A program made the translations under genes and the position numbers. From Blautia parvula (GTDB lineage Bacteria > Bacillota > Clostridia > Lachnospirales > Lachnospiraceae): a DNA stretch of 64,000 nt. How positions within the stretch are numbered: the first letter of the stretch is position 1; each line of letters starts with the position of its first letter. Below, piece after piece: positions 1-64,000 of this stretch. The stretch covers positions 3,132,001 through 3,196,000 of the forward strand of contig NZ_CP084061.1 in NCBI RefSeq assembly GCF_020215665.1. The letters are read 5' to 3'. The notes beneath the pieces were generated by a model. It made no database searches and was not told the origin of the DNA. It saw only the letters and a list, made by a program, of their open reading frames with translations.

Positions 1-1418
1 ATTTCCCATTCCCTGTCAATGACCATGATTTTCCTGCATCTTCTGTCGTATGCCGGCCATTTTGGTATTCTCTCATGCCATGGATTCCCATTTCTGATAA
101 AGGCTGCCCAGGCCCCCATTAACTTCTCCGACAAAGAAATCTCTTCTTCATCCTCTTCAATATTTCCAAATATATATGGATTCATGGCGCCATGACCAGC
201 CCGACAATGCTTTTTGTGATCATATTTGCTGAAGTAAAATACATATACATCTGTATGTACGCAAAATGCCTCCGCTAATATCAGACCAGGGACTCTGAGA
301 TATAAGTCTGACTGCAAATCCATATAAACTTCTTTTTCGGGCATGTTAACTGCCAGATTTAAATATTTTTCGATTATTTCAGGATGCCCCATAAGTTTTC
401 CCTGATTCAGCAAGGTAACCTTCTGCCTTGTCTCATCACTGCTCAGCCCAATAAACATCTGGTCATACTCGCCCTGGCTTGTCCCCAGCATGACAGGTAT
501 TTCAGGAAATTTCCTTTTTATTGCATCTGCAAACGGATCTTCACTGACTACCATACCATCCGCCACCGGCGAAAACAATTTTCCTTCTTTTCCAGGCAAT
601 TTCGCCATATACAGTTGTTTCTGGGCCTCTAAAATCTCCTGCGGTGATAGTTCCAACAATTGTTTCAATTGTTTTGTTTGACTGATCTGAAAAAAAGTTT
701 CTGCTGCTGCAAGACTTCTTTCTCTGGTTGTAAATCCCAAATCAGGAAAAAAAGAACTTTCACATATGGCTTTATTAAAATATTTTCTGGATTCATCCAA
801 AAGCAAATGATGCGTTATGGCATTTGAACCTGCTGAATGGCCGAACAATGTTACATTTTCCGGGTCTCCGCCAAAAGACTCGATATTGTCATGTACCCAT
901 TTCATTGCCATTCTCTGATCTAACAAGGCAAGATTACAGCTTTCACCATATTCTCCTGAAGAATCAACGGATGACAGATTTAGCGAAGCCAAAATACCCA
1001 ATCGATAATTTGGCACTACCACCAGAATGTCCCGATTTTTCCTGACCAGTTCTTCTGGTGAATACTCACTTATGTGATTATGCCCGGCAACATAAGAACC
1101 GCCATATATCCAGAATAACACTGCTTTTTTCCCTGTTTCTTTATTGCTTAGCCAAATATTCAAATACAGACAGTCTTCACTCATAGCAAGCGGCGCTGTT
1201 TTGCTGTTCTCTGTGGAAATAATCTGGATCGGTATCGGGCCGTTTTGATAGGCTTTATAGACACCTTTCATTTTATCTGGCTTTTGCGGCGCTCTCCAGC
1301 GGAGATGTCCAACCGGAGGTTTTGCAAAAGGAATCCCCAAAAAACTAATAATCCCTTTTTCATCTGCTCTTCCTTCCCATGTGCCGTCCGCTGACTTCAC
1401 TACCCTGGTATCATACAT
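1..1418 (-). CDS. Carboxylesterase type B, C-terminus cut by the window edge
   Basis: An open minus-strand frame of about 472 codons starts at the ATG at 1416-1418 and runs off the left edge without a stop. The N-terminus has the family pattern GIPFAKPPVGHLRW, then SEDCLYLNIW, then the nucleophile elbow GHSAG inside GDPENVTLFGHSAGS. Near the end come GHGAMNPYIFG (catalytic His region) and WPAYD, which normally sits close to the C-terminus, so little is missing. Type B carboxylesterases are alpha/beta hydrolases that cleave carboxylic esters, often acetyl or aryl esters. No signal peptide is visible, so a cytoplasmic enzyme is likely. The gene follows a LacI regulator on the same strand and has two LacI-type operators before its start, so it is probably that regulator's target. 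The substrate cannot be told; deacylation of an imported glycoside is an inference. Confidence 0.9.
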   Translation of the reverse strand, partial: MYDTRVVKSADGTWEGRADEKGIISFLGIPFAKPPVGHLRWRAPQKPDKMKGVYKAYQNGPIPIQIISTENSKTAPLAMSEDCLYLNIWLSNKETGKKAVLFWIYGGSYVAGHNHISEYSPEELVRKNRDILVVVPNYRLGILASLNLSSVDSSGEYGESCNLALLDQRMAMKWVHDNIESFGGDPENVTLFGHSAGSNAITHHLLLDESRKYFNKAICESSFFPDLGFTTRERSLAAAETFFQISQTKQLKQLLELSPQEILEAQKQLYMAKLPGKEGKLFSPVADGMVVSEDPFADAIKRKFPEIPVMLGTSQGEYDQMFIGLSSDETRQKVTLLNQGKLMGHPEIIEKYLNLAVNMPEKEVYMDLQSDLYLRVPGLILAEAFCVHTDVYVFYFSKYDHKKHCRAGHGAMNPYIFGNIEEDEEEISLSEKLMGAWAAFIRNGNPWHERIPKWPAYDRRCRKIMVIDREWE

Positions 1419-1442
1419 GTTTTTTTCACCTACTCCTTTCAG

Positions 1443-1456
1443 CACAAACGTTTCAG
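1443..1456. promoter_or_regulatory. LacI-type operator O2 (imperfect)
   Basis: CACAAACGTTTCAG matches the perfect palindrome at 1485-1498 at 12 of 14 positions. The two centres are 42 bp apart, close to four helical turns, and this copy lies 25 bp before the esterase start codon. Such spacing suits cooperative binding or a short loop by a LacI-family dimer pair. Confidence 0.6.
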
Positions 1457-1484
1457 CAAAAATTAAAAAAATAAAAAAGCCTTA

Positions 1485-1498
1485 CTGAAACGTTTCAG
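1485..1498. promoter_or_regulatory. LacI-type operator O1 (perfect palindrome)
   Basis: CTGAAACGTTTCAG is a perfect 14-bp palindrome with the central CG typical of LacI/GalR operators. It lies just downstream of a candidate promoter (-10 at 1510-1515, minus strand), around the expected transcription start. Bound repressor would therefore block the esterase promoter. The likely ligand is the LacI protein at 1564-2583. Confidence 0.7.
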
Positions 1499-1509
1499 CT
1501 ACTAAATAA

Positions 1510-1539
1510 AAAATACCATACTTTTACCTGAGTTGTCAA
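1510..1539 (-). promoter_or_regulatory. Candidate promoter of the esterase gene
   Basis: On the minus strand a consensus -35 TTGACA (1534-1539) is followed after 18 bp by TATTTT (1510-1515). It lies between the LacI stop codon and operator O1. The -10 is weak, but the perfect -35 and the operator just downstream support it. Confidence 0.5.
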
Positions 1540-1563
1540 TGAGCCTTTGCATTTTCGCCAAAA

Positions 1564-2583
1564 TTAATATTTTTCCCATCTCTTTTTTGTGCAACTTTCC
1601 CTTTCAATTAGTGTTGTCGGTAACTTTACACATGTCTGTTCCAATACATTGCTATTATTCTTTCCGGACAATATTCGTATCCCCTCCGCTGCCATCTCTT
1701 CAATAGGCATATTTGTTACAGTGATTTGCGGATAAGTGCATTTGGAAAATATGGCATTTCCATGAGACATCACCTTCACCTGCCGTCCGATTTCACCTCT
1801 GTGAAAGCTCAGCCAATTAACACCGCCTGCCGCCATAATATCCATAAGATAATACAGACCATCCACCTTCGGATAATCCCGGACAGCCTCCATGGCAGCC
1901 TTCATTCCGCCCTCTATGGAATACTCATATTCTTTATCCTGAATGTAAACATTCACCCCCAAATCCATACACCGCTGCTGAAAGTTAGTAACTCTCCCTT
2001 CCGCATCATCCATGAACTTAACCCGCTGAATGACAACTATTTCTTTACATCCACAGTCAGCCATGTGTTCTGCAGCTATTATTCCGATTTTTTCATCATC
2101 AATAATCACAGAGTTAAACTTCTCCGATTTTACAAAAACAACCATAGGAATACTAAAATCCTGCTTTTCCGCATATTCCACATCCTTCATATTGACGCCA
2201 AGCCAAATGGCTCCGCTGCAATAAGATTTTTTCAGATAATTGCACGCATCTGCCAACGTATGATGATTATAAGGATAAATGACAATCTCAAAGGATAATT
2301 TTTCTTTCTCTCTGGCCTCCTGAACCCCGCTCATAAAGCGTTCCAACAGATTAGAATTTGCTCTCTCATTCCACAGCACCGCATACGTCGGACTGAATGC
2401 CTGACCAGTCTTCAGTTTCTTCGCCTGCATGTTTGGCCTGTAATTAAGCTCTTCAACTGCTTCCCATACTTTTTTCTGAGTCACTTCTGAGATTCTGATC
2501 TGCTCTGCTTTACCGTTTATCACATAGGAAACCGTACTCACCGATACTCCGGCCTTAGCTGCCACATCTTTTATTTTGACCAT
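1564..2583 (-). CDS. LacI/GalR-family transcriptional regulator
   Basis: A 339-residue protein with an N-terminal LacI helix-turn-helix (VKIKDVAAKAGVSVSTVSYVING) and a periplasmic-binding-protein-like ligand domain covering the rest (for example MADCGCKEIVVI, VDGLYYLMDIMAAG). The start chosen is ATG at 2581-2583. An upstream in-frame ATG at 2601 would place the strong GGAGGG motif inside the coding region, whereas that motif sits 7 bases before 2583. The protein should bind palindromes such as those at 1443-1456 and 1485-1498 and release them on binding a sugar-like effector. The esterase follows on the same strand after 145 bp with its own promoter. The effector is unknown. Confidence 0.9.
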   Translation of the reverse strand: MVKIKDVAAKAGVSVSTVSYVINGKAEQIRISEVTQKKVWEAVEELNYRPNMQAKKLKTGQAFSPTYAVLWNERANSNLLERFMSGVQEAREKEKLSFEIVIYPYNHHTLADACNYLKKSYCSGAIWLGVNMKDVEYAEKQDFSIPMVVFVKSEKFNSVIIDDEKIGIIAAEHMADCGCKEIVVIQRVKFMDDAEGRVTNFQQRCMDLGVNVYIQDKEYEYSIEGGMKAAMEAVRDYPKVDGLYYLMDIMAAGGVNWLSFHRGEIGRQVKVMSHGNAIFSKCTYPQITVTNMPIEEMAAEGIRILSGKNNSNVLEQTCVKLPTTLIERESCTKKRWEKY

Positions 2584-2619
2584 CGCATTCCCTCCATTCA
2601 TTTTTCTGCCTACTCATAA

Positions 2620-2648
2620 AGTATAAGGGAAATTGGAAATAATAACAA
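2620..2648 (-). promoter_or_regulatory. Candidate promoter of the LacI gene
   Basis: On the minus strand TTGTTA (2643-2648), a 17-bp spacer and TATACT (2620-2625), about 37 bp before the chosen start codon. No copy of the LacI palindrome overlaps it, so simple autorepression is not indicated. Confidence 0.5.
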
Positions 2649-2675
2649 GTATCTCCAGCATATAATCATAATAGG

Positions 2676-2739
2676 GGGCCACTATCTTATTGGTCAGGAA
2701 GGAGGCTTGCTTCTTTCCCTGCCTGACCAGAGTGGTGCC
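2676..2739. repeat. Imperfect inverted repeat
   Basis: GGTCAGG (2692-2698) pairs with CCTGACC (2722-2728), and the flanks extend the pairing (GGCCACT against AGTGGTGCC). It lies between the spore-protein terminator and the LacI promoter. It is not followed by a T-run on either strand, so it is not an obvious terminator. Function unknown. Confidence 0.4.
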
Positions 2740-2752
2740 TGAAAGTTCAAAA

Positions 2753-2775
2753 AGCCCCAGCTAACCGCTTGGGCT
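2753..2775 (-). terminator. Rho-independent terminator of the spore-protein gene
   Basis: On the minus strand AGCCC and AGC pair with GCT and GGGCT (two single-base interruptions) around a short loop, and the stem is followed by a T-run (2749-2752). It lies 26 bp after the stop of the spore protein gene. Confidence 0.65.
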
Positions 2776-2800
2776 AATGTTTCACTTATTTGGGGGCATT

Positions 2801-3028
2801 TTAAAAATGCTTGATACCCCCATTTGATGTATCCTCTGCATTTTTGCTCTCACGTTTTCTTCTTGTCATAATGCCGCCGATCCGGCCTGTCTCTTTGGCA
2901 GAAAGACTCTTCCATCCTGACTCCAAAACCTGGTCAAGAAGGCCCAGCTCCTCTGCTATTTCATATTTCAGCATCTCATCACGGGGAATCTTATTCAGAT
3001 CAATCTTCTCATCATTTTTCTTATTCAT
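2801..3028 (-). CDS. Small acid-soluble spore protein, alpha/beta type
   Basis: A 75-residue protein. The middle carries YEIAEELGL, the family's germination-protease (GPR) cleavage region, followed by GWKSLSAKETGRIGGIMTRR with the conserved G-R-I-G-G element and basic residues that contact DNA. These proteins coat spore DNA and protect it from UV and chemicals, and are degraded at germination. The sequence is more divergent than the classic SspA/SspB group and has a charged N-terminal extension. The start is preceded by AGGAGTG at a good distance. It is monocistronic with its own terminator. A forespore (sigma-G type) promoter is expected but was not defined. It shows that the host is a spore former. 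Confidence 0.85.
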   Translation of the reverse strand: MNKKNDEKIDLNKIPRDEMLKYEIAEELGLLDQVLESGWKSLSAKETGRIGGIMTRRKRESKNAEDTSNGGIKHF

Positions 3029-3179
3029 GAAAAGTCACACTCCTTTATAAATAATTAAAGTCTCTTTCAAGTATGACCTGTTCTTTTCTTTTTAAACAAA
3101 TTTGACCCAAAATGTTTATCTGCTCCGTGATATTCCAGATGTTCCCTGTTTCTTTCCCGGTGAAAACGTGTTACCATTC

Positions 3180-3216
3180 TTTTCGTAACAATTACATAAC
3201 ATTTTCGTAACAATTA
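3180..3216 (+). promoter_or_regulatory. Paired 15-bp direct repeat before the CAP gene
   Basis: TTTTCGTAACAATTA occurs twice, at 3180-3194 and 3202-3216, with a 22-bp period (about two helical turns). The second copy runs straight into the AAGGAGG ribosome binding site at 3216-3222. This looks like a tandem binding site of a response regulator or another direct-repeat binder. Confidence 0.5.
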
Positions 3217-3227
3217 AGGAGGTCTCT

Positions 3228-4055
3228 ATGAAACATAAAATATTACCAGGTTTTCTTGCGCTGGCTGTTGTCAGCGCCATGGGAATGGCTACGGCCACTG
3301 TGCAGGCTGCCGGCATTGAAGATGTAAAGCAAAATCTGCAGGGCAAGGGTATCATTGTAGCCGGAAATGTCTCCAATCTGGACGAATTAAAGCAAAAGTT
3401 GGAAAGCATGGGAATTGACTGTTCTATCCCCGGCTGGCTGGAATCCCTCTGCCCGGAACTCCCGGGAATCGGACAGCCGGGAGACCCGGATACTCCGGAC
3501 AACAACCAGCCGGAAAACCCAAGTGTCCCGGATGACAACCAGCCAGAAAATCCGGGCACTCCGGACAATAACCAGCCAGAAAACCCGAGCACTCCGGACG
3601 GCAGCCAACCGGAAAATCCGGGTACTCCGGACAACAACCAGCCAGAAAATCCAAGTGTCCCGGATACTGACACAGAAAACGCCAGTTTTGTCCGGCAGGT
3701 AGTAAATCTTGTCAACCAGGAGCGTGCCAAAGCTGGCCTGTCACCTGTAACAGCTGACACTTCCATCCAGGCTGCCGCTCAGGTCAGAGCAAAAGAGATT
3801 GAGAAGTCCTTCTCACACACCCGTCCTGACGGAAGCTCCTTCAGCACTGCTCTGACCCAGCAGGGTGTCACTTACCGCGGCTCAGGCGAAAATATTGCAT
3901 GGGGTCAGAAAACCCCGGAACAGGTTATGAACGGCTGGATGAACAGCGATGGCCACAGAGCCAACATCCTCAACAAAAACTTCACAAAAATAGGCGTAGG
4001 CTACCACCAGAACGCCTCCGGTACCAATTACTGGACCCAGTTATTCACTTACTAA
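3228..4055 (+). CDS. Secreted CAP-domain (SCP/PR1-like) protein
   Basis: 275 residues. A signal peptide covers about residues 1-28 (hydrophobic core, cleavage near VQAA-GIE). A short amphipathic region follows, then five 11-residue proline/asparagine-rich repeats (residues 91-145), then a CAP domain from about 153 to the end. The CAP domain has VVNLVNQERAKAGLSPV, FSHTRPDG, GENIAWG and WMNSDGHRANILNKNF, with the usual His and Glu positions. Bacterial CAP proteins of the YkwD type are secreted or wall-associated; the role in most species is unproved. The repeat region probably spans the cell wall. The start is fixed by AAGGAGG six bases upstream. It is a single gene ended by a strong bidirectional terminator. 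Confidence 0.9.
   Translation: MKHKILPGFLALAVVSAMGMATATVQAAGIEDVKQNLQGKGIIVAGNVSNLDELKQKLESMGIDCSIPGWLESLCPELPGIGQPGDPDTPDNNQPENPSVPDDNQPENPGTPDNNQPENPSTPDGSQPENPGTPDNNQPENPSVPDTDTENASFVRQVVNLVNQERAKAGLSPVTADTSIQAAAQVRAKEIEKSFSHTRPDGSSFSTALTQQGVTYRGSGENIAWGQKTPEQVMNGWMNSDGHRANILNKNFTKIGVGYHQNASGTNYWTQLFTY
3498..3662 (+). repeat. Five 33-bp coding repeats in the CAP gene
   Basis: Five tandem 11-residue units of the pattern D-(N/D/G)-(N/S)-QPENP-(S/G)-(V/T)-P. The third-position differences between units show that the array is not freshly expanded. Copy number may vary between strains. It forms a flexible stalk between the N-terminal region and the CAP domain. Confidence 0.9.
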
Positions 4056-4093
4056 AACACACACAATCATAAGTACACACACCACACATAAAA

Positions 4094-4133
4094 ATACAGA
4101 GGCTGCAGTGTTCCCCCACTGCAGCCTCTGTAT
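4094..4133. terminator. Bidirectional terminator
   Basis: A perfect 17-bp stem (4094-4110 with 4117-4133) and a 6-base loop. A-rich sequence precedes it and T-rich sequence follows it, so it can end both the CAP gene (plus) and the PspC gene (minus), which converge here. Confidence 0.9.
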
Positions 4134-4161
4134 CTTTATATTTGTCTCTTGTCGCTTTTCT

Positions 4162-4350
4162 TTATTTTGGAATTATAATTGAGGCAATAATGTACGCCAC
4201 AATTCCGGTCCATACCATTCCAAAGCAGGAAAGGATTACCCATGCAAGCCTTACCAGCGTAGGATCAATATTGAAATACTCCGCAATCCCTCCGCATACT
4301 CCTGTCAGCATATAATTTGTAGATGACCTATACAATCTCTTATCAGACAT
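4162..4350 (-). CDS. PspC-domain membrane protein
   Basis: 62 residues from ATG at 4348-4350, chosen because GGAG precedes it by 8 bases; an earlier in-frame ATG lacks this. Nearly the whole protein is one PspC domain: LYRSSTNYMLTGVCGGIAEYFNIDPTLVRLAW, then a transmembrane helix (about residues 32-60). PspC proteins are small membrane proteins linked to envelope stress (phage shock) responses. It follows the DUF4097 gene by 64 bp on the same strand, so it is probably the last gene of the PadR-DUF1700-DUF4097 module. Confidence 0.9.
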   Translation of the reverse strand: MSDKRLYRSSTNYMLTGVCGGIAEYFNIDPTLVRLAWVILSCFGMVWTGIVAYIIASIIIPK

Positions 4351-4414
4351 AACCATTCTCCTTTCATCTGAAAACATTTTCTATTTATCTATTCCTGTCA
4401 CCGGTTCCCGCAAA

Positions 4415-5284
4415 TCATTCCCCGTTTTCAAATAGTATATCCACACTGCCCATTCCGCACTCTATCTCCAAATATTTCGGAGCATTGCTGTCACCAGTCC
4501 TCAGGGAACTGACGCCGCTGTGAGATTCGCTGCCCACATTGACGGACCCTAAGCCACAGTCTATATCTGTGCTGTAATCCTGGCGTTTTCCCGCTAATCT
4601 GGCGTTTACCGTGCCCATTCCGCAGTCCAGGGAACCTGTATTGAATTCTATAAAGGCAATATCCATTGTTCCCATACCTGCTCCCAGTTCTGCTTCATCG
4701 GCCCTGATGATTCCGGTAGTCTCCGCACTGCCTGCCCCTACATACATAGTAAGCTTTTCTGCCTCTAAATCCTGAACCTCCAACGCTCCTGCCCCGATAT
4801 GGAGTTCTGCTTCCTCAAACTTTTTGTCTTTCGGAATCTCAATCTGAATCGGATATTTTTCTATAGAGCGTCTGCGGTAGGATCTTTCTACGGAGAGCCG
4901 GCCGTCATCTTCGTCAAAATTCACCTTATCCTTATTGGAATAGACTCTGACGCGTATCTTATCCTTGTCTGAAGAACGGATCACGGAAACATAAGCATAT
5001 TTTGTATCCACATCCAGTTCCCTTACCTGGTCTGCGTCAAATTCAAACTCCTTATCCGCTTCTCCTTTCAGCGTATCTTTAATATTGTCGAGAGATTCTG
5101 TAAATTCATAATCATTGTCATAACGCATCCAGCTTTTAAAAGGAATCCAGTTAATTCCATTCTCTGCAGCCGTTGCCACCCCTTCCCAGGTAGCCCCCAT
5201 AACGAGGCCCGATAAAAACAGGGCACCTCCCACAACCGCCAGCACTAATGCTGTGATCAGACAGAATTTCGTAAACTTTTTCAT
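4415..5284 (-). CDS. DUF4097 beta-strand-repeat membrane protein
   Basis: 289 residues. One N-terminal membrane helix (about residues 7-28), then a linker, then a glycine-rich beta-repeat region (ELHIGAGALEVQDL, LGAGMGTMDIA, DCGMGTVNARL, ECGMGSVDI), the signature of the DUF4097/LiaF-like adhesin fold. The helix orientation places the repeats outside the cell. The start overlaps the DUF1700 stop as ATGA (5281-5284), indicating translational coupling. Such proteins often act with PadR and DUF1700 partners as envelope sensors; that role here is inferred. Confidence 0.85.
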   Translation of the reverse strand: MKKFTKFCLITALVLAVVGGALFLSGLVMGATWEGVATAAENGINWIPFKSWMRYDNDYEFTESLDNIKDTLKGEADKEFEFDADQVRELDVDTKYAYVSVIRSSDKDKIRVRVYSNKDKVNFDEDDGRLSVERSYRRRSIEKYPIQIEIPKDKKFEEAELHIGAGALEVQDLEAEKLTMYVGAGSAETTGIIRADEAELGAGMGTMDIAFIEFNTGSLDCGMGTVNARLAGKRQDYSTDIDCGLGSVNVGSESHSGVSSLRTGDSNAPKYLEIECGMGSVDILFENGE

Positions 5285-6057
5285 GAATGGTCACCTCCCC
5301 TTATTCCTCTGTGCACAATCCTCTGGATCAAATCTATGACCCAGCGGAACACAGCCGGTACCACCTTAACCACAACCAGGACAAATACCAATATCAGCAG
5401 AATCCCAATGGCTGACAACATAATTCCCGCACCGGAAAAAGCCAATGCCACCGCAGGATTCCCCAACATATGAATCAGTGCATAAACCACCATGGCAATA
5501 CCGCCGCCCAGCAGCCCTACGCCGCATCCCAGGATTCCTGCAAAGATTCCGAGCAAACCAAGCAGCAGTCCGAAAGGTACGCCGAGAATTCCAATACCGA
5601 TTCCTCCCACCACCGGGACAGCAATGATGACACATATGATAATGATGCCCCACATAAGCCCGCTTCTGTTTCTCTGGTGCTTTGCCGAACCGTAGCCGTG
5701 TCTGCTGTAGGGGCCGTTATATCCGTTCCCCTCCTGCTGTCTCTGTTCCTCTTTGTCTGTGTTTTCCTTTTTCGTATCTGCACCTGCGCGTTCCGGCATA
5801 TCCCTGTCATCAAATATCCCGTCGCTGTATCCGGTCTCCGTGTATTCTCCGTACTCCTTGCGGCTCCCTCCCAGGTCGGCCTTGATAATGGCAGCCACCT
5901 TGCCGGGACTTCCCAATTCCTGAATGACAGAGGATTCGTTTTCAGCCCCTGCATCATCAAAATAATTATTGTAGAATTCCAGTGCTTCCTCTCTCTCCTG
6001 CACCGGAATATCCCAAAGCAGCCGTTCCAGCTGCGCTAAAAATTCCCTTCGACTCAT
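5281..6057 (-). CDS. DUF1700-family membrane protein
   Basis: 258 residues from ATG at 6055-6057, preceded by GGGAGGG; the frame stays open further upstream, but inside the PadR gene. The N-terminus is the DUF1700 signature (MSRREFLAQLERLL, EREEALEFYNNYFDDAG, ELGSPGKVAAII). A charged Glu/Arg/Gly-rich linker follows, then three or four glycine-rich membrane segments from about residue 130. The start overlaps the PadR stop as ATGA (6054-6057) and the stop overlaps the DUF4097 start in the same way. PadR-DUF1700 pairs are common in Firmicutes, where the membrane protein is thought to control or sense for the PadR regulator. Confidence 0.88.
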   Translation of the reverse strand: MSRREFLAQLERLLWDIPVQEREEALEFYNNYFDDAGAENESSVIQELGSPGKVAAIIKADLGGSRKEYGEYTETGYSDGIFDDRDMPERAGADTKKENTDKEEQRQQEGNGYNGPYSRHGYGSAKHQRNRSGLMWGIIIICVIIAVPVVGGIGIGILGVPFGLLLGLLGIFAGILGCGVGLLGGGIAMVVYALIHMLGNPAVALAFSGAGIMLSAIGILLILVFVLVVVKVVPAVFRWVIDLIQRIVHRGIRGGDHS

Positions 6058-6377
6058 TTTGGTATCCCTCCCTCGAACAATCTGGAAATTTTTGTGGAAT
6101 AGTTTTTCCACTCTGTCTTATAAAGATTCAGCTGTGCCATACCTCTCTCTGTCAGCTTATAGTATCTTCGGTTCCTGCCCCCGTACTCCTGATCGTAAGT
6201 CTCCAGGCATTCATCCTTCTGAAGCCTTCTGAGTACCGGATACAGTGTGGATTCGGATACCTCCAAAACCTGCCGTACATCCTGGGTGATCTTATACCCG
6301 TATGTGCCGTCCGCCTCCTTGGAGACAACCGCCAGTACAATTGCATCCAGCAGCGCGGCGCCTGTATTAAAAACCAT
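6054..6377 (-). CDS. PadR-family transcriptional regulator
   Basis: 107 residues, the usual size of the short PadR class. A winged helix-turn-helix (LLDAIVLAVVSKEADGTYGYKI, then ESTLYPVLRRLQKDECLETY, then GGRNRRYYKLTERG) is followed by one C-terminal helix for dimerisation. It is the first gene of a coupled operon with DUF1700 and DUF4097. PadR proteins usually repress their own operon until a ligand or partner relieves them. AATACTAT/ATAGTATT boxes lie around the promoter 110-170 bp upstream. Confidence 0.93.
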   Translation of the reverse strand: MVFNTGAALLDAIVLAVVSKEADGTYGYKITQDVRQVLEVSESTLYPVLRRLQKDECLETYDQEYGGRNRRYYKLTERGMAQLNLYKTEWKNYSTKISRLFEGGIPK

Positions 6378-6490
6378 ATGCTCACTTCCTTTTCTATATA
6401 TAAGCCGTCTGCACTGCCAACGGCCGACTCCCGATATGATACTGTAATGCTTCGGGATATTTAGGATTTGTATAATATTATATTTTTTAC

Positions 6491-6547
6491 AATACTATTT
6501 TATATTTAATACTATACGCTATATAATATAGTTTTGTCAATAGTATT
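6491..6547 (-). promoter_or_regulatory. Promoter and candidate PadR boxes
   Basis: On the minus strand TTGACA (6535-6540), an 18-bp spacer and TATAGT (6511-6516). An 8-bp box, AATACTAT, occurs at 6491-6498 and 6508-6515, and in inverted form (ATAGTATT) at 6540-6547. The last two boxes cover the -10 and -35 edges. The layout fits autorepression by the PadR protein; binding itself is inferred. Confidence 0.6.
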
Positions 6548-6608
6548 ATATGAAAAATATTTATTCCAGCTGTTGGGATATGGAAGATTGTATCGCAGCA
6601 ATGATTTT

Positions 6609-6950
6609 ACCTGTAATTCTCATTCAATATTTCGGCCTTATATGTATTATGGACATATGAAAATTGGGTTTTTTCTCAATTTACCACTAATTTCTCTCAC
6701 TACGTTCTATTCTATCTGTAATCCTAAAGGCATAAGTCCGCTTTTCTTCCTTTTTTACCTATAAATCCCCACACTTCGTTACACTCTATCTGTATTCCTA
6801 AAGGCCCAAGCACACTTTTCTTCCTTTTTTACCTATAAATCCCCACACCATGTTACACTCTATCTGTATTCCTAAAGGTCCAAGCACACTTTTCTTCCAT
6901 TTTACCTATAAATCCCTACATCATGTCACATGCAATCTGCATTCCTGCAA
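6609..6950. repeat. Decayed tandem repeat, 74-bp unit
   Basis: Units begin at about 6683, 6757, 6831 and 6904 (periods 74, 74 and 73). A more diverged unit can be seen at 6609. The best conserved blocks are ACCTATAAATCCCC and CTATCTGTATTCCTAAAGG. The middle units are nearly identical and the outer ones degenerate. No open frame of note spans it. It lies between the minus-strand PadR promoter and the plus-strand DUF4230 gene. Confidence 0.8.
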
Positions 6951-7277
6951 ATTCTCCTGGCTCCTCTCCTGTTCAGGAAATATTCTCATAAAATAATCAC
7001 TCTTATATATATTCCTAATGTCCTAATTCAAACATCTCCTGATTTTACCATTGCTTTTTCCATACTCACGTTTTCCAACCGGCAATCATTTCTCAGGTTA
7101 CATTTCACTCCGCACCCAGCAACATACTTCGCAATGCAAAGGTATGGAACATTCTGCTCCATACCATACTGGCTGTCCCGGGATTTTCATGCCTTCGGCC
7201 TGAAAACAGCTCGTCAAACAGTGAGCGTGAGCAGCGACTTTCCCAGAACATCATTTACCCGAACCTGTTACTTTTCC
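6951..7277. other. Intergenic stretch with no recognised gene
   Basis: AT-rich sequence with a short palindrome (GGTATGGA at 7141-7148 with TCCATACC at 7158-7165) that lacks a convincing T-run. A 126-codon plus-strand frame crosses it but has no ribosome binding site and no protein-like composition. Nothing further could be supported. Confidence 0.5.
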
Positions 7278-7306
7278 TTTTCAAACGTCGGAAAAAGACG
7301 TATAAT
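7278..7306 (+). promoter_or_regulatory. Candidate promoter of the DUF4230 gene
   Basis: TTTTCA (7278-7283), a 17-bp spacer and a perfect TATAAT (7301-7306), 68 bp before the start codon. Confidence 0.5.
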
Positions 7307-7374
7307 GTAGAAAACAGCACTGTATACAAGCTGCTCAACAGCAATACTGAATATCAAAAAATACGGAGGTAAGA

Positions 7375-7974
7375 ATGAAAAATAAAATAGCAAGGGTAAT
7401 CGGCGTAATCTGTGTCCTGATACTGGTAATCTTCGGTATTTTCCTGGGACGATACTGGGAGGGGCGCAAATATCAAAAGGCAGACATCTCTGTTTCCGCT
7501 ATCACTGCCCGCTTGACCCAGGCCAGCGACTTAGCCACAGCGCGCCTGGAATACAGGGGACTTATCCGCTATGAAGCCGGAGAAATCCGTTTTATCACCC
7601 AGAAAGGCTTCACCATGATCTACAATGCCCATATCAAGGCAGGCATTGACCTCTCCAAAGCAAAGGTGGACGTATCCGGCGAAACCATCACTGTGACACT
7701 TCCAAAGGCAGAGATTCAGGATATCACCATTGACCCTGACAGCCTGGAGTTCTACGATGAGAAAATAGCGCTATTCAATCCTCAGAACAAGGAAGACACC
7801 GTAACCGCACTGCAGGCAGCCAAGGAGGACGCAGAAAAAAATGCCGCTGACAGCGAACTGCTGACAACGGCAAATGAACAGGCCCAGCGTCTGATCCAGG
7901 AATTGCTCGCACCTGTAACAAAGGACAGTGAAAAGGAATACACCATTGTATTCAACGAACCGTCCGAGAACTGA
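7375..7974 (+). CDS. DUF4230-domain membrane-anchored protein
   Basis: 199 residues. An N-terminal membrane helix (about residues 7-25) is followed by the DUF4230 domain: LTQASDLATARLEYRGLI, then AGIDLSKAKVDVSGETITVTLPKAEIQDI, then SLEFYDEKIALFNP. The C-terminal third is Ala/Glu-rich and probably helical. GGAGG lies 7 bases before the ATG. The family is widespread in Firmicutes and Bacteroidetes; its function is unknown. The gene stands alone, with its own promoter and a strong terminator, and converges on the ABC exporter. Confidence 0.88.
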   Translation: MKNKIARVIGVICVLILVIFGIFLGRYWEGRKYQKADISVSAITARLTQASDLATARLEYRGLIRYEAGEIRFITQKGFTMIYNAHIKAGIDLSKAKVDVSGETITVTLPKAEIQDITIDPDSLEFYDEKIALFNPQNKEDTVTALQAAKEDAEKNAADSELLTTANEQAQRLIQELLAPVTKDSEKEYTIVFNEPSEN

Positions 7975-8006
7975 GCTAATATCAAAAATACATAAAAATG
8001 TAAAAA

Positions 8007-8040
8007 CGGGCCGGGAGAATATGGCAATTCTCCCGGCCCG
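8007..8040 (+). terminator. Strong terminator of the DUF4230 gene
   Basis: A perfect 14-bp GC-rich stem (8007-8020 with 8027-8040), a 6-base loop and a short T-containing tail. An A-run precedes it, so it may also act on the minus strand for the exporter operon. Confidence 0.85.
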
Positions 8041-8067
8041 CCTTTGTATTCTATGCCTGCAGCCGCT

Positions 8068-8189
8068 GTAACAATTCCCGGAAGACGAACGGCTGCGTAC
8101 ATGCCCATTAAAAACCGCTTCGCACTGGGCCGGATGGCTGCCGACACCGGTTCAGCGCTGTGAATGTGCAGACCTGCCTGAACCGTTAT
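8068..8189 (+). mobile_element. Decayed copy of the 134-bp miniature element
   Basis: It begins GTAACAATTC and ends near GAACCGTTAT. Between these it keeps the family blocks CCCATTAAAAACCGCTTCGC and TGTGCAGACCTG in the same order as the intact copy at 43101-43234. The first hairpin and parts of the middle are lost, and no clear target duplication remains. The right 38 bases overlap the 3' end of the exporter gene at 8152-9954 and encode its last 12 residues and stop. Confidence 0.7.
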
Positions 8190-9954
8190 CCGCCATGTCC
8201 TGTCCGGACAGAAACTGGCTGTTATACAGTCTGGCATAGAAACCGTTTTTCTCAAGCAGTGATCTGTGATCTCCCTGCTCCACAATATTTCCGTTATTCA
8301 TTACCAGGATCACATCCGCCTCCCGGATGGTGGACAGGCGGTGTGCCACAATAAAGCTGGTCCTGCCCTGCATCATCTTTGCAAATGCCTCCTGAATGTG
8401 CATCTCTGTTCTGGTATCAATGGAGGATGTAGCCTCATCCAGAATCAGCATGGGCGGCAGGCAGAGCATAACCCTGGTAATACACAGAAGCTGCTTCTGC
8501 CCCTGGGACAGCCCGCCGCCGTCCTCTGTGATCTCTGTGTCATAGCCCTTGGGAAGACGTTTGATAAAACTGTGCGCATGGGAGGCTTTGGCTGCGGCTT
8601 TGATCTCTTCCTCCGTGGCGTCCGGTTTGCCCATTGTGATATTATCCCGGATGGTGCCTGTTCTGAGCCAAGTATCCTGGAGCACCATTCCATAGGACCC
8701 CCGCAGGCTTTTTCTGGTAATACTGCGGATATCCCGGCTGCTGACACGGATACTGCCGCTGTCCACATCATAAAAACGCATCAGCAGATTGATGATAGTA
8801 GTCTTTCCGCAGCCGGTGGGTCCCACAATTGCCACTCTCTGCCCCGGCTGCACATGGAGATTAAAATCCTGCACCAGCTTTATCTCCGGTGAATAGGAAA
8901 AATATACATGCTCCAGATCCACCTTCCCATCTGTATGTTCCAGATTCTCAGCATGATCCGGTTCCGGTGTCTGAGGCTCCTCCTCTATGAGCGCAAATAT
9001 GCGGGAAGCGCATGCCAGCGCATTCTGAAGCTCTGTCACCACGCCTGAAATCTCGTTGAAAGGTTTTGTATACTGGTTGGCATAGCTTAAAAAACAGGAA
9101 AGCTGCCCCACAGTTATCCCGCCGTTTATAACCGACAGTGCCCCTACCAGCCCGACTCCGGCATAAACAAGACTGTTGACAAACCGTGTACAGGGATTTG
9201 TCAAAGACGAAAAGAAAATAGCTTTCAAGGAACAGTCTGCCAGCTTTTCATTGATCTCATCAAAATGTTCCAGAGCTTCCTCCTCATAATTGAATGCCTG
9301 CACCACCTTCTGTCCGCCTATCATTTCCTCCACAAGCGCAGTCTGCTCTCCGCGGGCCTCTGACTGCTGCTTGAACATAACGAAAGTCCTCTTTGCAATG
9401 AAATTTGCCACAAAAAGGGACAGCGGTGTGATCAGAACCACCACCAATGTAATGCCCATATCTCTGGTGAGCATAAAAAGCAGGGTACCCAGAATCGTGA
9501 TCACACCGGTAAATAGCTGGGTAAATCCCATTAAAAGTCCGTCTGAGAACTGGTCCACATCCGCTATGACACGGCTTACCACCTCACCGTAGGAGTGGTC
9601 ATCCATGTATTTAAGCGGCAGGATCTGTATTTTCTGAAATGCCCGGTTCCTCACATCCTGTACTGTGTGGTAGGCGATTTTATTGTTGCTCACATTCATG
9701 ATCCACTGCGCCAGGGCTGTGAGCAGAATGACGATCCCGATTTTCTGCAGAGTGCCGAACACATGGACAAAGTCAACTTTTCCCTTGTCGATAATGTAGT
9801 CAATGGCCTCTCCTGTGAGAATAGGCACATACAGAGTCAGAACCACAGTCACCGCCGCTGCCGCAATGGACAGAATCAGAAACGGCCAGTAATGGCGGAC
9901 ATATTTTAATACCTTCAGAAGTGTTTCCTTCTGCGCTGATTTTTTCTTGTCCAT
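8152..9954 (-). CDS. ABC exporter half-transporter (catalytic subunit of a heterodimer)
   Basis: 600 residues from ATG at 9952-9954 (AGGAGG just upstream); the frame extends upstream but only within the preceding gene. An N-terminal six-helix ABC exporter membrane domain (about 1-310) precedes a nucleotide-binding domain with Walker A GPTGCGKTT, signature LSQGQKQLL and Walker B MLILDEATSSID with the catalytic Glu. It starts one base after the stop of the companion half-transporter. Multidrug or peptide export of the LmrCD/BmrCD kind is likely; the substrate is unknown. The last 12 residues (DNGSGRSAHSQR) come from a repeat element, so the original C-terminus was probably replaced. Confidence 0.9.
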   Translation of the reverse strand: MDKKKSAQKETLLKVLKYVRHYWPFLILSIAAAAVTVVLTLYVPILTGEAIDYIIDKGKVDFVHVFGTLQKIGIVILLTALAQWIMNVSNNKIAYHTVQDVRNRAFQKIQILPLKYMDDHSYGEVVSRVIADVDQFSDGLLMGFTQLFTGVITILGTLLFMLTRDMGITLVVVLITPLSLFVANFIAKRTFVMFKQQSEARGEQTALVEEMIGGQKVVQAFNYEEEALEHFDEINEKLADCSLKAIFFSSLTNPCTRFVNSLVYAGVGLVGALSVINGGITVGQLSCFLSYANQYTKPFNEISGVVTELQNALACASRIFALIEEEPQTPEPDHAENLEHTDGKVDLEHVYFSYSPEIKLVQDFNLHVQPGQRVAIVGPTGCGKTTIINLLMRFYDVDSGSIRVSSRDIRSITRKSLRGSYGMVLQDTWLRTGTIRDNITMGKPDATEEEIKAAAKASHAHSFIKRLPKGYDTEITEDGGGLSQGQKQLLCITRVMLCLPPMLILDEATSSIDTRTEMHIQEAFAKMMQGRTSFIVAHRLSTIREADVILVMNNGNIVEQGDHRSLLEKNGFYARLYNSQFLSGQDMADNGSGRSAHSQR

Positions 9955-9955
9955 A

Positions 9956-11692
9956 TTATGCCTCCTCCTGTCTGCTCTCAAACTGTGATTCATAGATTTC
10001 CCTGTACACGCTGCAGGTCTCCAGAAGTTCTCCGTGACTGCCGGCCCCTGCCAGACGGCCGTCCTCCATAACAAGGATCAAATCCGCATACATGACAGAG
10101 GAAGCCCTCTGGGATACAATGAATACTGTCATCCTGTCCTTCAGATTTCCTATGGCCTGACGTAGCCTGGCGTCTGTGGCAAAGTCAAGGGCTGAGGCAC
10201 TGTCATCCAGGATCAGGATCTCAGGATTTTTGACCAGGGCTCTGGCAATGGTGAGGCGCTGTTTCTGTCCGCCGGAGAGGTTCTTACCACCCTGCACCAC
10301 CTCTGTGTCCAGGCCGTCCTCCTTCTTATCCACAAATTCCTTTGCCTGGGAGATTTCCAGCGCGCGCCACAGCTCTTCGTCGGATGCCCCCCGGTTTCCC
10401 CAGAGGAGATTTTCCCGGATAGTCCCTTTAAAAAGGGTTGCCTTCTGCAGGACCATCCCCACCTTCTGTCTGAGCTCATGGATGGGATAGTTCCTCACAT
10501 CCACGCCGTTTACCCGTACTTCACCTGCCGTGACGTCATAGAACCTGGGGATCAGGTGTACGAGAGATGATTTTCCGGAACCGGTACCGCCAATGATACC
10601 GATGGTCTGTCCCTTTTCCGCCTTAAAATCAATGTCTGTCAGGGATTCCTCCCCGGCATTTTTATACGTAAGTCCCACATGGCGAAATTCTACAGACGGG
10701 CTGCCGGTTTTGGCCTTTTCCGGGGATTTTCTGTCTGCGTCCTGCATACTGGACTGTATTTCCAGGACACTCTCCACGCGGTTTGCACAGGCAAGTGCTT
10801 TGGTGATGGTGATGATCAGGTTCGCCAGCTTGATCAGCTCCACCAGGATCTGGGACATATAATTTACCAGGGCGATAAGCTGGCCCTGAGTGATATACCC
10901 TGTATCCACGCGGATGGCGCCTGTCCACAGCAGAACCACCAGGGCACCGTTGATGATCACGTATGTCATGGGATTCATCAGACCTGATATTTTCCCCACG
11001 TGCTTCTGCATTGCAGTGAGTGTATCATTGCTGACTTCAAAGCGTTCCTTCTCTTCCTCTTCCTTATTAAATGCACGGATAACCCTTACGCCGGTCAGAT
11101 TCTCCCTGGTAATTCCCAGTACCCGGTCCAGGGCGGCCTGTGTCTTCTTATACAGAGGAATGGTGATCAGCATGATACCAAATACTACCACAGAGAGCAG
11201 GGGAATCGTCACCACAAAGATAAGCGCCGCCTTTACGTCAATGGTAAACGCCATGATCATAGCGCCGAACACAATGCACGGCGAGCGGAGGAACAGACGC
11301 AGAACCATATTGACTCCATTCTGCACCTGGTTGATATCACTTGTCATCCTGGTGATCAGAGTGGAGGTACCCATGGTATCCATTTCTGTAAAAGAAAGCC
11401 CCTGGATATGGGAAAATAACGCGTGCCGCAGCTTTGTGGAAAATCCCACTGCCGCCTTTGCGGCAAAATACTGTGCCGTGGCGGAGCACACAAGTCCGAT
11501 AATGCCCAGGCTTACCATGAGCAGGCACATGATGGTCACATAATGCTTGTCTCCGTTTCCGATGCCCCGGTCAATGATCCTGGCCATAACAAGAGGCACC
11601 AGCAGTTCAAAGGATGCTTCCAGAAGTTTGAACAGGGGTGCCAGGACAGACTCTTTTTTATAGTCTTTCATATAAATCAGCAGTTTTCTCAT
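9956..11692 (-). CDS. ABC exporter half-transporter (degenerate-site subunit)
   Basis: 578 residues. A membrane domain (about 1-300, starting MRKLLIYMKDYKKESVLAPLFKLLE as in the YheI/BmrC group) is followed by a nucleotide-binding domain with Walker A GGTGSGKSS, signature LSGGQKQRL and Walker B ILILDDSASALD. The residue after the Walker B Asp is Asp, not the catalytic Glu, as known for the degenerate site in heterodimeric exporters. It is the first gene of a two-gene operon with the 8152-9954 subunit. The start is preceded by AGGAG. It lies 92 bp downstream of the YesM kinase gene and may be co-transcribed, since no clear terminator is seen between them. Confidence 0.92.
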   Translation of the reverse strand: MRKLLIYMKDYKKESVLAPLFKLLEASFELLVPLVMARIIDRGIGNGDKHYVTIMCLLMVSLGIIGLVCSATAQYFAAKAAVGFSTKLRHALFSHIQGLSFTEMDTMGTSTLITRMTSDINQVQNGVNMVLRLFLRSPCIVFGAMIMAFTIDVKAALIFVVTIPLLSVVVFGIMLITIPLYKKTQAALDRVLGITRENLTGVRVIRAFNKEEEEKERFEVSNDTLTAMQKHVGKISGLMNPMTYVIINGALVVLLWTGAIRVDTGYITQGQLIALVNYMSQILVELIKLANLIITITKALACANRVESVLEIQSSMQDADRKSPEKAKTGSPSVEFRHVGLTYKNAGEESLTDIDFKAEKGQTIGIIGGTGSGKSSLVHLIPRFYDVTAGEVRVNGVDVRNYPIHELRQKVGMVLQKATLFKGTIRENLLWGNRGASDEELWRALEISQAKEFVDKKEDGLDTEVVQGGKNLSGGQKQRLTIARALVKNPEILILDDSASALDFATDARLRQAIGNLKDRMTVFIVSQRASSVMYADLILVMEDGRLAGAGSHGELLETCSVYREIYESQFESRQEEA

Positions 11693-11784
11693 GATGTTCT
11701 CCTACCGGTAATTTATTTTCTTTCTTATCTTATCACCTCTTTCGTGGAATGACAAACCTTTCCTCCAATAAAAATAACCTGCTG

Positions 11785-13479
11785 CTATCTGATATATTCC
11801 GGCACAGGCACATCCTTGAGTATTCTGACAGTGACTTTTGTTCCCCACCCTTCTCTGCTGTAGATGGAGACACCGCAGTCCTCCCCGTAGGTGCTCTTTA
11901 CCATAGCCTTCACAAGACGTACCCCAAATCCGCCGTTATCTCCTGTATCGTCCTGAAGCAGGCGGCGGGTGGTCTCCTGCGGCATCCCTTTTCCATTGTC
12001 CCAGACTTCAAAAACCAGGTAATCCCCCTCCTGTCTGAGGCTCACACGAAGCTGCCCTTCCTGTTCATCCATACCATACTTAATAGCATTTTCCACCAGT
12101 GGCTGAATCAGCAGTTTGGGCATCTCACATTCTGAAAGCTCCTTGGGAATGTCGATCTCATACTGCAGCTTTTCGTTAAGAAGCAGCCTCTGGAATGACA
12201 AATAGGAAGACAGGTATCTCATATCCTCCTGCACTGTAACAAATTCCTTTTTGTGGTTGACACAATACCGCAGAATGTCCGCAAGGGTTGCCACCACATC
12301 GGCAATCTCATACTCATTTTTCAGAACCATCTTCCAGTAGATCATATCAAAGGCGTTATAGAGAAAATGAGGATTCAGTTTTGATTTGAGTGCCAGCATT
12401 TCCAGCTTATAGTAGTTGTTGCGCTGTCTCTGCACCGTATGGAGCAGTTCCTTGATGCGCACAAGCATATAATTGAAACTGTCGATGATCATGCCGAATT
12501 CATCCTGCTTCTTGCGCTCCATAGTAAAATCCAGCTCTCCGTTCTGTATCCGCTCCATGCCGTACAGGAGCTGTTTTACCGGCCTTAGAAAAGACTTGAA
12601 AATGGTGAGGGCTATGATTCCAACCAGAAGAGCTATGCACACAAAGACAATGATCAGTATCGGGATGATCTTATTCAGTTCCTGTGTGACGGCTGTACTT
12701 TCCAGAATCCCGCACAGGTTCCATCCAAAGCTTCCCAGGGGGTAGGCTACATGATGTTCCTCTGCCTCCTGCGCTGGTGCCTTCACATATTTTCCGATCA
12801 GGCTTTTGTCCTCTGTAAACAGAATGCGTCCGTCAGCATCTGTCAGCAGCATTTTCTCCTGGCGGCTTTTATTCTTAGCTGTAAATAGTGTCTCGAAACT
12901 CTCCTGTGTAAACTGGACGACCAAAAGCCCGTAAACCACATCCCCGTCATGAATATAGCTTACGGCCTCCATCATACGCGGCTCCCCCTGGGGATACCGC
13001 CACAGGATATTTCCGTGGGGAAACTCCTGGTATTTTTCCAGATATATCCTGTATGGCTCTTCTGTCTCAAATACCGCGTTTCTGTAAAAACAGTTGATCG
13101 GCTCATAATCCTCTGTATAGACATAGACATTTTCCGCCATATTGAGATTTCTCTCCCGCAGAGCCTCCCGCACAATACGCACCTCTGTCATGGAAAAATT
13201 ATCTCTGCCGGACATAAGCCCGGACAGATAATTTTTCACCCACTGGTTCTCTGAGATTCCCAGTATCAGATCCTCCATCTGCCCTGCCTCCTGGCTGCAT
13301 CTCTCAGAGACCTGGTACACGGTATTTTCAAAGAGCAGGTTTGTCTTCTCTGTCATGATCTTCACTGTCCGGTAATACAGGATGCTGAAAAGAATGCAGA
13401 TAAAGATACCGCCTGTCAGGAAGATCAAAATTGTCTTGATCCACAAGGTTCTGGGTCTGTTCAGCTTTAATTTACTCAT
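11785..13479 (-). CDS. YesM-type sensor histidine kinase
   Basis: 564 residues from ATG at 13477-13479, overlapping the previous gene's stop by 8 bases; an upstream in-frame start would lie deep inside that gene. Membrane helices at about 12-43 and 266-293 enclose an extracellular sensor domain of some 220 residues. A HAMP segment follows (RPVKQLLYGMERIQNGELDF), then the His_kinase box KSKLNPHFLYNAFDM (phospho-His about residue 371) and the ATPase N-box PLVENAIKYGM with NGKGM. YesM kinases sense sugars or sugar-binding proteins and phosphorylate AraC-type YesN regulators. The obvious partner lies at 21429-22937, at the other end of the ABC locus. No regulator is next to it. Confidence 0.92.
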   Translation of the reverse strand: MSKLKLNRPRTLWIKTILIFLTGGIFICILFSILYYRTVKIMTEKTNLLFENTVYQVSERCSQEAGQMEDLILGISENQWVKNYLSGLMSGRDNFSMTEVRIVREALRERNLNMAENVYVYTEDYEPINCFYRNAVFETEEPYRIYLEKYQEFPHGNILWRYPQGEPRMMEAVSYIHDGDVVYGLLVVQFTQESFETLFTAKNKSRQEKMLLTDADGRILFTEDKSLIGKYVKAPAQEAEEHHVAYPLGSFGWNLCGILESTAVTQELNKIIPILIIVFVCIALLVGIIALTIFKSFLRPVKQLLYGMERIQNGELDFTMERKKQDEFGMIIDSFNYMLVRIKELLHTVQRQRNNYYKLEMLALKSKLNPHFLYNAFDMIYWKMVLKNEYEIADVVATLADILRYCVNHKKEFVTVQEDMRYLSSYLSFQRLLLNEKLQYEIDIPKELSECEMPKLLIQPLVENAIKYGMDEQEGQLRVSLRQEGDYLVFEVWDNGKGMPQETTRRLLQDDTGDNGGFGVRLVKAMVKSTYGEDCGVSIYSREGWGTKVTVRILKDVPVPEYIR

Positions 13480-14266
13480 AGTCTTTCGGCACCTCTGTCC
13501 TGATCTCCCCGTCTGTGTCATAATGCTCAAAATAATTCCTGATCTCTTCCATGCCGATGAGACATTCACCATTTACCACAATGGTGGGCACCCACAGAGA
13601 TTCCTGTTCCCTGCCGTAGAGAATATAAAACTTTTTCAGCATCTCCCAGCTTCCCGGTTCCCCACTGCCCACAGGGTAAAAGTCGAATTTTTCATACAGC
13701 TTTTTGTCCAGCTCCTCATTTCTGCCGTCCAGCCATTCTTTTGCCTCCCGGCAGTCCGGACATCCGTCCATGGTAAAGAATACGATCCGGGGGATCTCAC
13801 GGCTTCCCATATGCGTTTCCCTGTGGATTCCCAGCAGGTATCCCAGTTTCTTCTGCCAGGCCCCTTCCTCCGCAATGGCAGATAACAGCTTAGCCTCCAC
13901 CTCATCTTCCCCCAGCAGCATGGTGCTGCCCACAAAAACCACGGGGTAGGTCATCTCAGAGGGTTCACTGGCAGTCTGCATGGCTTTTGTAAGGTTACTC
14001 CTGTAAAACGAATAGAGAACATTATAAATCTTCAGCTCAACCTGATCTCTCACTCCACCTTCCTCCAGCACGGATTCCATCTTGATCCTGTACTGCCGTT
14101 CACCGGTACACGCATTGCAGGGATGGTCCGTCACAGAACATCCCCCGCACTGGTCATATATGTAGCACGATACAGGAACCGGTATCCTGCTTATTTTCCT
14201 CACAGCACATGCCCCTCCTGCAAGCAGCAGCAAAAGTACAGCTCCAAAAACCATTTTTCTCTTCAA
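13472..14266 (-). CDS. Membrane-anchored Cys-rich thioredoxin-like protein
   Basis: 264 residues; no precise family recognised. The N-terminal hydrophobic segment (about 5-20, ending in GGAC) is a signal anchor or poor lipobox. Just after it lies a Cys cluster: C34, C40-G-G-C43 and C50-N-A-C53, which could bind a metal or form disulfides. From about residue 155 a thioredoxin/glutaredoxin-like region has FFTMDGCPDCREAKEWL (C-P-D-C redox motif) and later the probable cis-proline loop VPTIVVNGECLIG. It sits between the GH172 gene (17 bp upstream) and the YesM kinase (8-base overlap), so translation is probably coupled to the kinase. A redox or sensing accessory of the sugar locus is an inference. 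Confidence 0.7.
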   Translation of the reverse strand: MKRKMVFGAVLLLLLAGGACAVRKISRIPVPVSCYIYDQCGGCSVTDHPCNACTGERQYRIKMESVLEEGGVRDQVELKIYNVLYSFYRSNLTKAMQTASEPSEMTYPVVFVGSTMLLGEDEVEAKLLSAIAEEGAWQKKLGYLLGIHRETHMGSREIPRIVFFTMDGCPDCREAKEWLDGRNEELDKKLYEKFDFYPVGSGEPGSWEMLKKFYILYGREQESLWVPTIVVNGECLIGMEEIRNYFEHYDTDGEIRTEVPKDYE

Positions 14267-14283
14267 TACCGGTTCCTCCTGTC

Positions 14284-15348
14284 TTAAATGATCTCCAGAT
14301 CGTCCCTGTTCCCAAGCACGGAACCGCTGGACACCGGTTTGTCCTGATACCAGTAGGCCACAGATGAGATATCATCCTGCAGCGGCAGATACCTGCCGCC
14401 CGAACGCCAGCCCAGTGCCTGAATTGTAACCTTCAGATCCGTATCAAAATATACCGGATCTGTAATATGCCAGCGGTACATACTGAACCTCTGCTGTGTT
14501 TTGTAAGCACCGTCCGTATTGGTTATTTTGGACAGCCCTGCATACGGGGTACAGTACGGCCGGTAAACCCCGTCCACCTCAAAGTCATAAGCTCCGCAGA
14601 AATAATCTTCTGTCCCTGTTCCGCAGATGGTCGGATATTCCCGGTCGCCGTCCATGAAGAACTTGATCTCGCCCTCTCCCCACCATCCGTTGTTATTGAC
14701 ACCCCAGAACATATATGTTCCCACATATTGTCCTTTTCCCTTCACTCCATCCAGGATGGTGTAGTCTTCTTTATACGGAAGAGGATTGGTACGGCGGTAC
14801 TGTGCATGAAAATAGCCGTATCCTTCTTCCAGTTCCCGAAGCTGGTAATCAATCTGGTAATACACGATCACAGGTTCCTCTGCCAGATTTTCCAATGTCA
14901 TGCGGCAGCCTTCGTAAAACGGCATGTCCCAATAACAGTTCAGTCCTCTGCGCGGATTTACACAAACCGCAAGGGAGGTGAGCTGCTCATACTGCTGTTC
15001 ATCCGCGCTTGCAAAAAAATCCCCAAGCGGAGCCTCCACAGACGGGAACTCCTGCTTATCCCAGTAGATTCTCAAAACCAGAGTCCTGTTCTGCATACTG
15101 CTGGTGGTCACCCAGATGTGCTTTACCATCCCCTGCCCGCTGATATCTGCCAGGGTAAATGTCTTTCCCGGCTCAATCTGAACAGACGGCGAAACTTTCC
15201 ACCCCCTGCCCAAATCCCTTGCGCAGGAAGCGCCGGTCCCTTCCACTGCCTGCCCTCCGGCCCCCTTCTCTCCCGTAAAGTTTTCAGGACTGACAGAACG
15301 TGTCCTGATATTTCGCATTTTACTTAAACTGCTCATATCTCCAATCAT
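14284..15348 (-). CDS. GH172 (DUF2961) glycoside hydrolase
   Basis: 354 residues, the usual length for single-domain DUF2961 proteins. Conserved blocks include GMVKHIWVTT, LRIYWD, SVEAPLGDFF, LNCYWDMPF, GEGEIKFFMDGD and GTGTEDYF. The acidic residues in the last two are the probable catalytic ones. GH172 members act on alpha-D-fructofuranoside or D-arabinofuranoside linkages. No signal peptide is seen, so it should act on imported oligosaccharide, which fits its place after the Dpp-type importer. The gene starts 17 bases after a 134-bp element that separates it from dppF; its ribosome binding site, GGAAG, lies in the apparent target duplication. Confidence 0.9.
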   Translation of the reverse strand: MIGDMSSLSKMRNIRTRSVSPENFTGEKGAGGQAVEGTGASCARDLGRGWKVSPSVQIEPGKTFTLADISGQGMVKHIWVTTSSMQNRTLVLRIYWDKQEFPSVEAPLGDFFASADEQQYEQLTSLAVCVNPRRGLNCYWDMPFYEGCRMTLENLAEEPVIVYYQIDYQLRELEEGYGYFHAQYRRTNPLPYKEDYTILDGVKGKGQYVGTYMFWGVNNNGWWGEGEIKFFMDGDREYPTICGTGTEDYFCGAYDFEVDGVYRPYCTPYAGLSKITNTDGAYKTQQRFSMYRWHITDPVYFDTDLKVTIQALGWRSGGRYLPLQDDISSVAYWYQDKPVSSGSVLGNRDDLEII

Positions 15349-15364
15349 GTTTTTCTCTTCCTTC

Positions 15365-15498
15365 GTAACTGTTCAGTGCCCTCACAATCACGAGCAAAAA
15401 TCCATGCAGAATCGCCTGTGGCGATGGGATTTTTGCCTGACTGCGGAACGTTTTCTTACGGTCATCGCAGTAAATGTGCAGACCTGCTGAATCGTTAC
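15365..15498 (+). mobile_element. Full-length diverged copy of the 134-bp miniature element
   Basis: Exactly 134 bp. It starts GTAACTGTTCAG and ends CTGAATCGTTAC. The family block GCAGTAAATGTGCAGACCTG lies near the right end, as in the intact copy. The central hairpin (GCAAAAATCC, then ATCGC/GCGAT, then GGATTTTTGC; 15394-15436) differs in sequence from the intact copies but pairs fully. Flanks are CTTCCTTC and TTCCTTTC, an imperfect target duplication. It lies between dppF and the GH172 gene, inside the presumed operon. Confidence 0.8.
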
Positions 15499-15506
15499 TT
15501 CCTTTC

Positions 15507-16472
15507 TTATTTTTCATAGCGGTAACATAAAACCGTATGCCCGTCTTCCATGGGATACATAGACGGACTTTTCTGCCTGCATTTCTCTGTGGCATATCTG
15601 CACCGGGAAGCAAATTTACAGGCAGTGGCAGCAAACTCCTTCGTTTCCAGGTCAGGCAGCACCATATCCTGATCCCATTTTCTTCCCACAACAGGAATAG
15701 ACTCCTGCAGAAGCTCTGTGTAGGGATGGCCCGGATTCTCTAAAATAGATTTTGCTTTTCCGAATTCAATAAGATTCCCCCTGTACATGGTGGCTATATA
15801 GTCACTCACATAGTAAGCTGTGGAAAGGTCGTGTGTAATGTAAATAAAATTTACATGGTAGTCATTTTTCAGCTTCTTAAAAAGGTTTACAATGTTCATT
15901 CTCAGGGAGGCATCGATCATAGCCACCGGCTCATCCGCCACGATCAGCTTTGGCCTCGTGATCAATGCCCTGGCAATGGAAATACGCTGCAGCTCTCCCC
16001 CTGAAAACTGATTTGGGAATTTCCCCTGGACATGTTCCATATTAAGCCCCACCTCTGCAAGGGTTTCCCGGATTTTTTTGGCAGCCTCTTCTTTTGACCT
16101 GATTCCTCCCAGATTACAGGCTGTCTCGTACAAATAGCTGTCCACGGTTCTCCTGGCGCTGAAAGCGGTAAACGGATTCTGGAAAATAGGCTGCACCATC
16201 CTTCTGAATTCCTTTTTTCTCTTGTCGTACACAGAAAGATTTTCACCTCCCAGGGAAATATTCCCGCTCCCTGCCTCCAAAAGCTTTAAAACCATTTTTG
16301 CCAGAGTACTTTTCCCGCTTCCCGATTCCCCCACAATAGCCATGATCCAGGGTTTGTCTGAATGGATATCCAGGTTCACATGGTCCACAGCAACAATGTT
16401 GGTGCCGAAAATCATTCCGCCTATTTTAAAAGATTTCGTCAGATCCTGAATGGATAAATTATAGTTTTCCAT
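15507..16472 (-). CDS. Dpp/Opp-type ABC importer ATPase (DppF-like)
   Basis: 321 residues from ATG at 16470-16472, preceded by AGGAGG; the open frame upstream lies inside the previous gene. It has Walker A GESGSGKST, the Q-loop region PIFQNPFTAF, signature FSGGELQRI, Walker B LIVADEPVAMID and the Opp C-terminal Cys-containing region (CKFASRCRYATEKCRQKSP). It powers import together with the DppD-like subunit. The start follows the DppD-like stop within 3 bases. These transporters carry oligopeptides or, in many anaerobes, oligosaccharides. The neighbouring GH172 enzyme favours sugar. Confidence 0.93.
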   Translation of the reverse strand: MENYNLSIQDLTKSFKIGGMIFGTNIVAVDHVNLDIHSDKPWIMAIVGESGSGKSTLAKMVLKLLEAGSGNISLGGENLSVYDKRKKEFRRMVQPIFQNPFTAFSARRTVDSYLYETACNLGGIRSKEEAAKKIRETLAEVGLNMEHVQGKFPNQFSGGELQRISIARALITRPKLIVADEPVAMIDASLRMNIVNLFKKLKNDYHVNFIYITHDLSTAYYVSDYIATMYRGNLIEFGKAKSILENPGHPYTELLQESIPVVGRKWDQDMVLPDLETKEFAATACKFASRCRYATEKCRQKSPSMYPMEDGHTVLCYRYEK

Positions 16473-16474
16473 GG

Positions 16475-17440
16475 CTACCTCCTTTTGTCTGCCAGCAGAT
16501 GACAGCTTGCCTGATGCCGTTCCCCTACCGATACGGATGCAGGCTGTTCTCTGCGGCACCTGTCCGCCGCATAGGGACAGCGGGGGGCGAACCTGCATCC
16601 CTTTGGCGGATTTCTGAGACTCGGAGGCAGACCCGGTATCCCTTCCTTCTGTGTGTCATCCCCCAGCCTTGGCAGGGCTTTGATCAGCATCTGTGTATAG
16701 GGATGCTTTGGATTTCCGAATATTTCCTCTGTGGGTCCGTCCTCGATCATCTGCCCTGCATACATGATTCCCAGTCTGTCCGTGATCTGATAATGGACAC
16801 CCATGTCGTGAGACACTATGACCATGGAATTCTGCAGTTTCTTCTGAACCCTTGACAACATGGTCAGAATTCCCCGCTGTACCACCACATCCAGAGCAGT
16901 AGTGGGTTCATCTGCAAGCACCAGATCCGGCCCCAGAAAGGTGGCAAGGGCAATGATGACCCTCTGCCGCATGCCGCCGCTCAGCTGATGGGGATAGGCA
17001 TCCAGGACTTCGGGCGGCAGCTCCAGTTCTTTCAGATACGCTGTGATGCTCTTTTCCTGTTCTGCTTTTTTCTGTCTCTTCTCTTTCGGAATCACATCAA
17101 AGAACTGCTCCCTGACCTTTTTTACCGGGTTCATAACGTGCATGGCCCCCTGCGGCACATAGGAGATTTCCTTCCACCACTCATCTCTGATCTCTCCTGT
17201 TGTCAGCACTCTCTTTTCTTTTGAGGATTCTGTGACCAGAGATACCTTTCCCCCGCAGATCTCCAGCGGAAAACCCACCAGGTCATACATGGTTTTCAGA
17301 AGTGTGGATTTGCCGCAGCCTGACTCCCCTGCAATACCCATGATCTCATTTTTCCGAACCTCAAAACTTACATTATCCACAGAATTCACGTATCCGCTGA
17401 CTGTCTCATAGCGGGCACTCACCTGTTCCATTTTAAGCAT
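16475..17440 (-). CDS. Dpp/Opp-type ABC importer ATPase (DppD-like)
   Basis: 321 residues. Walker A GESGCGKST, signature LSGGMRQRV, Walker B LVLADEPTTALD, H-loop VSHDMG, and the C-terminal Opp extension (CRFAPRCPYAADRCRREQP). It overlaps the DppC-like gene by 8 bases and is closely followed by the DppF-like gene. It is the first of the two paired ATPases of the importer. Confidence 0.94.
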   Translation of the reverse strand: MLKMEQVSARYETVSGYVNSVDNVSFEVRKNEIMGIAGESGCGKSTLLKTMYDLVGFPLEICGGKVSLVTESSKEKRVLTTGEIRDEWWKEISYVPQGAMHVMNPVKKVREQFFDVIPKEKRQKKAEQEKSITAYLKELELPPEVLDAYPHQLSGGMRQRVIIALATFLGPDLVLADEPTTALDVVVQRGILTMLSRVQKKLQNSMVIVSHDMGVHYQITDRLGIMYAGQMIEDGPTEEIFGNPKHPYTQMLIKALPRLGDDTQKEGIPGLPPSLRNPPKGCRFAPRCPYAADRCRREQPASVSVGERHQASCHLLADKRR

Positions 17441-18287
17441 TGGTCCCCCTCCTTTTCGCCCACATCTGCTGTGCTCCTGTCATGGTGAGGAACAGACCGA
17501 TGAAGATAAGTGCCGTGGATACCACCGGCGCTCCGATCCATACCCAGCGGCCTGCCAGCATGGCCTGGTGTTCATTGGCCCAGTAGATCATGGTCCCCAG
17601 TGTGGCCGTGGTATTGCTGGACATTCCGATTACGGCAAGACTGGATTCCGCAGCGATGGCCACCAGGATTGTATTGATAAAGTTTGCCAGAGACCAGTTC
17701 ATGACAAACGGAAAAATCTCTTTTAATATAATCTTTCCGGTGCTCTCCCCGGAAAACAGGGCCGTGTTGATAAAATCACGTTCCTTCAGAGTCAGCGCCA
17801 TGGAACGCACCTGTCTGGCCGGCCAGGGCCAGTTGAAGATCACCAGGACCACTGCCACGTAAAAAAGCGGCGCGGTCCCCTTCATCATACTGGATATGAG
17901 GATCAGTATGGGAAGCGATGGGATCACAATAAAGGAATCTGTCAGAAGGGTAATGATGCGGTCTGCCCATCCGCCCTTGAAACCTGCCAGCAATCCCATG
18001 AAAACACCGATAGCCGTAGCAAAGAATGCAACACCGATGCCTACCAGAAATGAGTTTCTGACAGAATAGGCCAGCAGCCAGAAGACATCCTGGCCAAGGC
18101 CTGTGGTTCCCAGCCAGTGCTCTGCTGTGGGATCCATATTTCTGGAATAAGACTGCCACTCCACAGGACTGACTTTACAGAAAACCGGCATGATAAATCC
18201 GATGACGAGGAAGACACAGAGCAGCACTGCTCCCATCTTCAGCCGGAAATTCCAGTATTTATTTGTTTTGTTCTTTTTTCCTGCCAT
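17433..18287 (-). CDS. Dpp/Opp-type ABC importer permease (DppC-like)
   Basis: 284 residues. An N-terminal helix precedes the OppC_N-like segment with HWLGTTGLGQDVFWLLAYSVRNSFLVG, and the binding-protein-dependent transport fold follows with about five more helices. It pairs with the DppB-like permease 11 bp upstream and overlaps the DppD-like ATPase gene downstream. Confidence 0.92.
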   Translation of the reverse strand: MAGKKNKTNKYWNFRLKMGAVLLCVFLVIGFIMPVFCKVSPVEWQSYSRNMDPTAEHWLGTTGLGQDVFWLLAYSVRNSFLVGIGVAFFATAIGVFMGLLAGFKGGWADRIITLLTDSFIVIPSLPILILISSMMKGTAPLFYVAVVLVIFNWPWPARQVRSMALTLKERDFINTALFSGESTGKIILKEIFPFVMNWSLANFINTILVAIAAESSLAVIGMSSNTTATLGTMIYWANEHQAMLAGRWVWIGAPVVSTALIFIGLFLTMTGAQQMWAKRRGTNA

Positions 18288-18298
18288 TTTCTCTCCCC

Positions 18299-19297
18299 CT
18301 AACTATAGCGGATTCGCGGGTCCAGGAATGGATACAGCAGGTCTATGACAAAGGTTGTCAGGGCAACACTGATGACTGAAATGGTGATCGTACCCATGAT
18401 CAGATTGTAGTCACTCTGCAGGATTCCCTGATAGATCAAACTGCCCAGCCCCGGAAATCCAAACAGAATCTCTGTCACAAGCGCGCCGTTGAAGATACCG
18501 CCAATCTGCAGCGCCAGATTGGTGACCTGGGGCAGCATGACATTCGGCATCACATAACGCCTCATGATACGTCCCTCGTGCAGACCTTTCAGCCTTGCAA
18601 ATTTAACATATTCCTCTTCATTGGCATTGCTTACCATGGTCTTCATGCTGATGACCCACCATCCGAAACCTACCAGTATCAGAGACAGTGCCGGCAGAAA
18701 GCAGTTCCAAAGTATACTTTTGATATGTACCCAGTTAAATCCTTCCCCCTGCACAACAAAAGACAGCGGAAATACGGGAAGCAGATAACAGAAGAACATG
18801 ATCAGCAGCAGTGCGAAAATGTAATATGGAATAGGATACATGAGGATCGCGATCCCTTCCAAAAACTTTGACAGGGGCTTGTCCTTACGGAAACCTGCCA
18901 GAAGTCCGATCAGGTTTCCGATCAGCCAGGATAGGACCGTGGTGGTCAGCATCAGCCCCAGTGTCCACGGCAGCGCCCTGGCGATCATCTGCATAACCGG
19001 TGTAGGATATGCGGACAGGGACGGGCCAAAGTCATGAGAAATAACCACACGTTTAAAAAAATCCAGATATTGGTGCATGACAGAACCGTCCAGGCCGAAG
19101 AGGGAATTCATGGATTCCCTCATCTGCTCGACTGCCTCCGGGCTCATGGAACCGGCATTGGACGTCATCTGTCCAATCATTGCTTCCACCGGGTCATTCG
19201 GCATGAGCCTCGGAACAAAGAAGACGGTTGTCACACCAATAAAAATCACGAGTAGAAATGTCGCGATCCTGGAGAGAAGAAATTTACCAAATTTCAT
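18299..19297 (-). CDS. Dpp/Opp-type ABC importer permease (DppB-like)
   Basis: 332 residues. It begins MKFGKFLLSRIATFLLVIFIGVTTVFFVPRLMPNDPVEA, typical for DppB, and has the EAA-type loop (YVKFARLKGLHEGRIMRRYVMPNVMLP) and about six helices. It follows the binding-protein gene by 33 bp on the same strand. Confidence 0.93.
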   Translation of the reverse strand: MKFGKFLLSRIATFLLVIFIGVTTVFFVPRLMPNDPVEAMIGQMTSNAGSMSPEAVEQMRESMNSLFGLDGSVMHQYLDFFKRVVISHDFGPSLSAYPTPVMQMIARALPWTLGLMLTTTVLSWLIGNLIGLLAGFRKDKPLSKFLEGIAILMYPIPYYIFALLLIMFFCYLLPVFPLSFVVQGEGFNWVHIKSILWNCFLPALSLILVGFGWWVISMKTMVSNANEEEYVKFARLKGLHEGRIMRRYVMPNVMLPQVTNLALQIGGIFNGALVTEILFGFPGLGSLIYQGILQSDYNLIMGTITISVISVALTTFVIDLLYPFLDPRIRYS

Positions 19298-19330
19298 TCG
19301 TTGCCTCCTTATGATTGGTGTTGTGACAAA

Positions 19331-21265
19331 TTATTTTGCAGCTTCGATTTTCGTAGTATAGAATCTGAATTGTGACCACCACCACCAGGGTCCCTCAAAG
19401 GGATTCTCTGAATCCTGGAAACCGGTCCAGTATGTCTCCACAACGGGAACAAATTTTGCTGTTCCGAACATGGGGATCGCAGGCATTTCGTCCACGAAGA
19501 TCTTCAGCATCTCTTCCACCGTTTTGTTTACCTCCGGGTCATCCGGCTCCAGTGTCTGCAGTTTATCAATGGCAGCGCTCAGCTCTTCGTTGGCGTAACG
19601 CTCTTTGTTGCCTGCTGCGTTTTCCCCGTTGGGAAGAATATATTTTTCGTGCCAGGTCTGGATATTTTCTGTCAGGTCAGGAATCAGTCCGCAGAACGGC
19701 CAGTATGCGCCTGTATCGTAATTTCCTGTGGCATAGGATGTCCAGAATGTGGAGGAATCCTGCTGTTTTACCTCGGCCTTCACTCCGAATTTACTCCAGG
19801 CATCCGCAACGGCAAATGCAAGCCGCATGGATTCGATCTCAAAATCCGCCGGTGCCAGAATAATGATCTCCCAGGGTTCTCCCTCCGGTGTCATCCACTG
19901 ACCGTCCTTTTGTGTAAAGCCGTTTTTCTGGAGCAGTTCTGCTGCCTTGTCTGTATCATATTTCCACCAGCCGATACCGAAGATATCCGTGATCTCCTCA
20001 TCTGTGGTCGGAAGATTTTCCACGCCTTCCGTCTTAAGAAGTTCTACCATCTCTTTTGCTGTGTTCTCATTGAAGGGTTTGTATCCGTCCTCAAAGGCAT
20101 ACGTTTTCAGCCATTCCGCCATTGGTTTCTGATATACATCTGTGAGTGCTGTTGTGGGCGGCACAGCCAGAGGGGAAAATTTCAGTTTTCCGCCGAAGGT
20201 CGCCATGCTCACCTGCTTGATATCCATACTCAGTGTCAGCGCCCAGCGCACATCCCTGTTGCTGTAATATTCGTTGGAGCAGTTGAAAGAAATACCGCGC
20301 TCGCAGGGGTCATCCGGGATTGCATACGGAAATTCCTCGGTCCAGCATTTTGCATTGGGATTTTTCTCTTTCAGGATATCCCAGCTCTCCGGGGAAATAT
20401 CCTGCAGAATGTCAATCTCATTGTTCACGGCTGCCATGACACGTTTCTCTTCACTCCCGAAATATTTGAACAGTACATACTGTGGTTTCGGCTCGCCGTC
20501 AATGACGCCTACGTCTGATTTATCCCAGTCCTCTCTCTTTTCATACAGGAACCAGTTTCCCTGAGCATCACGTTTTGACAAAGTATACGGCCCGAGGGAC
20601 AGAGGGTCTGTGTATTTAAAAGTGGCCGGGTCCTCTTTTTCCCAGATGTGTTTCGGAAGCACTTTAAAGTTGTTGCCAAACACAATAACGCCAAGTTTCT
20701 GCTGGGGCTTCACATTTGGCTCCACAAGCTCCATCTCCACTGTGTATTTGTCCACAGCCTTCATGCTCTTTACAAAGGACTTGTACCAGCTTCCCCAACT
20801 GAATTCCTCTGTGCTGCTGAGTATATCGGATGTAAACTCCACATCCTCTGCAGTGAACTCCACGCCGTCCGACCAGGTGATGCCCTCCCGCAGGTGGAAC
20901 CGGTATTTTGTGTTGGTGTCATCCATGGCTTCCGGAAAATCCGCTGCCAGGTCACAGGTCTGTTCTCCATTCATGGTGTCAGCCTCCCACAGGCACGGAT
21001 ACAGGAGCTGGTGAAGGCCGCAGTCCATGGCCACACAGCCTGTCATATAGGGGTTGAAGTTATCCGGGTCTGTCTGTGTACCGCTCAGCATGTCTACGAT
21101 CAGTGTATCCTTTCTGGGTGTTCCCACATCTGTCATCTTATCCCCCGACGCTGCAGTCTGTTCTGATGTTCCCTCTTTGGATTCACCTGCACCGCCTCCG
21201 CAGCCGGATAACAACAGGGCTGCTGCTGTGGCAGCCGCTAAAATTTGTTTCCCTTTTCTACGCAT
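19331..21265 (-). CDS. Extracellular solute-binding lipoprotein, family 5
   Basis: 644 residues from ATG at 21263-21265, preceded by AAAGGAGGAAAAAAG; an upstream in-frame ATG lacks a ribosome site. A lipoprotein signal (AAALLLSGCGGG) is followed by a short linker and a large family 5 binding domain (FNPYMTGCVAMD, YRFHLREGITWSDGVEFTAEDV, SLGPYTLSKRDAQGNW, CERGISFNCSNEYYSNRDVRWALTL). It is about 100 residues longer than DppA. Tryptophans are frequent (for example WWWWSQF near the end), which is common in oligosaccharide-binding members. It is the first gene of the importer operon, with the YesN regulator upstream. Sugar binding is inferred from the context. Confidence 0.9.
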   Translation of the reverse strand: MRRKGKQILAAATAAALLLSGCGGGAGESKEGTSEQTAASGDKMTDVGTPRKDTLIVDMLSGTQTDPDNFNPYMTGCVAMDCGLHQLLYPCLWEADTMNGEQTCDLAADFPEAMDDTNTKYRFHLREGITWSDGVEFTAEDVEFTSDILSSTEEFSWGSWYKSFVKSMKAVDKYTVEMELVEPNVKPQQKLGVIVFGNNFKVLPKHIWEKEDPATFKYTDPLSLGPYTLSKRDAQGNWFLYEKREDWDKSDVGVIDGEPKPQYVLFKYFGSEEKRVMAAVNNEIDILQDISPESWDILKEKNPNAKCWTEEFPYAIPDDPCERGISFNCSNEYYSNRDVRWALTLSMDIKQVSMATFGGKLKFSPLAVPPTTALTDVYQKPMAEWLKTYAFEDGYKPFNENTAKEMVELLKTEGVENLPTTDEEITDIFGIGWWKYDTDKAAELLQKNGFTQKDGQWMTPEGEPWEIIILAPADFEIESMRLAFAVADAWSKFGVKAEVKQQDSSTFWTSYATGNYDTGAYWPFCGLIPDLTENIQTWHEKYILPNGENAAGNKERYANEELSAAIDKLQTLEPDDPEVNKTVEEMLKIFVDEMPAIPMFGTAKFVPVVETYWTGFQDSENPFEGPWWWWSQFRFYTTKIEAAK

Positions 21266-21302
21266 CTTTTTTCCTCCTTTGTTTCTTGTTTTGATGGTTT
21301 CA

Positions 21303-21308
21303 AGTATA
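21303..21308 (-). promoter_or_regulatory. Candidate -10 element of the importer operon
   Basis: TATACT on the minus strand, 38 bp before the binding-protein start. No good -35 stands at 16-18 bp, as expected for a promoter that needs an AraC-type activator such as the YesN protein encoded upstream. Confidence 0.35.
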
Positions 21309-21381
21309 TCTTTTTCTGTAAAAAAAACTGTTGATTTCATTAGATTTCTTGTAAATATATTTTATGTTTCACAGAAAAAAA

Positions 21382-21411
21382 CAGGAATCATCAGTATTTT
21401 GACGATTCCTG
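21382..21411 (-). terminator. Terminator of the YesN regulator gene
   Basis: On the minus strand CAGGAATC pairs with GATTCCTG and is followed by a run of seven T residues. It separates the regulator gene from the importer operon. Confidence 0.8.
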
Positions 21412-21428
21412 CCTCTCATACATCATGT

Positions 21429-22937
21429 TTATTTATTCATTATTTTCATTCGATACTCTTTGGGAGACATTTTCTTAAACTTCTTGAACACACTTCCGAA
21501 ATAGGCGGAATCCTTAAATCCCACCAGTTCCGCTATCTCTCCTATCTTTAAATCTCTCTCCTCCATCAGGCTGACCGCTGCCTTTATCCTAATCTGGTTC
21601 AGATATTCCCCCATGGAAATTCCCATATATTTTTTAAATTGAGAGCTGAAATACCAGGGGTTCAGTGAAACATACTCCGCAACCTTCTGCAGAGACAACT
21701 CCTGCATATAATTCGCTTCTATATATGCAGATGCCAGCCGGATATAAGAGGGCACCTTGGCCTTTTCCTGAAAAAAGCTGAGGATCTGCTGCAGATATGC
21801 TTCCAGATTGGCCCATGCCTGCATTAAAGTTCGGCTGTTTCTCAGGTCTGAAAGAATCTTCTCCTGTTCAGAAAGACTCTCCGGAATTTTACCCGCCTCC
21901 TCAGTCTTTATCCGCTCCTCCAGCAAGTAACAGAAATGGATCATACCCTTTTTTAACTGCACCGGTTCAAAACCATCTGTTCTGCCAATCAGCCGCCGTC
22001 TGCCTTCGCGCAGTGTCAGCTGGAGCTGATCTTCTCTGCCCCGCATGAGAATCATCTCAATTTTTGAAAACGGAAGAAACTCCTCCATTTTGATTTCCTC
22101 TGCCTGACTGGTTTTCTTCTGCCATATTTCCTCATCCCAGGCGTACAGCCTGCCGTTAAAATCCATATAAAATTCCCGCTCCAAAAGTGTATGTACCGTC
22201 TCCTGCAGTTCCCGCTGTCCCCACTTAAAATTTTTCTTCAGATGAACAACAAGATTCCCGTCATTCACACAGATATCCGGAAAGCCTTCCCCCTCCGTTC
22301 CTGATATAGGCGTTACGATCCACAGTCTGTGTTCTTCCACGGTCCCTACAGCGTTTCTCTTTCTCAGCTCTTCCCTTGACCGGTACATAACTGCCTCCCA
22401 CTCCTCACGGCCTCTGTCCCTGTCTGACCACATAGTGCACACACACGCTTTCCCCTCCGGAAATATACAGAAATCCTTATCCTGCCAGTCTTCATTCCCT
22501 TTCAGCAGTTTTAAAAAACGACGCTCCCTCTGTTTTTCCTCCGTCTCCTGAGCCCGTTCTTTTTTCTGCCTCTCCACTTTCTCGAATATTCCCAGGATTT
22601 CCTTGCGTCTGCAGGGTTTCAGAAGATAATCCACCGCTCCGTTTTTCATGGCCTGACGGATATATTCATAGTCCGTATAGGCACTCATGGCAATCATGAC
22701 GATCTCAGGACGTATGTCCCGGATCTTCTCTATCAGAGTGACCCCTGATATGTGGGGCATTTTAATATCTGTCACCACCACGTCCACCTGACCCGGATTT
22801 TCCTCAATAAAACGGATGGCAGGCTCCGGATCTGTAAAGCTTCCCGTTATCTCGTGATCCGGAAACTCCTCCGCCAGCAAGTGGCTCATCCCCTGCAGCA
22901 CTACTTGTTCATCATCAATCAATACAATCTTCAGCAT
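21429..22937 (-). CDS. YesN-type response regulator with AraC DNA-binding domain
   Basis: 502 residues from ATG at 22935-22937; a longer upstream frame has no receiver-like sequence. The receiver domain (LKIVLIDDEQVVLQGM, VVTDIKMPHISGVTLIEKI, MIAMSAYTDYEYIRQAM, DYLLKPCRR) has Asp in VVTDIKM as the phosphorylation site. A long variable middle follows, then two AraC helix-turn-helix motifs at the end (LSLQKVAEYVSLNPWYFSSQFKKYMG and IGEIAELVGFKDSAYFGSVFKKFKKMSPKEYR). It is transcribed alone (promoter 23071-23099, terminator 21382-21411). It probably activates the importer operon just downstream, with the YesM kinase at 11785-13479 as partner. Confidence 0.9.
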   Translation of the reverse strand: MLKIVLIDDEQVVLQGMSHLLAEEFPDHEITGSFTDPEPAIRFIEENPGQVDVVVTDIKMPHISGVTLIEKIRDIRPEIVMIAMSAYTDYEYIRQAMKNGAVDYLLKPCRRKEILGIFEKVERQKKERAQETEEKQRERRFLKLLKGNEDWQDKDFCIFPEGKACVCTMWSDRDRGREEWEAVMYRSREELRKRNAVGTVEEHRLWIVTPISGTEGEGFPDICVNDGNLVVHLKKNFKWGQRELQETVHTLLEREFYMDFNGRLYAWDEEIWQKKTSQAEEIKMEEFLPFSKIEMILMRGREDQLQLTLREGRRRLIGRTDGFEPVQLKKGMIHFCYLLEERIKTEEAGKIPESLSEQEKILSDLRNSRTLMQAWANLEAYLQQILSFFQEKAKVPSYIRLASAYIEANYMQELSLQKVAEYVSLNPWYFSSQFKKYMGISMGEYLNQIRIKAAVSLMEERDLKIGEIAELVGFKDSAYFGSVFKKFKKMSPKEYRMKIMNK

Positions 22938-23070
22938 AGTTTTCCACCCGCAATTCTGATCAATTTTCTGTTGACAGCTCTTTTTAACACAGTTCCTTTT
23001 CTGTATCTGTCCCCCATATGCCGCAGCTAAAAATCCTCTGCAAACTGCAGATATACAGAATATGTAGATT

Positions 23071-23099
23071 ATTATAATATATTGTCGAATTATAGACAA
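23071..23099 (-). promoter_or_regulatory. Promoter of the YesN regulator gene
   Basis: On the minus strand TTGTCT (23094-23099), a 17-bp spacer and a perfect TATAAT (23071-23076). It lies between the symporter terminator and the regulator start. Confidence 0.65.
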
Positions 23100-23145
23100 T
23101 GGGTAATCACTTTATTTCCTCTATTTCACATCAGGCAGACGCAAA

Positions 23146-23173
23146 AGAACCTGCGGCAGTCAGCGCAGGTTCT
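23146..23173 (-). terminator. Terminator of the symporter gene
   Basis: On the minus strand a perfect 10-bp stem (AGAACCTGCG with CGCAGGTTCT) is followed by TTTT. It lies 23 bp after the symporter stop codon. Confidence 0.85.
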
Positions 23174-23195
23174 CTCTATACCTCTTACAGCAGGT

Positions 23196-24587
23196 TTATT
23201 TTTTCTTTACTTCTTTCTGGAAATCAAAACATTCTTCCGCCACCACATTACTGAGCACCAGAAGACAGATCAGGTTTGGTATCGCCATAAGACCGTTCAT
23301 TGTATCTGAAAAATCCCATACGATCTGCAGCGTTCTTGTAGCGCCCACAAATGTGATAAAGGAAAACAGCACCCTGTATATCCTATTCATCTTTGTAGAG
23401 CGGACTAAGAATTCCAGGGATTTCTCCCCGTAGTATTCCCATCCCAGGATCGTGGAAAAGGCAAAAAGCATGATGCCAATGGATACCAGATAGCTTCCCA
23501 TGGGCCCCAGCGCGCTCTCAAAGGCTTTTATGGTCAGGTTCACACCCGTGATCAGTTCACCGGAGGCATCCTTCATACCGAGGACACCGGAGGACGCAAT
23601 GACAAGACCTGTAACGGAACAGACTACCAGTGTGTCAAAAAAGGTTCCTGTCATATTGATATATCCCTGTCTGGACGGATAATCCGTCTTGGCTGCAGCC
23701 GCTGCAATGGGAGCGGAGCCGAGACCTGCCTCATTGGAGAAGACGCCTCTGGCAACACCCCAGCGCATAGCCGATAACATTGTGGCAATAATATTGCCGC
23801 CCACACCGCCGGCTACCGCCTTTACGGAAAATGCCATGCCGAATATCTGGGCAAGCCCATCGGGGATATGCTTTGCATTTATAATAATAACACCTATTCC
23901 GCATGCAAAATACAGAACTGCCATAAAAGGAACCACCTTCTCACAGACCTTACCGATGCTTTTAATTCCACCTACCAAGACCACCAGTGCCAGTGTTGTG
24001 ATCACTACGCCTGTCACAATGTTCGGAATCTTGAAGGTGCTGTTCAAAGCGTCCGCAATAGAATTGGCCTGTGTCATGTTGCCGATTCCGAAAGATGCCA
24101 GGACCGCGAAGACAGCAAAAAGCGTTGCCATCACTGCACCCAGTTTTTTGTATTTAAAACCGTTTTTCATGGCATACATAGGGCCGCCAACCATCTCGCC
24201 GTCTGCGTTCATTTCCCTGTATTTTACAGCGAGAACGCTCTCCGCGTATTTGGTGGAAAGCCCGAAGAGAGCAGAGATCCACATCCAGACGATCGCGCCG
24301 GGACCGCCCATGACCATGGCAGTGGCAACACCCACAATATTGCCGGTACCTATGGTTGCCGCAAGAGCGGTCATCAGAGACTGGAACGGTGTGATATCAC
24401 CTTCCCTGCTGCCCATGCCTTCCTTGTCGGGATCTTTAAAAATAGACTTCAGCGCAAATCCCAGATTGCGCCATGGCAGAAAATTCAGCCGAATGGTAAG
24501 AAAAACTCCTGTACCCACCAGCAGTACCAGCATAAAAGGGCCCCATACAAAATCATTCACTGCTTTCAGTATTACTGCAAAATCCAT
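23196..24587 (-). CDS. Sodium:alanine/glycine symporter (AGCS family)
   Basis: 463 residues with about 10-11 membrane helices. It begins with the family pattern VNDFVWGPFMLVLLVGTGVFLTIRLNFLPWRN and has the AGCS signature region TPFQSLMTALAATIGTGNIVGVATA, GGPGAIVWMWISALFG and SNEAGLGSAPIAAAAA. The family imports alanine or glycine with sodium. It is a single gene with its own terminator and has no functional link to the sugar loci on its right. Confidence 0.95.
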   Translation of the reverse strand: MDFAVILKAVNDFVWGPFMLVLLVGTGVFLTIRLNFLPWRNLGFALKSIFKDPDKEGMGSREGDITPFQSLMTALAATIGTGNIVGVATAMVMGGPGAIVWMWISALFGLSTKYAESVLAVKYREMNADGEMVGGPMYAMKNGFKYKKLGAVMATLFAVFAVLASFGIGNMTQANSIADALNSTFKIPNIVTGVVITTLALVVLVGGIKSIGKVCEKVVPFMAVLYFACGIGVIIINAKHIPDGLAQIFGMAFSVKAVAGGVGGNIIATMLSAMRWGVARGVFSNEAGLGSAPIAAAAAKTDYPSRQGYINMTGTFFDTLVVCSVTGLVIASSGVLGMKDASGELITGVNLTIKAFESALGPMGSYLVSIGIMLFAFSTILGWEYYGEKSLEFLVRSTKMNRIYRVLFSFITFVGATRTLQIVWDFSDTMNGLMAIPNLICLLVLSNVVAEECFDFQKEVKKK

Positions 24588-24617
24588 ACGTTACCTCCCT
24601 CACATGCGACAACGCAG

Positions 24618-24649
24618 AAAGGGACAGACTACCGACCGTCTGCCCCTTT
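24618..24649 (-). terminator. Terminator after addA
   Basis: AAAGGG and CAGAC pair with GTCTG and CCCTTT across a single mismatch, with an 8-base loop. On the minus strand it lies about 80 bp after the addA stop, but the tail after the stem is only CTGCG. It may instead be a leader structure of the symporter gene. Confidence 0.45.
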
Positions 24650-24727
24650 GCTCCATCGCGTTATCACATCAACGTTTTATTCTTTCTTCCTATCATAACA
24701 TGGGGGAAGGGGTTTGTAAATCTGAAA

Positions 24728-27700
24728 TTACGGGGCAGCCTGCTGCACAGCCAATCCCTTCTGTAATTCCACGGAATAAATATACTTCTCCGTCACTTTC
24801 CTTCCCGTCACCCGTTCCAAGGCCTCCGCATAGTAATCAAGCTGGACCCTGTACTTCTCGATCAGATCACTTCCGTCTCTGCGGCGCACCCTGTCTGTTT
24901 TGTAATCCACAAGTACAATGCTGTCCCCCTCGTAGAAGAAGGCATCAATGATTCCCTGTACCAGAACACGCTCCTCCTCCGGGTATTCCTCCTTCAGCCT
25001 GTCCGCTGCAATCTCCATGACAAAGGGCTGTTCCCGATACAGCGATCCACGGGTCTGGGCTTCTGCCATGCGTCTGCCAATGGAGGAAGCGGCAAACTGA
25101 TACACATCACGGGGAGAAACCGTGCGGCGGATCTCACTGTCAATCCTGTGTTCAGACTCCAGAGCCAAAAGCTGCTCCTCCGCCTCTTCTGCAGACCCGG
25201 CTTTTGAAAAGTCAAGGCACTCGAATACCCTGTGGTATGCGGTACCTCTTCCGGCTCCTGTCAGTCCTTCCTCGCGTTTTTCAATAAAGGACGGGATATA
25301 GGGTATCATCTCCTCCTCTTCTTCATACCAGGAAGTACTCTCCTCGTCTTCCATGTGCAGCCGCTTCACCTCGGATACCGTGACCTTTGCAGGAATCTTG
25401 TCCCGGTCCGGATAAGGATAAGAATAGGTAAAACGCTCCTCGATCTGTTCCCTGACCTTTTCATCCCAGACTGCGGCTGTATCAAATTCCAGAATTTCCT
25501 GCTTTTTCATCTTCTGTATCATTCTGGTCTCCGCTTCCTCCAGTGTAAGCTTTGTGGGTGAGATCACCTGTATATGGAAACCGGCCTCGTCATCGTGGAG
25601 CGGATTTAAAACATAGGGGCGTTTCTCATAGGAGAGGTACACCTCATCCATACAGCGGTGCCTTGCAAGGGCAGGGAAAATCCAGTCCAGATAACAGCGG
25701 GCTTTTGCCAGCCTGCCGTAAGATATCCTGCGCTCCTCCTGTTTTTTCAGGGGTTCTAAGGCAGTCAGCCGCTTTTCCAGCCTGGAGGTACTTCCGGTGA
25801 GGATCAGTTTTTCCTTGGCGCGGGTCAGCGCCACATAGAGAATACGCAGTTCCTCTCCCAGATTCTCAATCTGTATCTGGCGCTGCACTGCTTTTTTCAG
25901 AAGAGTCGGCGTTTTGGTGCGCAGCTCTGCATCCACCCAGTCGGCGCCCACTCCCAGATCAGGGTGCATGGCAAGGGATGCCCTGGCATCCTGCTGGTTG
26001 AACTGTTTTCCCATGCCGGAGACAAAGACCACCGGAAATTCCAGACCCTTGCTCTTGTGGATACTCATAATCTTCACTGTATCTTCATTTTCGGAAAGAA
26101 TGTTCGCCTCCCCGAAATCCACCTGGTATTTCTGCAGATTCTCTATATACCTGACAAAGTTAAAGAGACCCCGATAGCTGGTACTCTCATAATCCCTGGC
26201 CTTCTGAAGAAGCATCAGCAGGTTGGCCTTCTGCTGTTCCCCGGAAGCTCCTGCCTGTATATAGTCAAAGAGTCCTGTCCTGTCATAGATCTCCCACAGC
26301 AGTTCATGCATGGGTGTGTAGGGAACTTTCTTCCGGATACTCTCATACAGCTCCAGGAAACGGCCTGCCTTCTCCCCGGTCTGCCTGTCCTGGGCATTAT
26401 CCGATTCACACAGACTTTCCGCCGCCAGAAGTGACTGATACATGCCGGCTTTCTCCATCTCTCTGCCCACGCATTTTACACGGGCCAGCTCCTCCATGGA
26501 AAATCCGCCCGGCAGGTTGTGAAGCGCTCCGGTAAACGGAATGTCCTGCAGCGGATTGTCCAGAATGCGCAGATAGTTCAAAACGGTCATAACCTCTGAG
26601 GCGGAAAAATATCCCGTCTTTGTCGTCACACTGGCCGGAATCCCCTGGGCATTCAAAACGCGTTTAAAAGTCTCCGACCAGCCGGAAAGGGTTCTGAGCA
26701 GTACCACACAGTCTCCAAACCTGGCCGGGCGGTACTGTCCCGTGGTTTTGTCAAGAACAGGATAGGAACCCACCAGCTCCTGAATCCTTGCGGCAGCGGC
26801 TCTGGCCTCCAGCTCCTGTACATTTTCACCGGACTCCATAACCTTCCACTCTTCCTCATCTGTCTCCACCAGGATCAGTTCCGTATCCGCCGCCGAGTTC
26901 TGTCGCTTCTCTGCCGCATCCGATCCACCATCCTGCTGGTTCTCTGACGCATCCGGTTCCCCATCCTGTCCCGCCGGATACGGAGGAAAAGATGCACCCG
27001 GATACAGCGCCGCTGCATCATCGTACTCCACTTTTCCAAGCGCTTCCCCCATGATCTGATAGAAAAGGAAATTCACCCCGTCCAGCACTTCCTTCCGGCT
27101 TCGGAAATTTTTGTGCAGGTCGATTCTAAGGCATTTCCCTCCGGCTGTGGAATAAGTTTTGAATTTTTCCATAAACAGATCCGGTCTTGCAAGACGGAAA
27201 CGGTAGATGCTCTGTTTCACGTCCCCTACCATGAAAATATTGTTGTTTCCTTCCTCCATCTTAGACACAGCGTTTAAAAGCTTTTCCTGTACAAAGTTGC
27301 TGTCCTGGTATTCATCTATCATGACCTCAGCAAATCTGTCCGCCAGTTCCTTTGCCGCCTGAGTCCGCTTATCCTTCTCCCCGGAATGGTCCACCAGGAT
27401 CTTCAGGGCAAAATGTTCCAGATCCGAAAAGTCCAGTATATTTTTCTCCCTCTTCTTCTCTGCAAACGCCCGGGCAAACGCAAGCGTCAGATCAATGAGC
27501 ACCCCAACCGGACCTCCCGCCATACGCACATACTCCGCCGCGTCCTCCAGAGAGAGGGCAAAATACTGTTCCTTCAGTTCACCCAACAGGTCTTTTACCT
27601 GCTGCCGCAGATTCTTTGTTAGCTCCTTTGCCTCCTCTGAGACCTGGGGGTCCTTTTTTGCCGCAAGCCTTGCAAAGGAAAGACCGGAAAAAAGTTTCTG

Positions 27701-28510
27701 CCATTCCTCAAAGGAATCCGTCTGCAGCAGTTTCTGCACAAATATCCTGTCAGATTCCAGGGCATTTTCATAATAATAAGGTCCGCCCTCTCCTCTGGCT
27801 GTCTCCAGCGCCGCGTCTGCCAGATTCATGGCCTCCTGCAGGCTTTTTCTGATATCCTCTTTGATCATCTGCATCCATCCGGCCTGTTCCAGTTCCTCCA
27901 CGAAAGAAATACTGTAAGCCTCCTTACAGGACAAAAGCCATTCCTCAGGATACGGATAGCTGACAGAAAAGGCATAGAGGTGCTTTATCATATCCTCGAT
28001 CCCCTCATCCGTCTTCCCGGTGGAAAAACACTCCACAAACTGCAGAAATTCCGGCTCTTTCCTGTCGTACGCATCGTTAAGTACCTGGGCAGCCACATCC
28101 CCCTGCATCAGGCGAAGCTCACCCTCCTCCGCCATACGATAAGAAGGGTCCAGATCAATGAGATGAAAATAATTTTTCACCACATAGGAACAGAAGCTGT
28201 CAATGGTGGTGATCTGCGCGTGGTGAAGCAGTGTGCTCTGCCTCTGCAGATGCTCATTGTCCTCATCCTCCGCAAGCTTTTTTTCAATTGCCAGCCGGAT
28301 ACGTTCCCGCATCTCCCCCGCAGCCGCCCGGGTAAAAGTCACGATCAGCAGCCTGTCAATATCCACCGGATGCACCGGATCCGTGACCATGGAAATAATA
28401 CGCTCCACAAGCACAGCCGTCTTGCCGCTTCCCGCCGCTGCACTGACCAGTATGTTGCAGTCTCTGGAATCGATCACCTTCTGCTGCTCTGTTGTCCACA
28501 TCACTCCCAT
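24728..28510 (-). CDS. addA: ATP-dependent helicase/nuclease subunit A
   Basis: 1260 residues, normal for AddA. The UvrD-type helicase motifs are present: Q-motif and Walker A (WTTEQQKVIDSRDCNILVSAAAGSGKTA), motif II (VMIDEYQDSNFVQE), QSIYRFRLARPDLF, motif V/VI region (MSIHKSKGLEFPVVF, LRILYVALTRAKEKL). The C-terminal RecB-family nuclease has the GIIDAFFYEGDSIVLVDYKTD core with the D-Y-K catalytic set. With AddB it processes double-strand breaks for recombination at Chi-like sites. It starts 3 bases after addB on the same strand. An Asp/Gln/Gly-rich insertion near residue 510 (about 40 residues) looks like a species-specific loop. Confidence 0.97.
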   Translation of the reverse strand: MGVMWTTEQQKVIDSRDCNILVSAAAGSGKTAVLVERIISMVTDPVHPVDIDRLLIVTFTRAAAGEMRERIRLAIEKKLAEDEDNEHLQRQSTLLHHAQITTIDSFCSYVVKNYFHLIDLDPSYRMAEEGELRLMQGDVAAQVLNDAYDRKEPEFLQFVECFSTGKTDEGIEDMIKHLYAFSVSYPYPEEWLLSCKEAYSISFVEELEQAGWMQMIKEDIRKSLQEAMNLADAALETARGEGGPYYYENALESDRIFVQKLLQTDSFEEWQKLFSGLSFARLAAKKDPQVSEEAKELTKNLRQQVKDLLGELKEQYFALSLEDAAEYVRMAGGPVGVLIDLTLAFARAFAEKKREKNILDFSDLEHFALKILVDHSGEKDKRTQAAKELADRFAEVMIDEYQDSNFVQEKLLNAVSKMEEGNNNIFMVGDVKQSIYRFRLARPDLFMEKFKTYSTAGGKCLRIDLHKNFRSRKEVLDGVNFLFYQIMGEALGKVEYDDAAALYPGASFPPYPAGQDGEPDASENQQDGGSDAAEKRQNSAADTELILVETDEEEWKVMESGENVQELEARAAAARIQELVGSYPVLDKTTGQYRPARFGDCVVLLRTLSGWSETFKRVLNAQGIPASVTTKTGYFSASEVMTVLNYLRILDNPLQDIPFTGALHNLPGGFSMEELARVKCVGREMEKAGMYQSLLAAESLCESDNAQDRQTGEKAGRFLELYESIRKKVPYTPMHELLWEIYDRTGLFDYIQAGASGEQQKANLLMLLQKARDYESTSYRGLFNFVRYIENLQKYQVDFGEANILSENEDTVKIMSIHKSKGLEFPVVFVSGMGKQFNQQDARASLAMHPDLGVGADWVDAELRTKTPTLLKKAVQRQIQIENLGEELRILYVALTRAKEKLILTGSTSRLEKRLTALEPLKKQEERRISYGRLAKARCYLDWIFPALARHRCMDEVYLSYEKRPYVLNPLHDDEAGFHIQVISPTKLTLEEAETRMIQKMKKQEILEFDTAAVWDEKVREQIEERFTYSYPYPDRDKIPAKVTVSEVKRLHMEDEESTSWYEEEEEMIPYIPSFIEKREEGLTGAGRGTAYHRVFECLDFSKAGSAEEAEEQLLALESEHRIDSEIRRTVSPRDVYQFAASSIGRRMAEAQTRGSLYREQPFVMEIAADRLKEEYPEEERVLVQGIIDAFFYEGDSIVLVDYKTDRVRRRDGSDLIEKYRVQLDYYAEALERVTGRKVTEKYIYSVELQKGLAVQQAAP

Positions 28511-28513
28511 TTT

Positions 28514-31500
28514 TTACACCTCCTTATCCACAGGGTCTTCAGACTTTTCCCCGTCTTTCATTCTGCCCCATATCTCCTCCGGCTTCAGAGGATTCAGTCT
28601 GCGGTAGTGGTATCCCGCGGTTTTCTCGTCAAACCCGCAGGCACCTTTATAAGGACAATACTGACACGCATTTCGCTTTCCCATCTCATAAGGCTGAGTC
28701 TCAGCCTCCCCTGCTAAAATCCTGCGGCCGATCTCCTTCATCTTCTGGTTTACATAATTCGATATCAGACGGAACTGCTCCGGGCTGACCGCACTGGAAT
28801 TCCGTGACAGGCTTCCGTCCTTGTTGATGGTCACCGGAACACAGAGGGATGAGGTACCGTTTGCGCTCAGGTTTTCATCCAGCTTTTCCAGCACACCCCT
28901 GTCTGAGGAGGCCAGGCCGTTCATGCGCAGCTCCTTCAAAATGCGGCGGTTCAGCGCCTCCGGGTCCTCCTCCTCCACTTTCTCAACCACAGGGTCTTTG
29001 ATATTATAGTAAAAAATACCTGCAGGCACCACCTGCTTATCCGGATGGTTCCTCTGCTCCAGCTCCATAGCTGCGTTCATATACAGCACAAGCTGAAGCT
29101 GCAGGCCGTGATACAGAGCCAGCAGGTCAAAGGAGGTATTTCCTGACTTATAGTCAATGACCTTCACCAGAACCTTGTCCTCCTCCTCGCAGGTATCCAC
29201 CCGGTCAATTCTGCCCAGGAGTTTCATTTTCTCCTCCTTTGACAGGGCAATGTTGATACTCTCCAGAGAATCTGCCATGGCAAAAGAGACCTCGAAACGG
29301 CTGGGCGTGAACGCTCCCTGCTCCATCTGCTTTGTCAAAGCCCAGATGGTGCGCTTCATCATCCTTTTTACCCGGCTGACCATGTATTCATTTCTGGCAC
29401 TGCTTTTCAGCACGGTATTTCCGTAGTAAGAAACTACCTCCTCCACACAGTCTTCTGCCATCTCATCCATCTGAACCTCATCAAGAGCAGTCCACGAAAG
29501 ACCGCGCTGGTGCATTTTTTTTGCAAAACTCTCAAGGCCGCTGTGCAGTACATTTCCCATATCCATGGGGCTGAATTCATATCTGGCCCGCTCTTTTAAT
29601 TCCAGACCGTACGCCATAAAATGGGCACAGGCACACTGGGCAAACAATTCCAGACGGGTGGCGCTGTTCTCCAGGGTGGTGCCATAGAGTGCTCTTGCCA
29701 CACTTCTTCCGATCTCATCCTCAGGATTGACGCGGAAAGCTCCTTCCACCATATTCTCCATGGTCTGTTTCCAGGCATCCTGCTTCTGGTACCAGGAAAA
29801 AAGCTCCTTCCAGAGCAAAGAAGGCTCACGTTCCAGAATTTCCTTAAATCCCCACGCCAGATACGCAAGCGCGCTTTTGGGATTTTCCACTTCCCAGACA
29901 GCATCCTCGGACGGCCGTTCCAGAACAAGCGCCGGAAACAGCTTCTTGACTGCACCGATCAAAAAGGACTGGGTCATGGGTTCCCCTCCGTCGTCGGCTC
30001 TGCTGTAGGAGAGATACAGTTTATCGGATGGCTTTGTCATATTCAGGTACAGATAGAACCTCTGGGTGTACAGATTTTCCCGGTAGGTGGGCGCCAGGGC
30101 AACAGAGGAAGCCTTTAAATCCTCCCGATTCAAATCTGACAGGATCTTGCCTGCAGCGTCCTCTCTTGGAATTTTCCCGTCATTTACACCCACAAAGAAA
30201 AGCACCCGGATATCCTTAAGCCTGGTCCTCTCCATATCACCCACGAGCACCTGGTCGGAACTGGGCGGAATGATGCCGATCTTCACTTCGGAAAGGCCTG
30301 CCTCCAAAAGCTCCTTGAACTCCCGGAGGCTTACTTTCTCCTCCCCCAGAACCTCTGTCATCTTGTCAAAAAGGTCCATGACCATAGGGTAGATCTGCTC
30401 ATATTCTTTTGCCCTGTCCATGGCGTTTTCTTTTGCGAACTCTTTTCCGCTTCTGTCCAGTTTTTCCTGGATACCACAGGCAGTGATAAATTCATAGAAT
30501 GCCAGGACGCGTTCCCGGACAGTCCCTTTTCTTGTCTTCATCTGTTCTGTAAACGGCGCCAGGGTCTCCATGAGCTGCTGCCGTATCCTGTCAATCTCAG
30601 GAACCTCCTCCGGCCTTTCCCCGCGGTAGTGGAGCACCCACTCCTCCTGCCATTTGCGGAACCCCCGGATTCCCATGCCAAGCACATAATTTTCCAGCCG
30701 GTCCATATCCCGGCAGGGCAGATCCAGCAGTCCGCAGCGCAGCAGCCGAAAAACACTCTCATAACTGTAATTTTCCAGAAGCATATCCACAGCCGAGCGG
30801 AGAAATTCCACAAAAGGATTCATGAATACAGACTTCTTCTGGTCTATGAAACAGGGGATATCAAACTTATCAAAGGCCCTTGCCGCATGGTCCGCATAGG
30901 TCTCCATATCTCCTGTGATCACTGCGAAATCCCGGCATCTGTATCCTTCCTCCCGCATCAGACGGCGTATCATAAGAGCTGTCTCCTCCATCTCCCGGGC
31001 CGGGTTTCTGCTCTCCCGGATATGAACTGCCTGCTGTTCTTCTGTATAGACTTCCTTTCTGAACCGGAACAGATTCCGTTCCAGAAATGCCATAGGCTTA
31101 TTAGCTGAAAATCTTCCGTTTTCTTTTACCCATGTCTCCTCGATCTGACTGCCCGCCGCCCCCGCAAGTTTACATAACTTAGCCACTGTTTCCCTGCTCA
31201 GATGAAAGAGATGGTGGGGGCTGCCCGGGCGATAGGGGTCCAGACGGTCATCCATGGTGACGGTCACGTACATGGTCTCACACAGAGGGAGAATCCGCTC
31301 CAAAAGCTGTAACTGAATAGGGGTAAAACCCGTATAGCCGTCCAGGACCATCACGCTCCCTGCCAGCTTTCCGGACTGCCCTGCCACCCTTCCCAGCACC
31401 TCCAGCACCTCCTCCTGGGTGATAAAATTCCCTTCCAGGTAATCAAAAAATCCCTGATACAGCACAGAGATATCTTTCAGCTTGTAATACAGCTCCGGCT

Positions 31501-31945
31501 TGTTTTTCGCATAGTCCAGCATAAGGTCCATATCCTCTTTTGTGACCTCATACTGCTTCAGCTCTGACACCATGGATTTCATCTGGGAAATATAGCCCTG
31601 CTTTTTCATTTTCTCTCCCAGGATCTTCAGTTCCTTTTTCTTCTCCTGGGATACCTTGCGAAGCACCAGGCTTTTTCCCGTCTCTTCCAGGACCTGCGCG
31701 CAGGATTCCCCTGTCTCCTCCAGAACGCGGTAGGCAAGGCGCTCAAAACTCAGGACATCTATGTTCAGAATCCCCTTTTTGGGGTGCATCATTACAAGCT
31801 CTTTCTGCGTCTGCATGGTAAACTGCTCCGGAACCAGCACCAGATACTGCCGTCCGGGATGCTCCATGGATTCCTGTATGATCTTCTGATAAATATAGTG
31901 CGATTTCCCGGCCCCTGAAGCGCCGAATATAAAATGCAGCGGCAT
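28514..31945 (-). CDS. addB: ATP-dependent helicase/deoxyribonuclease subunit B
   Basis: 1143 residues, normal for AddB. The N-terminus has a nucleotide-binding loop (FIFGASGAGKSHYIYQKI). The C-terminal nuclease has VKVIDYKSGNTSFDL. The four cysteines of the AddB iron-sulfur cluster are visible: one in the region FAQCACAHFMAYGLEL, and three in CQYCPYKGACGF near the end. It forms the AddAB recombination complex and is cotranscribed with addA. Confidence 0.97.
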   Translation of the reverse strand: MPLHFIFGASGAGKSHYIYQKIIQESMEHPGRQYLVLVPEQFTMQTQKELVMMHPKKGILNIDVLSFERLAYRVLEETGESCAQVLEETGKSLVLRKVSQEKKKELKILGEKMKKQGYISQMKSMVSELKQYEVTKEDMDLMLDYAKNKPELYYKLKDISVLYQGFFDYLEGNFITQEEVLEVLGRVAGQSGKLAGSVMVLDGYTGFTPIQLQLLERILPLCETMYVTVTMDDRLDPYRPGSPHHLFHLSRETVAKLCKLAGAAGSQIEETWVKENGRFSANKPMAFLERNLFRFRKEVYTEEQQAVHIRESRNPAREMEETALMIRRLMREEGYRCRDFAVITGDMETYADHAARAFDKFDIPCFIDQKKSVFMNPFVEFLRSAVDMLLENYSYESVFRLLRCGLLDLPCRDMDRLENYVLGMGIRGFRKWQEEWVLHYRGERPEEVPEIDRIRQQLMETLAPFTEQMKTRKGTVRERVLAFYEFITACGIQEKLDRSGKEFAKENAMDRAKEYEQIYPMVMDLFDKMTEVLGEEKVSLREFKELLEAGLSEVKIGIIPPSSDQVLVGDMERTRLKDIRVLFFVGVNDGKIPREDAAGKILSDLNREDLKASSVALAPTYRENLYTQRFYLYLNMTKPSDKLYLSYSRADDGGEPMTQSFLIGAVKKLFPALVLERPSEDAVWEVENPKSALAYLAWGFKEILEREPSLLWKELFSWYQKQDAWKQTMENMVEGAFRVNPEDEIGRSVARALYGTTLENSATRLELFAQCACAHFMAYGLELKERARYEFSPMDMGNVLHSGLESFAKKMHQRGLSWTALDEVQMDEMAEDCVEEVVSYYGNTVLKSSARNEYMVSRVKRMMKRTIWALTKQMEQGAFTPSRFEVSFAMADSLESINIALSKEEKMKLLGRIDRVDTCEEEDKVLVKVIDYKSGNTSFDLLALYHGLQLQLVLYMNAAMELEQRNHPDKQVVPAGIFYYNIKDPVVEKVEEEDPEALNRRILKELRMNGLASSDRGVLEKLDENLSANGTSSLCVPVTINKDGSLSRNSSAVSPEQFRLISNYVNQKMKEIGRRILAGEAETQPYEMGKRNACQYCPYKGACGFDEKTAGYHYRRLNPLKPEEIWGRMKDGEKSEDPVDKEV

Positions 31946-31959
31946 GGATTCCCTCCTTA

Positions 31960-32775
31960 TTATTCTTTCAAGAAAAATTTCTCTATCACTTCTTCGACTC
32001 CGTCCTCATCATTGCTGCGGACTGTGATATAGTCAGCCACATCTTTTACCTTTTCCTGGGCATTTGCCATAGCTGCCCCAAGGCCTGCAAACTGTATCAT
32101 GGAAATGTCGTTATATCCGTCCCCGCAGCACACCATCTCCTCCCTGGATATGCCCAGAAGCTTCAGCAGCTTTTCCAGACAGTAGGCCTTGTCCACATTT
32201 TTAGGCGTTGCCTCCAGGAAAAACGGCTCTGAACGGAATATCTGGGCCTCATGGAGATACTCCTCAGCCAGAAGCGGCTCAATTCTCTCCAACTCATCCG
32301 GCTCTCCTGTGAGAAGACATTTATTCACCGGAAAGTTTACATAATTAGGAAAATCCTGTCTGTAACAGATGGGCAGTCCTGTGATCCTTGACTCTGTCTC
32401 CATATAGATATCCGGCGTTGTCCCGGCAATGATCTGCTCCTCTTCATATGTGATGATCCCTACCTCATGGCGCACTGCGCTGCGGTAGAGCTTTCTGGGC
32501 ATTCCCAGAGGAAGGGTCTTGGAATAAATGCACTCCTTTGTCTTCCAGTTCACGATCCTGGCGCCGTTAAAGGCCAGCACATAACTGCCGTATTTATCAA
32601 ACTCCAGTTCATCTGCCACCGGCGCGATCCCCCTTGTGGGCCGCCCGGAAGCAATGGCCACCAGGGTGCCCTGCTCCTGCAGTTTCTTTATAGCTGCTTT
32701 TGTCCTCGGTGTCACTTTTTTCTCTGTATTGGTAACTGTGCCGTCAATGTCCAGCACAAGCAATCGGTACTTCAT
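31960..32775 (-). CDS. HAD-superfamily phosphatase, Cof type
   Basis: 271 residues. Motif I LVLDIDGTVTNTEKKV, motif II region AIASGRPTRG, a Cof-type C2 cap, and motif IV CCGDGYNDISMI. Enzymes of this type remove phosphate from sugar phosphates, pyridoxal phosphate or FMN; the substrate cannot be told. It lies 14 bp upstream of addB on the same strand, so it probably leads an operon with addBA. Confidence 0.92.
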   Translation of the reverse strand: MKYRLLVLDIDGTVTNTEKKVTPRTKAAIKKLQEQGTLVAIASGRPTRGIAPVADELEFDKYGSYVLAFNGARIVNWKTKECIYSKTLPLGMPRKLYRSAVRHEVGIITYEEEQIIAGTTPDIYMETESRITGLPICYRQDFPNYVNFPVNKCLLTGEPDELERIEPLLAEEYLHEAQIFRSEPFFLEATPKNVDKAYCLEKLLKLLGISREEMVCCGDGYNDISMIQFAGLGAAMANAQEKVKDVADYITVRSNDEDGVEEVIEKFFLKE

Positions 32776-32903
32776 ATTTCTCCTGCCTCCTTAGCGACAA
32801 AAATTGTCTTTGTCTGCAACCAGTGTATCACAAAACGGGGGCGGAACCAACCTTGTTTTTCTGTTGGTGTATACTGAATAAATACTTTCCTACTATAGAA
32901 AAG

Positions 32904-32928
32904 GGCCGCCGGCACACTGCCGGCAGCC
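32904..32928 (-). terminator. Terminator of the arabinoside operon
   Basis: On the minus strand GGC and GCCGGCA pair with TGCCGGC and GCC (one internal mismatch, 3-base loop), followed by CTTTTC. It lies 13 bp after the symporter stop codon. Confidence 0.8.
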
Positions 32929-32940
32929 TGGTTACACACA

Positions 32941-34326
32941 TTATGATTCCAATGCTGTTTCGTTCATACGAACCGCTGCTTTCCTCTCTTCCAGTTCCTT
33001 CTTGATCGTTCCGTACCCTTTGTCCAGCTTATAGAAATGAAGCAGAATCATACACGCCGCATTGCAGAGAATAGGAAGCCCCACAAAAGCCGCAATGATA
33101 GCTGTCTGCGCTGCCGGAGACTGCACCGCCGCGGTCCCGTCATAACCGCCCGAGGACAGAAGCCATGCCACGATGGCAGACGCGGATGCAGAGGCCACCT
33201 TATTCACAAAACCACTGACAGCCGCCTGGGTGCCCGCAAGGTTCTTTTTGAATTTCCACTCGCCATAGTCCACCACATCTGCCAGCATGGAATAATACAT
33301 GGTGGTACGGAACCCGTTCCCAAGACCTGCCAGCAGAATTCCGGCGTAGATGACAGATGTATTTCCGCCTGAGATTCCCACAAGTATAAATCCGAGAATC
33401 CCCACCAAGGTTCCGAACTGGGTGATATCTTTCTTACCGAATCTTTTATTTGCCACAGGGGAGAGCAGCATGGTGAGAATAGGGGCAATGGTCATAATAC
33501 TGATGGCAGCACTTGTCTGCATTTCATTTCCCACAATGTATTTAAAATAGTAAGCAATGGCTGCGAACATGCCAAGATATCCCACAAAGAGAAAGTAGGT
33601 ATCACCAGCCATGAGCAGATAGGGTTTATTCTGCATCAGACATTTAAAGTCATGGAAGACGCTTGTTTTCTTCACCACCTGTGGTGCCGGATTCACTTCC
33701 CGGATACTGGCAACACAGATCAGCAGAATAATGACCACGATCACACCGAAGACAAGGTTTGTCCTGAAATATCCCTTCACCACATTGTCTCCCCCCAGCT
33801 TTGCGATCAGAAACAAGGCCATAGAAGCTGATGTCAGGGAGCCAAGGCTTGAAAAGATACTTCTGGATGTAGCGATATTGGTCCGCTCAATGGGATCAGC
33901 ACTCAGAGTAGGCAGAATGGAAGCCATGGGAATGTTCACCAGGGTATATCCAAAAGAAAATAACATATAGGTGAAATAAGCCCACGCCAGCTTGCCCGTT
34001 GTCCCAAAGTCCGGGGCAGTAAACAGAAGGATCATGCCGATTGCCAGAACCGGCGCACCGGCCAGCATCCAGGGCCTGTTTCTTCCCATCCTGGTGTTCG
34101 TCTTGTCTATCAGAGTTCCAACCATATAATCAGTGAACGCGTCAAAGAATTTTGTGATCAGAAACATAAATCCCGCTGCCGCCGCACTGATGCCTGCCAC
34201 ATCGGTATAATAGATCAGCAGATATGTATTCACCATCAGATATGCCAGGTTACAGGCATAATCCGAAATCCCAAACCCAATCCTCTGCCTCCATAAAAAT
34301 GCCTTGCTGTATGTTTTCCCGTTCAT
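32941..34326 (-). CDS. GPH-family sugar:cation symporter
   Basis: 461 residues with about 12 membrane helices. The family pattern is clear: FGISDYACNLAYLMVNTYLLIYYTDVAGI, then FDAFTDYMVGTLIDKTNTRMGRNRPWMLAGAP (the G-R-x-R-P-W motif after helix 2). GPH members (XynB, UidB, MelB type) move pentosides, glucuronides or galactosides with Na+ or H+. It lies 13 bp downstream of the GH51 arabinofuranosidase, so it probably imports arabinose-containing oligosaccharides. It is the last gene before a terminator. Confidence 0.93.
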   Translation of the reverse strand: MNGKTYSKAFLWRQRIGFGISDYACNLAYLMVNTYLLIYYTDVAGISAAAAGFMFLITKFFDAFTDYMVGTLIDKTNTRMGRNRPWMLAGAPVLAIGMILLFTAPDFGTTGKLAWAYFTYMLFSFGYTLVNIPMASILPTLSADPIERTNIATSRSIFSSLGSLTSASMALFLIAKLGGDNVVKGYFRTNLVFGVIVVIILLICVASIREVNPAPQVVKKTSVFHDFKCLMQNKPYLLMAGDTYFLFVGYLGMFAAIAYYFKYIVGNEMQTSAAISIMTIAPILTMLLSPVANKRFGKKDITQFGTLVGILGFILVGISGGNTSVIYAGILLAGLGNGFRTTMYYSMLADVVDYGEWKFKKNLAGTQAAVSGFVNKVASASASAIVAWLLSSGGYDGTAAVQSPAAQTAIIAAFVGLPILCNAACMILLHFYKLDKGYGTIKKELEERKAAVRMNETALES

Positions 34327-34339
34327 TTTCTTTCTCCTC

Positions 34340-35893
34340 TCAATCCTTCTTCTCTGTATTCAGGGCAAATGTATAGACACTGACAGACGCCGGCGGCAGT
34401 ATCACCTGTGCCCGTTTTCCATGTAAAACAGGTGCTTCTGCCACTCTTTTACGAATCAGGTCCGGCTGATCTGCCGTATTGCAGTCATGGACATCACCGG
34501 AATACAATGCCTCACCACCTGCGTAAGTGACCGCCTGTGTAAACGTGAGTTCTGCGATTCTGCTGCTCACCATATCTGTATTCACCAGATTCACGTATAT
34601 TATTCCGCCCTTTCTGGATGCAAATCCATTAATCCTTTCCTCTTCTCCGCCGCTGTCCCGGGAGACCGCAAGTGCTTCACCGCCCCGATGCACTTTGTAC
34701 ATGTCAAACACATGATAATTCGGCGTACGGATACACTGCCCCTTCTCTGTCAGCAAAAGGGAATTCAACACATTCACACTCTGAGCCACACAGGCTGCTT
34801 TTACCTTCTCACAGTTCCTGTGGAAAATATCAAGTGTCAGCGCGCTTGTCACCGCATCCAGCATAGTACACTGCTGATACAGGGCAGGCCGGTTCCCGAA
34901 CGCGGCGCCGTGCCAGTTCCCCCACTCTCCCACGATCAGATCACACTTCTTTTCCGGTGAGGGAAAAGGTCCTTCTGCCTCTCTGAAACTGTCAAGACCT
35001 TCCCTTACCAGCCTGTACTGTTCCAGGATGACCTCTTCCAGTTCACGGCAGCCGTCAATCACACGGTACCAGTCTTCTTCCCCATACTCAGTTTCCTTCT
35101 GCGCCGGATTTTCAATGTTCCAATTGTAAAAATGAATGTCATACCCATCCAGGATTGGCTGCCTGAAACGGGAGAGCTCTTTAAAAAATTCCCTGGTCCA
35201 CTCTGCCCGCTCCCTGGGTTTATTTCCGTCCGGTCCGCAGGCAATGCGGTACATTTTTGGCTGTTCCTCCTGCTTCTTTCCCAGTTTTGCGAAAGATGGA
35301 AATGCTGAGGCGTATTTCCGGTATTCCGCTGCATACCCGGCTGCTGTCATGGTGCCGCCGCCTGCCCACATCTCGTTTCCAACGCCCCAGTATTCCACCT
35401 GAAAAGGTTCCTCCGAGCCGTTTTTCTTCCGCTCTGCGGCAAGGGATGTGGAATCCTCCCTGTTACAGTATTCCATCCATTCCCGCATCTCCGCCACGCT
35501 GCCGCTCATCATATTGATGTTAAACCACGGTTTTGCTCCGATCAAACGGCAGAACTCCATAAATTCATGAGTCCCGAACTGGTTGCTGTCCGGCTCAAAT
35601 GTGCCGAAGTTTTCATTGTAAGTTACAGGCCGCCTGTCTCTTGGTCCTATTCCGTCCCTCCAGTGATAAGTGTCCGCATAACACCCTCCCGGCCAGCGCA
35701 CCAGCGGCGGCTGAATTTCCTTAAGCGCGTCCACTACATCCTTTCTCAGCCCGTGGTAATTGGGTATTTCCGAATCTTCCCCCACCCAGATACCGTCATA
35801 AATACAAGCACCAAGAAATTCAATAAACTGACTGTGCAGTTCCGGACTGATACGGCCCTTTTCTTTATGGATATCAATTTTAATCCGTTCCAT
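34340..35893 (-). CDS. GH51 alpha-L-arabinofuranosidase
   Basis: 517 residues, the usual length. Conserved regions: HSQFIEFLGACIYDGIWVG, RKDVVDALKEIQPPLVRWPGGCYADTYHWRDGIGPRD, NQFGTHEFMEFC, WGVGNEMWAGGG with the acid/base Glu (GNE), and LIVGEWGNWHG with the nucleophile Glu. No signal peptide, so it is intracellular and releases arabinose from short arabino-oligosaccharides. It forms an operon with the GPH symporter. The AraC gene lies upstream on the same strand, separated by a terminator. Confidence 0.95.
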   Translation of the reverse strand: MERIKIDIHKEKGRISPELHSQFIEFLGACIYDGIWVGEDSEIPNYHGLRKDVVDALKEIQPPLVRWPGGCYADTYHWRDGIGPRDRRPVTYNENFGTFEPDSNQFGTHEFMEFCRLIGAKPWFNINMMSGSVAEMREWMEYCNREDSTSLAAERKKNGSEEPFQVEYWGVGNEMWAGGGTMTAAGYAAEYRKYASAFPSFAKLGKKQEEQPKMYRIACGPDGNKPRERAEWTREFFKELSRFRQPILDGYDIHFYNWNIENPAQKETEYGEEDWYRVIDGCRELEEVILEQYRLVREGLDSFREAEGPFPSPEKKCDLIVGEWGNWHGAAFGNRPALYQQCTMLDAVTSALTLDIFHRNCEKVKAACVAQSVNVLNSLLLTEKGQCIRTPNYHVFDMYKVHRGGEALAVSRDSGGEEERINGFASRKGGIIYVNLVNTDMVSSRIAELTFTQAVTYAGGEALYSGDVHDCNTADQPDLIRKRVAEAPVLHGKRAQVILPPASVSVYTFALNTEKKD

Positions 35894-36013
35894 GACTACC
35901 TCACTTTTCTCAATATTGGAATTCCTATTAATAGAGGATAGCAGAGAAAATGAGGAAGTTATATCATAATTTTAATCTGTTTATCATATTTTTATCTTCT
36001 TTGAAATCAAAAA

Positions 36014-36056
36014 AGGCGCCTCAGCGGACAAATTCTTTTATCCCCTGTCAGCGCCT
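36014..36056 (-). terminator. Terminator of the AraC gene
   Basis: On the minus strand AGGCGC pairs with GCGCCT around a partly paired arm and is followed by TTTTTTG. It separates the AraC gene from the GH51 operon. Confidence 0.7.
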
Positions 36057-36069
36057 GTCTTCTGAATGC

Positions 36070-37275
36070 TCAATCTTCCATAAATTCCCTGACTCCGTAT
36101 TTACTGCGATACTGGCCCGGAGTCATATTTTTCCACTTTTTAAACACTTTTCCGTAATGGCTCTGGGAACAGAATCCAAAATAATAACTGATTTCCCTCA
36201 TGGAATATCTGGAATACATCAGCAGATTCTCTGAGAGCCTGACCTTTTCCCTCATAATATAATCATTGACTGTGATGCCCTCTGCCCTTTTAAAAAGAGC
36301 GGACAGATATTCCGGGGTAATATGGATCTCCCCTGCCACATCTTTAATAATGATTTTTTTATGCATGTCCCTGAAAATAATACGCTTGGCTTCCTCCACC
36401 AGCGTATTCTCTTTCCTGTGCTCTTTCAGGTTATGTACCAGCGTGGCATACTCTACCTTTGCTTCATAGTCAAGAGCTCCTATCTGCTCTATAGTAGCGG
36501 CTGCATCCACGCGGAGAATATAACTGTCATTGATGGAAAAAGCCTCCTCCGGGTTCATCCCTCCGTCTATAGCGGCTCTCGCCACAATAGCTAGGGCTAC
36601 GATTTCCAGATTCTTCATGGAGCGCAGAGAATCTTTGGACAGGACCGCATATTCGCCTTCAACGACCTCTTTCAGAGTCATTTTCAGCTTTTCCACATTT
36701 CCTTCCCGGATACTGTTCATCTCCCGCCTCTCATGGTCATAAGAATTATGTACCTTTTCATTTTCCTGGTACTGGAAATACACGCGGCTTCTCTCCGCCC
36801 GGACATTATGCCTGACTTCCTCCTTCGCGACAGACCACATACAAAGCTCCGAATAGGTATAATCTGTGTCTGCAAGACAGTTGAACAACAGAAGATACTC
36901 CTCACAGAAATTCTTATGCTCACAAAAAGAGATTCTGTATTTGTCCTCCGGCAGATGATGCAGTCCGGCGTAATACCTGCCAATAGGCTGCTGCTGAATA
37001 GTTGTCACCGTAAAATCAATATTGACAGGCCCCATAATGTAAATCTTGCCTTTTGCCCTGATCACGCCGTAATAGATGGGATACATTTCCTGATAGATCA
37101 TGGGCACATTCTCCTCCGCACAGGAAGACAATATATCCAGGAACTCCGCATCATGGAAAAGAACATCCTCCTTTGCTCCATCCCCGTTGTAACGGATCAT
37201 ATTTTTATATTCATCATATTCCCTGACAGGTACATTGACTGCGGCCACAATATGATTGATGATCTTCTGAACCAT
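36070..37275 (-). CDS. AraC-family transcriptional regulator
   Basis: 401 residues. The C-terminal 100 residues hold two helix-turn-helix motifs (IIKDVAGEIHITPEYLSALFKRAEG and MREISYYFGFCSQSHYGKVFKKWKNMTPGQYRSKYG). The N-terminal 280 residues resemble the long sensing part of Firmicute AraC regulators, without a receiver domain or membrane helix. It is likely to control the arabinofuranosidase-symporter operon immediately downstream. The effector is unknown. Confidence 0.88.
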   Translation of the reverse strand: MVQKIINHIVAAVNVPVREYDEYKNMIRYNGDGAKEDVLFHDAEFLDILSSCAEENVPMIYQEMYPIYYGVIRAKGKIYIMGPVNIDFTVTTIQQQPIGRYYAGLHHLPEDKYRISFCEHKNFCEEYLLLFNCLADTDYTYSELCMWSVAKEEVRHNVRAERSRVYFQYQENEKVHNSYDHERREMNSIREGNVEKLKMTLKEVVEGEYAVLSKDSLRSMKNLEIVALAIVARAAIDGGMNPEEAFSINDSYILRVDAAATIEQIGALDYEAKVEYATLVHNLKEHRKENTLVEEAKRIIFRDMHKKIIIKDVAGEIHITPEYLSALFKRAEGITVNDYIMREKVRLSENLLMYSRYSMREISYYFGFCSQSHYGKVFKKWKNMTPGQYRSKYGVREFMED

Positions 37276-37446
37276 GAATACTCCTCCTGCGCCACTGCTT
37301 TATGTCCGTATTTTAACACAACTTCACGCCCCGGGCCACTCCAATCTCCATCCGCCTCCCCAACAATTTGTCCTCCCCAAAAGAATCCTTGCATATTTTC
37401 CCCACTTCCATAATAAGTTATAAAAAGGAATGCAGGAGGTGCAGCC

Positions 37447-37884
37447 ATGAGCTCAAAGACCAAGATTGTCGTATTACATATGAAAGAAGTCATTTATACC
37501 ATTATTTTCGTGGTACTTGCCATTCTTCTGGCGGTTCTTCTCTTTATGATGTTCGGAAAAGACCGGAAAGCCGACTCAGCCGCCACTTCAGCCGCTGTCT
37601 ACCACGCTGGCGTGTATAAAAGCCCCATCACACTAAATGGCAACACATTTGACGTTGAGGTTACCGTGGACGAAAACCACATAAATGCCATATCTCTGGT
37701 AAATTTAAGCGAGACCACCACTGCCATGTATCCGCTGATGGAGCCCGCACTGGATGCGCTCTCCAGCCAGATATACGCATCGCAGACCACGGAAAACATC
37801 ACCTATACAGACGAAAACAAATACACCTCAATGCTTCTGCTGGACGCCATCAATGAGGCACTTGACAAAGCAAAAGCTGACTGA
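37447..37884 (+). CDS. Membrane-anchored protein with an FMN-bind-like domain
   Basis: 145 residues. The start is fixed by AGGAGGTGCAGCC just upstream. A short cytoplasmic N-terminus, one membrane helix (about 17-38), then an outside domain of about 100 residues: GVYKSPITLNGNTFDVEVTVDENHINAISLVNLSETTT, then a Leu/Ala helix, then ENITYTDENKYTSMLLLDAINEALDKAK. The layout matches FMN_bind (PF04205): a G-x-Y start, a val-rich sheet, and a closing segment like VSGATYTSNAI. The S-G-A-T residues that anchor FMN are absent here, so the flavin is probably not bound covalently, if at all. It stands alone between divergent AraC and convergent GH25 genes. Confidence 0.6.
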   Translation: MSSKTKIVVLHMKEVIYTIIFVVLAILLAVLLFMMFGKDRKADSAATSAAVYHAGVYKSPITLNGNTFDVEVTVDENHINAISLVNLSETTTAMYPLMEPALDALSSQIYASQTTENITYTDENKYTSMLLLDAINEALDKAKAD

Positions 37885-37917
37885 ACGCTGCGGCTCTTAT
37901 CATGTGCCGGCTCTTAC

Positions 37918-37951
37918 AAAAACGGGGATGCTCCGGAACATCCCCGTTTTT
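37918..37951. terminator. Bidirectional terminator
   Basis: A 13-bp stem (AAA then AACGGGGATG with CATCCCCGTT then TTT) and an 8-base loop, flanked by T-rich sequence on the plus strand. It ends the FMN-bind-like gene and probably also the converging GH25 gene. Confidence 0.88.
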
Positions 37952-38011
37952 TTCTGTCTGTTCTTCTATCTGTTCTTTTACCTGCATTTCATATCGTCTC
38001 TTCCTGCCTGC

Positions 38012-39229
38012 TCAGCTGACTGTAAGAACTTCCCCGGCGTAAATCAGATTCGGGTCCGCTATCCCGTTAACTGCCGCAAGCTGTGAAACCGTAGTCCCAA
38101 ACCTGGCCGCGATCCCTGACAGCGTATCCCCGTAACGCACAATATAGGTCCTTCCCACATCCCCCGTACTTCCGGAGGCTGAAATCTGCAGAACCTCCCC
38201 GGGATAGATCAGGTTCGGATCAGAGATATGATTTATAGCCGCAAGCCTTGCCACAGAAATCCTGTACATCCGCGCTATCCCCCAGAGGGTATCTCCTCTT
38301 CGCACCATATACGTGTTATCCACCTGAGAAGACGATACCTGATCCGCAAGTGTGATCCTCAGCACTTCCCCGGGGTAAATCAGGTTGGGATTTGCTATCC
38401 CATTTTCAGAAACAATAGCAGATACACTGGTTCTGTACATCCGGGCAATCCCCCACAGCGTATCCCCGCTCTTAACCGTATACTCCACCGTAGACGAAGA
38501 AGGTTCGGGCATAGGCACAGGCCCCGGCACGCTTCCCGCTTCCTCTAAAAACATAGCATCTGTATAACGGTCCAAATCCACATACCCGGAAATCCCGGCC
38601 ACATTCCCCGTATCCGAATACTGCCATCCTGCCCATGAGTCCCAGTTCACCTGTGACGAAGGCTCTGACACATCATATTCCGCGATCCAAAGGGGGTATT
38701 CTGTCAGCTCTCCCCCAAACACGTTCCCGGCATTGTAGGCATCACTATACACCACTGTCCCTTTACCGCTCAGGTTTTCCACGGTCCTGATAAACGCCAG
38801 CCCAATCTCATTCGCCTCCCCGGCACTCAGACGGGTCAAATCCTCAAAATCCATAGCCAGCCGACACTGAAACTCCTTTCCCTGAATCACGTTCATATAA
38901 AAATGTGCCTCATACACCGCCTGGGAAACTGTCCTGGCGGTCACATAATGATAAAATCCCACATTCAGCCCTGCTGCCCTGGCTCTCTCATAATTCTGTT
39001 CAAAATATGGGTCTGTATAATCACTTCCCAGACTGGACCGGATATAGACTGTATCCACTCCGGTACCTGCCACCTCCTCAAAATCAATATCCCCCTGCCA
39101 CATACTCACGTCAATCCCCTGCCGCTGATTCCCATCTTCAGGCGGCAGCGCGAAAACCGATGTACACCCCAACAGCATCAAAACACAAAAAAATAATATA
39201 TATGAAGATACTCTCCTGATCATATTCAT
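38012..39229 (-). CDS. GH25 muramidase with three LysM domains
   Basis: 405 residues. A signal sequence (about 5-27, containing LLGCTSVFA, a possible lipobox) precedes a GH25 domain (about 38-225) with [33 protein letters not shown], and the catalytic Asp/Glu in AMDFEDL. After a proline linker come three LysM modules (about 248-295, 307-352, 359-405), each with the Y-x-V-(K/R)-x-G-D-T-L-(W/S)-G-I-A pattern. GH25 enzymes cut the MurNAc-GlcNAc bond; LysM holds them on peptidoglycan. It probably serves in wall turnover or spore germination. No phage genes surround it, so a phage lysin is unlikely. Confidence 0.95.
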
Positions 39230-39299
39230 AAAAATCCTTTTTTTCTATCATATGACCCTCGTTTCCAATCGGTCACCTGCCGCCCTCCACTACCAGGGG

Positions 39300-39350
39300 A
39301 AAGCAAAGGGCCCGGGGCCGGGAGGCAAAGGCATCCGGACCCTTTGCTTT
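39300..39350. terminator. Long hairpin upstream of the GH25 gene
   Basis: AAAGCAAAGGG (39300-39310) pairs with CCCTTTGCTTT (39340-39350), with a GC-rich interior. It lies between the importer operon terminator and the GH25 gene start. It may be a second terminator or a leader structure; no long T-run follows on either strand. Confidence 0.5.
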
Positions 39351-39371
39351 CCATGTCCATGTACCAAAAAA

Positions 39372-39402
39372 GCACCGGATACATTCTCCCCATATCCGGT
39401 GC
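39372..39402 (-). terminator. Terminator of the alpha-glucoside importer operon
   Basis: On the minus strand GCACCGGATA pairs perfectly with TATCCGGTGC and is followed by TTTTTTGG. It lies 26 bp after the MalG-like stop codon. Confidence 0.9.
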
Positions 39403-39427
39403 CCAACTTCAAAACCTTTTTCACTTC

Positions 39428-40285
39428 TTACTTAATCGCTCCATCCACCATACCCTGAATGATCTGCTTCTGCGCAAACAGGAACAAAATAATAATAGGA
39501 ATCATAGCCAGCAGCGCTGCCGACAAAATCAAATCCCACTGCTTCACATAAGACCCCACAAAACTGCTGACCGCCACAGGCAGCGTCTTGATCTTCCCAT
39601 TCAGCCCCAGCATCAGAGAGGGAAGCAGGTAATCATTCCAGATCCAGATACCGTTCAGTATCAGAACCGTCACCTGTACCGGTTTCAAAAGCGGGAAAAT
39701 AATACGGAAGAATGTCCCTTCCGGACTGCACCCATCGATCCAGGCAGCCTCCTCCAGCTCATAAGGAATCCCTTTCACAAATCCATGCAGAATAAACACG
39801 GACATAGACCCGCCGAATCCCAGATAAGCAAAGATAATCCCCTTATAACTCTGCAGCATCTGAATCCCGAAGAAGTTGGAGGTTTCCCGGAATGTGGAAA
39901 GCAGCGGCAGCATAACGACCTGGAAAGGAATAACCATAGCTGACACAAACAGCATAAAAATGAAACTGGACCATTTTGTTTTGTTTCTCACCAGAACCCA
40001 TGCCGCCATACTGGAAAATACGGTCAGCAGCAAAAGGGAAACCGCTGTGATCAGCAGAGAGCTGAAGAAAGAATTCCAGTAGTTAAAGTTCTGGTTATGT
40101 ATTACATTGCTCAGATTTGTAAAAATCTGTCCCCAATGTTCCGGCAGGGAAATAGGGCTTGTGATAATATCCGCGCTGCTCTTTGCGGAGTTCACAACCA
40201 CCAGCAGGAAAGGAGCCAGGATGATAATTGTAAGAATCACACCAATAATTTCTGCGATTCCGGTTCTTATTTTCTGTGCCTTCAT
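39428..40285 (-). CDS. CUT1 sugar ABC importer permease (MalG-like)
   Basis: 285 residues with six helices. The EAA loop is visible (YELEEAAWIDGCSPEGTFFRIIFPLLKP). It overlaps the MalF-like gene by one base as TAATG (40285), so translation is coupled. With the MalF-like permease and the binding protein it makes an importer of the maltose/multiple-sugar type. No ATPase gene is in the operon. Confidence 0.93.
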   Translation of the reverse strand: MKAQKIRTGIAEIIGVILTIIILAPFLLVVVNSAKSSADIITSPISLPEHWGQIFTNLSNVIHNQNFNYWNSFFSSLLITAVSLLLLTVFSSMAAWVLVRNKTKWSSFIFMLFVSAMVIPFQVVMLPLLSTFRETSNFFGIQMLQSYKGIIFAYLGFGGSMSVFILHGFVKGIPYELEEAAWIDGCSPEGTFFRIIFPLLKPVQVTVLILNGIWIWNDYLLPSLMLGLNGKIKTLPVAVSSFVGSYVKQWDLILSAALLAMIPIIILFLFAQKQIIQGMVDGAIK

Positions 40286-41325
40286 TACATTTCAACCTCC
40301 TTCTTCTTACTGATGGATACCTGTGTCAAAGACACGATCGCCAGGATGATAAAGAATACCACTGCCTTTGTCTGTCCCAATGCATACTGGTTTTTACTGA
40401 TAGCCGTGTTATAAATATTCAATGCCAAAAACTCGGTTGCCTGCACCGGTTTACCCGCCAGAATACGGCTGGGCGCACCATTGGTGATAGCCAGGTTCAG
40501 GTCAAACTGTTTGAATGAGTTGACCAGTGTCAGGAAAATACATACAGTGAATGTATTTGCGATCATGGGAACCTTGATCTTCAGCAGGGTTGTGATCTGG
40601 TTAGCCCCATCCACATTGGATGCTTCCAGAATATCCTTTGGCACACTCTGCAGACCTGTCACATAGATCATCATAATATACCCCGCGTACTGCCAGGTAC
40701 TTACGATCAAAATAGCGGCAATCGCCAGATTGGGATCTGTCAGCATGGACGTGCTGCCTTCGATCACAGTTGTCATTACCTTGTTGAAAATAAACTGCCA
40801 TACATAACCAAGTACAATACCGCCGATCAGGTTCGGGATAAAGTAAGCCGCACGATAGAAGTTTCTTCCCTTAACTTTTGATGTACAAAGAAGAGCCAGT
40901 CCGAAAGCCACCAGGTTCACAGCCAGCATATTGATCACCGTGAAGATAAAGGTTACCACAAATGAATAAATATAATCATTTGATTTAAACATACTGATGT
41001 AGTTGCCAAGTCCCACAAACTTCTCAAATTTGATTCCATTCCAGTCTGTCATGGAGTAAAAGATACCGCAGGCAAACGGAATCAATACTGTCACCGCAAA
41101 CGCAAAGATCAGCGGAAACAGGAACAGCACATTGATAATGGAGCGGTGCTTTCTGGTCGGAAGCAGGTAGACGCCGGCTATCACAAGCAAAGCCCCTGCA
41201 ATAAGAAGCGGTCCCCTGATCGTGGAGGCGCTGCCCGAAAAATCCATATAGAGTGCTGCTGCCATACCTATAATGCCCGCAGCCATGGCAGCGATTGATA
41301 TCGTTTTTTTCAATTGAACATTCAT
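40285..41325 (-). CDS. CUT1 sugar ABC importer permease (MalF-like)
   Basis: 346 residues with about eight helices. Two extra N-terminal helices (about 10-55) precede the usual six-helix fold, as in some MalF forms. The EAA loop is present (KDILEASNVDGANQITTLLKIKVPMI). It lies 64 bp after the binding-protein gene, with an intervening hairpin. Confidence 0.92.
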   Translation of the reverse strand: MNVQLKKTISIAAMAAGIIGMAAALYMDFSGSASTIRGPLLIAGALLVIAGVYLLPTRKHRSIINVLFLFPLIFAFAVTVLIPFACGIFYSMTDWNGIKFEKFVGLGNYISMFKSNDYIYSFVVTFIFTVINMLAVNLVAFGLALLCTSKVKGRNFYRAAYFIPNLIGGIVLGYVWQFIFNKVMTTVIEGSTSMLTDPNLAIAAILIVSTWQYAGYIMMIYVTGLQSVPKDILEASNVDGANQITTLLKIKVPMIANTFTVCIFLTLVNSFKQFDLNLAITNGAPSRILAGKPVQATEFLALNIYNTAISKNQYALGQTKAVVFFIILAIVSLTQVSISKKKEVEM

Positions 41326-41345
41326 GCCTTTTCCCCTTTTGAAAA

Positions 41346-41385
41346 TTTACCGGCTGTCCTCCCCTCGGGGAAAACCGCCGGTAAA
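41346..41385 (-). terminator. Intra-operon attenuator hairpin
   Basis: On the minus strand TTTACCGGC pairs with GCCGGTAAA and is followed by TTTTC, between the binding-protein stop and the MalF-like start. Such hairpins usually lower expression of the permeases relative to the binding protein, by partial termination or by protecting the upstream mRNA. Confidence 0.7.
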
Positions 41386-41389
41386 CTGG

Positions 41390-42724
41390 TTAATTGCTTC
41401 CGTTAGATGCTACATAATCTTTGATTACTGATTCCATGGTGTCTACAAATCCCTGTTTATCCAGCTGTCCTTTTGCGTACAGCTCAAATACAGCTCCTGT
41501 GGCATTCTGTGCAATACCTTCCGGCTGTGTCAGCCAATCCCATGCATAGGTTTTTCCGTCCTTGATATAAGGAAGCATGCTTTTTGCCAGCGGTGTGCTC
41601 GGCTCCAGTGTGCAGGATTTATACGGAGAAACCATTCCGCAGTCCTCAACCAGGGCTCTCTGTCCCTCTTCGCTCTCTGCCAATGCCTTTAAAAATTCCT
41701 TGCAGGCGTCAATCTTATCACTCTCATTATAGATACCCCATACAGCCGGTGCGTCCACTATGATGCCGTCTGTATCCTCTTCCATAAATGCCGCCGGTGC
41801 CAGTCCGCATGCAAACTCTGCTTCATAGGTGGGAAGTGACGGGTCGATCCAGTTACCCTGGGTGATGAATGCTGCTTTTCCTGTAGCCCACAGTGCAAGC
41901 TGGTCATCATATGTACCGGAGATCAATACGTTTTGATCTGAATAATCAAACAATAACTGAAGCCAGTCACCGAACTGTCCCATTCTGTCTTTATCAATCT
42001 CCCCTTTGTTCAGCTTATCAATAATATCTTTGTCCGTTCTGTCTTTTCCCTGAGAAATGTAAGCTGCCATCATATGGTTGCCCGTTGACCAGTACATCTG
42101 TCCTGACTCTGCCGCTACAGCACACACGGATGTAATTCCCAGCTCGTCCTTCATGGAATCTATCTTCTCAAATGCCTCTTTGTAAGCATTGATATTTGTC
42201 AGCGCTGACGGGTCAACCCCCGCTTTATCCAGAATATCTTTGTTGTATGCCAGACCGATTCCTTCCAGTGCGAAAGGCATTCCGTATACTTTTCCGTCCT
42301 CTCCCTTAAACGCATAATCCGTATCGTCAATCCAGGACTCTCCGTCCAGTGGTTCCAGCCAGTCTTTAAAAGAAGATTTGTAAGAGTCTGCAGCAAATGC
42401 AAAGATGTCCGGCATGTTGCCTGCTGCATAATAATTTTTGAGCTGTCCGTTTACATCCACACCGCCGCCCAGGGATTCGATCACAACTTCCTGTCCTGTC
42501 TCTTCCTGGTACTGCTTTGCAAACTCTTTCAAAGCTCCGTCAATCTCGATCTTTGTGTTCATAAAGCGAATGGCATCCTTGCTCACATCCGCTGTGTCCG
42601 TTGTCCCCTGTGTGTTGTCGTCTGCCTTGCTGGTGTCATTTCCACTGCCTGTATTCCCTCCGCATGCTCCCAGTGTAACTGTCATTGCTCCGGCAAGCAG
42701 TGCCGCTAAAACCTTCTTTTTCAT
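41390..42724 (-). CDS. Sugar-binding lipoprotein, family 1
   Basis: 444 residues from ATG at 42722-42724 (a TTG four codons earlier is a possible alternative). Lipoprotein signal KKKVLAALLAGAMTVTLGACGG. The family 1 binding fold shows TKIEIDGALKEFAKQYQEETGQEVVIESLGGG, MPDIFAFAADSYKSSF, VYGMPFALEGIGLAYNKDILDKAG and KAAFITQGNWIDPSL. It delivers a sugar to the MalF/MalG-like permeases. A palindrome that also stands before the GH31 gene overlaps its promoter region, so alpha-glucosides are the likely substrate. Confidence 0.93.
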   Translation of the reverse strand: MKKKVLAALLAGAMTVTLGACGGNTGSGNDTSKADDNTQGTTDTADVSKDAIRFMNTKIEIDGALKEFAKQYQEETGQEVVIESLGGGVDVNGQLKNYYAAGNMPDIFAFAADSYKSSFKDWLEPLDGESWIDDTDYAFKGEDGKVYGMPFALEGIGLAYNKDILDKAGVDPSALTNINAYKEAFEKIDSMKDELGITSVCAVAAESGQMYWSTGNHMMAAYISQGKDRTDKDIIDKLNKGEIDKDRMGQFGDWLQLLFDYSDQNVLISGTYDDQLALWATGKAAFITQGNWIDPSLPTYEAEFACGLAPAAFMEEDTDGIIVDAPAVWGIYNESDKIDACKEFLKALAESEEGQRALVEDCGMVSPYKSCTLEPSTPLAKSMLPYIKDGKTYAWDWLTQPEGIAQNATGAVFELYAKGQLDKQGFVDTMESVIKDYVASNGSN

Positions 42725-42760
42725 CTCTCTTACCAACCTTTCTGAGGATTATCTTTTTAT

Positions 42761-42778
42761 ACCTTTTGCGCATAAGGT
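42761..42778. promoter_or_regulatory. LacI operator A at the importer operon
   Basis: ACCTTTTGCGCATAAGGT is palindromic at 16 of 18 positions around TGCGCA. It lies 37 bp before the binding-protein start and touches a minus-strand TATAAA (42756-42761), so a bound repressor would block the promoter. Related sites stand at 42963-42976 and 46415-46432. Confidence 0.7.
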
Positions 42779-42915
42779 TTTGATGTTTTGTATCTTACCA
42801 CCACTTCCGCGTAAAATCAATGTTTTTTATAACCTCTTATATTCATTTCTCTATTTTTCACAGAAACACTTCCCATTTTCCTGGTATTCAGTCTATATTT
42901 TTGTATAATTTTTAC

Positions 42916-42939
42916 AAAAGGTTTTTCGCAAAACCTTTT
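42916..42939. repeat. Perfect 10-bp inverted repeat
   Basis: AAAAGGTTTT and AAAACCTTTT around TCGC. It lies between operators A and B in the importer promoter region. It could be a second regulator's operator or a weak transcription terminator (a T-run follows on the plus strand). Confidence 0.5.
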
Positions 42940-42962
42940 TCTGTTCATTCGATGCTTTAATA

Positions 42963-42976
42963 CTTTTGCGCATAAG
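42963..42976. promoter_or_regulatory. LacI operator B, distal
   Basis: CTTTTGCGCATAAG is identical to the 14-bp core of operator A (positions 3-16 of it). The centres of A and B are exactly 200 bp apart, which suits DNA looping by a tetrameric or paired LacI-family repressor. Confidence 0.65.
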
Positions 42977-43054
42977 CTTATATTCTGTATTCTCTGCTGC
43001 TGCCCTTTTCTTATGTCATTCACATTGTACACAATCCATAAAAAAAGCAAAAAA

Positions 43055-43093
43055 ATACCGTATGGCGGCAGTATCTCTGCAGCCATACGGTAT
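43055..43093 (-). terminator. Terminator of the GH31-LacI operon
   Basis: ATACCGTATGGC (43055-43066) pairs perfectly with GCCATACGGTAT (43082-43093). On the minus strand it is followed by a T-rich tail. It is separated from the LacI stop by the inserted 134-bp element. Confidence 0.85.
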
Positions 43094-43100
43094 ATTATTT

Positions 43101-43234
43101 GTAACGATTCAGCCAGCTGAATCGTTACGGGTATTCGCCCATTAAAAATCGCTTCGCGATGGGGCGAATACTTGCCGCCACTACTCTTTTGCACGGTCAG
43201 CGCAGTAAATGCGCAGACCTGACAGAACAGTTAC
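43101..43234 (+). mobile_element. Intact 134-bp miniature element with 8-bp target duplication
   Basis: The ends are GTAACGATTC and GAACAGTTAC (imperfect terminal inverted repeats, 8 of 10). Both sides carry a perfect TATTATTT (43093-43100 and 43235-43242). Inside are three hairpins: 43101-43128 (13-bp stem, 2-base loop), 43131-43171 (GTATTCGCCC, ATCGC/GCGAT, GGGCGAATAC) and 43200-43214 (GCGCA/TGCGC). It has no coding capacity. The inverted copy at 63292-63425 differs at three positions. It lies between the LacI stop codon and that operon's terminator. Confidence 0.9.
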
Positions 43235-43249
43235 TATTATTTTACTTTC

Positions 43250-44266
43250 TTACCCGTTAATCCTTTTTACAGAATCACGAATGACCATCTGTGTGGGAAG
43301 GACAACCAATGTCTCCATGTCCTTGGGGTTTTCCTCCAACATTTTTACAAGCATATCAACCGCCACCAGTCCTTTTTCCTGGATATCCTGGCGCACAGTG
43401 GTGAGTGCCGGCCTTACCAGGGAGGCGTACTCCACGTCATCAAAGCCGGTGATGGATATGTCATCCGGAATCTTTCTCCCTCTGTCTTGAAAAGTATTGA
43501 GGAGCATTGCGGCATAATAATCCGAAGAACATATGATCGCCGTATAGGCAAAGGATCTCTCATACAGCTCATCCAGATTGTTCTTCTCTCCCCTGTTTCC
43601 GGGACATATTTTCAGAAAATTTTCCTCGCTGCCAAAAAGTCCGGCCTCATCCATGGCCTGGCAGTATCCCAGGAACCGCTGATGATCCAGGTTCACATTA
43701 TTATCGGCAAGAAACGCGATTTTTTTATGACCGCATCCGATGACATATTTTGTCATCTCATAGGCAGCTTTCTTATCCTCCAGCCGGATATTGATGCAGC
43801 GCTCCAGGTCATTTGTATCATAATCGTCAATGATCACAATCGGCTTTTTGTAACGTTCCTGCAGGTATGAGATTTCCCCTTCCACAAAACCGCAGGTCAC
43901 CAGTCCATCCATATTCCATGACAGGATAAATTTCTGGACCTGCCGGACATCATTCAGTGCATAGACCATCAGATTATAGCCTCTGCTTCTCACACGGTCC
44001 TCCACTGCACCCAGCAGCTCCCCAAAAAACTGGTCTTTAAACGGATTTTCCTTTCCATTGACCTTTACCACCATACCGATGATCTTAGAGCGGTTGCTTG
44101 CCAGGTTGCGGGCATTGATGTTGGGCATATAGTCATACTCATCCAGAACCTTCCGGATACGCTCCACATTGGCAGGTGATACCTCTTTTGTCTTGCCGTG
44201 GATAACATTTGACACCGTGGTGGTGCTCACATTCAGCATATTGGCTATCTCTTTTATTGTAATCAT
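43250..44266 (-). CDS. LacI-family regulator of the alpha-glucoside genes
   Basis: 338 residues from ATG at 44264-44266; an upstream in-frame start lies inside the GH31 gene. The helix-turn-helix is ITIKEIANMLNVSTTTVSNVIHGKTKEVSPANVERIRKVLDEYDYMPN. The effector domain is of the periplasmic-binding type (FGELLGAVEDRVRSRGYNLMVYA, GCGHKKIAFLADNNVNLDHQRFLGY, ISITGFDDVEYASLVRPALTTVRQD). It follows the GH31 gene by 19 bp. It is the natural ligand of the TTTTGCGCA palindromes before the importer and GH31 genes. A MalR-like role, with a maltose-type inducer, is an inference. Confidence 0.92.
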   Translation of the reverse strand: MITIKEIANMLNVSTTTVSNVIHGKTKEVSPANVERIRKVLDEYDYMPNINARNLASNRSKIIGMVVKVNGKENPFKDQFFGELLGAVEDRVRSRGYNLMVYALNDVRQVQKFILSWNMDGLVTCGFVEGEISYLQERYKKPIVIIDDYDTNDLERCINIRLEDKKAAYEMTKYVIGCGHKKIAFLADNNVNLDHQRFLGYCQAMDEAGLFGSEENFLKICPGNRGEKNNLDELYERSFAYTAIICSSDYYAAMLLNTFQDRGRKIPDDISITGFDDVEYASLVRPALTTVRQDIQEKGLVAVDMLVKMLEENPKDMETLVVLPTQMVIRDSVKRING

Positions 44267-44285
44267 TCTTAAATCCCCAATCTGT

Positions 44286-46349
44286 TTACAGTATTTCAGC
44301 CTGAATCTCTTTCTTCCGGCAGCCTGTATACACACAGGTTCCTGCCTTGTCGATTTCAATCATACCATAATTCGCCGGGTTTTCAAAGTCTTTCCCTTTT
44401 CCGTCATCCTCATACCACTCGTAAACAGCCTTCTCTTTTACGAATGCCAGGGCTTTTACGGAATCCGTATCCACATCTTCCGTGGATTCTCCGCCTTCAG
44501 ACAACAGAAGGATCTTATCCGGGCGCACAAATACCAGCATCTCATACAGACCTGCTTTCACATAATGATGGCCTGCCGGCAGGATTTCCTTATCAAAGTC
44601 CGTCAGGCTCCGGAAACGCAGAAGCGCCATCTCCTCCGGCAGATACACATATCTTCCCTCCGCGTTCTGGCTGTACACAGGAGCTATCATAAGGCTGTCT
44701 CCCACAAGAAGCTGGTCCTCCACCTGGGGTGCAAATTCATCTTCCGTGTAGACAAAGGACAGCGGTGTAAAATACATCTCACCGCGCAGGGCCGCCTTCA
44801 TGTATTCGCTGTAAATATAGGGCAGCATGCCGTAGCGCAGTCCCAGAATATCCCTGAACCGGTCCATATGGTCAAACTGATAGACCTCCTGCATTCTGGT
44901 TCCCAGTGCCGTATGATTTCTCATAAGCGGTGAGAACATGGCAAGCTGGATCCAGCGCATTACCAGGTCTTCCGTGGTATCAGAACCGAATCCTCCGATA
45001 TCGGCGCCTGTGTAGAGAATCCCCACCATGTTAAGGCTCGGCATCATCTTCAGGTTGAGAAGCAGGTGCTGCCACCAGGACTTGTTGTCCCCTGTCCAGA
45101 TACCGCCGTAGCGGTGCATTCCCACGTAAGAGGAGCGGGAGAACATAAGTATCCTCTTGTCCGGACACAGACGCTCAAAGGCTTCCCCTGCCGCTCTGGT
45201 CATATTATAGCCGAACAGGTTGTGAACCTTGTCGTGGCGCATCTGTCCTGCATCCGTCTTGTGATAGAATTTTTTAAAGTCATCTGTATTATTCGCCAGA
45301 CCGTCCACCAGACCGGTAAATTTCTGGAAAGTATCCAGGTCCAGGTTCTTCCCTTTCAGGTCTGCAATGGCGTCAATAGTATCATCCATGCGATCCTGAG
45401 CAAAGAAAATGCTGGGCTCGTTCATATCATTCCAGAAGCCTTCGATCCCCTTATCCAGCAAAAACTGATACTGGTTTCCAAACCACTCCCTGGCCTCTTT
45501 GTTCAGCACGTCAGGAAAATGCACCTGTCCCGGCCACACACCGGCGATAAATTCTTTTCCGTCTTCGTCTTTGCAGAAATATCCCTTCTCCAAACCTTCC
45601 TCATAGACGGAATAGCCTTTTTCCACTTTCACACCGGCATCAATGATAGGCACCAGACGGATATTCTGCGCCTTCATATCCCTCACCAGACCTTCAAAAT
45701 CCGGAAAACGCTCCTCGTCAATAGTGAAGTCCTTATACCGCTCCATGTAATCAATATCAAGGTAAATGCTGTCAAGAGGCAGATGATTCTTCCTGTGGCC
45801 CTCTGCTATCTCCCTGATGTCCGCCTCACATTTATAACCCCAGCGGCTCTGCTGGTATCCGAATGCCCATCTGGGCGGAATATAACTTCTGCCGATCAGA
45901 CCCCTGAACTCCTTTACGATCTGCCGGATATCGCTGCCCTCCAGAATATAGACATCCGCATCCGGTTCCTCCAGTGTGATCACCAGCTCATCCATGTGGG
46001 TATAGCCCACGTCAAAGCTGATAATGCCCGGATAATCAAAAAAGACGCCAAAGGTCGTCTCACCGGCAATCACTAAAAAGTTGTGGGATGCGTACAGAGA
46101 ATGCCTGTCCTCCAGATGGTTTGGCTCATCTGCACAGCAGCTTCGGTAAAGCCATCCCCGCTTGTTGATCCCTCTTACATTTTCACCCAGTCCGTACACC
46201 AGGTCCTTTTCCCCAAGGCTGCAGGAAAATATAAGCCTGCCGTCCTGCTCTGCCTTTTGCAGATATGGCAGAGTCTGGGTCTCTGCCGCCATATCCTTTA
46301 CAACCGCGTCCGTACAAAAAGGATTTCCGTATGTATATTTCCGTATCAT
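44286..46349 (-). CDS. GH31 alpha-glucosidase
   Basis: 687 residues. N-terminal beta domain, then the catalytic barrel: SYIPPRWAFGYQQSRWGY, LDSIYLDIDYMERYKDFTIDEERFPD, the nucleophile Asp in GIEGFWNDMNEPSIF, RSSYVGMHRYGGIWTGDNKSWWQHL, and GADIGGF. The C-terminal beta domain ends with KAGLYEMLVFV and YEDDGKGKDFE. No signal peptide, so it cleaves imported alpha-glucosides (maltose, isomaltose or similar; bond preference not decidable). The start is preceded by CCAGGAGG. The LacI regulator gene follows in the same operon. Confidence 0.94.
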   Translation of the reverse strand: MIRKYTYGNPFCTDAVVKDMAAETQTLPYLQKAEQDGRLIFSCSLGEKDLVYGLGENVRGINKRGWLYRSCCADEPNHLEDRHSLYASHNFLVIAGETTFGVFFDYPGIISFDVGYTHMDELVITLEEPDADVYILEGSDIRQIVKEFRGLIGRSYIPPRWAFGYQQSRWGYKCEADIREIAEGHRKNHLPLDSIYLDIDYMERYKDFTIDEERFPDFEGLVRDMKAQNIRLVPIIDAGVKVEKGYSVYEEGLEKGYFCKDEDGKEFIAGVWPGQVHFPDVLNKEAREWFGNQYQFLLDKGIEGFWNDMNEPSIFFAQDRMDDTIDAIADLKGKNLDLDTFQKFTGLVDGLANNTDDFKKFYHKTDAGQMRHDKVHNLFGYNMTRAAGEAFERLCPDKRILMFSRSSYVGMHRYGGIWTGDNKSWWQHLLLNLKMMPSLNMVGILYTGADIGGFGSDTTEDLVMRWIQLAMFSPLMRNHTALGTRMQEVYQFDHMDRFRDILGLRYGMLPYIYSEYMKAALRGEMYFTPLSFVYTEDEFAPQVEDQLLVGDSLMIAPVYSQNAEGRYVYLPEEMALLRFRSLTDFDKEILPAGHHYVKAGLYEMLVFVRPDKILLLSEGGESTEDVDTDSVKALAFVKEKAVYEWYEDDGKGKDFENPANYGMIEIDKAGTCVYTGCRKKEIQAEIL

Positions 46350-46384
46350 GTCTGTTCCTCCTGGTTCTCCATATTTATTTTGAC

Positions 46385-46413
46385 ATCATAGCATATGCGT
46401 ATTTTAGCCGCAA
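46385..46413 (-). promoter_or_regulatory. Promoter of the GH31-LacI operon
   Basis: On the minus strand TTGCGG (46408-46413), a 17-bp spacer and TATGAT (46385-46390), 36 bp before the start codon. Operator C lies directly upstream of the -35. Confidence 0.6.
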
Positions 46414-46414
46414 T

Positions 46415-46432
46415 ACCTTTTGCGCATAATTG
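46415..46432. promoter_or_regulatory. LacI operator C at the GH31 operon
   Basis: ACCTTTTGCGCATAATTG shares its first 14 bases with operator A at 42761-42778. A weaker match, TTATGCACAAAA, lies at 46501-46512, 83 bp away centre to centre. One regulator would thus control both its own operon and the importer. Confidence 0.65.
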
Positions 46433-46575
46433 ATACAACGCACAATATATATCGAATGTATCATTGCATATTTCACTTGTTTATTTCTTTTTCTTCGTTT
46501 TTATGCACAAAACACATTTGATAAATTCAGTCAAAATAACATAATGAAAATCCCGGATTTTTTATACAGCAAAAA

Positions 46576-46601
46576 GGGGAACGTACCCATATACGTTCCC
46601 C
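46576..46601 (-). terminator. Terminator of the acidic lipoprotein gene
   Basis: On the minus strand GGGGAACGTA pairs perfectly with TACGTTCCCC and is followed by TTTTTG, 30 bp after the lipoprotein stop codon. Confidence 0.9.
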
Positions 46602-46631
46602 GCTGCCTGCCTTAAATCTCAGTTCCGGCAC

Positions 46632-47711
46632 TCACTGTGTTTCATCTGTATTCTGTTCTGCAGATCCTGAATCCTCCTCTGTCCCTTTTTCCCTTTCCTC
46701 TTCTTCCATCTTCTCTCTGGCTTCCTTTGGTCTTAAATAATACTTATTAAACGGAACTTCCCCGTACTTTTCCAGAGCTTTCTCTTCCCCGTATTTTTCC
46801 ACATACTCATCAATGGACATATCATCGTCAGAATCGGTATCCGCAGGGTCTGAATCCTGCCCGCTTTGTTCCGGCTCCTCCTGTTCTCCGCTGTTGGATT
46901 CCTGATTCTCAGAGTCCGGTGTTTCCGGTGTATCGGAAGGATTCTCCTGTTCCCCGGAAACTTCTCCCTGCTCCTCACCAGAATCAGCATTTTCGGGCAC
47001 CGCTGCAGATATGACCTCCTTCACCGCATAGGGAAACAGCCCGCCGTAAGGGTTCTCCACAATGCGAAAGGAACTCACGGCTGACGGTGTATCGGAGGAT
47101 GCCGGATATGGATAATGTGAACTCACATTTACGATCCAGCCCCCGTCTGTGCCTTCTTTATAGTCCTGTATGGAGACAGTCATTTCCACCTGGTCACCAA
47201 GAACAAAGAGATATTCATTTTCCACAGACTCTATACCAATCTCCTGCTCTAAGTCCGCCGTAAGTTCAGGCAGTGTTTCAATACCTGCAAACAGTCCCTG
47301 GGCATATTCTTTTACCACTCCGGACGGGACACGTTTCATGGAGGAATCCTCTGTGTAATCCACTCCGTTATCGCCGACTCTGGCGTAATCTGTGATAATG
47401 CGGTTCAGGACTCCCCATACATATTTACTGTCAGAAGCGCTGTATTCAAGCGGCTCCCGGCTTTGTGCCTGAAAGCGTATCACGGAGTCAAAGATCGGAA
47501 GCATTTTCTCCAGCTTCCCGGTCTCTATGGCTGCCTTCTCCGCGGTATCCCCTTTTGCATCTGTTTTTTCTTCTTTTCCAGTTTCCTCCCGGGTCTCTGT
47601 TTTCTTGTCAGACTTGTCGTTCTCTTTTGAAGAACATCCCATAAGACCGGTGACTGCAAACAGAAGCACAGCCATGGATGCAGCAAGGACAATCCCTCTT
47701 TTTTTAATCAT
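46632..47711 (-). CDS. Lipoprotein of unknown function with acidic low-complexity tail
   Basis: 359 residues. Signal and lipobox LLFAVTGLMGCSS, then a Lys/Glu/Asp-rich linker, then a folded region of about 160 residues (MLPIFDSVIRFQAQ, YVWGVLNRIITDYARVGD, YLFVLGDQVEMTVSIQDYKEGTDGGWIVNV, VENPYGGLFPYAVKEVISA). A Glu/Asp/Ser/Gln/Pro-rich stretch of about 70 residues follows, then a short block MSIDEYVEKYGEEKALEKYGEVPFNKYYLRP. No family was recognised. The monocistronic layout and outside location suggest a surface protein. The acidic region may bind cations or act as a spacer. Confidence 0.75.
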   Translation of the reverse strand: MIKKRGIVLAASMAVLLFAVTGLMGCSSKENDKSDKKTETREETGKEEKTDAKGDTAEKAAIETGKLEKMLPIFDSVIRFQAQSREPLEYSASDSKYVWGVLNRIITDYARVGDNGVDYTEDSSMKRVPSGVVKEYAQGLFAGIETLPELTADLEQEIGIESVENEYLFVLGDQVEMTVSIQDYKEGTDGGWIVNVSSHYPYPASSDTPSAVSSFRIVENPYGGLFPYAVKEVISAAVPENADSGEEQGEVSGEQENPSDTPETPDSENQESNSGEQEEPEQSGQDSDPADTDSDDDMSIDEYVEKYGEEKALEKYGEVPFNKYYLRPKEAREKMEEEEREKGTEEDSGSAEQNTDETQ

Positions 47712-47794
47712 TCTTGTACTCCTCCCTTTTTCTACAAATGTAGTATCTATCTATATACTACATTTGCAGTAAGGAAAAGTCAACCGGTATTTTC

Positions 47795-48775
47795 TTATTT
47801 TTCCATTGGATAACGAAAGCCCCATTTCTCACGGACAGCATCCATCTGCTCCATAATGCGGAGCGTTTCGCTGTGGGGCATATCCGGGCATTCGCACATT
47901 CCCTCTTCTATGGCCTTTTTGCAGGCCCTTACCTCGTATTCATAGCCGCTGATCTGTTTTGGCTGGTCATATCTGGCTGTCACTTCCCGTTTTTCATTAT
48001 AGACTGTGATGGACTCGAAATTATTGATGTTTTCCACAACCAGAAAGCCCTTTGTCCCGTAAATGATTCCCTGTCTGTCGGAAAGGGCGCGGAGGGAACT
48101 GTTCAGCACCGACATCTTCCCATCCGGATAGCCAATGGTTATGCTGCTCTGTGCGTCCACTCCCGTGTCTGTCATAATGACGGAAGTGTCAATGGAGGAG
48201 ATGTCATCCCCGAACGCAATAGATGCAAATGTCAGAGTGTAGACACCTACATCCAAAAGGGCGCCGCCTGCCAGTTCAGGCTTCATCATCCTGGGTACTG
48301 ACTCCAGCAGATATCCCAGGTTAGCGGTCAGGGTATACGGTGTGCCGATGGCACCGGAGGCAAGTACCTCCTGCAGTGTCCTTGCCATGGGCATATATCT
48401 GACCCACATGGCCTCTGCCAGAAGCAGTCCCTTTTCTTTTGAGAGCGCAGTCATCTCTTCGGCCTCCCGGGCATTTACGGCAAATGCCTTCTCGCACAGG
48501 ACGTTCCTGCCGTTTTCAAGCAGCATTTTCACATGGGAACAGTGTTCTGAGATTGGGGTTGCCACATAGACCAGGTCTACCTTCTCATCTGCTGCCATCT
48601 CTTCATATGTACCGAATGCCTTTTCAAATCCGTATTTTTCTGCAAACGCGTCTGCCTTCTCCTGACATCTGGATGCCACTGCATACAGCTCCACATCCTC
48701 CATACAGCGGAGTGTCTCCGCCATAGTGGCTGCAATATTTCCTGTGCTCAATACACCCACTCTTAATTTTTCCAT
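47795..48775 (-). CDS. Gfo/Idh/MocA-family NAD(P)-dependent oxidoreductase
   Basis: 326 residues. The N-terminal Rossmann fold begins RVGVLSTGNIAATMAETLRC, followed by YVATPISEHCSHVKMLLENGRNVLCEKAFAVNAREAEEM, whose E-K-x-x-x motif carries the catalytic Lys. The C-terminal part is the substrate and dimer domain (GGALLDVGVYTLTFASIAFG). It is a sugar or polyol dehydrogenase of unknown substrate. It lies 37 bp downstream of the zinc dehydrogenase on the same strand, so the two may act on one polyol or sugar. Confidence 0.92.
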   Translation of the reverse strand: MEKLRVGVLSTGNIAATMAETLRCMEDVELYAVASRCQEKADAFAEKYGFEKAFGTYEEMAADEKVDLVYVATPISEHCSHVKMLLENGRNVLCEKAFAVNAREAEEMTALSKEKGLLLAEAMWVRYMPMARTLQEVLASGAIGTPYTLTANLGYLLESVPRMMKPELAGGALLDVGVYTLTFASIAFGDDISSIDTSVIMTDTGVDAQSSITIGYPDGKMSVLNSSLRALSDRQGIIYGTKGFLVVENINNFESITVYNEKREVTARYDQPKQISGYEYEVRACKKAIEEGMCECPDMPHSETLRIMEQMDAVREKWGFRYPMEK

Positions 48776-48812
48776 ATCGTTCTCCTTCTGCGGTCTTATT
48801 TTGTCCGCATTC

Positions 48813-49907
48813 TTATGGTTTTACCGCGTATTTTATCACGCCGTCCTTTTTCTGTTCAAATATCTCATATGCCTTCATAATATCTTCCAGACGGGTCCTG
48901 TGGGTGATCAGGCATCCTGTATCCAGCTTCTTTGCCGCCAGAAGCTCCATGATCTCCTCACAATAGCAGCCGTCCACTCCGCCTGTTTTAAAAGTCAGAT
49001 TCCTGCCGTACATCTGCGGCAGGGGCAGAGTCTGATCTCTTTCATACATGGCAGCGATCACCACAACCGCGTTGGGCCTGGCTGTCTTCCAGGCCAGCTC
49101 AAAGGTATCCGTTCCGCCTGCGGCCTCAAATACCACATCTGCGCCTCTTCCGTGGCTCTCTGCAAGGACACGCTGCACAACAGTCTCCTGTACCTTCCCC
49201 GCAACATCGGCATAATCCTCTGCCCCATAGCGGCAGGGCTCTTCCGCGGGACATACCGTCACATCGGCAAGCCCCTGTCTTTTCGCCAGTTCCAGTCTGC
49301 TTTCATCCACGTCTATGGCGATGATCTTGGCAGGACTGTACAGCCGGGCACACATCATGGTACAGAGTCCGGTGGGGCCGGCTCCTATAACCACAACTGT
49401 ATCTGCCGGCTTTACCTCACCCAGTCTGGCAGCCCAGTAGCCGGTGGAGAGTATATCCCCGGTAAAAAGAGCCTCCTCATCGGTCACATGGTCCGGTATC
49501 TTAGTCAGTCCATTGTCCGCACAGGGAATGCGGCAGTATTCCGCCTGTCCTCCGTCTATGCGGCATCCGAGAGCCCAGCCTCCGTTTTCATGCTCACAGT
49601 TGTTCACAAACCCGCGCCTGCAGAAAAAGCACTCCCCGCAGAAAGTCTCCACATTGACAGCCACTCTGTCTCCGGGCTTCACCTTCTTCACCGCGCTTCC
49701 TGTTTCCACCACCTGTCCGACAAACTCGTGCCCCAGGATGGTTCCCGGTACGGCTTTCGGCACTGCACCGTGTTTTATATGAATATCGCTGGAGCATATG
49801 GTGGTAAGTGTCACTTTCACAATAGCATCCCCCGGGTCCCGGATCACAGGGATATCACGCTCCTCCAGAGATACCGCGCCTTTCCCCTGATACACTACAG
49901 CACGCAT
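48813..49907 (-). CDS. Zinc-dependent alcohol/polyol dehydrogenase
   Basis: 364 residues from ATG at 49905-49907; a TTG at 49922, closer to a good AAGGGGG site, is a plausible alternative. Catalytic zinc site in TICSSDIHIKHG and LGHEFVGQVVETGS, structural zinc site CGECFFCRRGFVNNC, and the Rossmann nucleotide loop VVVIGAGPTGLCTMM. Medium-chain dehydrogenase of the sorbitol/threonine type, substrate not decidable. It lies between nadE and the Gfo/Idh/MocA gene. Confidence 0.9.
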   Translation of the reverse strand: MRAVVYQGKGAVSLEERDIPVIRDPGDAIVKVTLTTICSSDIHIKHGAVPKAVPGTILGHEFVGQVVETGSAVKKVKPGDRVAVNVETFCGECFFCRRGFVNNCEHENGGWALGCRIDGGQAEYCRIPCADNGLTKIPDHVTDEEALFTGDILSTGYWAARLGEVKPADTVVVIGAGPTGLCTMMCARLYSPAKIIAIDVDESRLELAKRQGLADVTVCPAEEPCRYGAEDYADVAGKVQETVVQRVLAESHGRGADVVFEAAGGTDTFELAWKTARPNAVVVIAAMYERDQTLPLPQMYGRNLTFKTGGVDGCYCEEIMELLAAKKLDTGCLITHRTRLEDIMKAYEIFEQKKDGVIKYAVKP

Positions 49908-49959
49908 TTTATTCGTCCGCAAATCCTGCGCCCCCTTTCTATCCTCTGGCCTTATCCGC

Positions 49960-51873
49960 TTATCCCAGAGTCTCCAACTCATCCATCCAGATCCTCACAG
50001 ATGCGTCACTGGGCATCCGCAGATCTCCTCTGGGTGACACTGCCACGCTGCCCACTTTTGGACCGTCCGGCAGGCAGGAACGCTTAAACTGCTGGGAGAA
50101 AAATCTCCAGTAAAATTTCTTCAGCCATTTCAGGATCACTTCGTCATGATACATGCCCGCGAAGGCGATTCTGGCTATGCGGTAGATCTTAGCGGGACCG
50201 AACTGGAAACGCATCATATAATACAGGAAGAAATCGTGCAGCTCGTAGGGGCCCACCAAATCCTCTGTCTTCTGGGAAATAACACCGTCCGTGGGCGGAA
50301 GCAGCTCAGGGCTCACCGGTGTATCCAACACATCCTCCAGAATGGCTGCCAGTTCCGGTTCCCCGCAGGTATCCGCGTAATAGCGCACCAGATGGCGGAC
50401 GAGAGTCTTCGGCACAGAGCCGTTTACCCCGTACATGGACATATGGTCCCCGTTGTAAGTTGCCCATCCGAGAGCCAGCTCCGACAAATCCCCTGTTCCG
50501 ATCACAAGGCCGCCGCAGCTGTTGGCAATGTCCATAATAACCTGGGTCCTCTCCCTGGCCTGTGCGTTTTCAAAGGTCACATTGTGGTCCTGATAGTCAT
50601 GACCGATGTCCTCAAAATGCTGCAGCACTGCCTTTTTTATGTCAACCTCACGAAGCGTGGCTCCCAGCCTTCTTGTGAGTTCACAGGCATTGGTATATGT
50701 CCTGTCCGTGGTGCCGAAGCAGGGCATGGTCACCGCTGTGATCTGGCTTCTGGCAAGACCGCACAGATCAAAGGCTCTTGCAGTCACCAGAAGGGCAAGG
50801 GTGGAATCCAGACCGCCGGAAATGCCCAGAACTGCAGCTTTGCATCCTGTATGGTCCAGACGTTTTTTAAGACCCATGGCCTGCATGGTGAGGATCTCAT
50901 CACATCTTCTCTCTCTGTCTTTTTTATCATCCGGCACAAAGGGGCTGGGGTCAAAGAAACGGGACAGGGCTGTCTGCTCCTGTTTCACATGGAAGGAAAT
51001 CTGTGTATATTCCTCCTTGGATTCCGGCTGCCAGGTAGAGATCCTTCTTCTCTCGCTTTCCAGGCGCTCCACATCAATTTCACCGTAAATGGTCTCATTG
51101 GCAAAGCGTTTTGCCTCCCGCAGAATGGTTCCGTTCTCCGCGATCAGATTCTGTCCTCCGAATACCAGATCCTGGGTGGACTCCCCGTTGCCTGCGGTTG
51201 CATATACATATCCGCAGATGAGGCGGGCGGACTGTCCACCTACCAGTTCTCTTCGGTAGGCATCCTTTCCTGTGGTCTCGTCGCTGGCTGAGAGATTGAC
51301 GATCAAAGTGGCTCCTGCCATGGCATGGAAAATACTGGGCGGATTCGGTGCCCACAGGTCTTCACAGATTTCTGCTGCCACACAGAGTCCCGGTACTTCC
51401 GCACAGTGGAACAGCAGATTCTGTCCAAAGGGAACTTTCTCCCCCTGCCAGTCCACATATCCGTCAAATGCCTGGCCAGGAACAAAGTATCTGGCCTCGT
51501 AAAATTCACCGTAATTGGGCAGATGGTGCTTGGGGACAAATCCCAGTATCCTGCCCTGGTTCAGCACTGCCGCCGCATTGTAGAGCTTGCCTTTATGCCT
51601 CAGGGGAAGTCCGATGAAAATCAGACCGTCCACATCCTGAAGCTCTCTCTGGATTGTCTTCAGCTCCTCCTCTGCCCTGTGTAAAAGAGCTCCCTGCCAA
51701 AACAGGTCCTGGCAGGTATATCCTGTCAGACAAAGCTCCGGGAACACCAGGATCTTTGCCCCGTTCCCGGCCATTTCCCTGGCCTTCTCCACAATTTCCT
51801 GTCTGTTGTGTGCACAGTCTGCTACCAGTATATCCGGTGTTGCGGCCGCCACTTTGATAAAACCATCTCTCAT
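49960..51873 (-). CDS. nadE: Glutamine-dependent NAD+ synthetase
   Basis: 637 residues, the long two-domain form. The N-terminal nitrilase-type glutaminase carries the Glu-Lys-Cys triad (VFPELCLTGYTCQDLF, PKHHLPNYGEFYEARYF, VAAEICEDLW). The C-terminal synthetase has the ATP pyrophosphatase loop GISGGLDSTLALL and GTGDLSELALGWATYNGDHMSMYGVNGSVPKTLV. It converts deamido-NAD to NAD with glutamine as ammonia donor, the last step of NAD synthesis. It follows hslO by 18 bp on the same strand. Confidence 0.97.
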   Translation of the reverse strand: MRDGFIKVAAATPDILVADCAHNRQEIVEKAREMAGNGAKILVFPELCLTGYTCQDLFWQGALLHRAEEELKTIQRELQDVDGLIFIGLPLRHKGKLYNAAAVLNQGRILGFVPKHHLPNYGEFYEARYFVPGQAFDGYVDWQGEKVPFGQNLLFHCAEVPGLCVAAEICEDLWAPNPPSIFHAMAGATLIVNLSASDETTGKDAYRRELVGGQSARLICGYVYATAGNGESTQDLVFGGQNLIAENGTILREAKRFANETIYGEIDVERLESERRRISTWQPESKEEYTQISFHVKQEQTALSRFFDPSPFVPDDKKDRERRCDEILTMQAMGLKKRLDHTGCKAAVLGISGGLDSTLALLVTARAFDLCGLARSQITAVTMPCFGTTDRTYTNACELTRRLGATLREVDIKKAVLQHFEDIGHDYQDHNVTFENAQARERTQVIMDIANSCGGLVIGTGDLSELALGWATYNGDHMSMYGVNGSVPKTLVRHLVRYYADTCGEPELAAILEDVLDTPVSPELLPPTDGVISQKTEDLVGPYELHDFFLYYMMRFQFGPAKIYRIARIAFAGMYHDEVILKWLKKFYWRFFSQQFKRSCLPDGPKVGSVAVSPRGDLRMPSDASVRIWMDELETLG

Positions 51874-51891
51874 ATTGTACCTGACCTTTCT

Positions 51892-52776
51892 TTACCCTCT
51901 TTTGCAGCGTTTTAATATATTTTTCAGCTCTTCCACAGAGAATGTGTAATTTCTGTTGCAGAAGTGACAGTTCATCTCTATCTCTTTCCCCTCATCGATC
52001 ATTTCCTGCAGCTCTTTTCTGCCTACGCTGATCAGTGCTTTTTCTACCCGGTCTTTATCGCAGTTGCAGTAAAATTGTGTGGGAATCGTCTCATTGATTT
52101 CTATATCAAAGCCTTTCAGCAGGGTCTTCAGCAGAGATTCCGGTGTATGGCCTTCCTCCAGCATGGTTGTGACAGAGGTTACATCTTTCAGATTTTCTTC
52201 CAGCTGACTGATGACCGATTCCTCTGTAAAGGGCATGAGCTGGATGATAAAGCCGCCGGCCTGTTTTACCGTATTATCCTTTTCCATAAGGACACCAAGG
52301 CCTACGGATGAGGGAACCTGTTCGCTGGTAGCGAAATAATAGGTCAGATCCTCGGCGATCTCACTGGTCTGCAGCACGGTCTGGCCTACATACGGCTCCT
52401 TCAGACCCATATCTTTGATCACATTCATGAAGCCCACACCTACGGCTCCTGCCACGTCCAGCTTTCCCTTGTCATTTGCATGGAGGATGACATTTGGATT
52501 GCCCACATAGCCTTTCACATTGCCTTTGGAATCTGCGGTCACGGTTATGCCCTCCAGAGGACCTCCTGCCTTGACCTGCAGGGTCAGTAAATCTTTTTCG
52601 CCCTTCATCATGACGCCCATCATGCTTCCTGCGGTGAGGAGGCGTCCCAGGGCTGCTGTTGCCACCGGGCTTGTATTGTGCGCTGCCCGGGCGTGCTCTG
52701 TCAAATCTCTTGTGGTTGCAGCAAAAGCGCGGATCTGGCTGTTTGCTGCGGTTGCTCTTACTATATAGTCTGCCAT
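51892..52776 (-). CDS. hslO: Hsp33 redox-regulated chaperone
   Basis: 294 residues, normal length. N-terminal core with ARAAHNTSPVATAALGRLLTAGSMMGVMMKG and GPLEGITVTADSKGNVKGYVGNP. The C-terminal zinc switch has CNCDKDRVEKAL followed by NCHFCNRNY (C-x-C and C-x-x-C). Oxidation releases zinc and activates the holdase during oxidative stress, which suits an anaerobe exposed to oxygen. It precedes nadE on the same strand. Confidence 0.97.
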   Translation of the reverse strand: MADYIVRATAANSQIRAFAATTRDLTEHARAAHNTSPVATAALGRLLTAGSMMGVMMKGEKDLLTLQVKAGGPLEGITVTADSKGNVKGYVGNPNVILHANDKGKLDVAGAVGVGFMNVIKDMGLKEPYVGQTVLQTSEIAEDLTYYFATSEQVPSSVGLGVLMEKDNTVKQAGGFIIQLMPFTEESVISQLEENLKDVTSVTTMLEEGHTPESLLKTLLKGFDIEINETIPTQFYCNCDKDRVEKALISVGRKELQEMIDEGKEIEMNCHFCNRNYTFSVEELKNILKRCKRG

Positions 52777-52842
52777 GTTTTTTCTCCTTTTATTATAATA
52801 ACTCAGGCTAATCTTTGCCGGTACTGCCTGTAGTAATCGCTT

Positions 52843-53604
52843 TTATTTTCCGTTTTCCTGTGCAAGGATGTAGACGCGCTCACTATCTTCCTTTACCGGG
52901 TCATGGGTGAATGCGTCGTAAGCGGCGAGGAATTTCATGCCGGATGCCTCTATGAGCTGTCTGATCTCCTCCAGGGTGTAGGCTTTCTGGTAGTGGACTT
53001 CCTCGTATTTGCGGTAGAGGATCTCCCCGCCGTGTTCTTCCGGAATGAAGAGAGAGAGGTCGTATTCGTTGATGTTCTCCTCCTCGTCAAAATAGTTGTC
53101 CCAGATAAAACTGGCGTCCTCCCGGTCCTCCGCTATGGTCTGTTCGCCCAGTATCTCTCTGTATTTGTAGAAAGTGTTCAGGTCAAATATGAAAATGCCC
53201 TTAGGGTCCAGGTAGTTGTTGACCAGACGGAATACCTCCAGGAGGTCTTCCTTTTCTGTGATGTAGTTCATGCTGTCGCAGATGGAGACTACTGCCCGCA
53301 CAGTGCCGTAGAGCTCGAATTCGCGCATGTCCTGCAGAAGGTAGAGGATGTCCTGGCCGTCCTCCGCTTTTTTCTCCATGGCGATCTCCAGCATGTCCGG
53401 GGAGTTGTCAATGGCTATCATGTCGTAGCCGGAAGATGACAGGATCCTGGTGGCATTGCCGGTGCCGCAGCCTAATTCCAGGATTAGGCCGTCTTCTATA
53501 TTATATTCTTTCAAAAGCCCGGTGAGATATGCGCACCATTCTTCATAGGGGATGTTGTCCATGAAGAGGTCGTATACGCGGGCGAAGTTTTCGTAGGAAC
53601 TCAT
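52843..53604 (-). CDS. SAM-dependent class I methyltransferase
   Basis: 253 residues. Motif I is LILELGCGTGNATRIL, with the acidic end of strand 2 in MIAIDNSPDMLEIA. Then LLQDMREFELYGTVRAVVSICDSMNYITEKEDL. The protein resembles the YqeM/small-molecule methyltransferase group often found near hslO or comE genes in Firmicutes; the substrate is unknown. It lies 66 bp upstream of hslO on the same strand. Confidence 0.88.
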   Translation of the reverse strand: MSSYENFARVYDLFMDNIPYEEWCAYLTGLLKEYNIEDGLILELGCGTGNATRILSSSGYDMIAIDNSPDMLEIAMEKKAEDGQDILYLLQDMREFELYGTVRAVVSICDSMNYITEKEDLLEVFRLVNNYLDPKGIFIFDLNTFYKYREILGEQTIAEDREDASFIWDNYFDEEENINEYDLSLFIPEEHGGEILYRKYEEVHYQKAYTLEEIRQLIEASGMKFLAAYDAFTHDPVKEDSERVYILAQENGK

Positions 53605-53670
53605 GAGGGGCCTCCGTGGGGGTTTTTCTTTTTTATACTATCACGAAAAGGGGGGTGGTGCAAGAGGGAC

Positions 53671-53879
53671 GGGGAATCCGGTGCGGCGTCGGCGAGGGAG
53701 GGCTGTATCCCGGGGGCGAAGCGTTCCGCTGTCCGGAAGCTAACCTGCTCCCAGTCACTAAATTCGTCGGCAATGGCCTCCTCATTAAGTGTCTGGGGCA
53801 GGTGGATCTTCCGAACGCTCCACTAAGACATCGCCCCCGGGATACAGCCCTCCCTCGCCGACGCCGCACCGGATTCCCC
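53671..53879. repeat. 209-bp GC-rich fold-back sequence with 49-bp perfect arms
   Basis: Bases 53671-53719 are the exact reverse complement of 53831-53879. The 111 bp between also pair in large part (GCGTTC with GAACGC, CGGAAG with CTTCCG, ACCTGC with GCAGGT, CACT with AAGTG). The whole unit thus folds into one hairpin with arms near 100 bases. GC is well above the flanks, and no target duplication was found. Short open frames across it have no ribosome site. It stands between the methyltransferase and GH3 genes. Confidence 0.9.
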
Positions 53880-53924
53880 TGGGTATTGGATGGCCGCAGG
53901 GTTGTGGAAAGGAAAAGAAAAAAT

Positions 53925-53961
53925 CCCTCTCCTGCTTGTTATAGGGATAAGCGGGAGAGGG
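53925..53961 (-). terminator. Terminator of the Lpl-GH3 operon
   Basis: On the minus strand CCCTCTCC pairs with GGAGAGGG, extended by GCTT/AAGC, and is followed by ATTTTTTTC. It lies 24 bp after the GH3 stop codon. Confidence 0.88.
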
Positions 53962-53985
53962 TTTGTATTTGTATTTAGTTTTTTG

Positions 53986-56193
53986 TTATGGTAAGAGGGT
54001 GAATTGGGTTTGGTTGGTGGTGGTGCTGTCGGTGCCTATGTAGAGGTCGAAGGTGCCGGGTTCGCTTTCCGGGAGGGAGTGTTCGGTGAGGAAGCGGAGG
54101 TCCTGGTCGGTGATGTGGAAGGTTACTTTTTGGGATTCACCGGGGTGGAGGTGGATCTTGCGGAAGTGTTTCAGCTCTTTGACAGGGCGGACGACGGTGG
54201 CGGCTCTATCGTGGATGTAGAGCTGGATGACCTCGGTTCCGGAAAGGGGACCTTCATTTTTAATGGTTACGGATGCCTGGATGGTTTCGGTTTTGGCCAT
54301 TGCGGGCTTGTCCAGCTCTATGGGGGAGATAGAGAAGGTGGTGTAGCTCAGGCCGTAGCCGAAAGGATATAAGGGGGCATTGGGGATGTCCAGGTATTTG
54401 GAGCGGAAGCGGTCTTTGTCTGCTCCGGTATAGGGGCGGCCGGTGGAGTATTCGTTGTAATGGACCGGGACCTGGCCGACGCTGTAGGGGAAACTCATGG
54501 GGAGTTTGCCGCTGGGGTTAAAGGCACCTGTGAGAACATCCATGACCGCGTGGGCGCCTTCTGTGCCCGGCATCCATACCTGAAGGATGGCCTTGGCTTT
54601 ACCGGAAAGTTCTCGGATGTCCAGGGGTCTTCCGGAGAAGAGGATGACGGCAATGTTCTGGTTGACCTCGTAAATTTTGTTGAAGAGGGTCTGCTGGATC
54701 TCGGGGATCTGTATGTTTGCATTGCTGGTGGCCTCGCCGGACTGGACGTAGTGCTCGCCTAAAGGCATGATGATCAGGTCTGCTGTTTTTGCGGCTTCTA
54801 TGGCTTCTGTGAGCATCTTCTGCTGCTGCTCCGGTGAAATGGATTCCTCTGTCTGCTCTGTGAAGCCTTCCAGACGGATGTCATTTCCAAGGAGCGGACT
54901 GCCGGGATGGAAGGATACTTCTGTGCTGTCAAGGAATTCCAGGGCGGCTTCCCGGAGGGTCAGGGTGTCTTCCGGGCGGCCGATGAAGGACCAGGAGCCT
55001 GACATGCTGCGGTTATCTGTGTAGGGGCCTATGAATGCAATGTGCTGTCCTTTTTTCAGGGGAAGGACAGACTCGTTTTTCAGGAGGACGAAGGACTTGC
55101 AGGCGGCCTCTCTGGCAAGAGCTTTGTGTTCCTTACATAGGATGATTTCTTTTTCTTTGGACTCGTCTGCGTCTTTGTATGGGTTCTCAAAGAGGCCCAG
55201 TTTGTTTTTCAGCTCCAGAATGCGGAGAACTGCTTCATCCACCAGTTGTTCATCGAGGATACCCTCCTCTATGAGTGCTGTCAGATGTTCGGAGTAGATG
55301 CCGGTCATCATATCAATGTCAACACCGGCTTCGGCGGCTCTGACGGCTGCTTCTTTTCTGTCTTCACAGTATCCGTGGTAGATGATCTCCTCGATAGCGG
55401 CCCAGTCGGATATGAGGACTCCGTCAAAACCCATCTCCTCTCTCAGGATATGACGCATGAGCCATTTATTGCCGGTTGCAGGGACTCCGTTTATGGTGTT
55501 GAAGGAGGTCATGACCAGGGCTGCACCCGCGTCAATGCCGGCTTTGTAGGAGGGAAGGTAAAATTCGCGCAGGGTATGTTCTGAAAGCTCCACGGTGTTA
55601 TAGTCACGGCCTGCCGTGGGGGCGCCGTATCCCGCAAAATGTTTTACACAGGCAGCTATGTTGTAAGGCTCTTTCAGGTCCTCCCCCTGAAAGCCCCGGA
55701 CCATGGCCTCGGAGAAGAGGCAGTTCAGATAGGTATCCTCCCCGGTGGATTCCATGACTCTGCCCCAGCGGGCATCACGGACCAGGTCCACCATAGGCGC
55801 AAATGTCACGTGAAGGCCGCTGACAGCAGCTTCTTTGGCTGCGGCGGCAGCTAACTTTTCAGACAGCTCCGGCTCAAAAGTGGCGCCCTGCCCCAGGGGA
55901 ATGGGGAATATGGTGCGGAAGCCGTTGATGATGTCAAGCATAAAGAGCAGCGGAATCTTGTGAGGATGTTTTTCCATATAGTTTTTCTGGATCTCTTTTA
56001 TTTTTGACGCGCCAAGGGCACCTAAAACAGAACCGGCCTGGGATATATTCTCCTCTGTGAAGCCGTTTTCCTTCATAGGGCCTGTGATAACTGTGTCGTC
56101 CATGTAAAAATTGCCGGCCACCTGGAGCATCTGGTTAACCTTTTCCTGCAGGGACATGTCTTTTAAAAGTTCTGTTAACTGTTGTTTTGTCAT
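53986..56193 (-). CDS. GH3 beta-glucosidase
   Basis: 735 residues, BglX-like architecture. TIM-barrel domain with LLFMLDIINGFRTIFPIPLGQGATF, FAPMVDLVRDARWGRVMESTGEDTYLN, KHFAGYGAPTAGRDYNTVELSE and the nucleophile Asp in GVLISDWAAIEEI. The alpha/beta sandwich follows (GQHIAFIGPYTDNRSMSGSWSF) and a C-terminal fibronectin-III-like domain (ASVTIKNEGPLSGTEVIQLYI) ends it. No signal peptide, so it hydrolyses imported beta-linked oligosaccharides. It is the last gene of an operon with an Lpl-type importer and a YesM/YesN pair, 17 bp after the regulator. Confidence 0.95.
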   Translation of the reverse strand: MTKQQLTELLKDMSLQEKVNQMLQVAGNFYMDDTVITGPMKENGFTEENISQAGSVLGALGASKIKEIQKNYMEKHPHKIPLLFMLDIINGFRTIFPIPLGQGATFEPELSEKLAAAAAKEAAVSGLHVTFAPMVDLVRDARWGRVMESTGEDTYLNCLFSEAMVRGFQGEDLKEPYNIAACVKHFAGYGAPTAGRDYNTVELSEHTLREFYLPSYKAGIDAGAALVMTSFNTINGVPATGNKWLMRHILREEMGFDGVLISDWAAIEEIIYHGYCEDRKEAAVRAAEAGVDIDMMTGIYSEHLTALIEEGILDEQLVDEAVLRILELKNKLGLFENPYKDADESKEKEIILCKEHKALAREAACKSFVLLKNESVLPLKKGQHIAFIGPYTDNRSMSGSWSFIGRPEDTLTLREAALEFLDSTEVSFHPGSPLLGNDIRLEGFTEQTEESISPEQQQKMLTEAIEAAKTADLIIMPLGEHYVQSGEATSNANIQIPEIQQTLFNKIYEVNQNIAVILFSGRPLDIRELSGKAKAILQVWMPGTEGAHAVMDVLTGAFNPSGKLPMSFPYSVGQVPVHYNEYSTGRPYTGADKDRFRSKYLDIPNAPLYPFGYGLSYTTFSISPIELDKPAMAKTETIQASVTIKNEGPLSGTEVIQLYIHDRAATVVRPVKELKHFRKIHLHPGESQKVTFHITDQDLRFLTEHSLPESEPGTFDLYIGTDSTTTNQTQFTLLP

Positions 56194-56210
56194 GATCTTT
56201 CCTCTCTGTT

Positions 56211-57809
56211 TTACTGGTTTATTTTGAATTTTCTGCGGTATTCCAGGGGCGAGAATCCTGTGTTCTCCCGGAACATTTTTGTGAAATAGGAGAAATTGCT
56301 GTAACCTACATAAATGGATACGGTATTGATGGGCAGACTGCTCCGGGTCAGCATATTTTTTGCCTCCTCCACCCGTTTCTGCATCAGATAGGCACTGATG
56401 GAAATACCGGCCTCTTTTTTGAAGATTCTGGACATATAATCTACATTCAGATATACAAGCTCTGCCAGAGTCTCCCTTCTGATGTCCTGCTGGTAATGTG
56501 TGTCGATGTATTCTTTTAGCTGGTCTGCCACAGATTCACTTTTGTTGATATATTTCGTATATTCCACGGCAGCAGTCACCAGATGGGAGGCAAACTGCAT
56601 GGCGCCATCCACACTCTCCAGGGCCTCCTGGTAATACTGTTCGTTCTCACTTCCGGCAAACAGCAGATGGGCCTTGATCTCCCTTGCGGCAAGCCAGGAA
56701 TACGTTATCTGGGTAATGTCCATGCGGAAGCTTTTCAAAATGTCACGCGTGATCAGTTCACGCTCCGCAAGCTCTGTGAGATACTGCCGCATGCTGTTGA
56801 TCAGAGCTTCCGGTTTCTGCTCGCCGAGAAGGGTCTCCCACACCGTGCGCTGTTTATTCTGATAGGCAATGCAGGGCTGTCGGAAATCGGACAGATACAG
56901 GACTTTATCCCACACGGTCAGACTGTTGTCCCGCATCTCCTGCAGTTGGGCAAGGCAGTCCGCCAGATCACCGATCCCGGCGCTGCTGCCGGCTCCGCAC
57001 CAGATATCCATCTGCATGCGCTCCCTCAGCAGATTCCGGAAGGAGGAAAATACACCTTCCTCACTGAGCCGCTCCAGGTTCCCTGCAGTGCCCCGGCATA
57101 TGACCGTATAGCTGTCTTTCCGGCAGGGCAGGACAGTTTCCACAGCCACCTGATATTCCTCAGCCAATTCCCCCAGAATATTTTTTATGATAAATAAAAG
57201 AATATTTTCATCCCAGTGCTCTCTTTTTTCTCTTCCCCCTCTGCCGGACAGGTGCAGGAGCACAGCCAGAAATCTGTCCTCCGGTTTATGATCCAGATGT
57301 CTTTTGCTGATTTCCTCCTCTATGGCGGATTGTTTTATCCTGCCGGTGAGCAGTTCAGACCAGAAGTTTTTCAGAAGGATTTCCCTGTTCTGCTCCCAGA
57401 TTCTGCTCTCCTGACGATAAGCCTCGTAATTTAGCGCAGCCTTTACCCTGTCAGACGCTTTCTGAATGGCAGCGGTGAGTTTTTCAAAGTCTATGGGCTT
57501 CAGCAGATAATCCACACTGTCCAGGGCAATGGCACGGCGCGCAAAATCAAACTCTGCATAGCTGGTAAGAAATATAGCCTGTACCTCATACGCTTCTTTG
57601 CGCACCCATTCCATAAAATCAAAGCCGCTGCCTTTCGGCATGACAATATCACTCACGATCACATGGATAGGCATAAGTCCCATGACCGTCTGTGCCTGCT
57701 GCATGGAGGATGCCGTATAAATCTGCCCTATATCCAGCAGTTCCCAATCTACATTTTTCTTGATACTCTCTATCACATATTCCTCATCGTCCACCAATAA
57801 CAGATTCAT
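56211..57809 (-). CDS. YesN-type response regulator with AraC DNA-binding domain
   Basis: 532 residues from ATG at 57807-57809, preceded by GGGAGG; it overlaps the kinase gene by 26 bases. Receiver: NLLLVDDEEYVIESI, VIVSDIVMPKGSGFDFMEWV with the phosphorylated Asp, FLTSYAEFDFARRAI, DYLLKPIDF. C-terminal AraC motifs: RRETLAELVYLNVDYMSRIFKKEAG and INTVSIYVGYSNFSYFTKMFRENTGFSPLEYRRKF. It should activate this beta-glucoside operon on signal from the adjacent kinase. Confidence 0.93.
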   Translation of the reverse strand: MNLLLVDDEEYVIESIKKNVDWELLDIGQIYTASSMQQAQTVMGLMPIHVIVSDIVMPKGSGFDFMEWVRKEAYEVQAIFLTSYAEFDFARRAIALDSVDYLLKPIDFEKLTAAIQKASDRVKAALNYEAYRQESRIWEQNREILLKNFWSELLTGRIKQSAIEEEISKRHLDHKPEDRFLAVLLHLSGRGGREKREHWDENILLFIIKNILGELAEEYQVAVETVLPCRKDSYTVICRGTAGNLERLSEEGVFSSFRNLLRERMQMDIWCGAGSSAGIGDLADCLAQLQEMRDNSLTVWDKVLYLSDFRQPCIAYQNKQRTVWETLLGEQKPEALINSMRQYLTELAERELITRDILKSFRMDITQITYSWLAAREIKAHLLFAGSENEQYYQEALESVDGAMQFASHLVTAAVEYTKYINKSESVADQLKEYIDTHYQQDIRRETLAELVYLNVDYMSRIFKKEAGISISAYLMQKRVEEAKNMLTRSSLPINTVSIYVGYSNFSYFTKMFRENTGFSPLEYRRKFKINQ

Positions 57810-59571
57810 AAGTACCTCCCTGAACGGTTTTGTCTGCCTCCTTCTTCCCATGCTCCCGGAACGGGATATGGATATCCACTATGGCACCCTGCAGGGGACT
57901 GTTGTCAAAATTGATCTCCCCCTGTCCGCCGTAGTAGTAATGAAAACGCTTCAGGCAGTTTTCAATCCCCACATGTCTGCCGTTCTCGCTGATTCCCTTC
58001 CCCTGCCTAAGCCTTTCCAAAACATGCTTTGGAAATCCCTTTCCGGTGTCAGAGATATACAGATTGATATATTTCCCATCTTCCCTGTCCTCCGGAAATG
58101 CTGTAACTGAGATCAATATCTTCTCTTCCAGTGTCAGTGCATGCTTCGCCGCGTTCTCCACAAAGACCTGCAGCATGAAGGGAAATATCTCCCCGTTTTC
58201 GACCTCCTTATCGATCTCAATATAGTATTCAAAGCTGTCCGGATAGCGCAGAAGCAGTATTTTCAGATAGTCTTCGCAGTGCGCTGTCTCTGCCTTGACA
58301 GGCACCAGACCACTGGTGCTGCGAAATACATACTGGAGATAATCTGAGGTAGTCTTTGTCATCTTCTGCGCATTGCCGTACTGCTTGAAATCAATCATGC
58401 TGTATATAAAATTCAGACAGTTCAGATAAAAATGAGGGCGTATCTGCAGCTTCAGATAATCCATCTCTATCTTCTGCTTCTCTAATTCCTGCTCATACAG
58501 GGTGATCTTCAGGCGTCGGATCTGATGTATCATTCTTTTAAACTTGCCGTCAATCTGCTCCAGCTCCATCAGGTTGTTTTCCGTGATGTGGAAGGTATAA
58601 TCATCGTCATCGTATTTTGTCAGATTATCCGTAAATTCCCTCACCGGCTCCAGCAGATACTTTTTCAGGTATAAAAGGATCGCGGCTCCGGCCAGGACCA
58701 GTGCTGCTGCCAGGACTAAAAGGAATCCCAGACTGCCCATCATGACGCCCAGTATCTTGTCCCCTGATATCTTCATCTGAATGGTAAAGGGTGCCTGTTT
58801 CAGATTTTTGCTGAGTGAGTATCCGCTGTTTGCCTCCCTAAAATCCAGCTCCTGTTCTATGCCTTTGCTGGTGATCTGACCCGCCACCCGGTTCCTGGCA
58901 TCCACCAGGCGCACATATCCGTCATCGCCTACGATGGTGTCAGTGAAAGGCTCCAGAATACTTTTTACATTCACAAAACAGCCCATGTAAACATCCTGGT
59001 TCTGGGCTATTTTACAGATATAGTTTTCCTCGCCGCAGTCCATTTGGTTCCACTTTTTCTTGACCGAGTAGGAAGTGTCTGCAATGAGTCCCAGCTGGTT
59101 TCTCACTGCGTCTTCCAGGTCTTTATCAATATCATATCCCACCCCTGTCATGGTGAGCATGGTAAACATATCATTTTTCTTCAAATACAGGAAAAAGTGG
59201 TATTCTGTGCCATACTCCCACGCATAGGAGAGACAGATTCTCCGCAGGTTACTGACTGCATTATTTATTTTTACGGGGTCTCCGGAATGCTCCATGGTCT
59301 CAATATAGTCCCCCAATACAGAATACCCCTGATTCTTCTCCATAATATTGGAAAACAGGCTCCGGCTGATCCGCAGGAAACGGTTGTCCAATTCATCGGT
59401 ATAGAGCTTTGACATTTCGTCCATCTCCTGTATGGCCTGCTTTCTGGTTCTTTCAAGCAGCATGGCGCTGACGCCCGCGTACACAGCCAGCACCACCATG
59501 AGAATAATAAGGATGGCCTTCATCTGCTGGGCCATATTTTTTTGTTTTCTGTATTTCGGAACTTTCCTCAT
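57784..59571 (-). CDS. YesM-type sensor histidine kinase with variant H-box
   Basis: 595 residues. Membrane helices at about 17-38 and 275-297 surround a sensor domain. A HAMP-like segment follows (LEPVREFTDNLTKYDDDDYTFHITENNLMELEQIDGKF). The H-box reads LKLQIRPHFYLNCLNFIYSM, so the usual N-P-H-F-L-Y-N is R-P-H-F-Y-L-N with the His kept. The ATPase N-box is VFVENAAKHALTLE, with DTGKGFP. It lies 7 bp after the permease gene and overlaps its YesN partner. Confidence 0.9.
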   Translation of the reverse strand: MRKVPKYRKQKNMAQQMKAILIILMVVLAVYAGVSAMLLERTRKQAIQEMDEMSKLYTDELDNRFLRISRSLFSNIMEKNQGYSVLGDYIETMEHSGDPVKINNAVSNLRRICLSYAWEYGTEYHFFLYLKKNDMFTMLTMTGVGYDIDKDLEDAVRNQLGLIADTSYSVKKKWNQMDCGEENYICKIAQNQDVYMGCFVNVKSILEPFTDTIVGDDGYVRLVDARNRVAGQITSKGIEQELDFREANSGYSLSKNLKQAPFTIQMKISGDKILGVMMGSLGFLLVLAAALVLAGAAILLYLKKYLLEPVREFTDNLTKYDDDDYTFHITENNLMELEQIDGKFKRMIHQIRRLKITLYEQELEKQKIEMDYLKLQIRPHFYLNCLNFIYSMIDFKQYGNAQKMTKTTSDYLQYVFRSTSGLVPVKAETAHCEDYLKILLLRYPDSFEYYIEIDKEVENGEIFPFMLQVFVENAAKHALTLEEKILISVTAFPEDREDGKYINLYISDTGKGFPKHVLERLRQGKGISENGRHVGIENCLKRFHYYYGGQGEINFDNSPLQGAIVDIHIPFREHGKKEADKTVQGGTYESVIGGR

Positions 59572-59578
59572 GCGTTTT

Positions 59579-60481
59579 TTATCCTTTCACTGCCCCCAGA
59601 GTGATTCCCTCCGAGAAATATTTTTGAAGGAATGGATACACAATAAACAGCGGCAGCATGGCTATGAACGCAATGGCCATTCGGATGGATGTGGTGGGAA
59701 GCTTGGCGACCTCCGCGCCGATATTCCCCACAACTTTGCCGCTTGCCAGGTATTGGATATCCGTGATCATCTGGTTCAGAAGGTTCTGTATGCCGAACAG
59801 CTTCTGTCCCTGGTTTCCTGATAAATAGTATAAACCATTGGTCCAGTCGTTCCAATAGGCAAGTCCGGAAAAGAGTCCCATGGTCACAAGAATCGGCTTG
59901 CCCAGAGGCAGCACCACACTGGTAAATATCTTCATATGTCCTGCCCCGTCTATCTTGGCAGCTTCAAACAGGGCATCCGGTATGCTTGTAATGAAATAAC
60001 TCCGTATCATCAGCACATTGTTGGCGCTCAGAAGAAGGTTGGGAAGAAGAAGCGCAAAAATCGTATTTTTAATATGCAGGTAATTCACATACATCAGATA
60101 TGTAGGTACCAGGCCGCCATTGAAAAGCATGGTGAAAAATACGAAAAAGGTCAGTGCCCTTCTGTGGGGAAGGGTCTTAATGGTCAGCGGGTAAGCCATC
60201 AGCGCTGACAGACTGATATTCAGTATAGTGCCCACGACCGTCACAAATATGGTGATCCCATACGCGCGCAGTATTTTTTCTCCCTGCTTGATAATATACT
60301 GGTAAGCGTAAAGACTTAATTTCTCAGGAAAAAATGAGTAGCCGTTGCGAATCAGTGTATTTTCATCTGTGACGGAAGAAATGAACACCAGTACAAAAGG
60401 CAGTATAATGACCAATGTCATAAGAATCAGAATTATATTGATGAAAAACTGATACCGTTTTTCTTTTGCTGAATTTTTCAT
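59579..60481 (-). CDS. ABC importer permease (LplC-like)
   Basis: 300 residues with six helices. It begins with the usual INIILILMTLVIILPFVLVFISS and has the LplC pattern GYSFFPEKLSLYAYQYI and the EAA loop PDALFEAAKIDGAGHMKIFTSVVLPLGKP. It lies 10 bp after the partner permease on the same strand. No ATPase is encoded here. Confidence 0.94.
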   Translation of the reverse strand: MKNSAKEKRYQFFINIILILMTLVIILPFVLVFISSVTDENTLIRNGYSFFPEKLSLYAYQYIIKQGEKILRAYGITIFVTVVGTILNISLSALMAYPLTIKTLPHRRALTFFVFFTMLFNGGLVPTYLMYVNYLHIKNTIFALLLPNLLLSANNVLMIRSYFITSIPDALFEAAKIDGAGHMKIFTSVVLPLGKPILVTMGLFSGLAYWNDWTNGLYYLSGNQGQKLFGIQNLLNQMITDIQYLASGKVVGNIGAEVAKLPTTSIRMAIAFIAMLPLFIVYPFLQKYFSEGITLGAVKG

Positions 60482-60491
60482 TTCTCTCCTC

Positions 60492-61415
60492 CTAAAACAA
60501 TGCCTGTTCTTTATCTACTTTTCTCACGACCCAATTGCTCAGCATAACAATGGCAAATCCCACAATGGACTGGTACACGCCTGCCGCGGATGACATACTG
60601 ATATTTCCCCGCTCAATGAGCGCTCTGTACACATAGGTGTCGATCACATTGGTCGTCGGAAAGAGAACCCCGGAATTCATAGGCACCTGATAAAACAGGC
60701 CGAAATCCGAATAGAAAATACGTCCGATATTTAACAGAAGCAGAGTGATAATTGTGGGTACCAGACTTGGCAGGGTGATCTTTGTGATCTGCTGCCATTT
60801 TGTTGCACCGTCCAGGCTGGCTGCCTCATAGTAGGACGGGTCAATGCCGATAATAGAGGCAATATAGATCAGGCATCCGTACCCAACGCCCTTCCAGCAG
60901 TTAGCAAATACCAGGATAAACGGCCAGTATTTAGGCTGCTGATACCACTGCACCGGTTCTTTTCCCAGGGCGCTTAAAATGGTGTTGTTTATCAAGCCGT
61001 TCTCGGAACTGAGCAGTGCATAAACAATGTAGCTCAGTATTACCATGGACATGAGGAAAGGCAGCAAAATGGCGCTCTGGTAGAGCTTTTTCATTTTATT
61101 GTTCCGCACTTCACAGATCAATATGGCTACCGCAATACCTACTATCATATTTACGGCAATGAAGGCCACATTATAAAGCAGTGTATTTCTGGTAATGATC
61201 CAGGCATCCTTTGACTGGAATAAAAACTTGAAGTTATCCAGTCCGCACCAGGGACTTGCAAATATGCCTTTTGCAAAATTCAGCTTTTTAAAGGCAATCA
61301 CAATTCCACCCATGGGAATATAGTTGTTGATCAGCAGGTACAAAAGTCCCGGCAGCATCATCAGGTATAGGGGCCAGTGTTGCTTGTAGACACTGAGCCT
61401 GGATTTTTTCTTCAT
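60492..61415 (-). CDS. ABC importer permease (LplB-like)
   Basis: 307 residues with six helices. LplB-type N-terminus (WPLYLMMLPGLLYLLINNYIPMGGIVIAFKKLNFAKGIFASPWCGLDNFKFLF) and EAA loop PSYYEAASLDGATKWQQITKITLPSL. It pairs with the LplC-like permease. A hairpin separates it from the binding-protein gene 144 bp upstream. Confidence 0.94.
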   Translation of the reverse strand: MKKKSRLSVYKQHWPLYLMMLPGLLYLLINNYIPMGGIVIAFKKLNFAKGIFASPWCGLDNFKFLFQSKDAWIITRNTLLYNVAFIAVNMIVGIAVAILICEVRNNKMKKLYQSAILLPFLMSMVILSYIVYALLSSENGLINNTILSALGKEPVQWYQQPKYWPFILVFANCWKGVGYGCLIYIASIIGIDPSYYEAASLDGATKWQQITKITLPSLVPTIITLLLLNIGRIFYSDFGLFYQVPMNSGVLFPTTNVIDTYVYRALIERGNISMSSAAGVYQSIVGFAIVMLSNWVVRKVDKEQALF

Positions 61416-61458
61416 ATTTCTCCTCCTCTGTCTTATGAATGGTTTCTTTCCGGCAAAA

Positions 61459-61504
61459 AGGCTGCCGCGCTAAGAGCTTTTTCTGTTTCCTAGAGCGACA
61501 GCCT
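61459..61504 (-). terminator. Intra-operon attenuator hairpin
   Basis: On the minus strand AGGCTG and CGCT pair with AGCG and CAGCCT, followed by TTTTTG, between the binding-protein stop and the first permease. It has the same place and probably the same purpose as the hairpin at 41346-41385. Confidence 0.7.
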
Positions 61505-61559
61505 GCTGTCAAAAATGATCCTGTCTATTTATTGTTGACGGGCAGAGAATAAACAGTAA

Positions 61560-63065
61560 CTATTTATTCTCTTCCAGCCATTTGTCAAACTGTTCCTGTT
61601 TTGCCTGGATGATCTCGTCAATTCCGGCTGCCTGAAGAGCATCCAAAAACTCCGGCAGATACGTTTCAGGGTCAGCAGAACCGCTGTTCAGTGAACCGGT
61701 ATACTGTTTTACAACATTGGCCAGCGCCGCTACCTGACTCTCATACTGGGTGTTGTCAAAGCAGAAGCCGACTGCCTTTGACTCTTTTGCGGAATCGTTG
61801 AATTCCTCCATCTTCTCCCAAAGCTGCGGGTCAGAGCCTGTCCACTTATGTGCGATGAACTGGTTCGGCAGCTCCCAGCCCAGATTTAGGCTGTATCCCA
61901 CATTGTCAGCGGTGATGCCCTCCGGGTAGTTGATGATGCCGTTCTCCTCATCCTCTATGACATAATCCACACCTTCCTCACCCCAGTTCAGCAGATTCAT
62001 GATCTCAGGGCTTCCATAGATGTAATCCAGAGTTTCCATGGTCTTTTCCGGATTCTCTGAGTTCTGTGCAATGGAATAGATAATACCGTTGTAGGTCTGG
62101 CAGTTTTTGATCGGATAGTCCCTGAACGGAACGATCTCAAAATCATATCCGGTTGAGCTTTTGAATTCCACAGGAGTTCCCGGATGATAGGCAAAAAACA
62201 GAGAAAACAGATTGCCTGCCTTGCAGACGGTACGCCAGTTTTCTGTATCTGTTCCGGCGTCCTTGCTGATATATCCCTTCTGATACCAGTCATAGAGCAT
62301 CGTGGTGGTATCCTTATACCAATCACTGGCGAAGAAATTGGTGATGGTGGTGTCATTTTCCTGATCCATGAGTACGCCCAGGAAATTGGCATCTGACAAG
62401 GGGTCCCCTCCGAACAGCCTTGTCAGCGGCGTATCCCCCTCATTGATGGAAAACAGCATGGTCATGTCCGGCTCCCCTGCTTTGACTGTCTCAAAAACAG
62501 ATTCCATATCTTTTGGTTCTTTGATGGCAGATGTATCTATACCGTACTTCTCCACCAGGTCTTTTCTCATGAAGACAGCAGGGATACTTCCTCTTTCAAT
62601 CTGGTTTGGTACGCCGTACAGAAAACCATCCACTGTATTGCTGTTCAGTACATCTTCGCCGTAAATTTCCTTCAGGTTCTTACCGTATTTGTCCACCAGT
62701 TCTGACATATCCATGATCTGTCCGCTGTGCATGTACTGGATAGCATTTGTGGCATTTGTATAAAAGCAGTCGATTTTTTCATCTCCTGCCAGCATGAGCT
62801 GGAGCTGCTGCGCGGCGCTGGCCCAGGGAAGCACCACGATGTCCAGATTGGCATTCACTTCCTTTTCCAGAATCTCATTGATCTTTTCCTCGATCCGCTC
62901 TTCGTCGGCGGGCTGGCTTCCCTGCAGTACCATGGTCACGGTATAAGGTTCCTTTCCGCCTTCCCCTGATGCTGTCTCCTTGCCCTCACTGCCGCTTCCG
63001 CCGCAGGCTGCCAGTGACAATACCATGGCTGCTGTGAGTATGGCAGCTGCTATCTTTTTCTTCAT
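61560..63065 (-). CDS. Extracellular sugar-binding lipoprotein (LplA-like)
   Basis: 501 residues. Lipoprotein signal KKKIAAAILTAAMVLSLAACGG, a Ser/Gly/Glu linker, then the LplA-type binding fold (YTVTMVLQGSQPADEERIEEKINEILEKEVNANLDIVVLPWASAAQQLQLMLAGDEKIDCFYTNA, GFLYGVPNQIERGSIPAVFMRKDLVEKYGID, WENGI-like end region). GGAGG lies 7 bases before the ATG. It is the first gene of an operon ending in a GH3 beta-glucosidase, so a beta-linked oligosaccharide is the likely cargo. Confidence 0.92.
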   Translation of the reverse strand: MKKKIAAAILTAAMVLSLAACGGSGSEGKETASGEGGKEPYTVTMVLQGSQPADEERIEEKINEILEKEVNANLDIVVLPWASAAQQLQLMLAGDEKIDCFYTNATNAIQYMHSGQIMDMSELVDKYGKNLKEIYGEDVLNSNTVDGFLYGVPNQIERGSIPAVFMRKDLVEKYGIDTSAIKEPKDMESVFETVKAGEPDMTMLFSINEGDTPLTRLFGGDPLSDANFLGVLMDQENDTTITNFFASDWYKDTTTMLYDWYQKGYISKDAGTDTENWRTVCKAGNLFSLFFAYHPGTPVEFKSSTGYDFEIVPFRDYPIKNCQTYNGIIYSIAQNSENPEKTMETLDYIYGSPEIMNLLNWGEEGVDYVIEDEENGIINYPEGITADNVGYSLNLGWELPNQFIAHKWTGSDPQLWEKMEEFNDSAKESKAVGFCFDNTQYESQVAALANVVKQYTGSLNSGSADPETYLPEFLDALQAAGIDEIIQAKQEQFDKWLEENK

Positions 63066-63190
63066 GTGATTTCCTCCTTCATTTCTGTTCCTTTGATACG
63101 TCTATCTTATTCTTTTCCCTGTTTCTTTTCTATAACTGGTCTGACTTAAAAATATCACTCATTTGACTCCTCTGCGCGTCCGAGGACATA

Positions 63191-63237
63191 AAAAAGCCTG
63201 TATACCCCATTTGTGTCACATGGTATACAGGCTTTTT
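63191..63237. terminator. Bidirectional terminator
   Basis: AAAAAGCCTGTATACC (63191-63206) pairs perfectly with GGTATACAGGCTTTTT (63222-63237). It ends the clpB-DUF4250 transcription unit on the minus strand, ahead of the importer operon promoter. Confidence 0.9.
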
Positions 63238-63291
63238 CCTGTTTCAGTCCACACCCGTAATTTCACAGAGTGCGGCATAGCTTATATTGCT

Positions 63292-63425
63292 GTAACTGTT
63301 CAGTCAGATCTGCGCATTTACTGCGCTGACCGTGCAAAAGAGTAGTGGCGGCAGGTATTCGCCCCATCGCGAAGCGATTTTTAATGGGCGAATACCCGTA
63401 ACGATTCAGCTGGCTGAATCGTTAC
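63292..63425 (-). mobile_element. Intact inverted copy of the 134-bp miniature element
   Basis: The reverse complement matches 43101-43234 at 131 of 134 positions with no gaps. Both sides carry a perfect ATATTGCT (63284-63291 and 63426-63433), different from the duplication at the other copy. The three hairpins are conserved. The right duplication overlaps the stop codon of the DUF4250 gene (63432-63434), so the insertion spared the protein. Confidence 0.92.
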
Positions 63426-63431
63426 ATATTG

Positions 63432-63605
63432 CTAAATAAACTGATTTACATTTTCATCATAGGCGTAATCAATAGCGCCCAGCTTTTTCTCCAGTTCTTT
63501 TCTGTCAAGCTGCAAATCTTCGCACATGTCATCCAGAGAGGAATAGAAATCCCTCAGCTTCATGTTTGCAAAGCTTAAAAGCATCACCGGATCTTTTGGT
63601 ATCAT
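63432..63605 (-). CDS. DUF4250 small protein
   Basis: 57 residues from ATG at 63603-63605, with GAGGTG nine bases upstream. The core DPVMLLSFANMKLRDFYSSLDDMCEDLQLDRKELEKKLGAIDYAYDENVNQF is the DUF4250 signature. It is common in Clostridia and has no known function. It follows clpB by 15 bp, so the two are cotranscribed. Confidence 0.9.
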   Translation of the reverse strand: MIPKDPVMLLSFANMKLRDFYSSLDDMCEDLQLDRKELEKKLGAIDYAYDENVNQFI

Positions 63606-63620
63606 AATCTCTCTCACCTC

Positions 63621-64000
63621 TTATGCCCTGCGGGCTGTAAGTTCACCATTTTCCACATCAATGACAATGGTGTCCTCTGTTCCCACATTGCCGGAGAGAA
63701 TAAGCTTTGCAGTCAGTGTCTCCACGTATTTCTGCAGGTAACGTTTCAGAGGACGCGCACCATAGATGGGGTCGTATCCGCCCTCAATAATATAATCTTT
63801 TGCGGCATCTGTCAAGCGTAAAGACAGCTCCTGGTCTTTCAGCCTGCGGTTCAGATCCTCCACAAGCAGGTCCACAATACCGCCGATGTTCTCCTTGGTA
63901 AGCGGCTTAAACATGATGATCTCATCCAGACGGTTTAGGAATTCCGGACGGAAGTGTGCCCGCAGATCCCTGTCAACCATATCTCTGGCTTCCTGGCTGA
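63621..64000 (-). CDS. clpB: ClpB disaggregase, C-terminal end only
   Basis: The last 125 or so codons of a minus-strand gene that continues beyond the right edge. LRAHFRPEFLNRLDEIIMFKPLTKENIGGIVDLLVEDLNRRL is the end of the second AAA+ domain with the sensor-2 region GGYDPIYGARPLKRYLQKYVET. The G-A-R-P-L-(K/R)-R motif is diagnostic of ClpB/Hsp100 proteins. ClpB dissolves protein aggregates with DnaK. ClpC or ClpA cannot be fully excluded from the fragment, but the ending fits ClpB. Confidence 0.88.
   Translation of the reverse strand, partial: SQEARDMVDRDLRAHFRPEFLNRLDEIIMFKPLTKENIGGIVDLLVEDLNRRLKDQELSLRLTDAAKDYIIEGGYDPIYGARPLKRYLQKYVETLTAKLILSGNVGTEDTIVIDVENGELTARRA

Follow-up and report, generated by a model that had tools for sequence, protein, structure and literature searches.

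The 64-kb window (the whole stretch of Blautia parvula DNA analysed, 64,000 nucleotides) contains two almost identical 134-bp sequences, which raises the question of whether they are mobile insertions or a chance repetition and, if mobile, of what moves them. Copy 1 lies at positions 43101 to 43234 of the plus strand and copy 2 at positions 63292 to 63425 of the minus strand. Both are full length (134 bp) according to sequence comparison and family match, and they differ at three bases (positions 72, 118, and 124). Comparison of the flanks placed copy 1 between exact 8-bp duplications, TATTATTT, at 43093 to 43100 and 43235 to 43242, and copy 2 between exact duplications of a different octamer, ATATTGCT, at 63284 to 63291 and 63426 to 63433. 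The ends, GTAACGATTC and GTAACTGTTC, begin with GTAAC and form imperfect inverted repeats that match at 8 of 10 bases. The coordinates, the number of differences, the two exact duplications, and the imperfectly repeated GTAAC ends had been claimed for the pair by a sequence-only reading of the window and were confirmed here, as was its description of a noncoding MITE, 134 bp being too short for a transposase. A family search of the window added two plus-strand copies to that pair: copy 3 (15365 to 15498; 134 bp; 120.7 bits), which belongs to the GCAAAAATCC-arm subfamily and whose flanking octamers, CTTCCTTC and TTCCTTTC, agree at 5 of 8 positions without gaps, consistent with a 1-base slip, and copy 4 (8068 to 8189; 37 bits, E 1.7e-5), which is decayed.

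The 134-mer matched the closed host genome (6.25 Mb) at 53 places; the best 20 of these matches cover nearly the whole element and have identities of 93 to 100%. Among these best 20 copies, the 8-bp duplication was exact in 12 and conserved at 7 of 8 positions in 5, that is, 17 were duplicated at 7 of 8 positions or better. L020 showed an exact octamer duplication after a 1-base shift, L014 showed no duplication, and L019:1501-1774 consisted of two copies in tandem (274 bp) with an octamer between them and the same octamer outside. The end motif GTAACNRTTCAG occurred 59 + 64 times in this genome, compared with 2 + 2 times for a reversed control.

To look for empty sites, the joined flanks with a single target copy were used as queries against six genomes of the same genus for 17 of these 20 copies (L014, L019, and L020 were left out). 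A junction-spanning match was found in G008 or G009 for 15 of the 17 queries (70 to 94% identity, gapped), and none was found among the six genomes for L004 and L006. The exact single target octamer was present in G008 in five cases (L002, L007, L009, L010 [beside a gap], and L013); in the remaining 10 spanning matches it was altered or gapped, with 7 of 8 bases retained for L017 and L018. The empty-site case is weaker for the window's own two copies than for the others: for copy 1 (L001), the spanning match has 76% identity and its target is blurred, and for copy 2 (L006), the same-genus genomes rendered no clean empty site. The copy number and the duplications in the host genome mean that the repeats and their duplications are not due to chance, and together with the empty sites they bear out the independent recent transposition previously proposed. 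The element thus shows terminal inverted repeats, a duplication of fixed length, empty sites, and multiple copies without a transposase gene, and it is confirmed as a real, recently mobile, gene-less transposable element. Strains might be told apart by its young copies, namely those that have exact duplications and empty sites.

A search of one-per-species genome contigs with the 26-mer at the right of the element found at least 103 matching stretches; among the matches listed, most were titled Lachnospiraceae (80 titles), and the named genera presumably all belong to this family. Clostridium fessum is among the species that carry copies. A covariance model built from 23 representatives detected the element in 57 of 299 Lachnospiraceae genomes spanning 298 genera, and relatives of similar fold are present in dozens of genera. 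In a class sample of 291 genomes, Lachnospiraceae included, it detected 4, all of them Lachnospiraceae (the host genome plus three weak matches in one genus), and no match outside Lachnospiraceae; both searches used stricter filters that miss weak matches. Outside the host genome, once 21 hits without both ends and the duplicates had been dropped, there were 83 elements with both ends, 50 with an exact duplication and 20 with a duplication at 7 of 8 positions. These levels (70 of 83 at 7 of 8 or better) compare with 0.26% for shuffled flank pairs. Lengths were mostly 132 to 136 bp. Among 118 elements selected by allowing each end up to 3 mismatches, GTAACNRTTCAG was exact at the left end in 91 and at the right end in 85. 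When the flanks were joined, 26 of the 116 elements with enough flanking sequence fell within a predicted ORF; elements between two genes showed mixed orientations, and the gene context was mixed as well. Plasmids gave no match to the element, phages gave partial matches in five records, and exact-pattern scans of viral contigs gave no hits. Two minor observations concern individual loci. Comparison of L183 with L105 suggests that one element copy was interrupted by another short insertion. Five contigs of G318 (L237 to L241) start within a family copy, some 40 bases from its end, which indicates that draft assemblies break at the element.

RUP, ERIC, and Correia are bacterial MITEs that are likewise short, dispersed, mostly intergenic, and folded; at the time of a 2007 review, a driver had been proposed for RUP only, and most such MITEs were described as having TA termini (PMC2229807). 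The element differs from them in its GTAAC ends, its 8-bp duplications, and its occurrence only in Lachnospiraceae in the samples searched. Searches of the open-licence literature (including PMC10969869, PMC2229807, PMC12898284, and PMC8024623) revealed no description of the family, and subscription journals or ISfinder may contain one. The Lachnospiraceae thus gain their own counterpart of ERIC or RUP, a MITE family that occurs in 57 of the 299 genomes sampled and lacks a match in Rfam.

As for the enzyme, the earlier reading had noted that the window carries no IS66 transposase, which holds, and had proposed a driver of the IS66 type. Canonical IS66 elements have three genes. In the same genus they are 2.7 to 2.8 kb long and are flanked by 8-bp duplications in 16 of 17 copies, and an IS66 domain match was obtained in 15 of 20 genomes of the host genus. 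Mobilization of the element by these elements of about 2.7 kb would account for its GTAA start and its 8-bp duplication, which are the only features that they share with it. However, their ends consist of GTAANCGC or GTAANCGT followed by A-rich sequence instead of GTAACNRTTCAG; the canonical end reads GTAANCGY and differs beyond the GTAA, and the element shows neither GTAANCGY ends nor the A-rich sequence expected of a canonical IS66 derivative. Moreover, no end within 1 mismatch of GTAACNGTTCAG was found in 57 or in 17 further IS66 loci, and the host genome contains relics only, PF03050 matching just two C-terminal IS66 pieces of 26 to 27 profile positions. Canonical IS66 elements were rejected as the driver because of their end sequence, and we regard their involvement as extremely improbable. 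The proposal thus stands at the level of the IS66 family and fails for the same-genus elements of about 2.7 kb.

The distribution of the IS66 domain was only weakly associated with that of the element: it was present in 27 of 57 family-positive and 79 of 242 family-negative genomes (P = 0.045, uncorrected). It was missing from 8 of 17 high-copy genomes, absences that are soft for drafts because the short G318 contigs examined were all longer than 4 kb and short contigs seem to be missing. As a side observation, L378:1250-2599 is a GTAAACGC-ended segment (about 1.35 kb) that encloses the C-terminal part of a transposase and may be a deletion derivative of a canonical IS66 element.

Low-scoring IS66-like ORFs in other Lachnospiraceae genomes led to a second type of element. 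The first scans of IS66 loci accepted only GTAAC or GTAANCGC ends, and the GTTAC-ended elements of this second, ISBst12 type emerged from an unrestricted end scan. Thus, L384 is a 2,358-bp element with the duplication GCCGGAAT and the ends GTTACTGTTCA, and L387 is a 1,984-bp element with the duplication GTATTAGA and the ends GTTACAGTTCA. The proteins of L384 and L386 matched DDE_Tnp_IS66 at 90.5 and 82.6 bits, respectively, and fell just below the NCBIfam IS66 cutoff (162 versus 180). Eight of nine ISBst12-type elements from Lachnospiraceae start with GTTAC; the other one, L391, has a GTAAC end and no duplication. Its plasmid relative ISGst1 is 1,613 bp long, with one annotated ORF, the ends GTAACTATTCAGCCAC and GTAACTATTCACCCCA, and an exact octamer duplication, and a second Geobacillus plasmid carries a near-identical element at another exact octamer. 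Two further single-ORF elements, L401 (ends GTAACTATTCAGCACC and GTAACTATTCAGAACC) and L402 (ends GTAACTATTCAGTCGC and GTAACTGTTCAGTCGG), are also flanked by exact 8-bp duplications. L401 to L404 begin with GTAACTATTCAG, and the other end of L402 is GTAACTGTTCAG; many family copies have these same 12-base ends. For its part, ISDge4, a one-ORF member of the ISBst12 group, has the ends GTGACTACTCAGCA and GTAACTGCTCAGCA and the 8-bp repeat CCTCGATG, according to a 2026 paper (PMC12898284). The elements from L384 to L404 probably belong to this group, an assignment based on their likeness to ISDge4 and on the label of ISGst1 and not on ISBst12 itself.

Elements of this kind also occurred in plasmids and in viral contigs or phage records. 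Inverted ends flanked by exact octamers were observed in 7 of 8 plasmid loci and in 7 of 11 loci from viral contigs or phage records, and the ends varied across these loci (e.g., GTAACTACTTAG, GTAACTGCTCAG, and GTAATTACTCAC). The profile scan of viral contigs rendered 14 loci, single-protein scans of the viral contigs found no relative, and one phage record contained a relative of L384 in which no end pair was found. Among 60 distinct IS66-like ORFs, a GTAANCGY end was present in 29 and a MITE-type end in 15, never both for the same ORF, and the other 16 were left unresolved, a count that is descriptive and not blind since the end patterns were widened after L396 to L398 and one matching end suffices. 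In a tree of 39 rows, all 12 proteins with MITE-type ends that were included and one from the unresolved class formed a cluster of 13 rows, split from the other 26 with support of 100/100; this tree left out ORFs of less than 400 amino acids and included a total of 14 of the 29 ORFs with a GTAANCGY end (15 were left out), and long branches were flagged.

In summary of the ends, the element and several members of the ISBst12 group, to which ISBst12, ISGst1, and ISDge4 belong, have in common GTAAC[TA][AG]TTCAG-type ends and 8-bp duplications. In contrast, the group members carry a transposase ORF (approximately 440 to 590 amino acids in those examined), whereas the element has no such ORF and less than one-tenth of their length. 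Their interiors were also unlike its interior by eye: comparison of seven complete elements with the family revealed no likeness beyond the end repeat, except that ISGst1 and L404 have a small hairpin at the left end.

No complete member of the group was found in the closed host genome, where the two C-terminal pieces mentioned above were the only PF03050 matches. Similarly, the pairs of motif ends in the host genome (100 of the 123 motif places) and, among those listed, in G009, G264, and G318 enclosed no complete element with these ends. A scan of 1.56 Mb of loci for a complete element revealed short elements only, besides a few long end pairs with 3 mismatches at one end, which were taken for chance. 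Such absences, in the host genome, in G009, and in the scanned loci, the chance-like long pairs aside, would be expected if a stand-alone, domesticated transposase gene without ends of its own moved the element. RAYT genes act in such a way on REP elements, and the REP and REPIN sequences associated with RAYT are palindromic extragenic repeats with conserved hairpins, two features that the element shares. However, 8-bp duplications are the rule for the element, and to our knowledge REPs lack such target duplications; the duplications and the end identity point instead to the ISBst12 group and thus to an element of the DDE kind. No candidate for a stand-alone gene came to light in searches short of genome-wide scope, and we consider such a gene very unlikely.

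Very probably, then, the element is a nonautonomous mini-transposon of about 130 bp that is moved in trans by a transposase from the single-ORF branch of IS66, the ISBst12 group. Since the host genome yielded no transposase of this type, its movement is best explained by a lost or transient element that acts in trans, and we infer both that this enzyme does the moving and that it came and went. Supplied by a complete element that lies elsewhere or has since disappeared, the transposase would recognize the GTAACNRTTCAG ends and insert the element, through a staggered cut of 8 bp, into DNA that is rich in A+T and mostly intergenic, and repair of this cut would yield the 8-bp duplication. An orphan-looking repeat would thereby be tied to a little-studied branch of transposases.

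The layout of the element, common to the representatives, consists of three hairpins (left, middle, and right) followed by the right end repeat. In copy 1, the left hairpin (43101 to 43128, plus strand; fold and pair changes) is formed by the end repeat GTAACGATTCAG and its directly adjoining inverted copy CTGAATCGTTAC, an arrangement that gives a palindrome of 27 to 31 bp in the family. The middle hairpin (43129 to 43173, plus strand; fold and pair changes) contains an inner ATCGC-TTC-GCGAT stem and a 7-base ATTAAAA bulge. The right hairpin, GGTCAGCGCAGTAAATGCGCAGACC (43195 to 43219, plus strand; fold), is followed by the right end repeat at 43223 to 43234 (end comparison), which reads GTAACTGTTCTG on the minus strand and GTAACTGTTCAG in most copies. 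L090 and L093 have a different middle layout. Two 211-bp variants in G318 (L242:845-1055 and L251:6421-6631) apparently have a second middle hairpin.

The arms of the middle hairpin vary between subfamilies and yet stay complementary. RNAalifold analysis of 23 sequences rendered 27 consensus pairs, 16 of them with two-sided changes; the right hairpin was nearly invariant in this set, which had mostly been picked by exact match to that hairpin. At least 9 of 10 middle-arm bases were paired in 102 of 118 elements with duplications at 6 of 8 positions or better, versus 0.46% of shuffled segments. When arms of different subfamilies were paired with each other, 8 of 10 was not reached in any of 1,490 combinations. 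A threshold of 7 of 10 was dropped because 35% of the shuffles reach it. Pairing of the middle arms is thus retained while their sequence turns over, and for this reason the family lends itself to testing, in a natural setting, why the interior of some bacterial MITEs stays folded.

The fold is kept by compensatory change, either through selection on the folded strand or through correction of the palindrome in replication. The two-sided changes, the paired arms, and the failure of arms from different subfamilies to pair are what would be expected if the interior were a functional RNA kept by selection, for example, a transcription terminator or an mRNA stability element. In agreement with this, an inner stem followed by a run of T's scores as terminator-like on the minus strand at 43148 to 43168, and the A-rich stretch that gives this run recurs in many subfamilies. 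However, the tolerance of wobble that marks RNA was sought in the element arms and not found, G-T mispairs being no more frequent than A-C mispairs (9 versus 13 and, in a second count, 5 versus 6), and thus nothing marks the conserved fold as RNA. The mixed gene context and orientation also argue against this explanation, as do the results with Rfam 15, in which no family exceeded the gathering score in 10 element loci and the only matches around copy 1 fell below it. A functional RNA is therefore a doubtful explanation, although one to be kept in mind.

Template switching during replication can correct palindromes, and it could maintain the complementarity of the arms without any function. 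Such correction would leave the sequence free to change as long as the arms match and would give no wobble bias, as observed, but it does not by itself require the layout (hairpins, A-rich bulge, and a length of mostly 132 to 136 bp) that recurs over many genera. We therefore propose palindrome correction only tentatively. In a broader reading, which we consider unlikely, the family would be a regulatory module that is both mobile and folded, borne by a transposase and spread through the intergenic regions of Lachnospiraceae under selection on its fold over many genera, and its palindromic end could remain behind as a mark of 27 to 31 bp. As part of this unlikely reading, the module would act as a structure-conserved nucleic acid, for example, as a terminator on the minus strand or a stabilizer of transcript ends.

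Finally, shorter insertions were present among all the loci collected, in which 19 elements of 27 to 82 bp carried duplications at 7 of 8 positions or better (a count made without a shuffle control). Thirteen of them, from several genomes, were bare hairpins of 27 to 31 bp, 10 with an exact octamer; such palindromes (e.g., L218:687-714, L220:674-702, L235:828-854, and L358:195-223) are strikingly short for insertions of a transposon-like kind. Because the right end repeats the inner arm of the left hairpin in direct orientation, a deletion between the two, presumably by recombination, would yield a solo hairpin with its duplications intact. At L234:798, a 15-base remnant, GTAACTGTTCAGTAC, lies between two CTAATTTC octamers.
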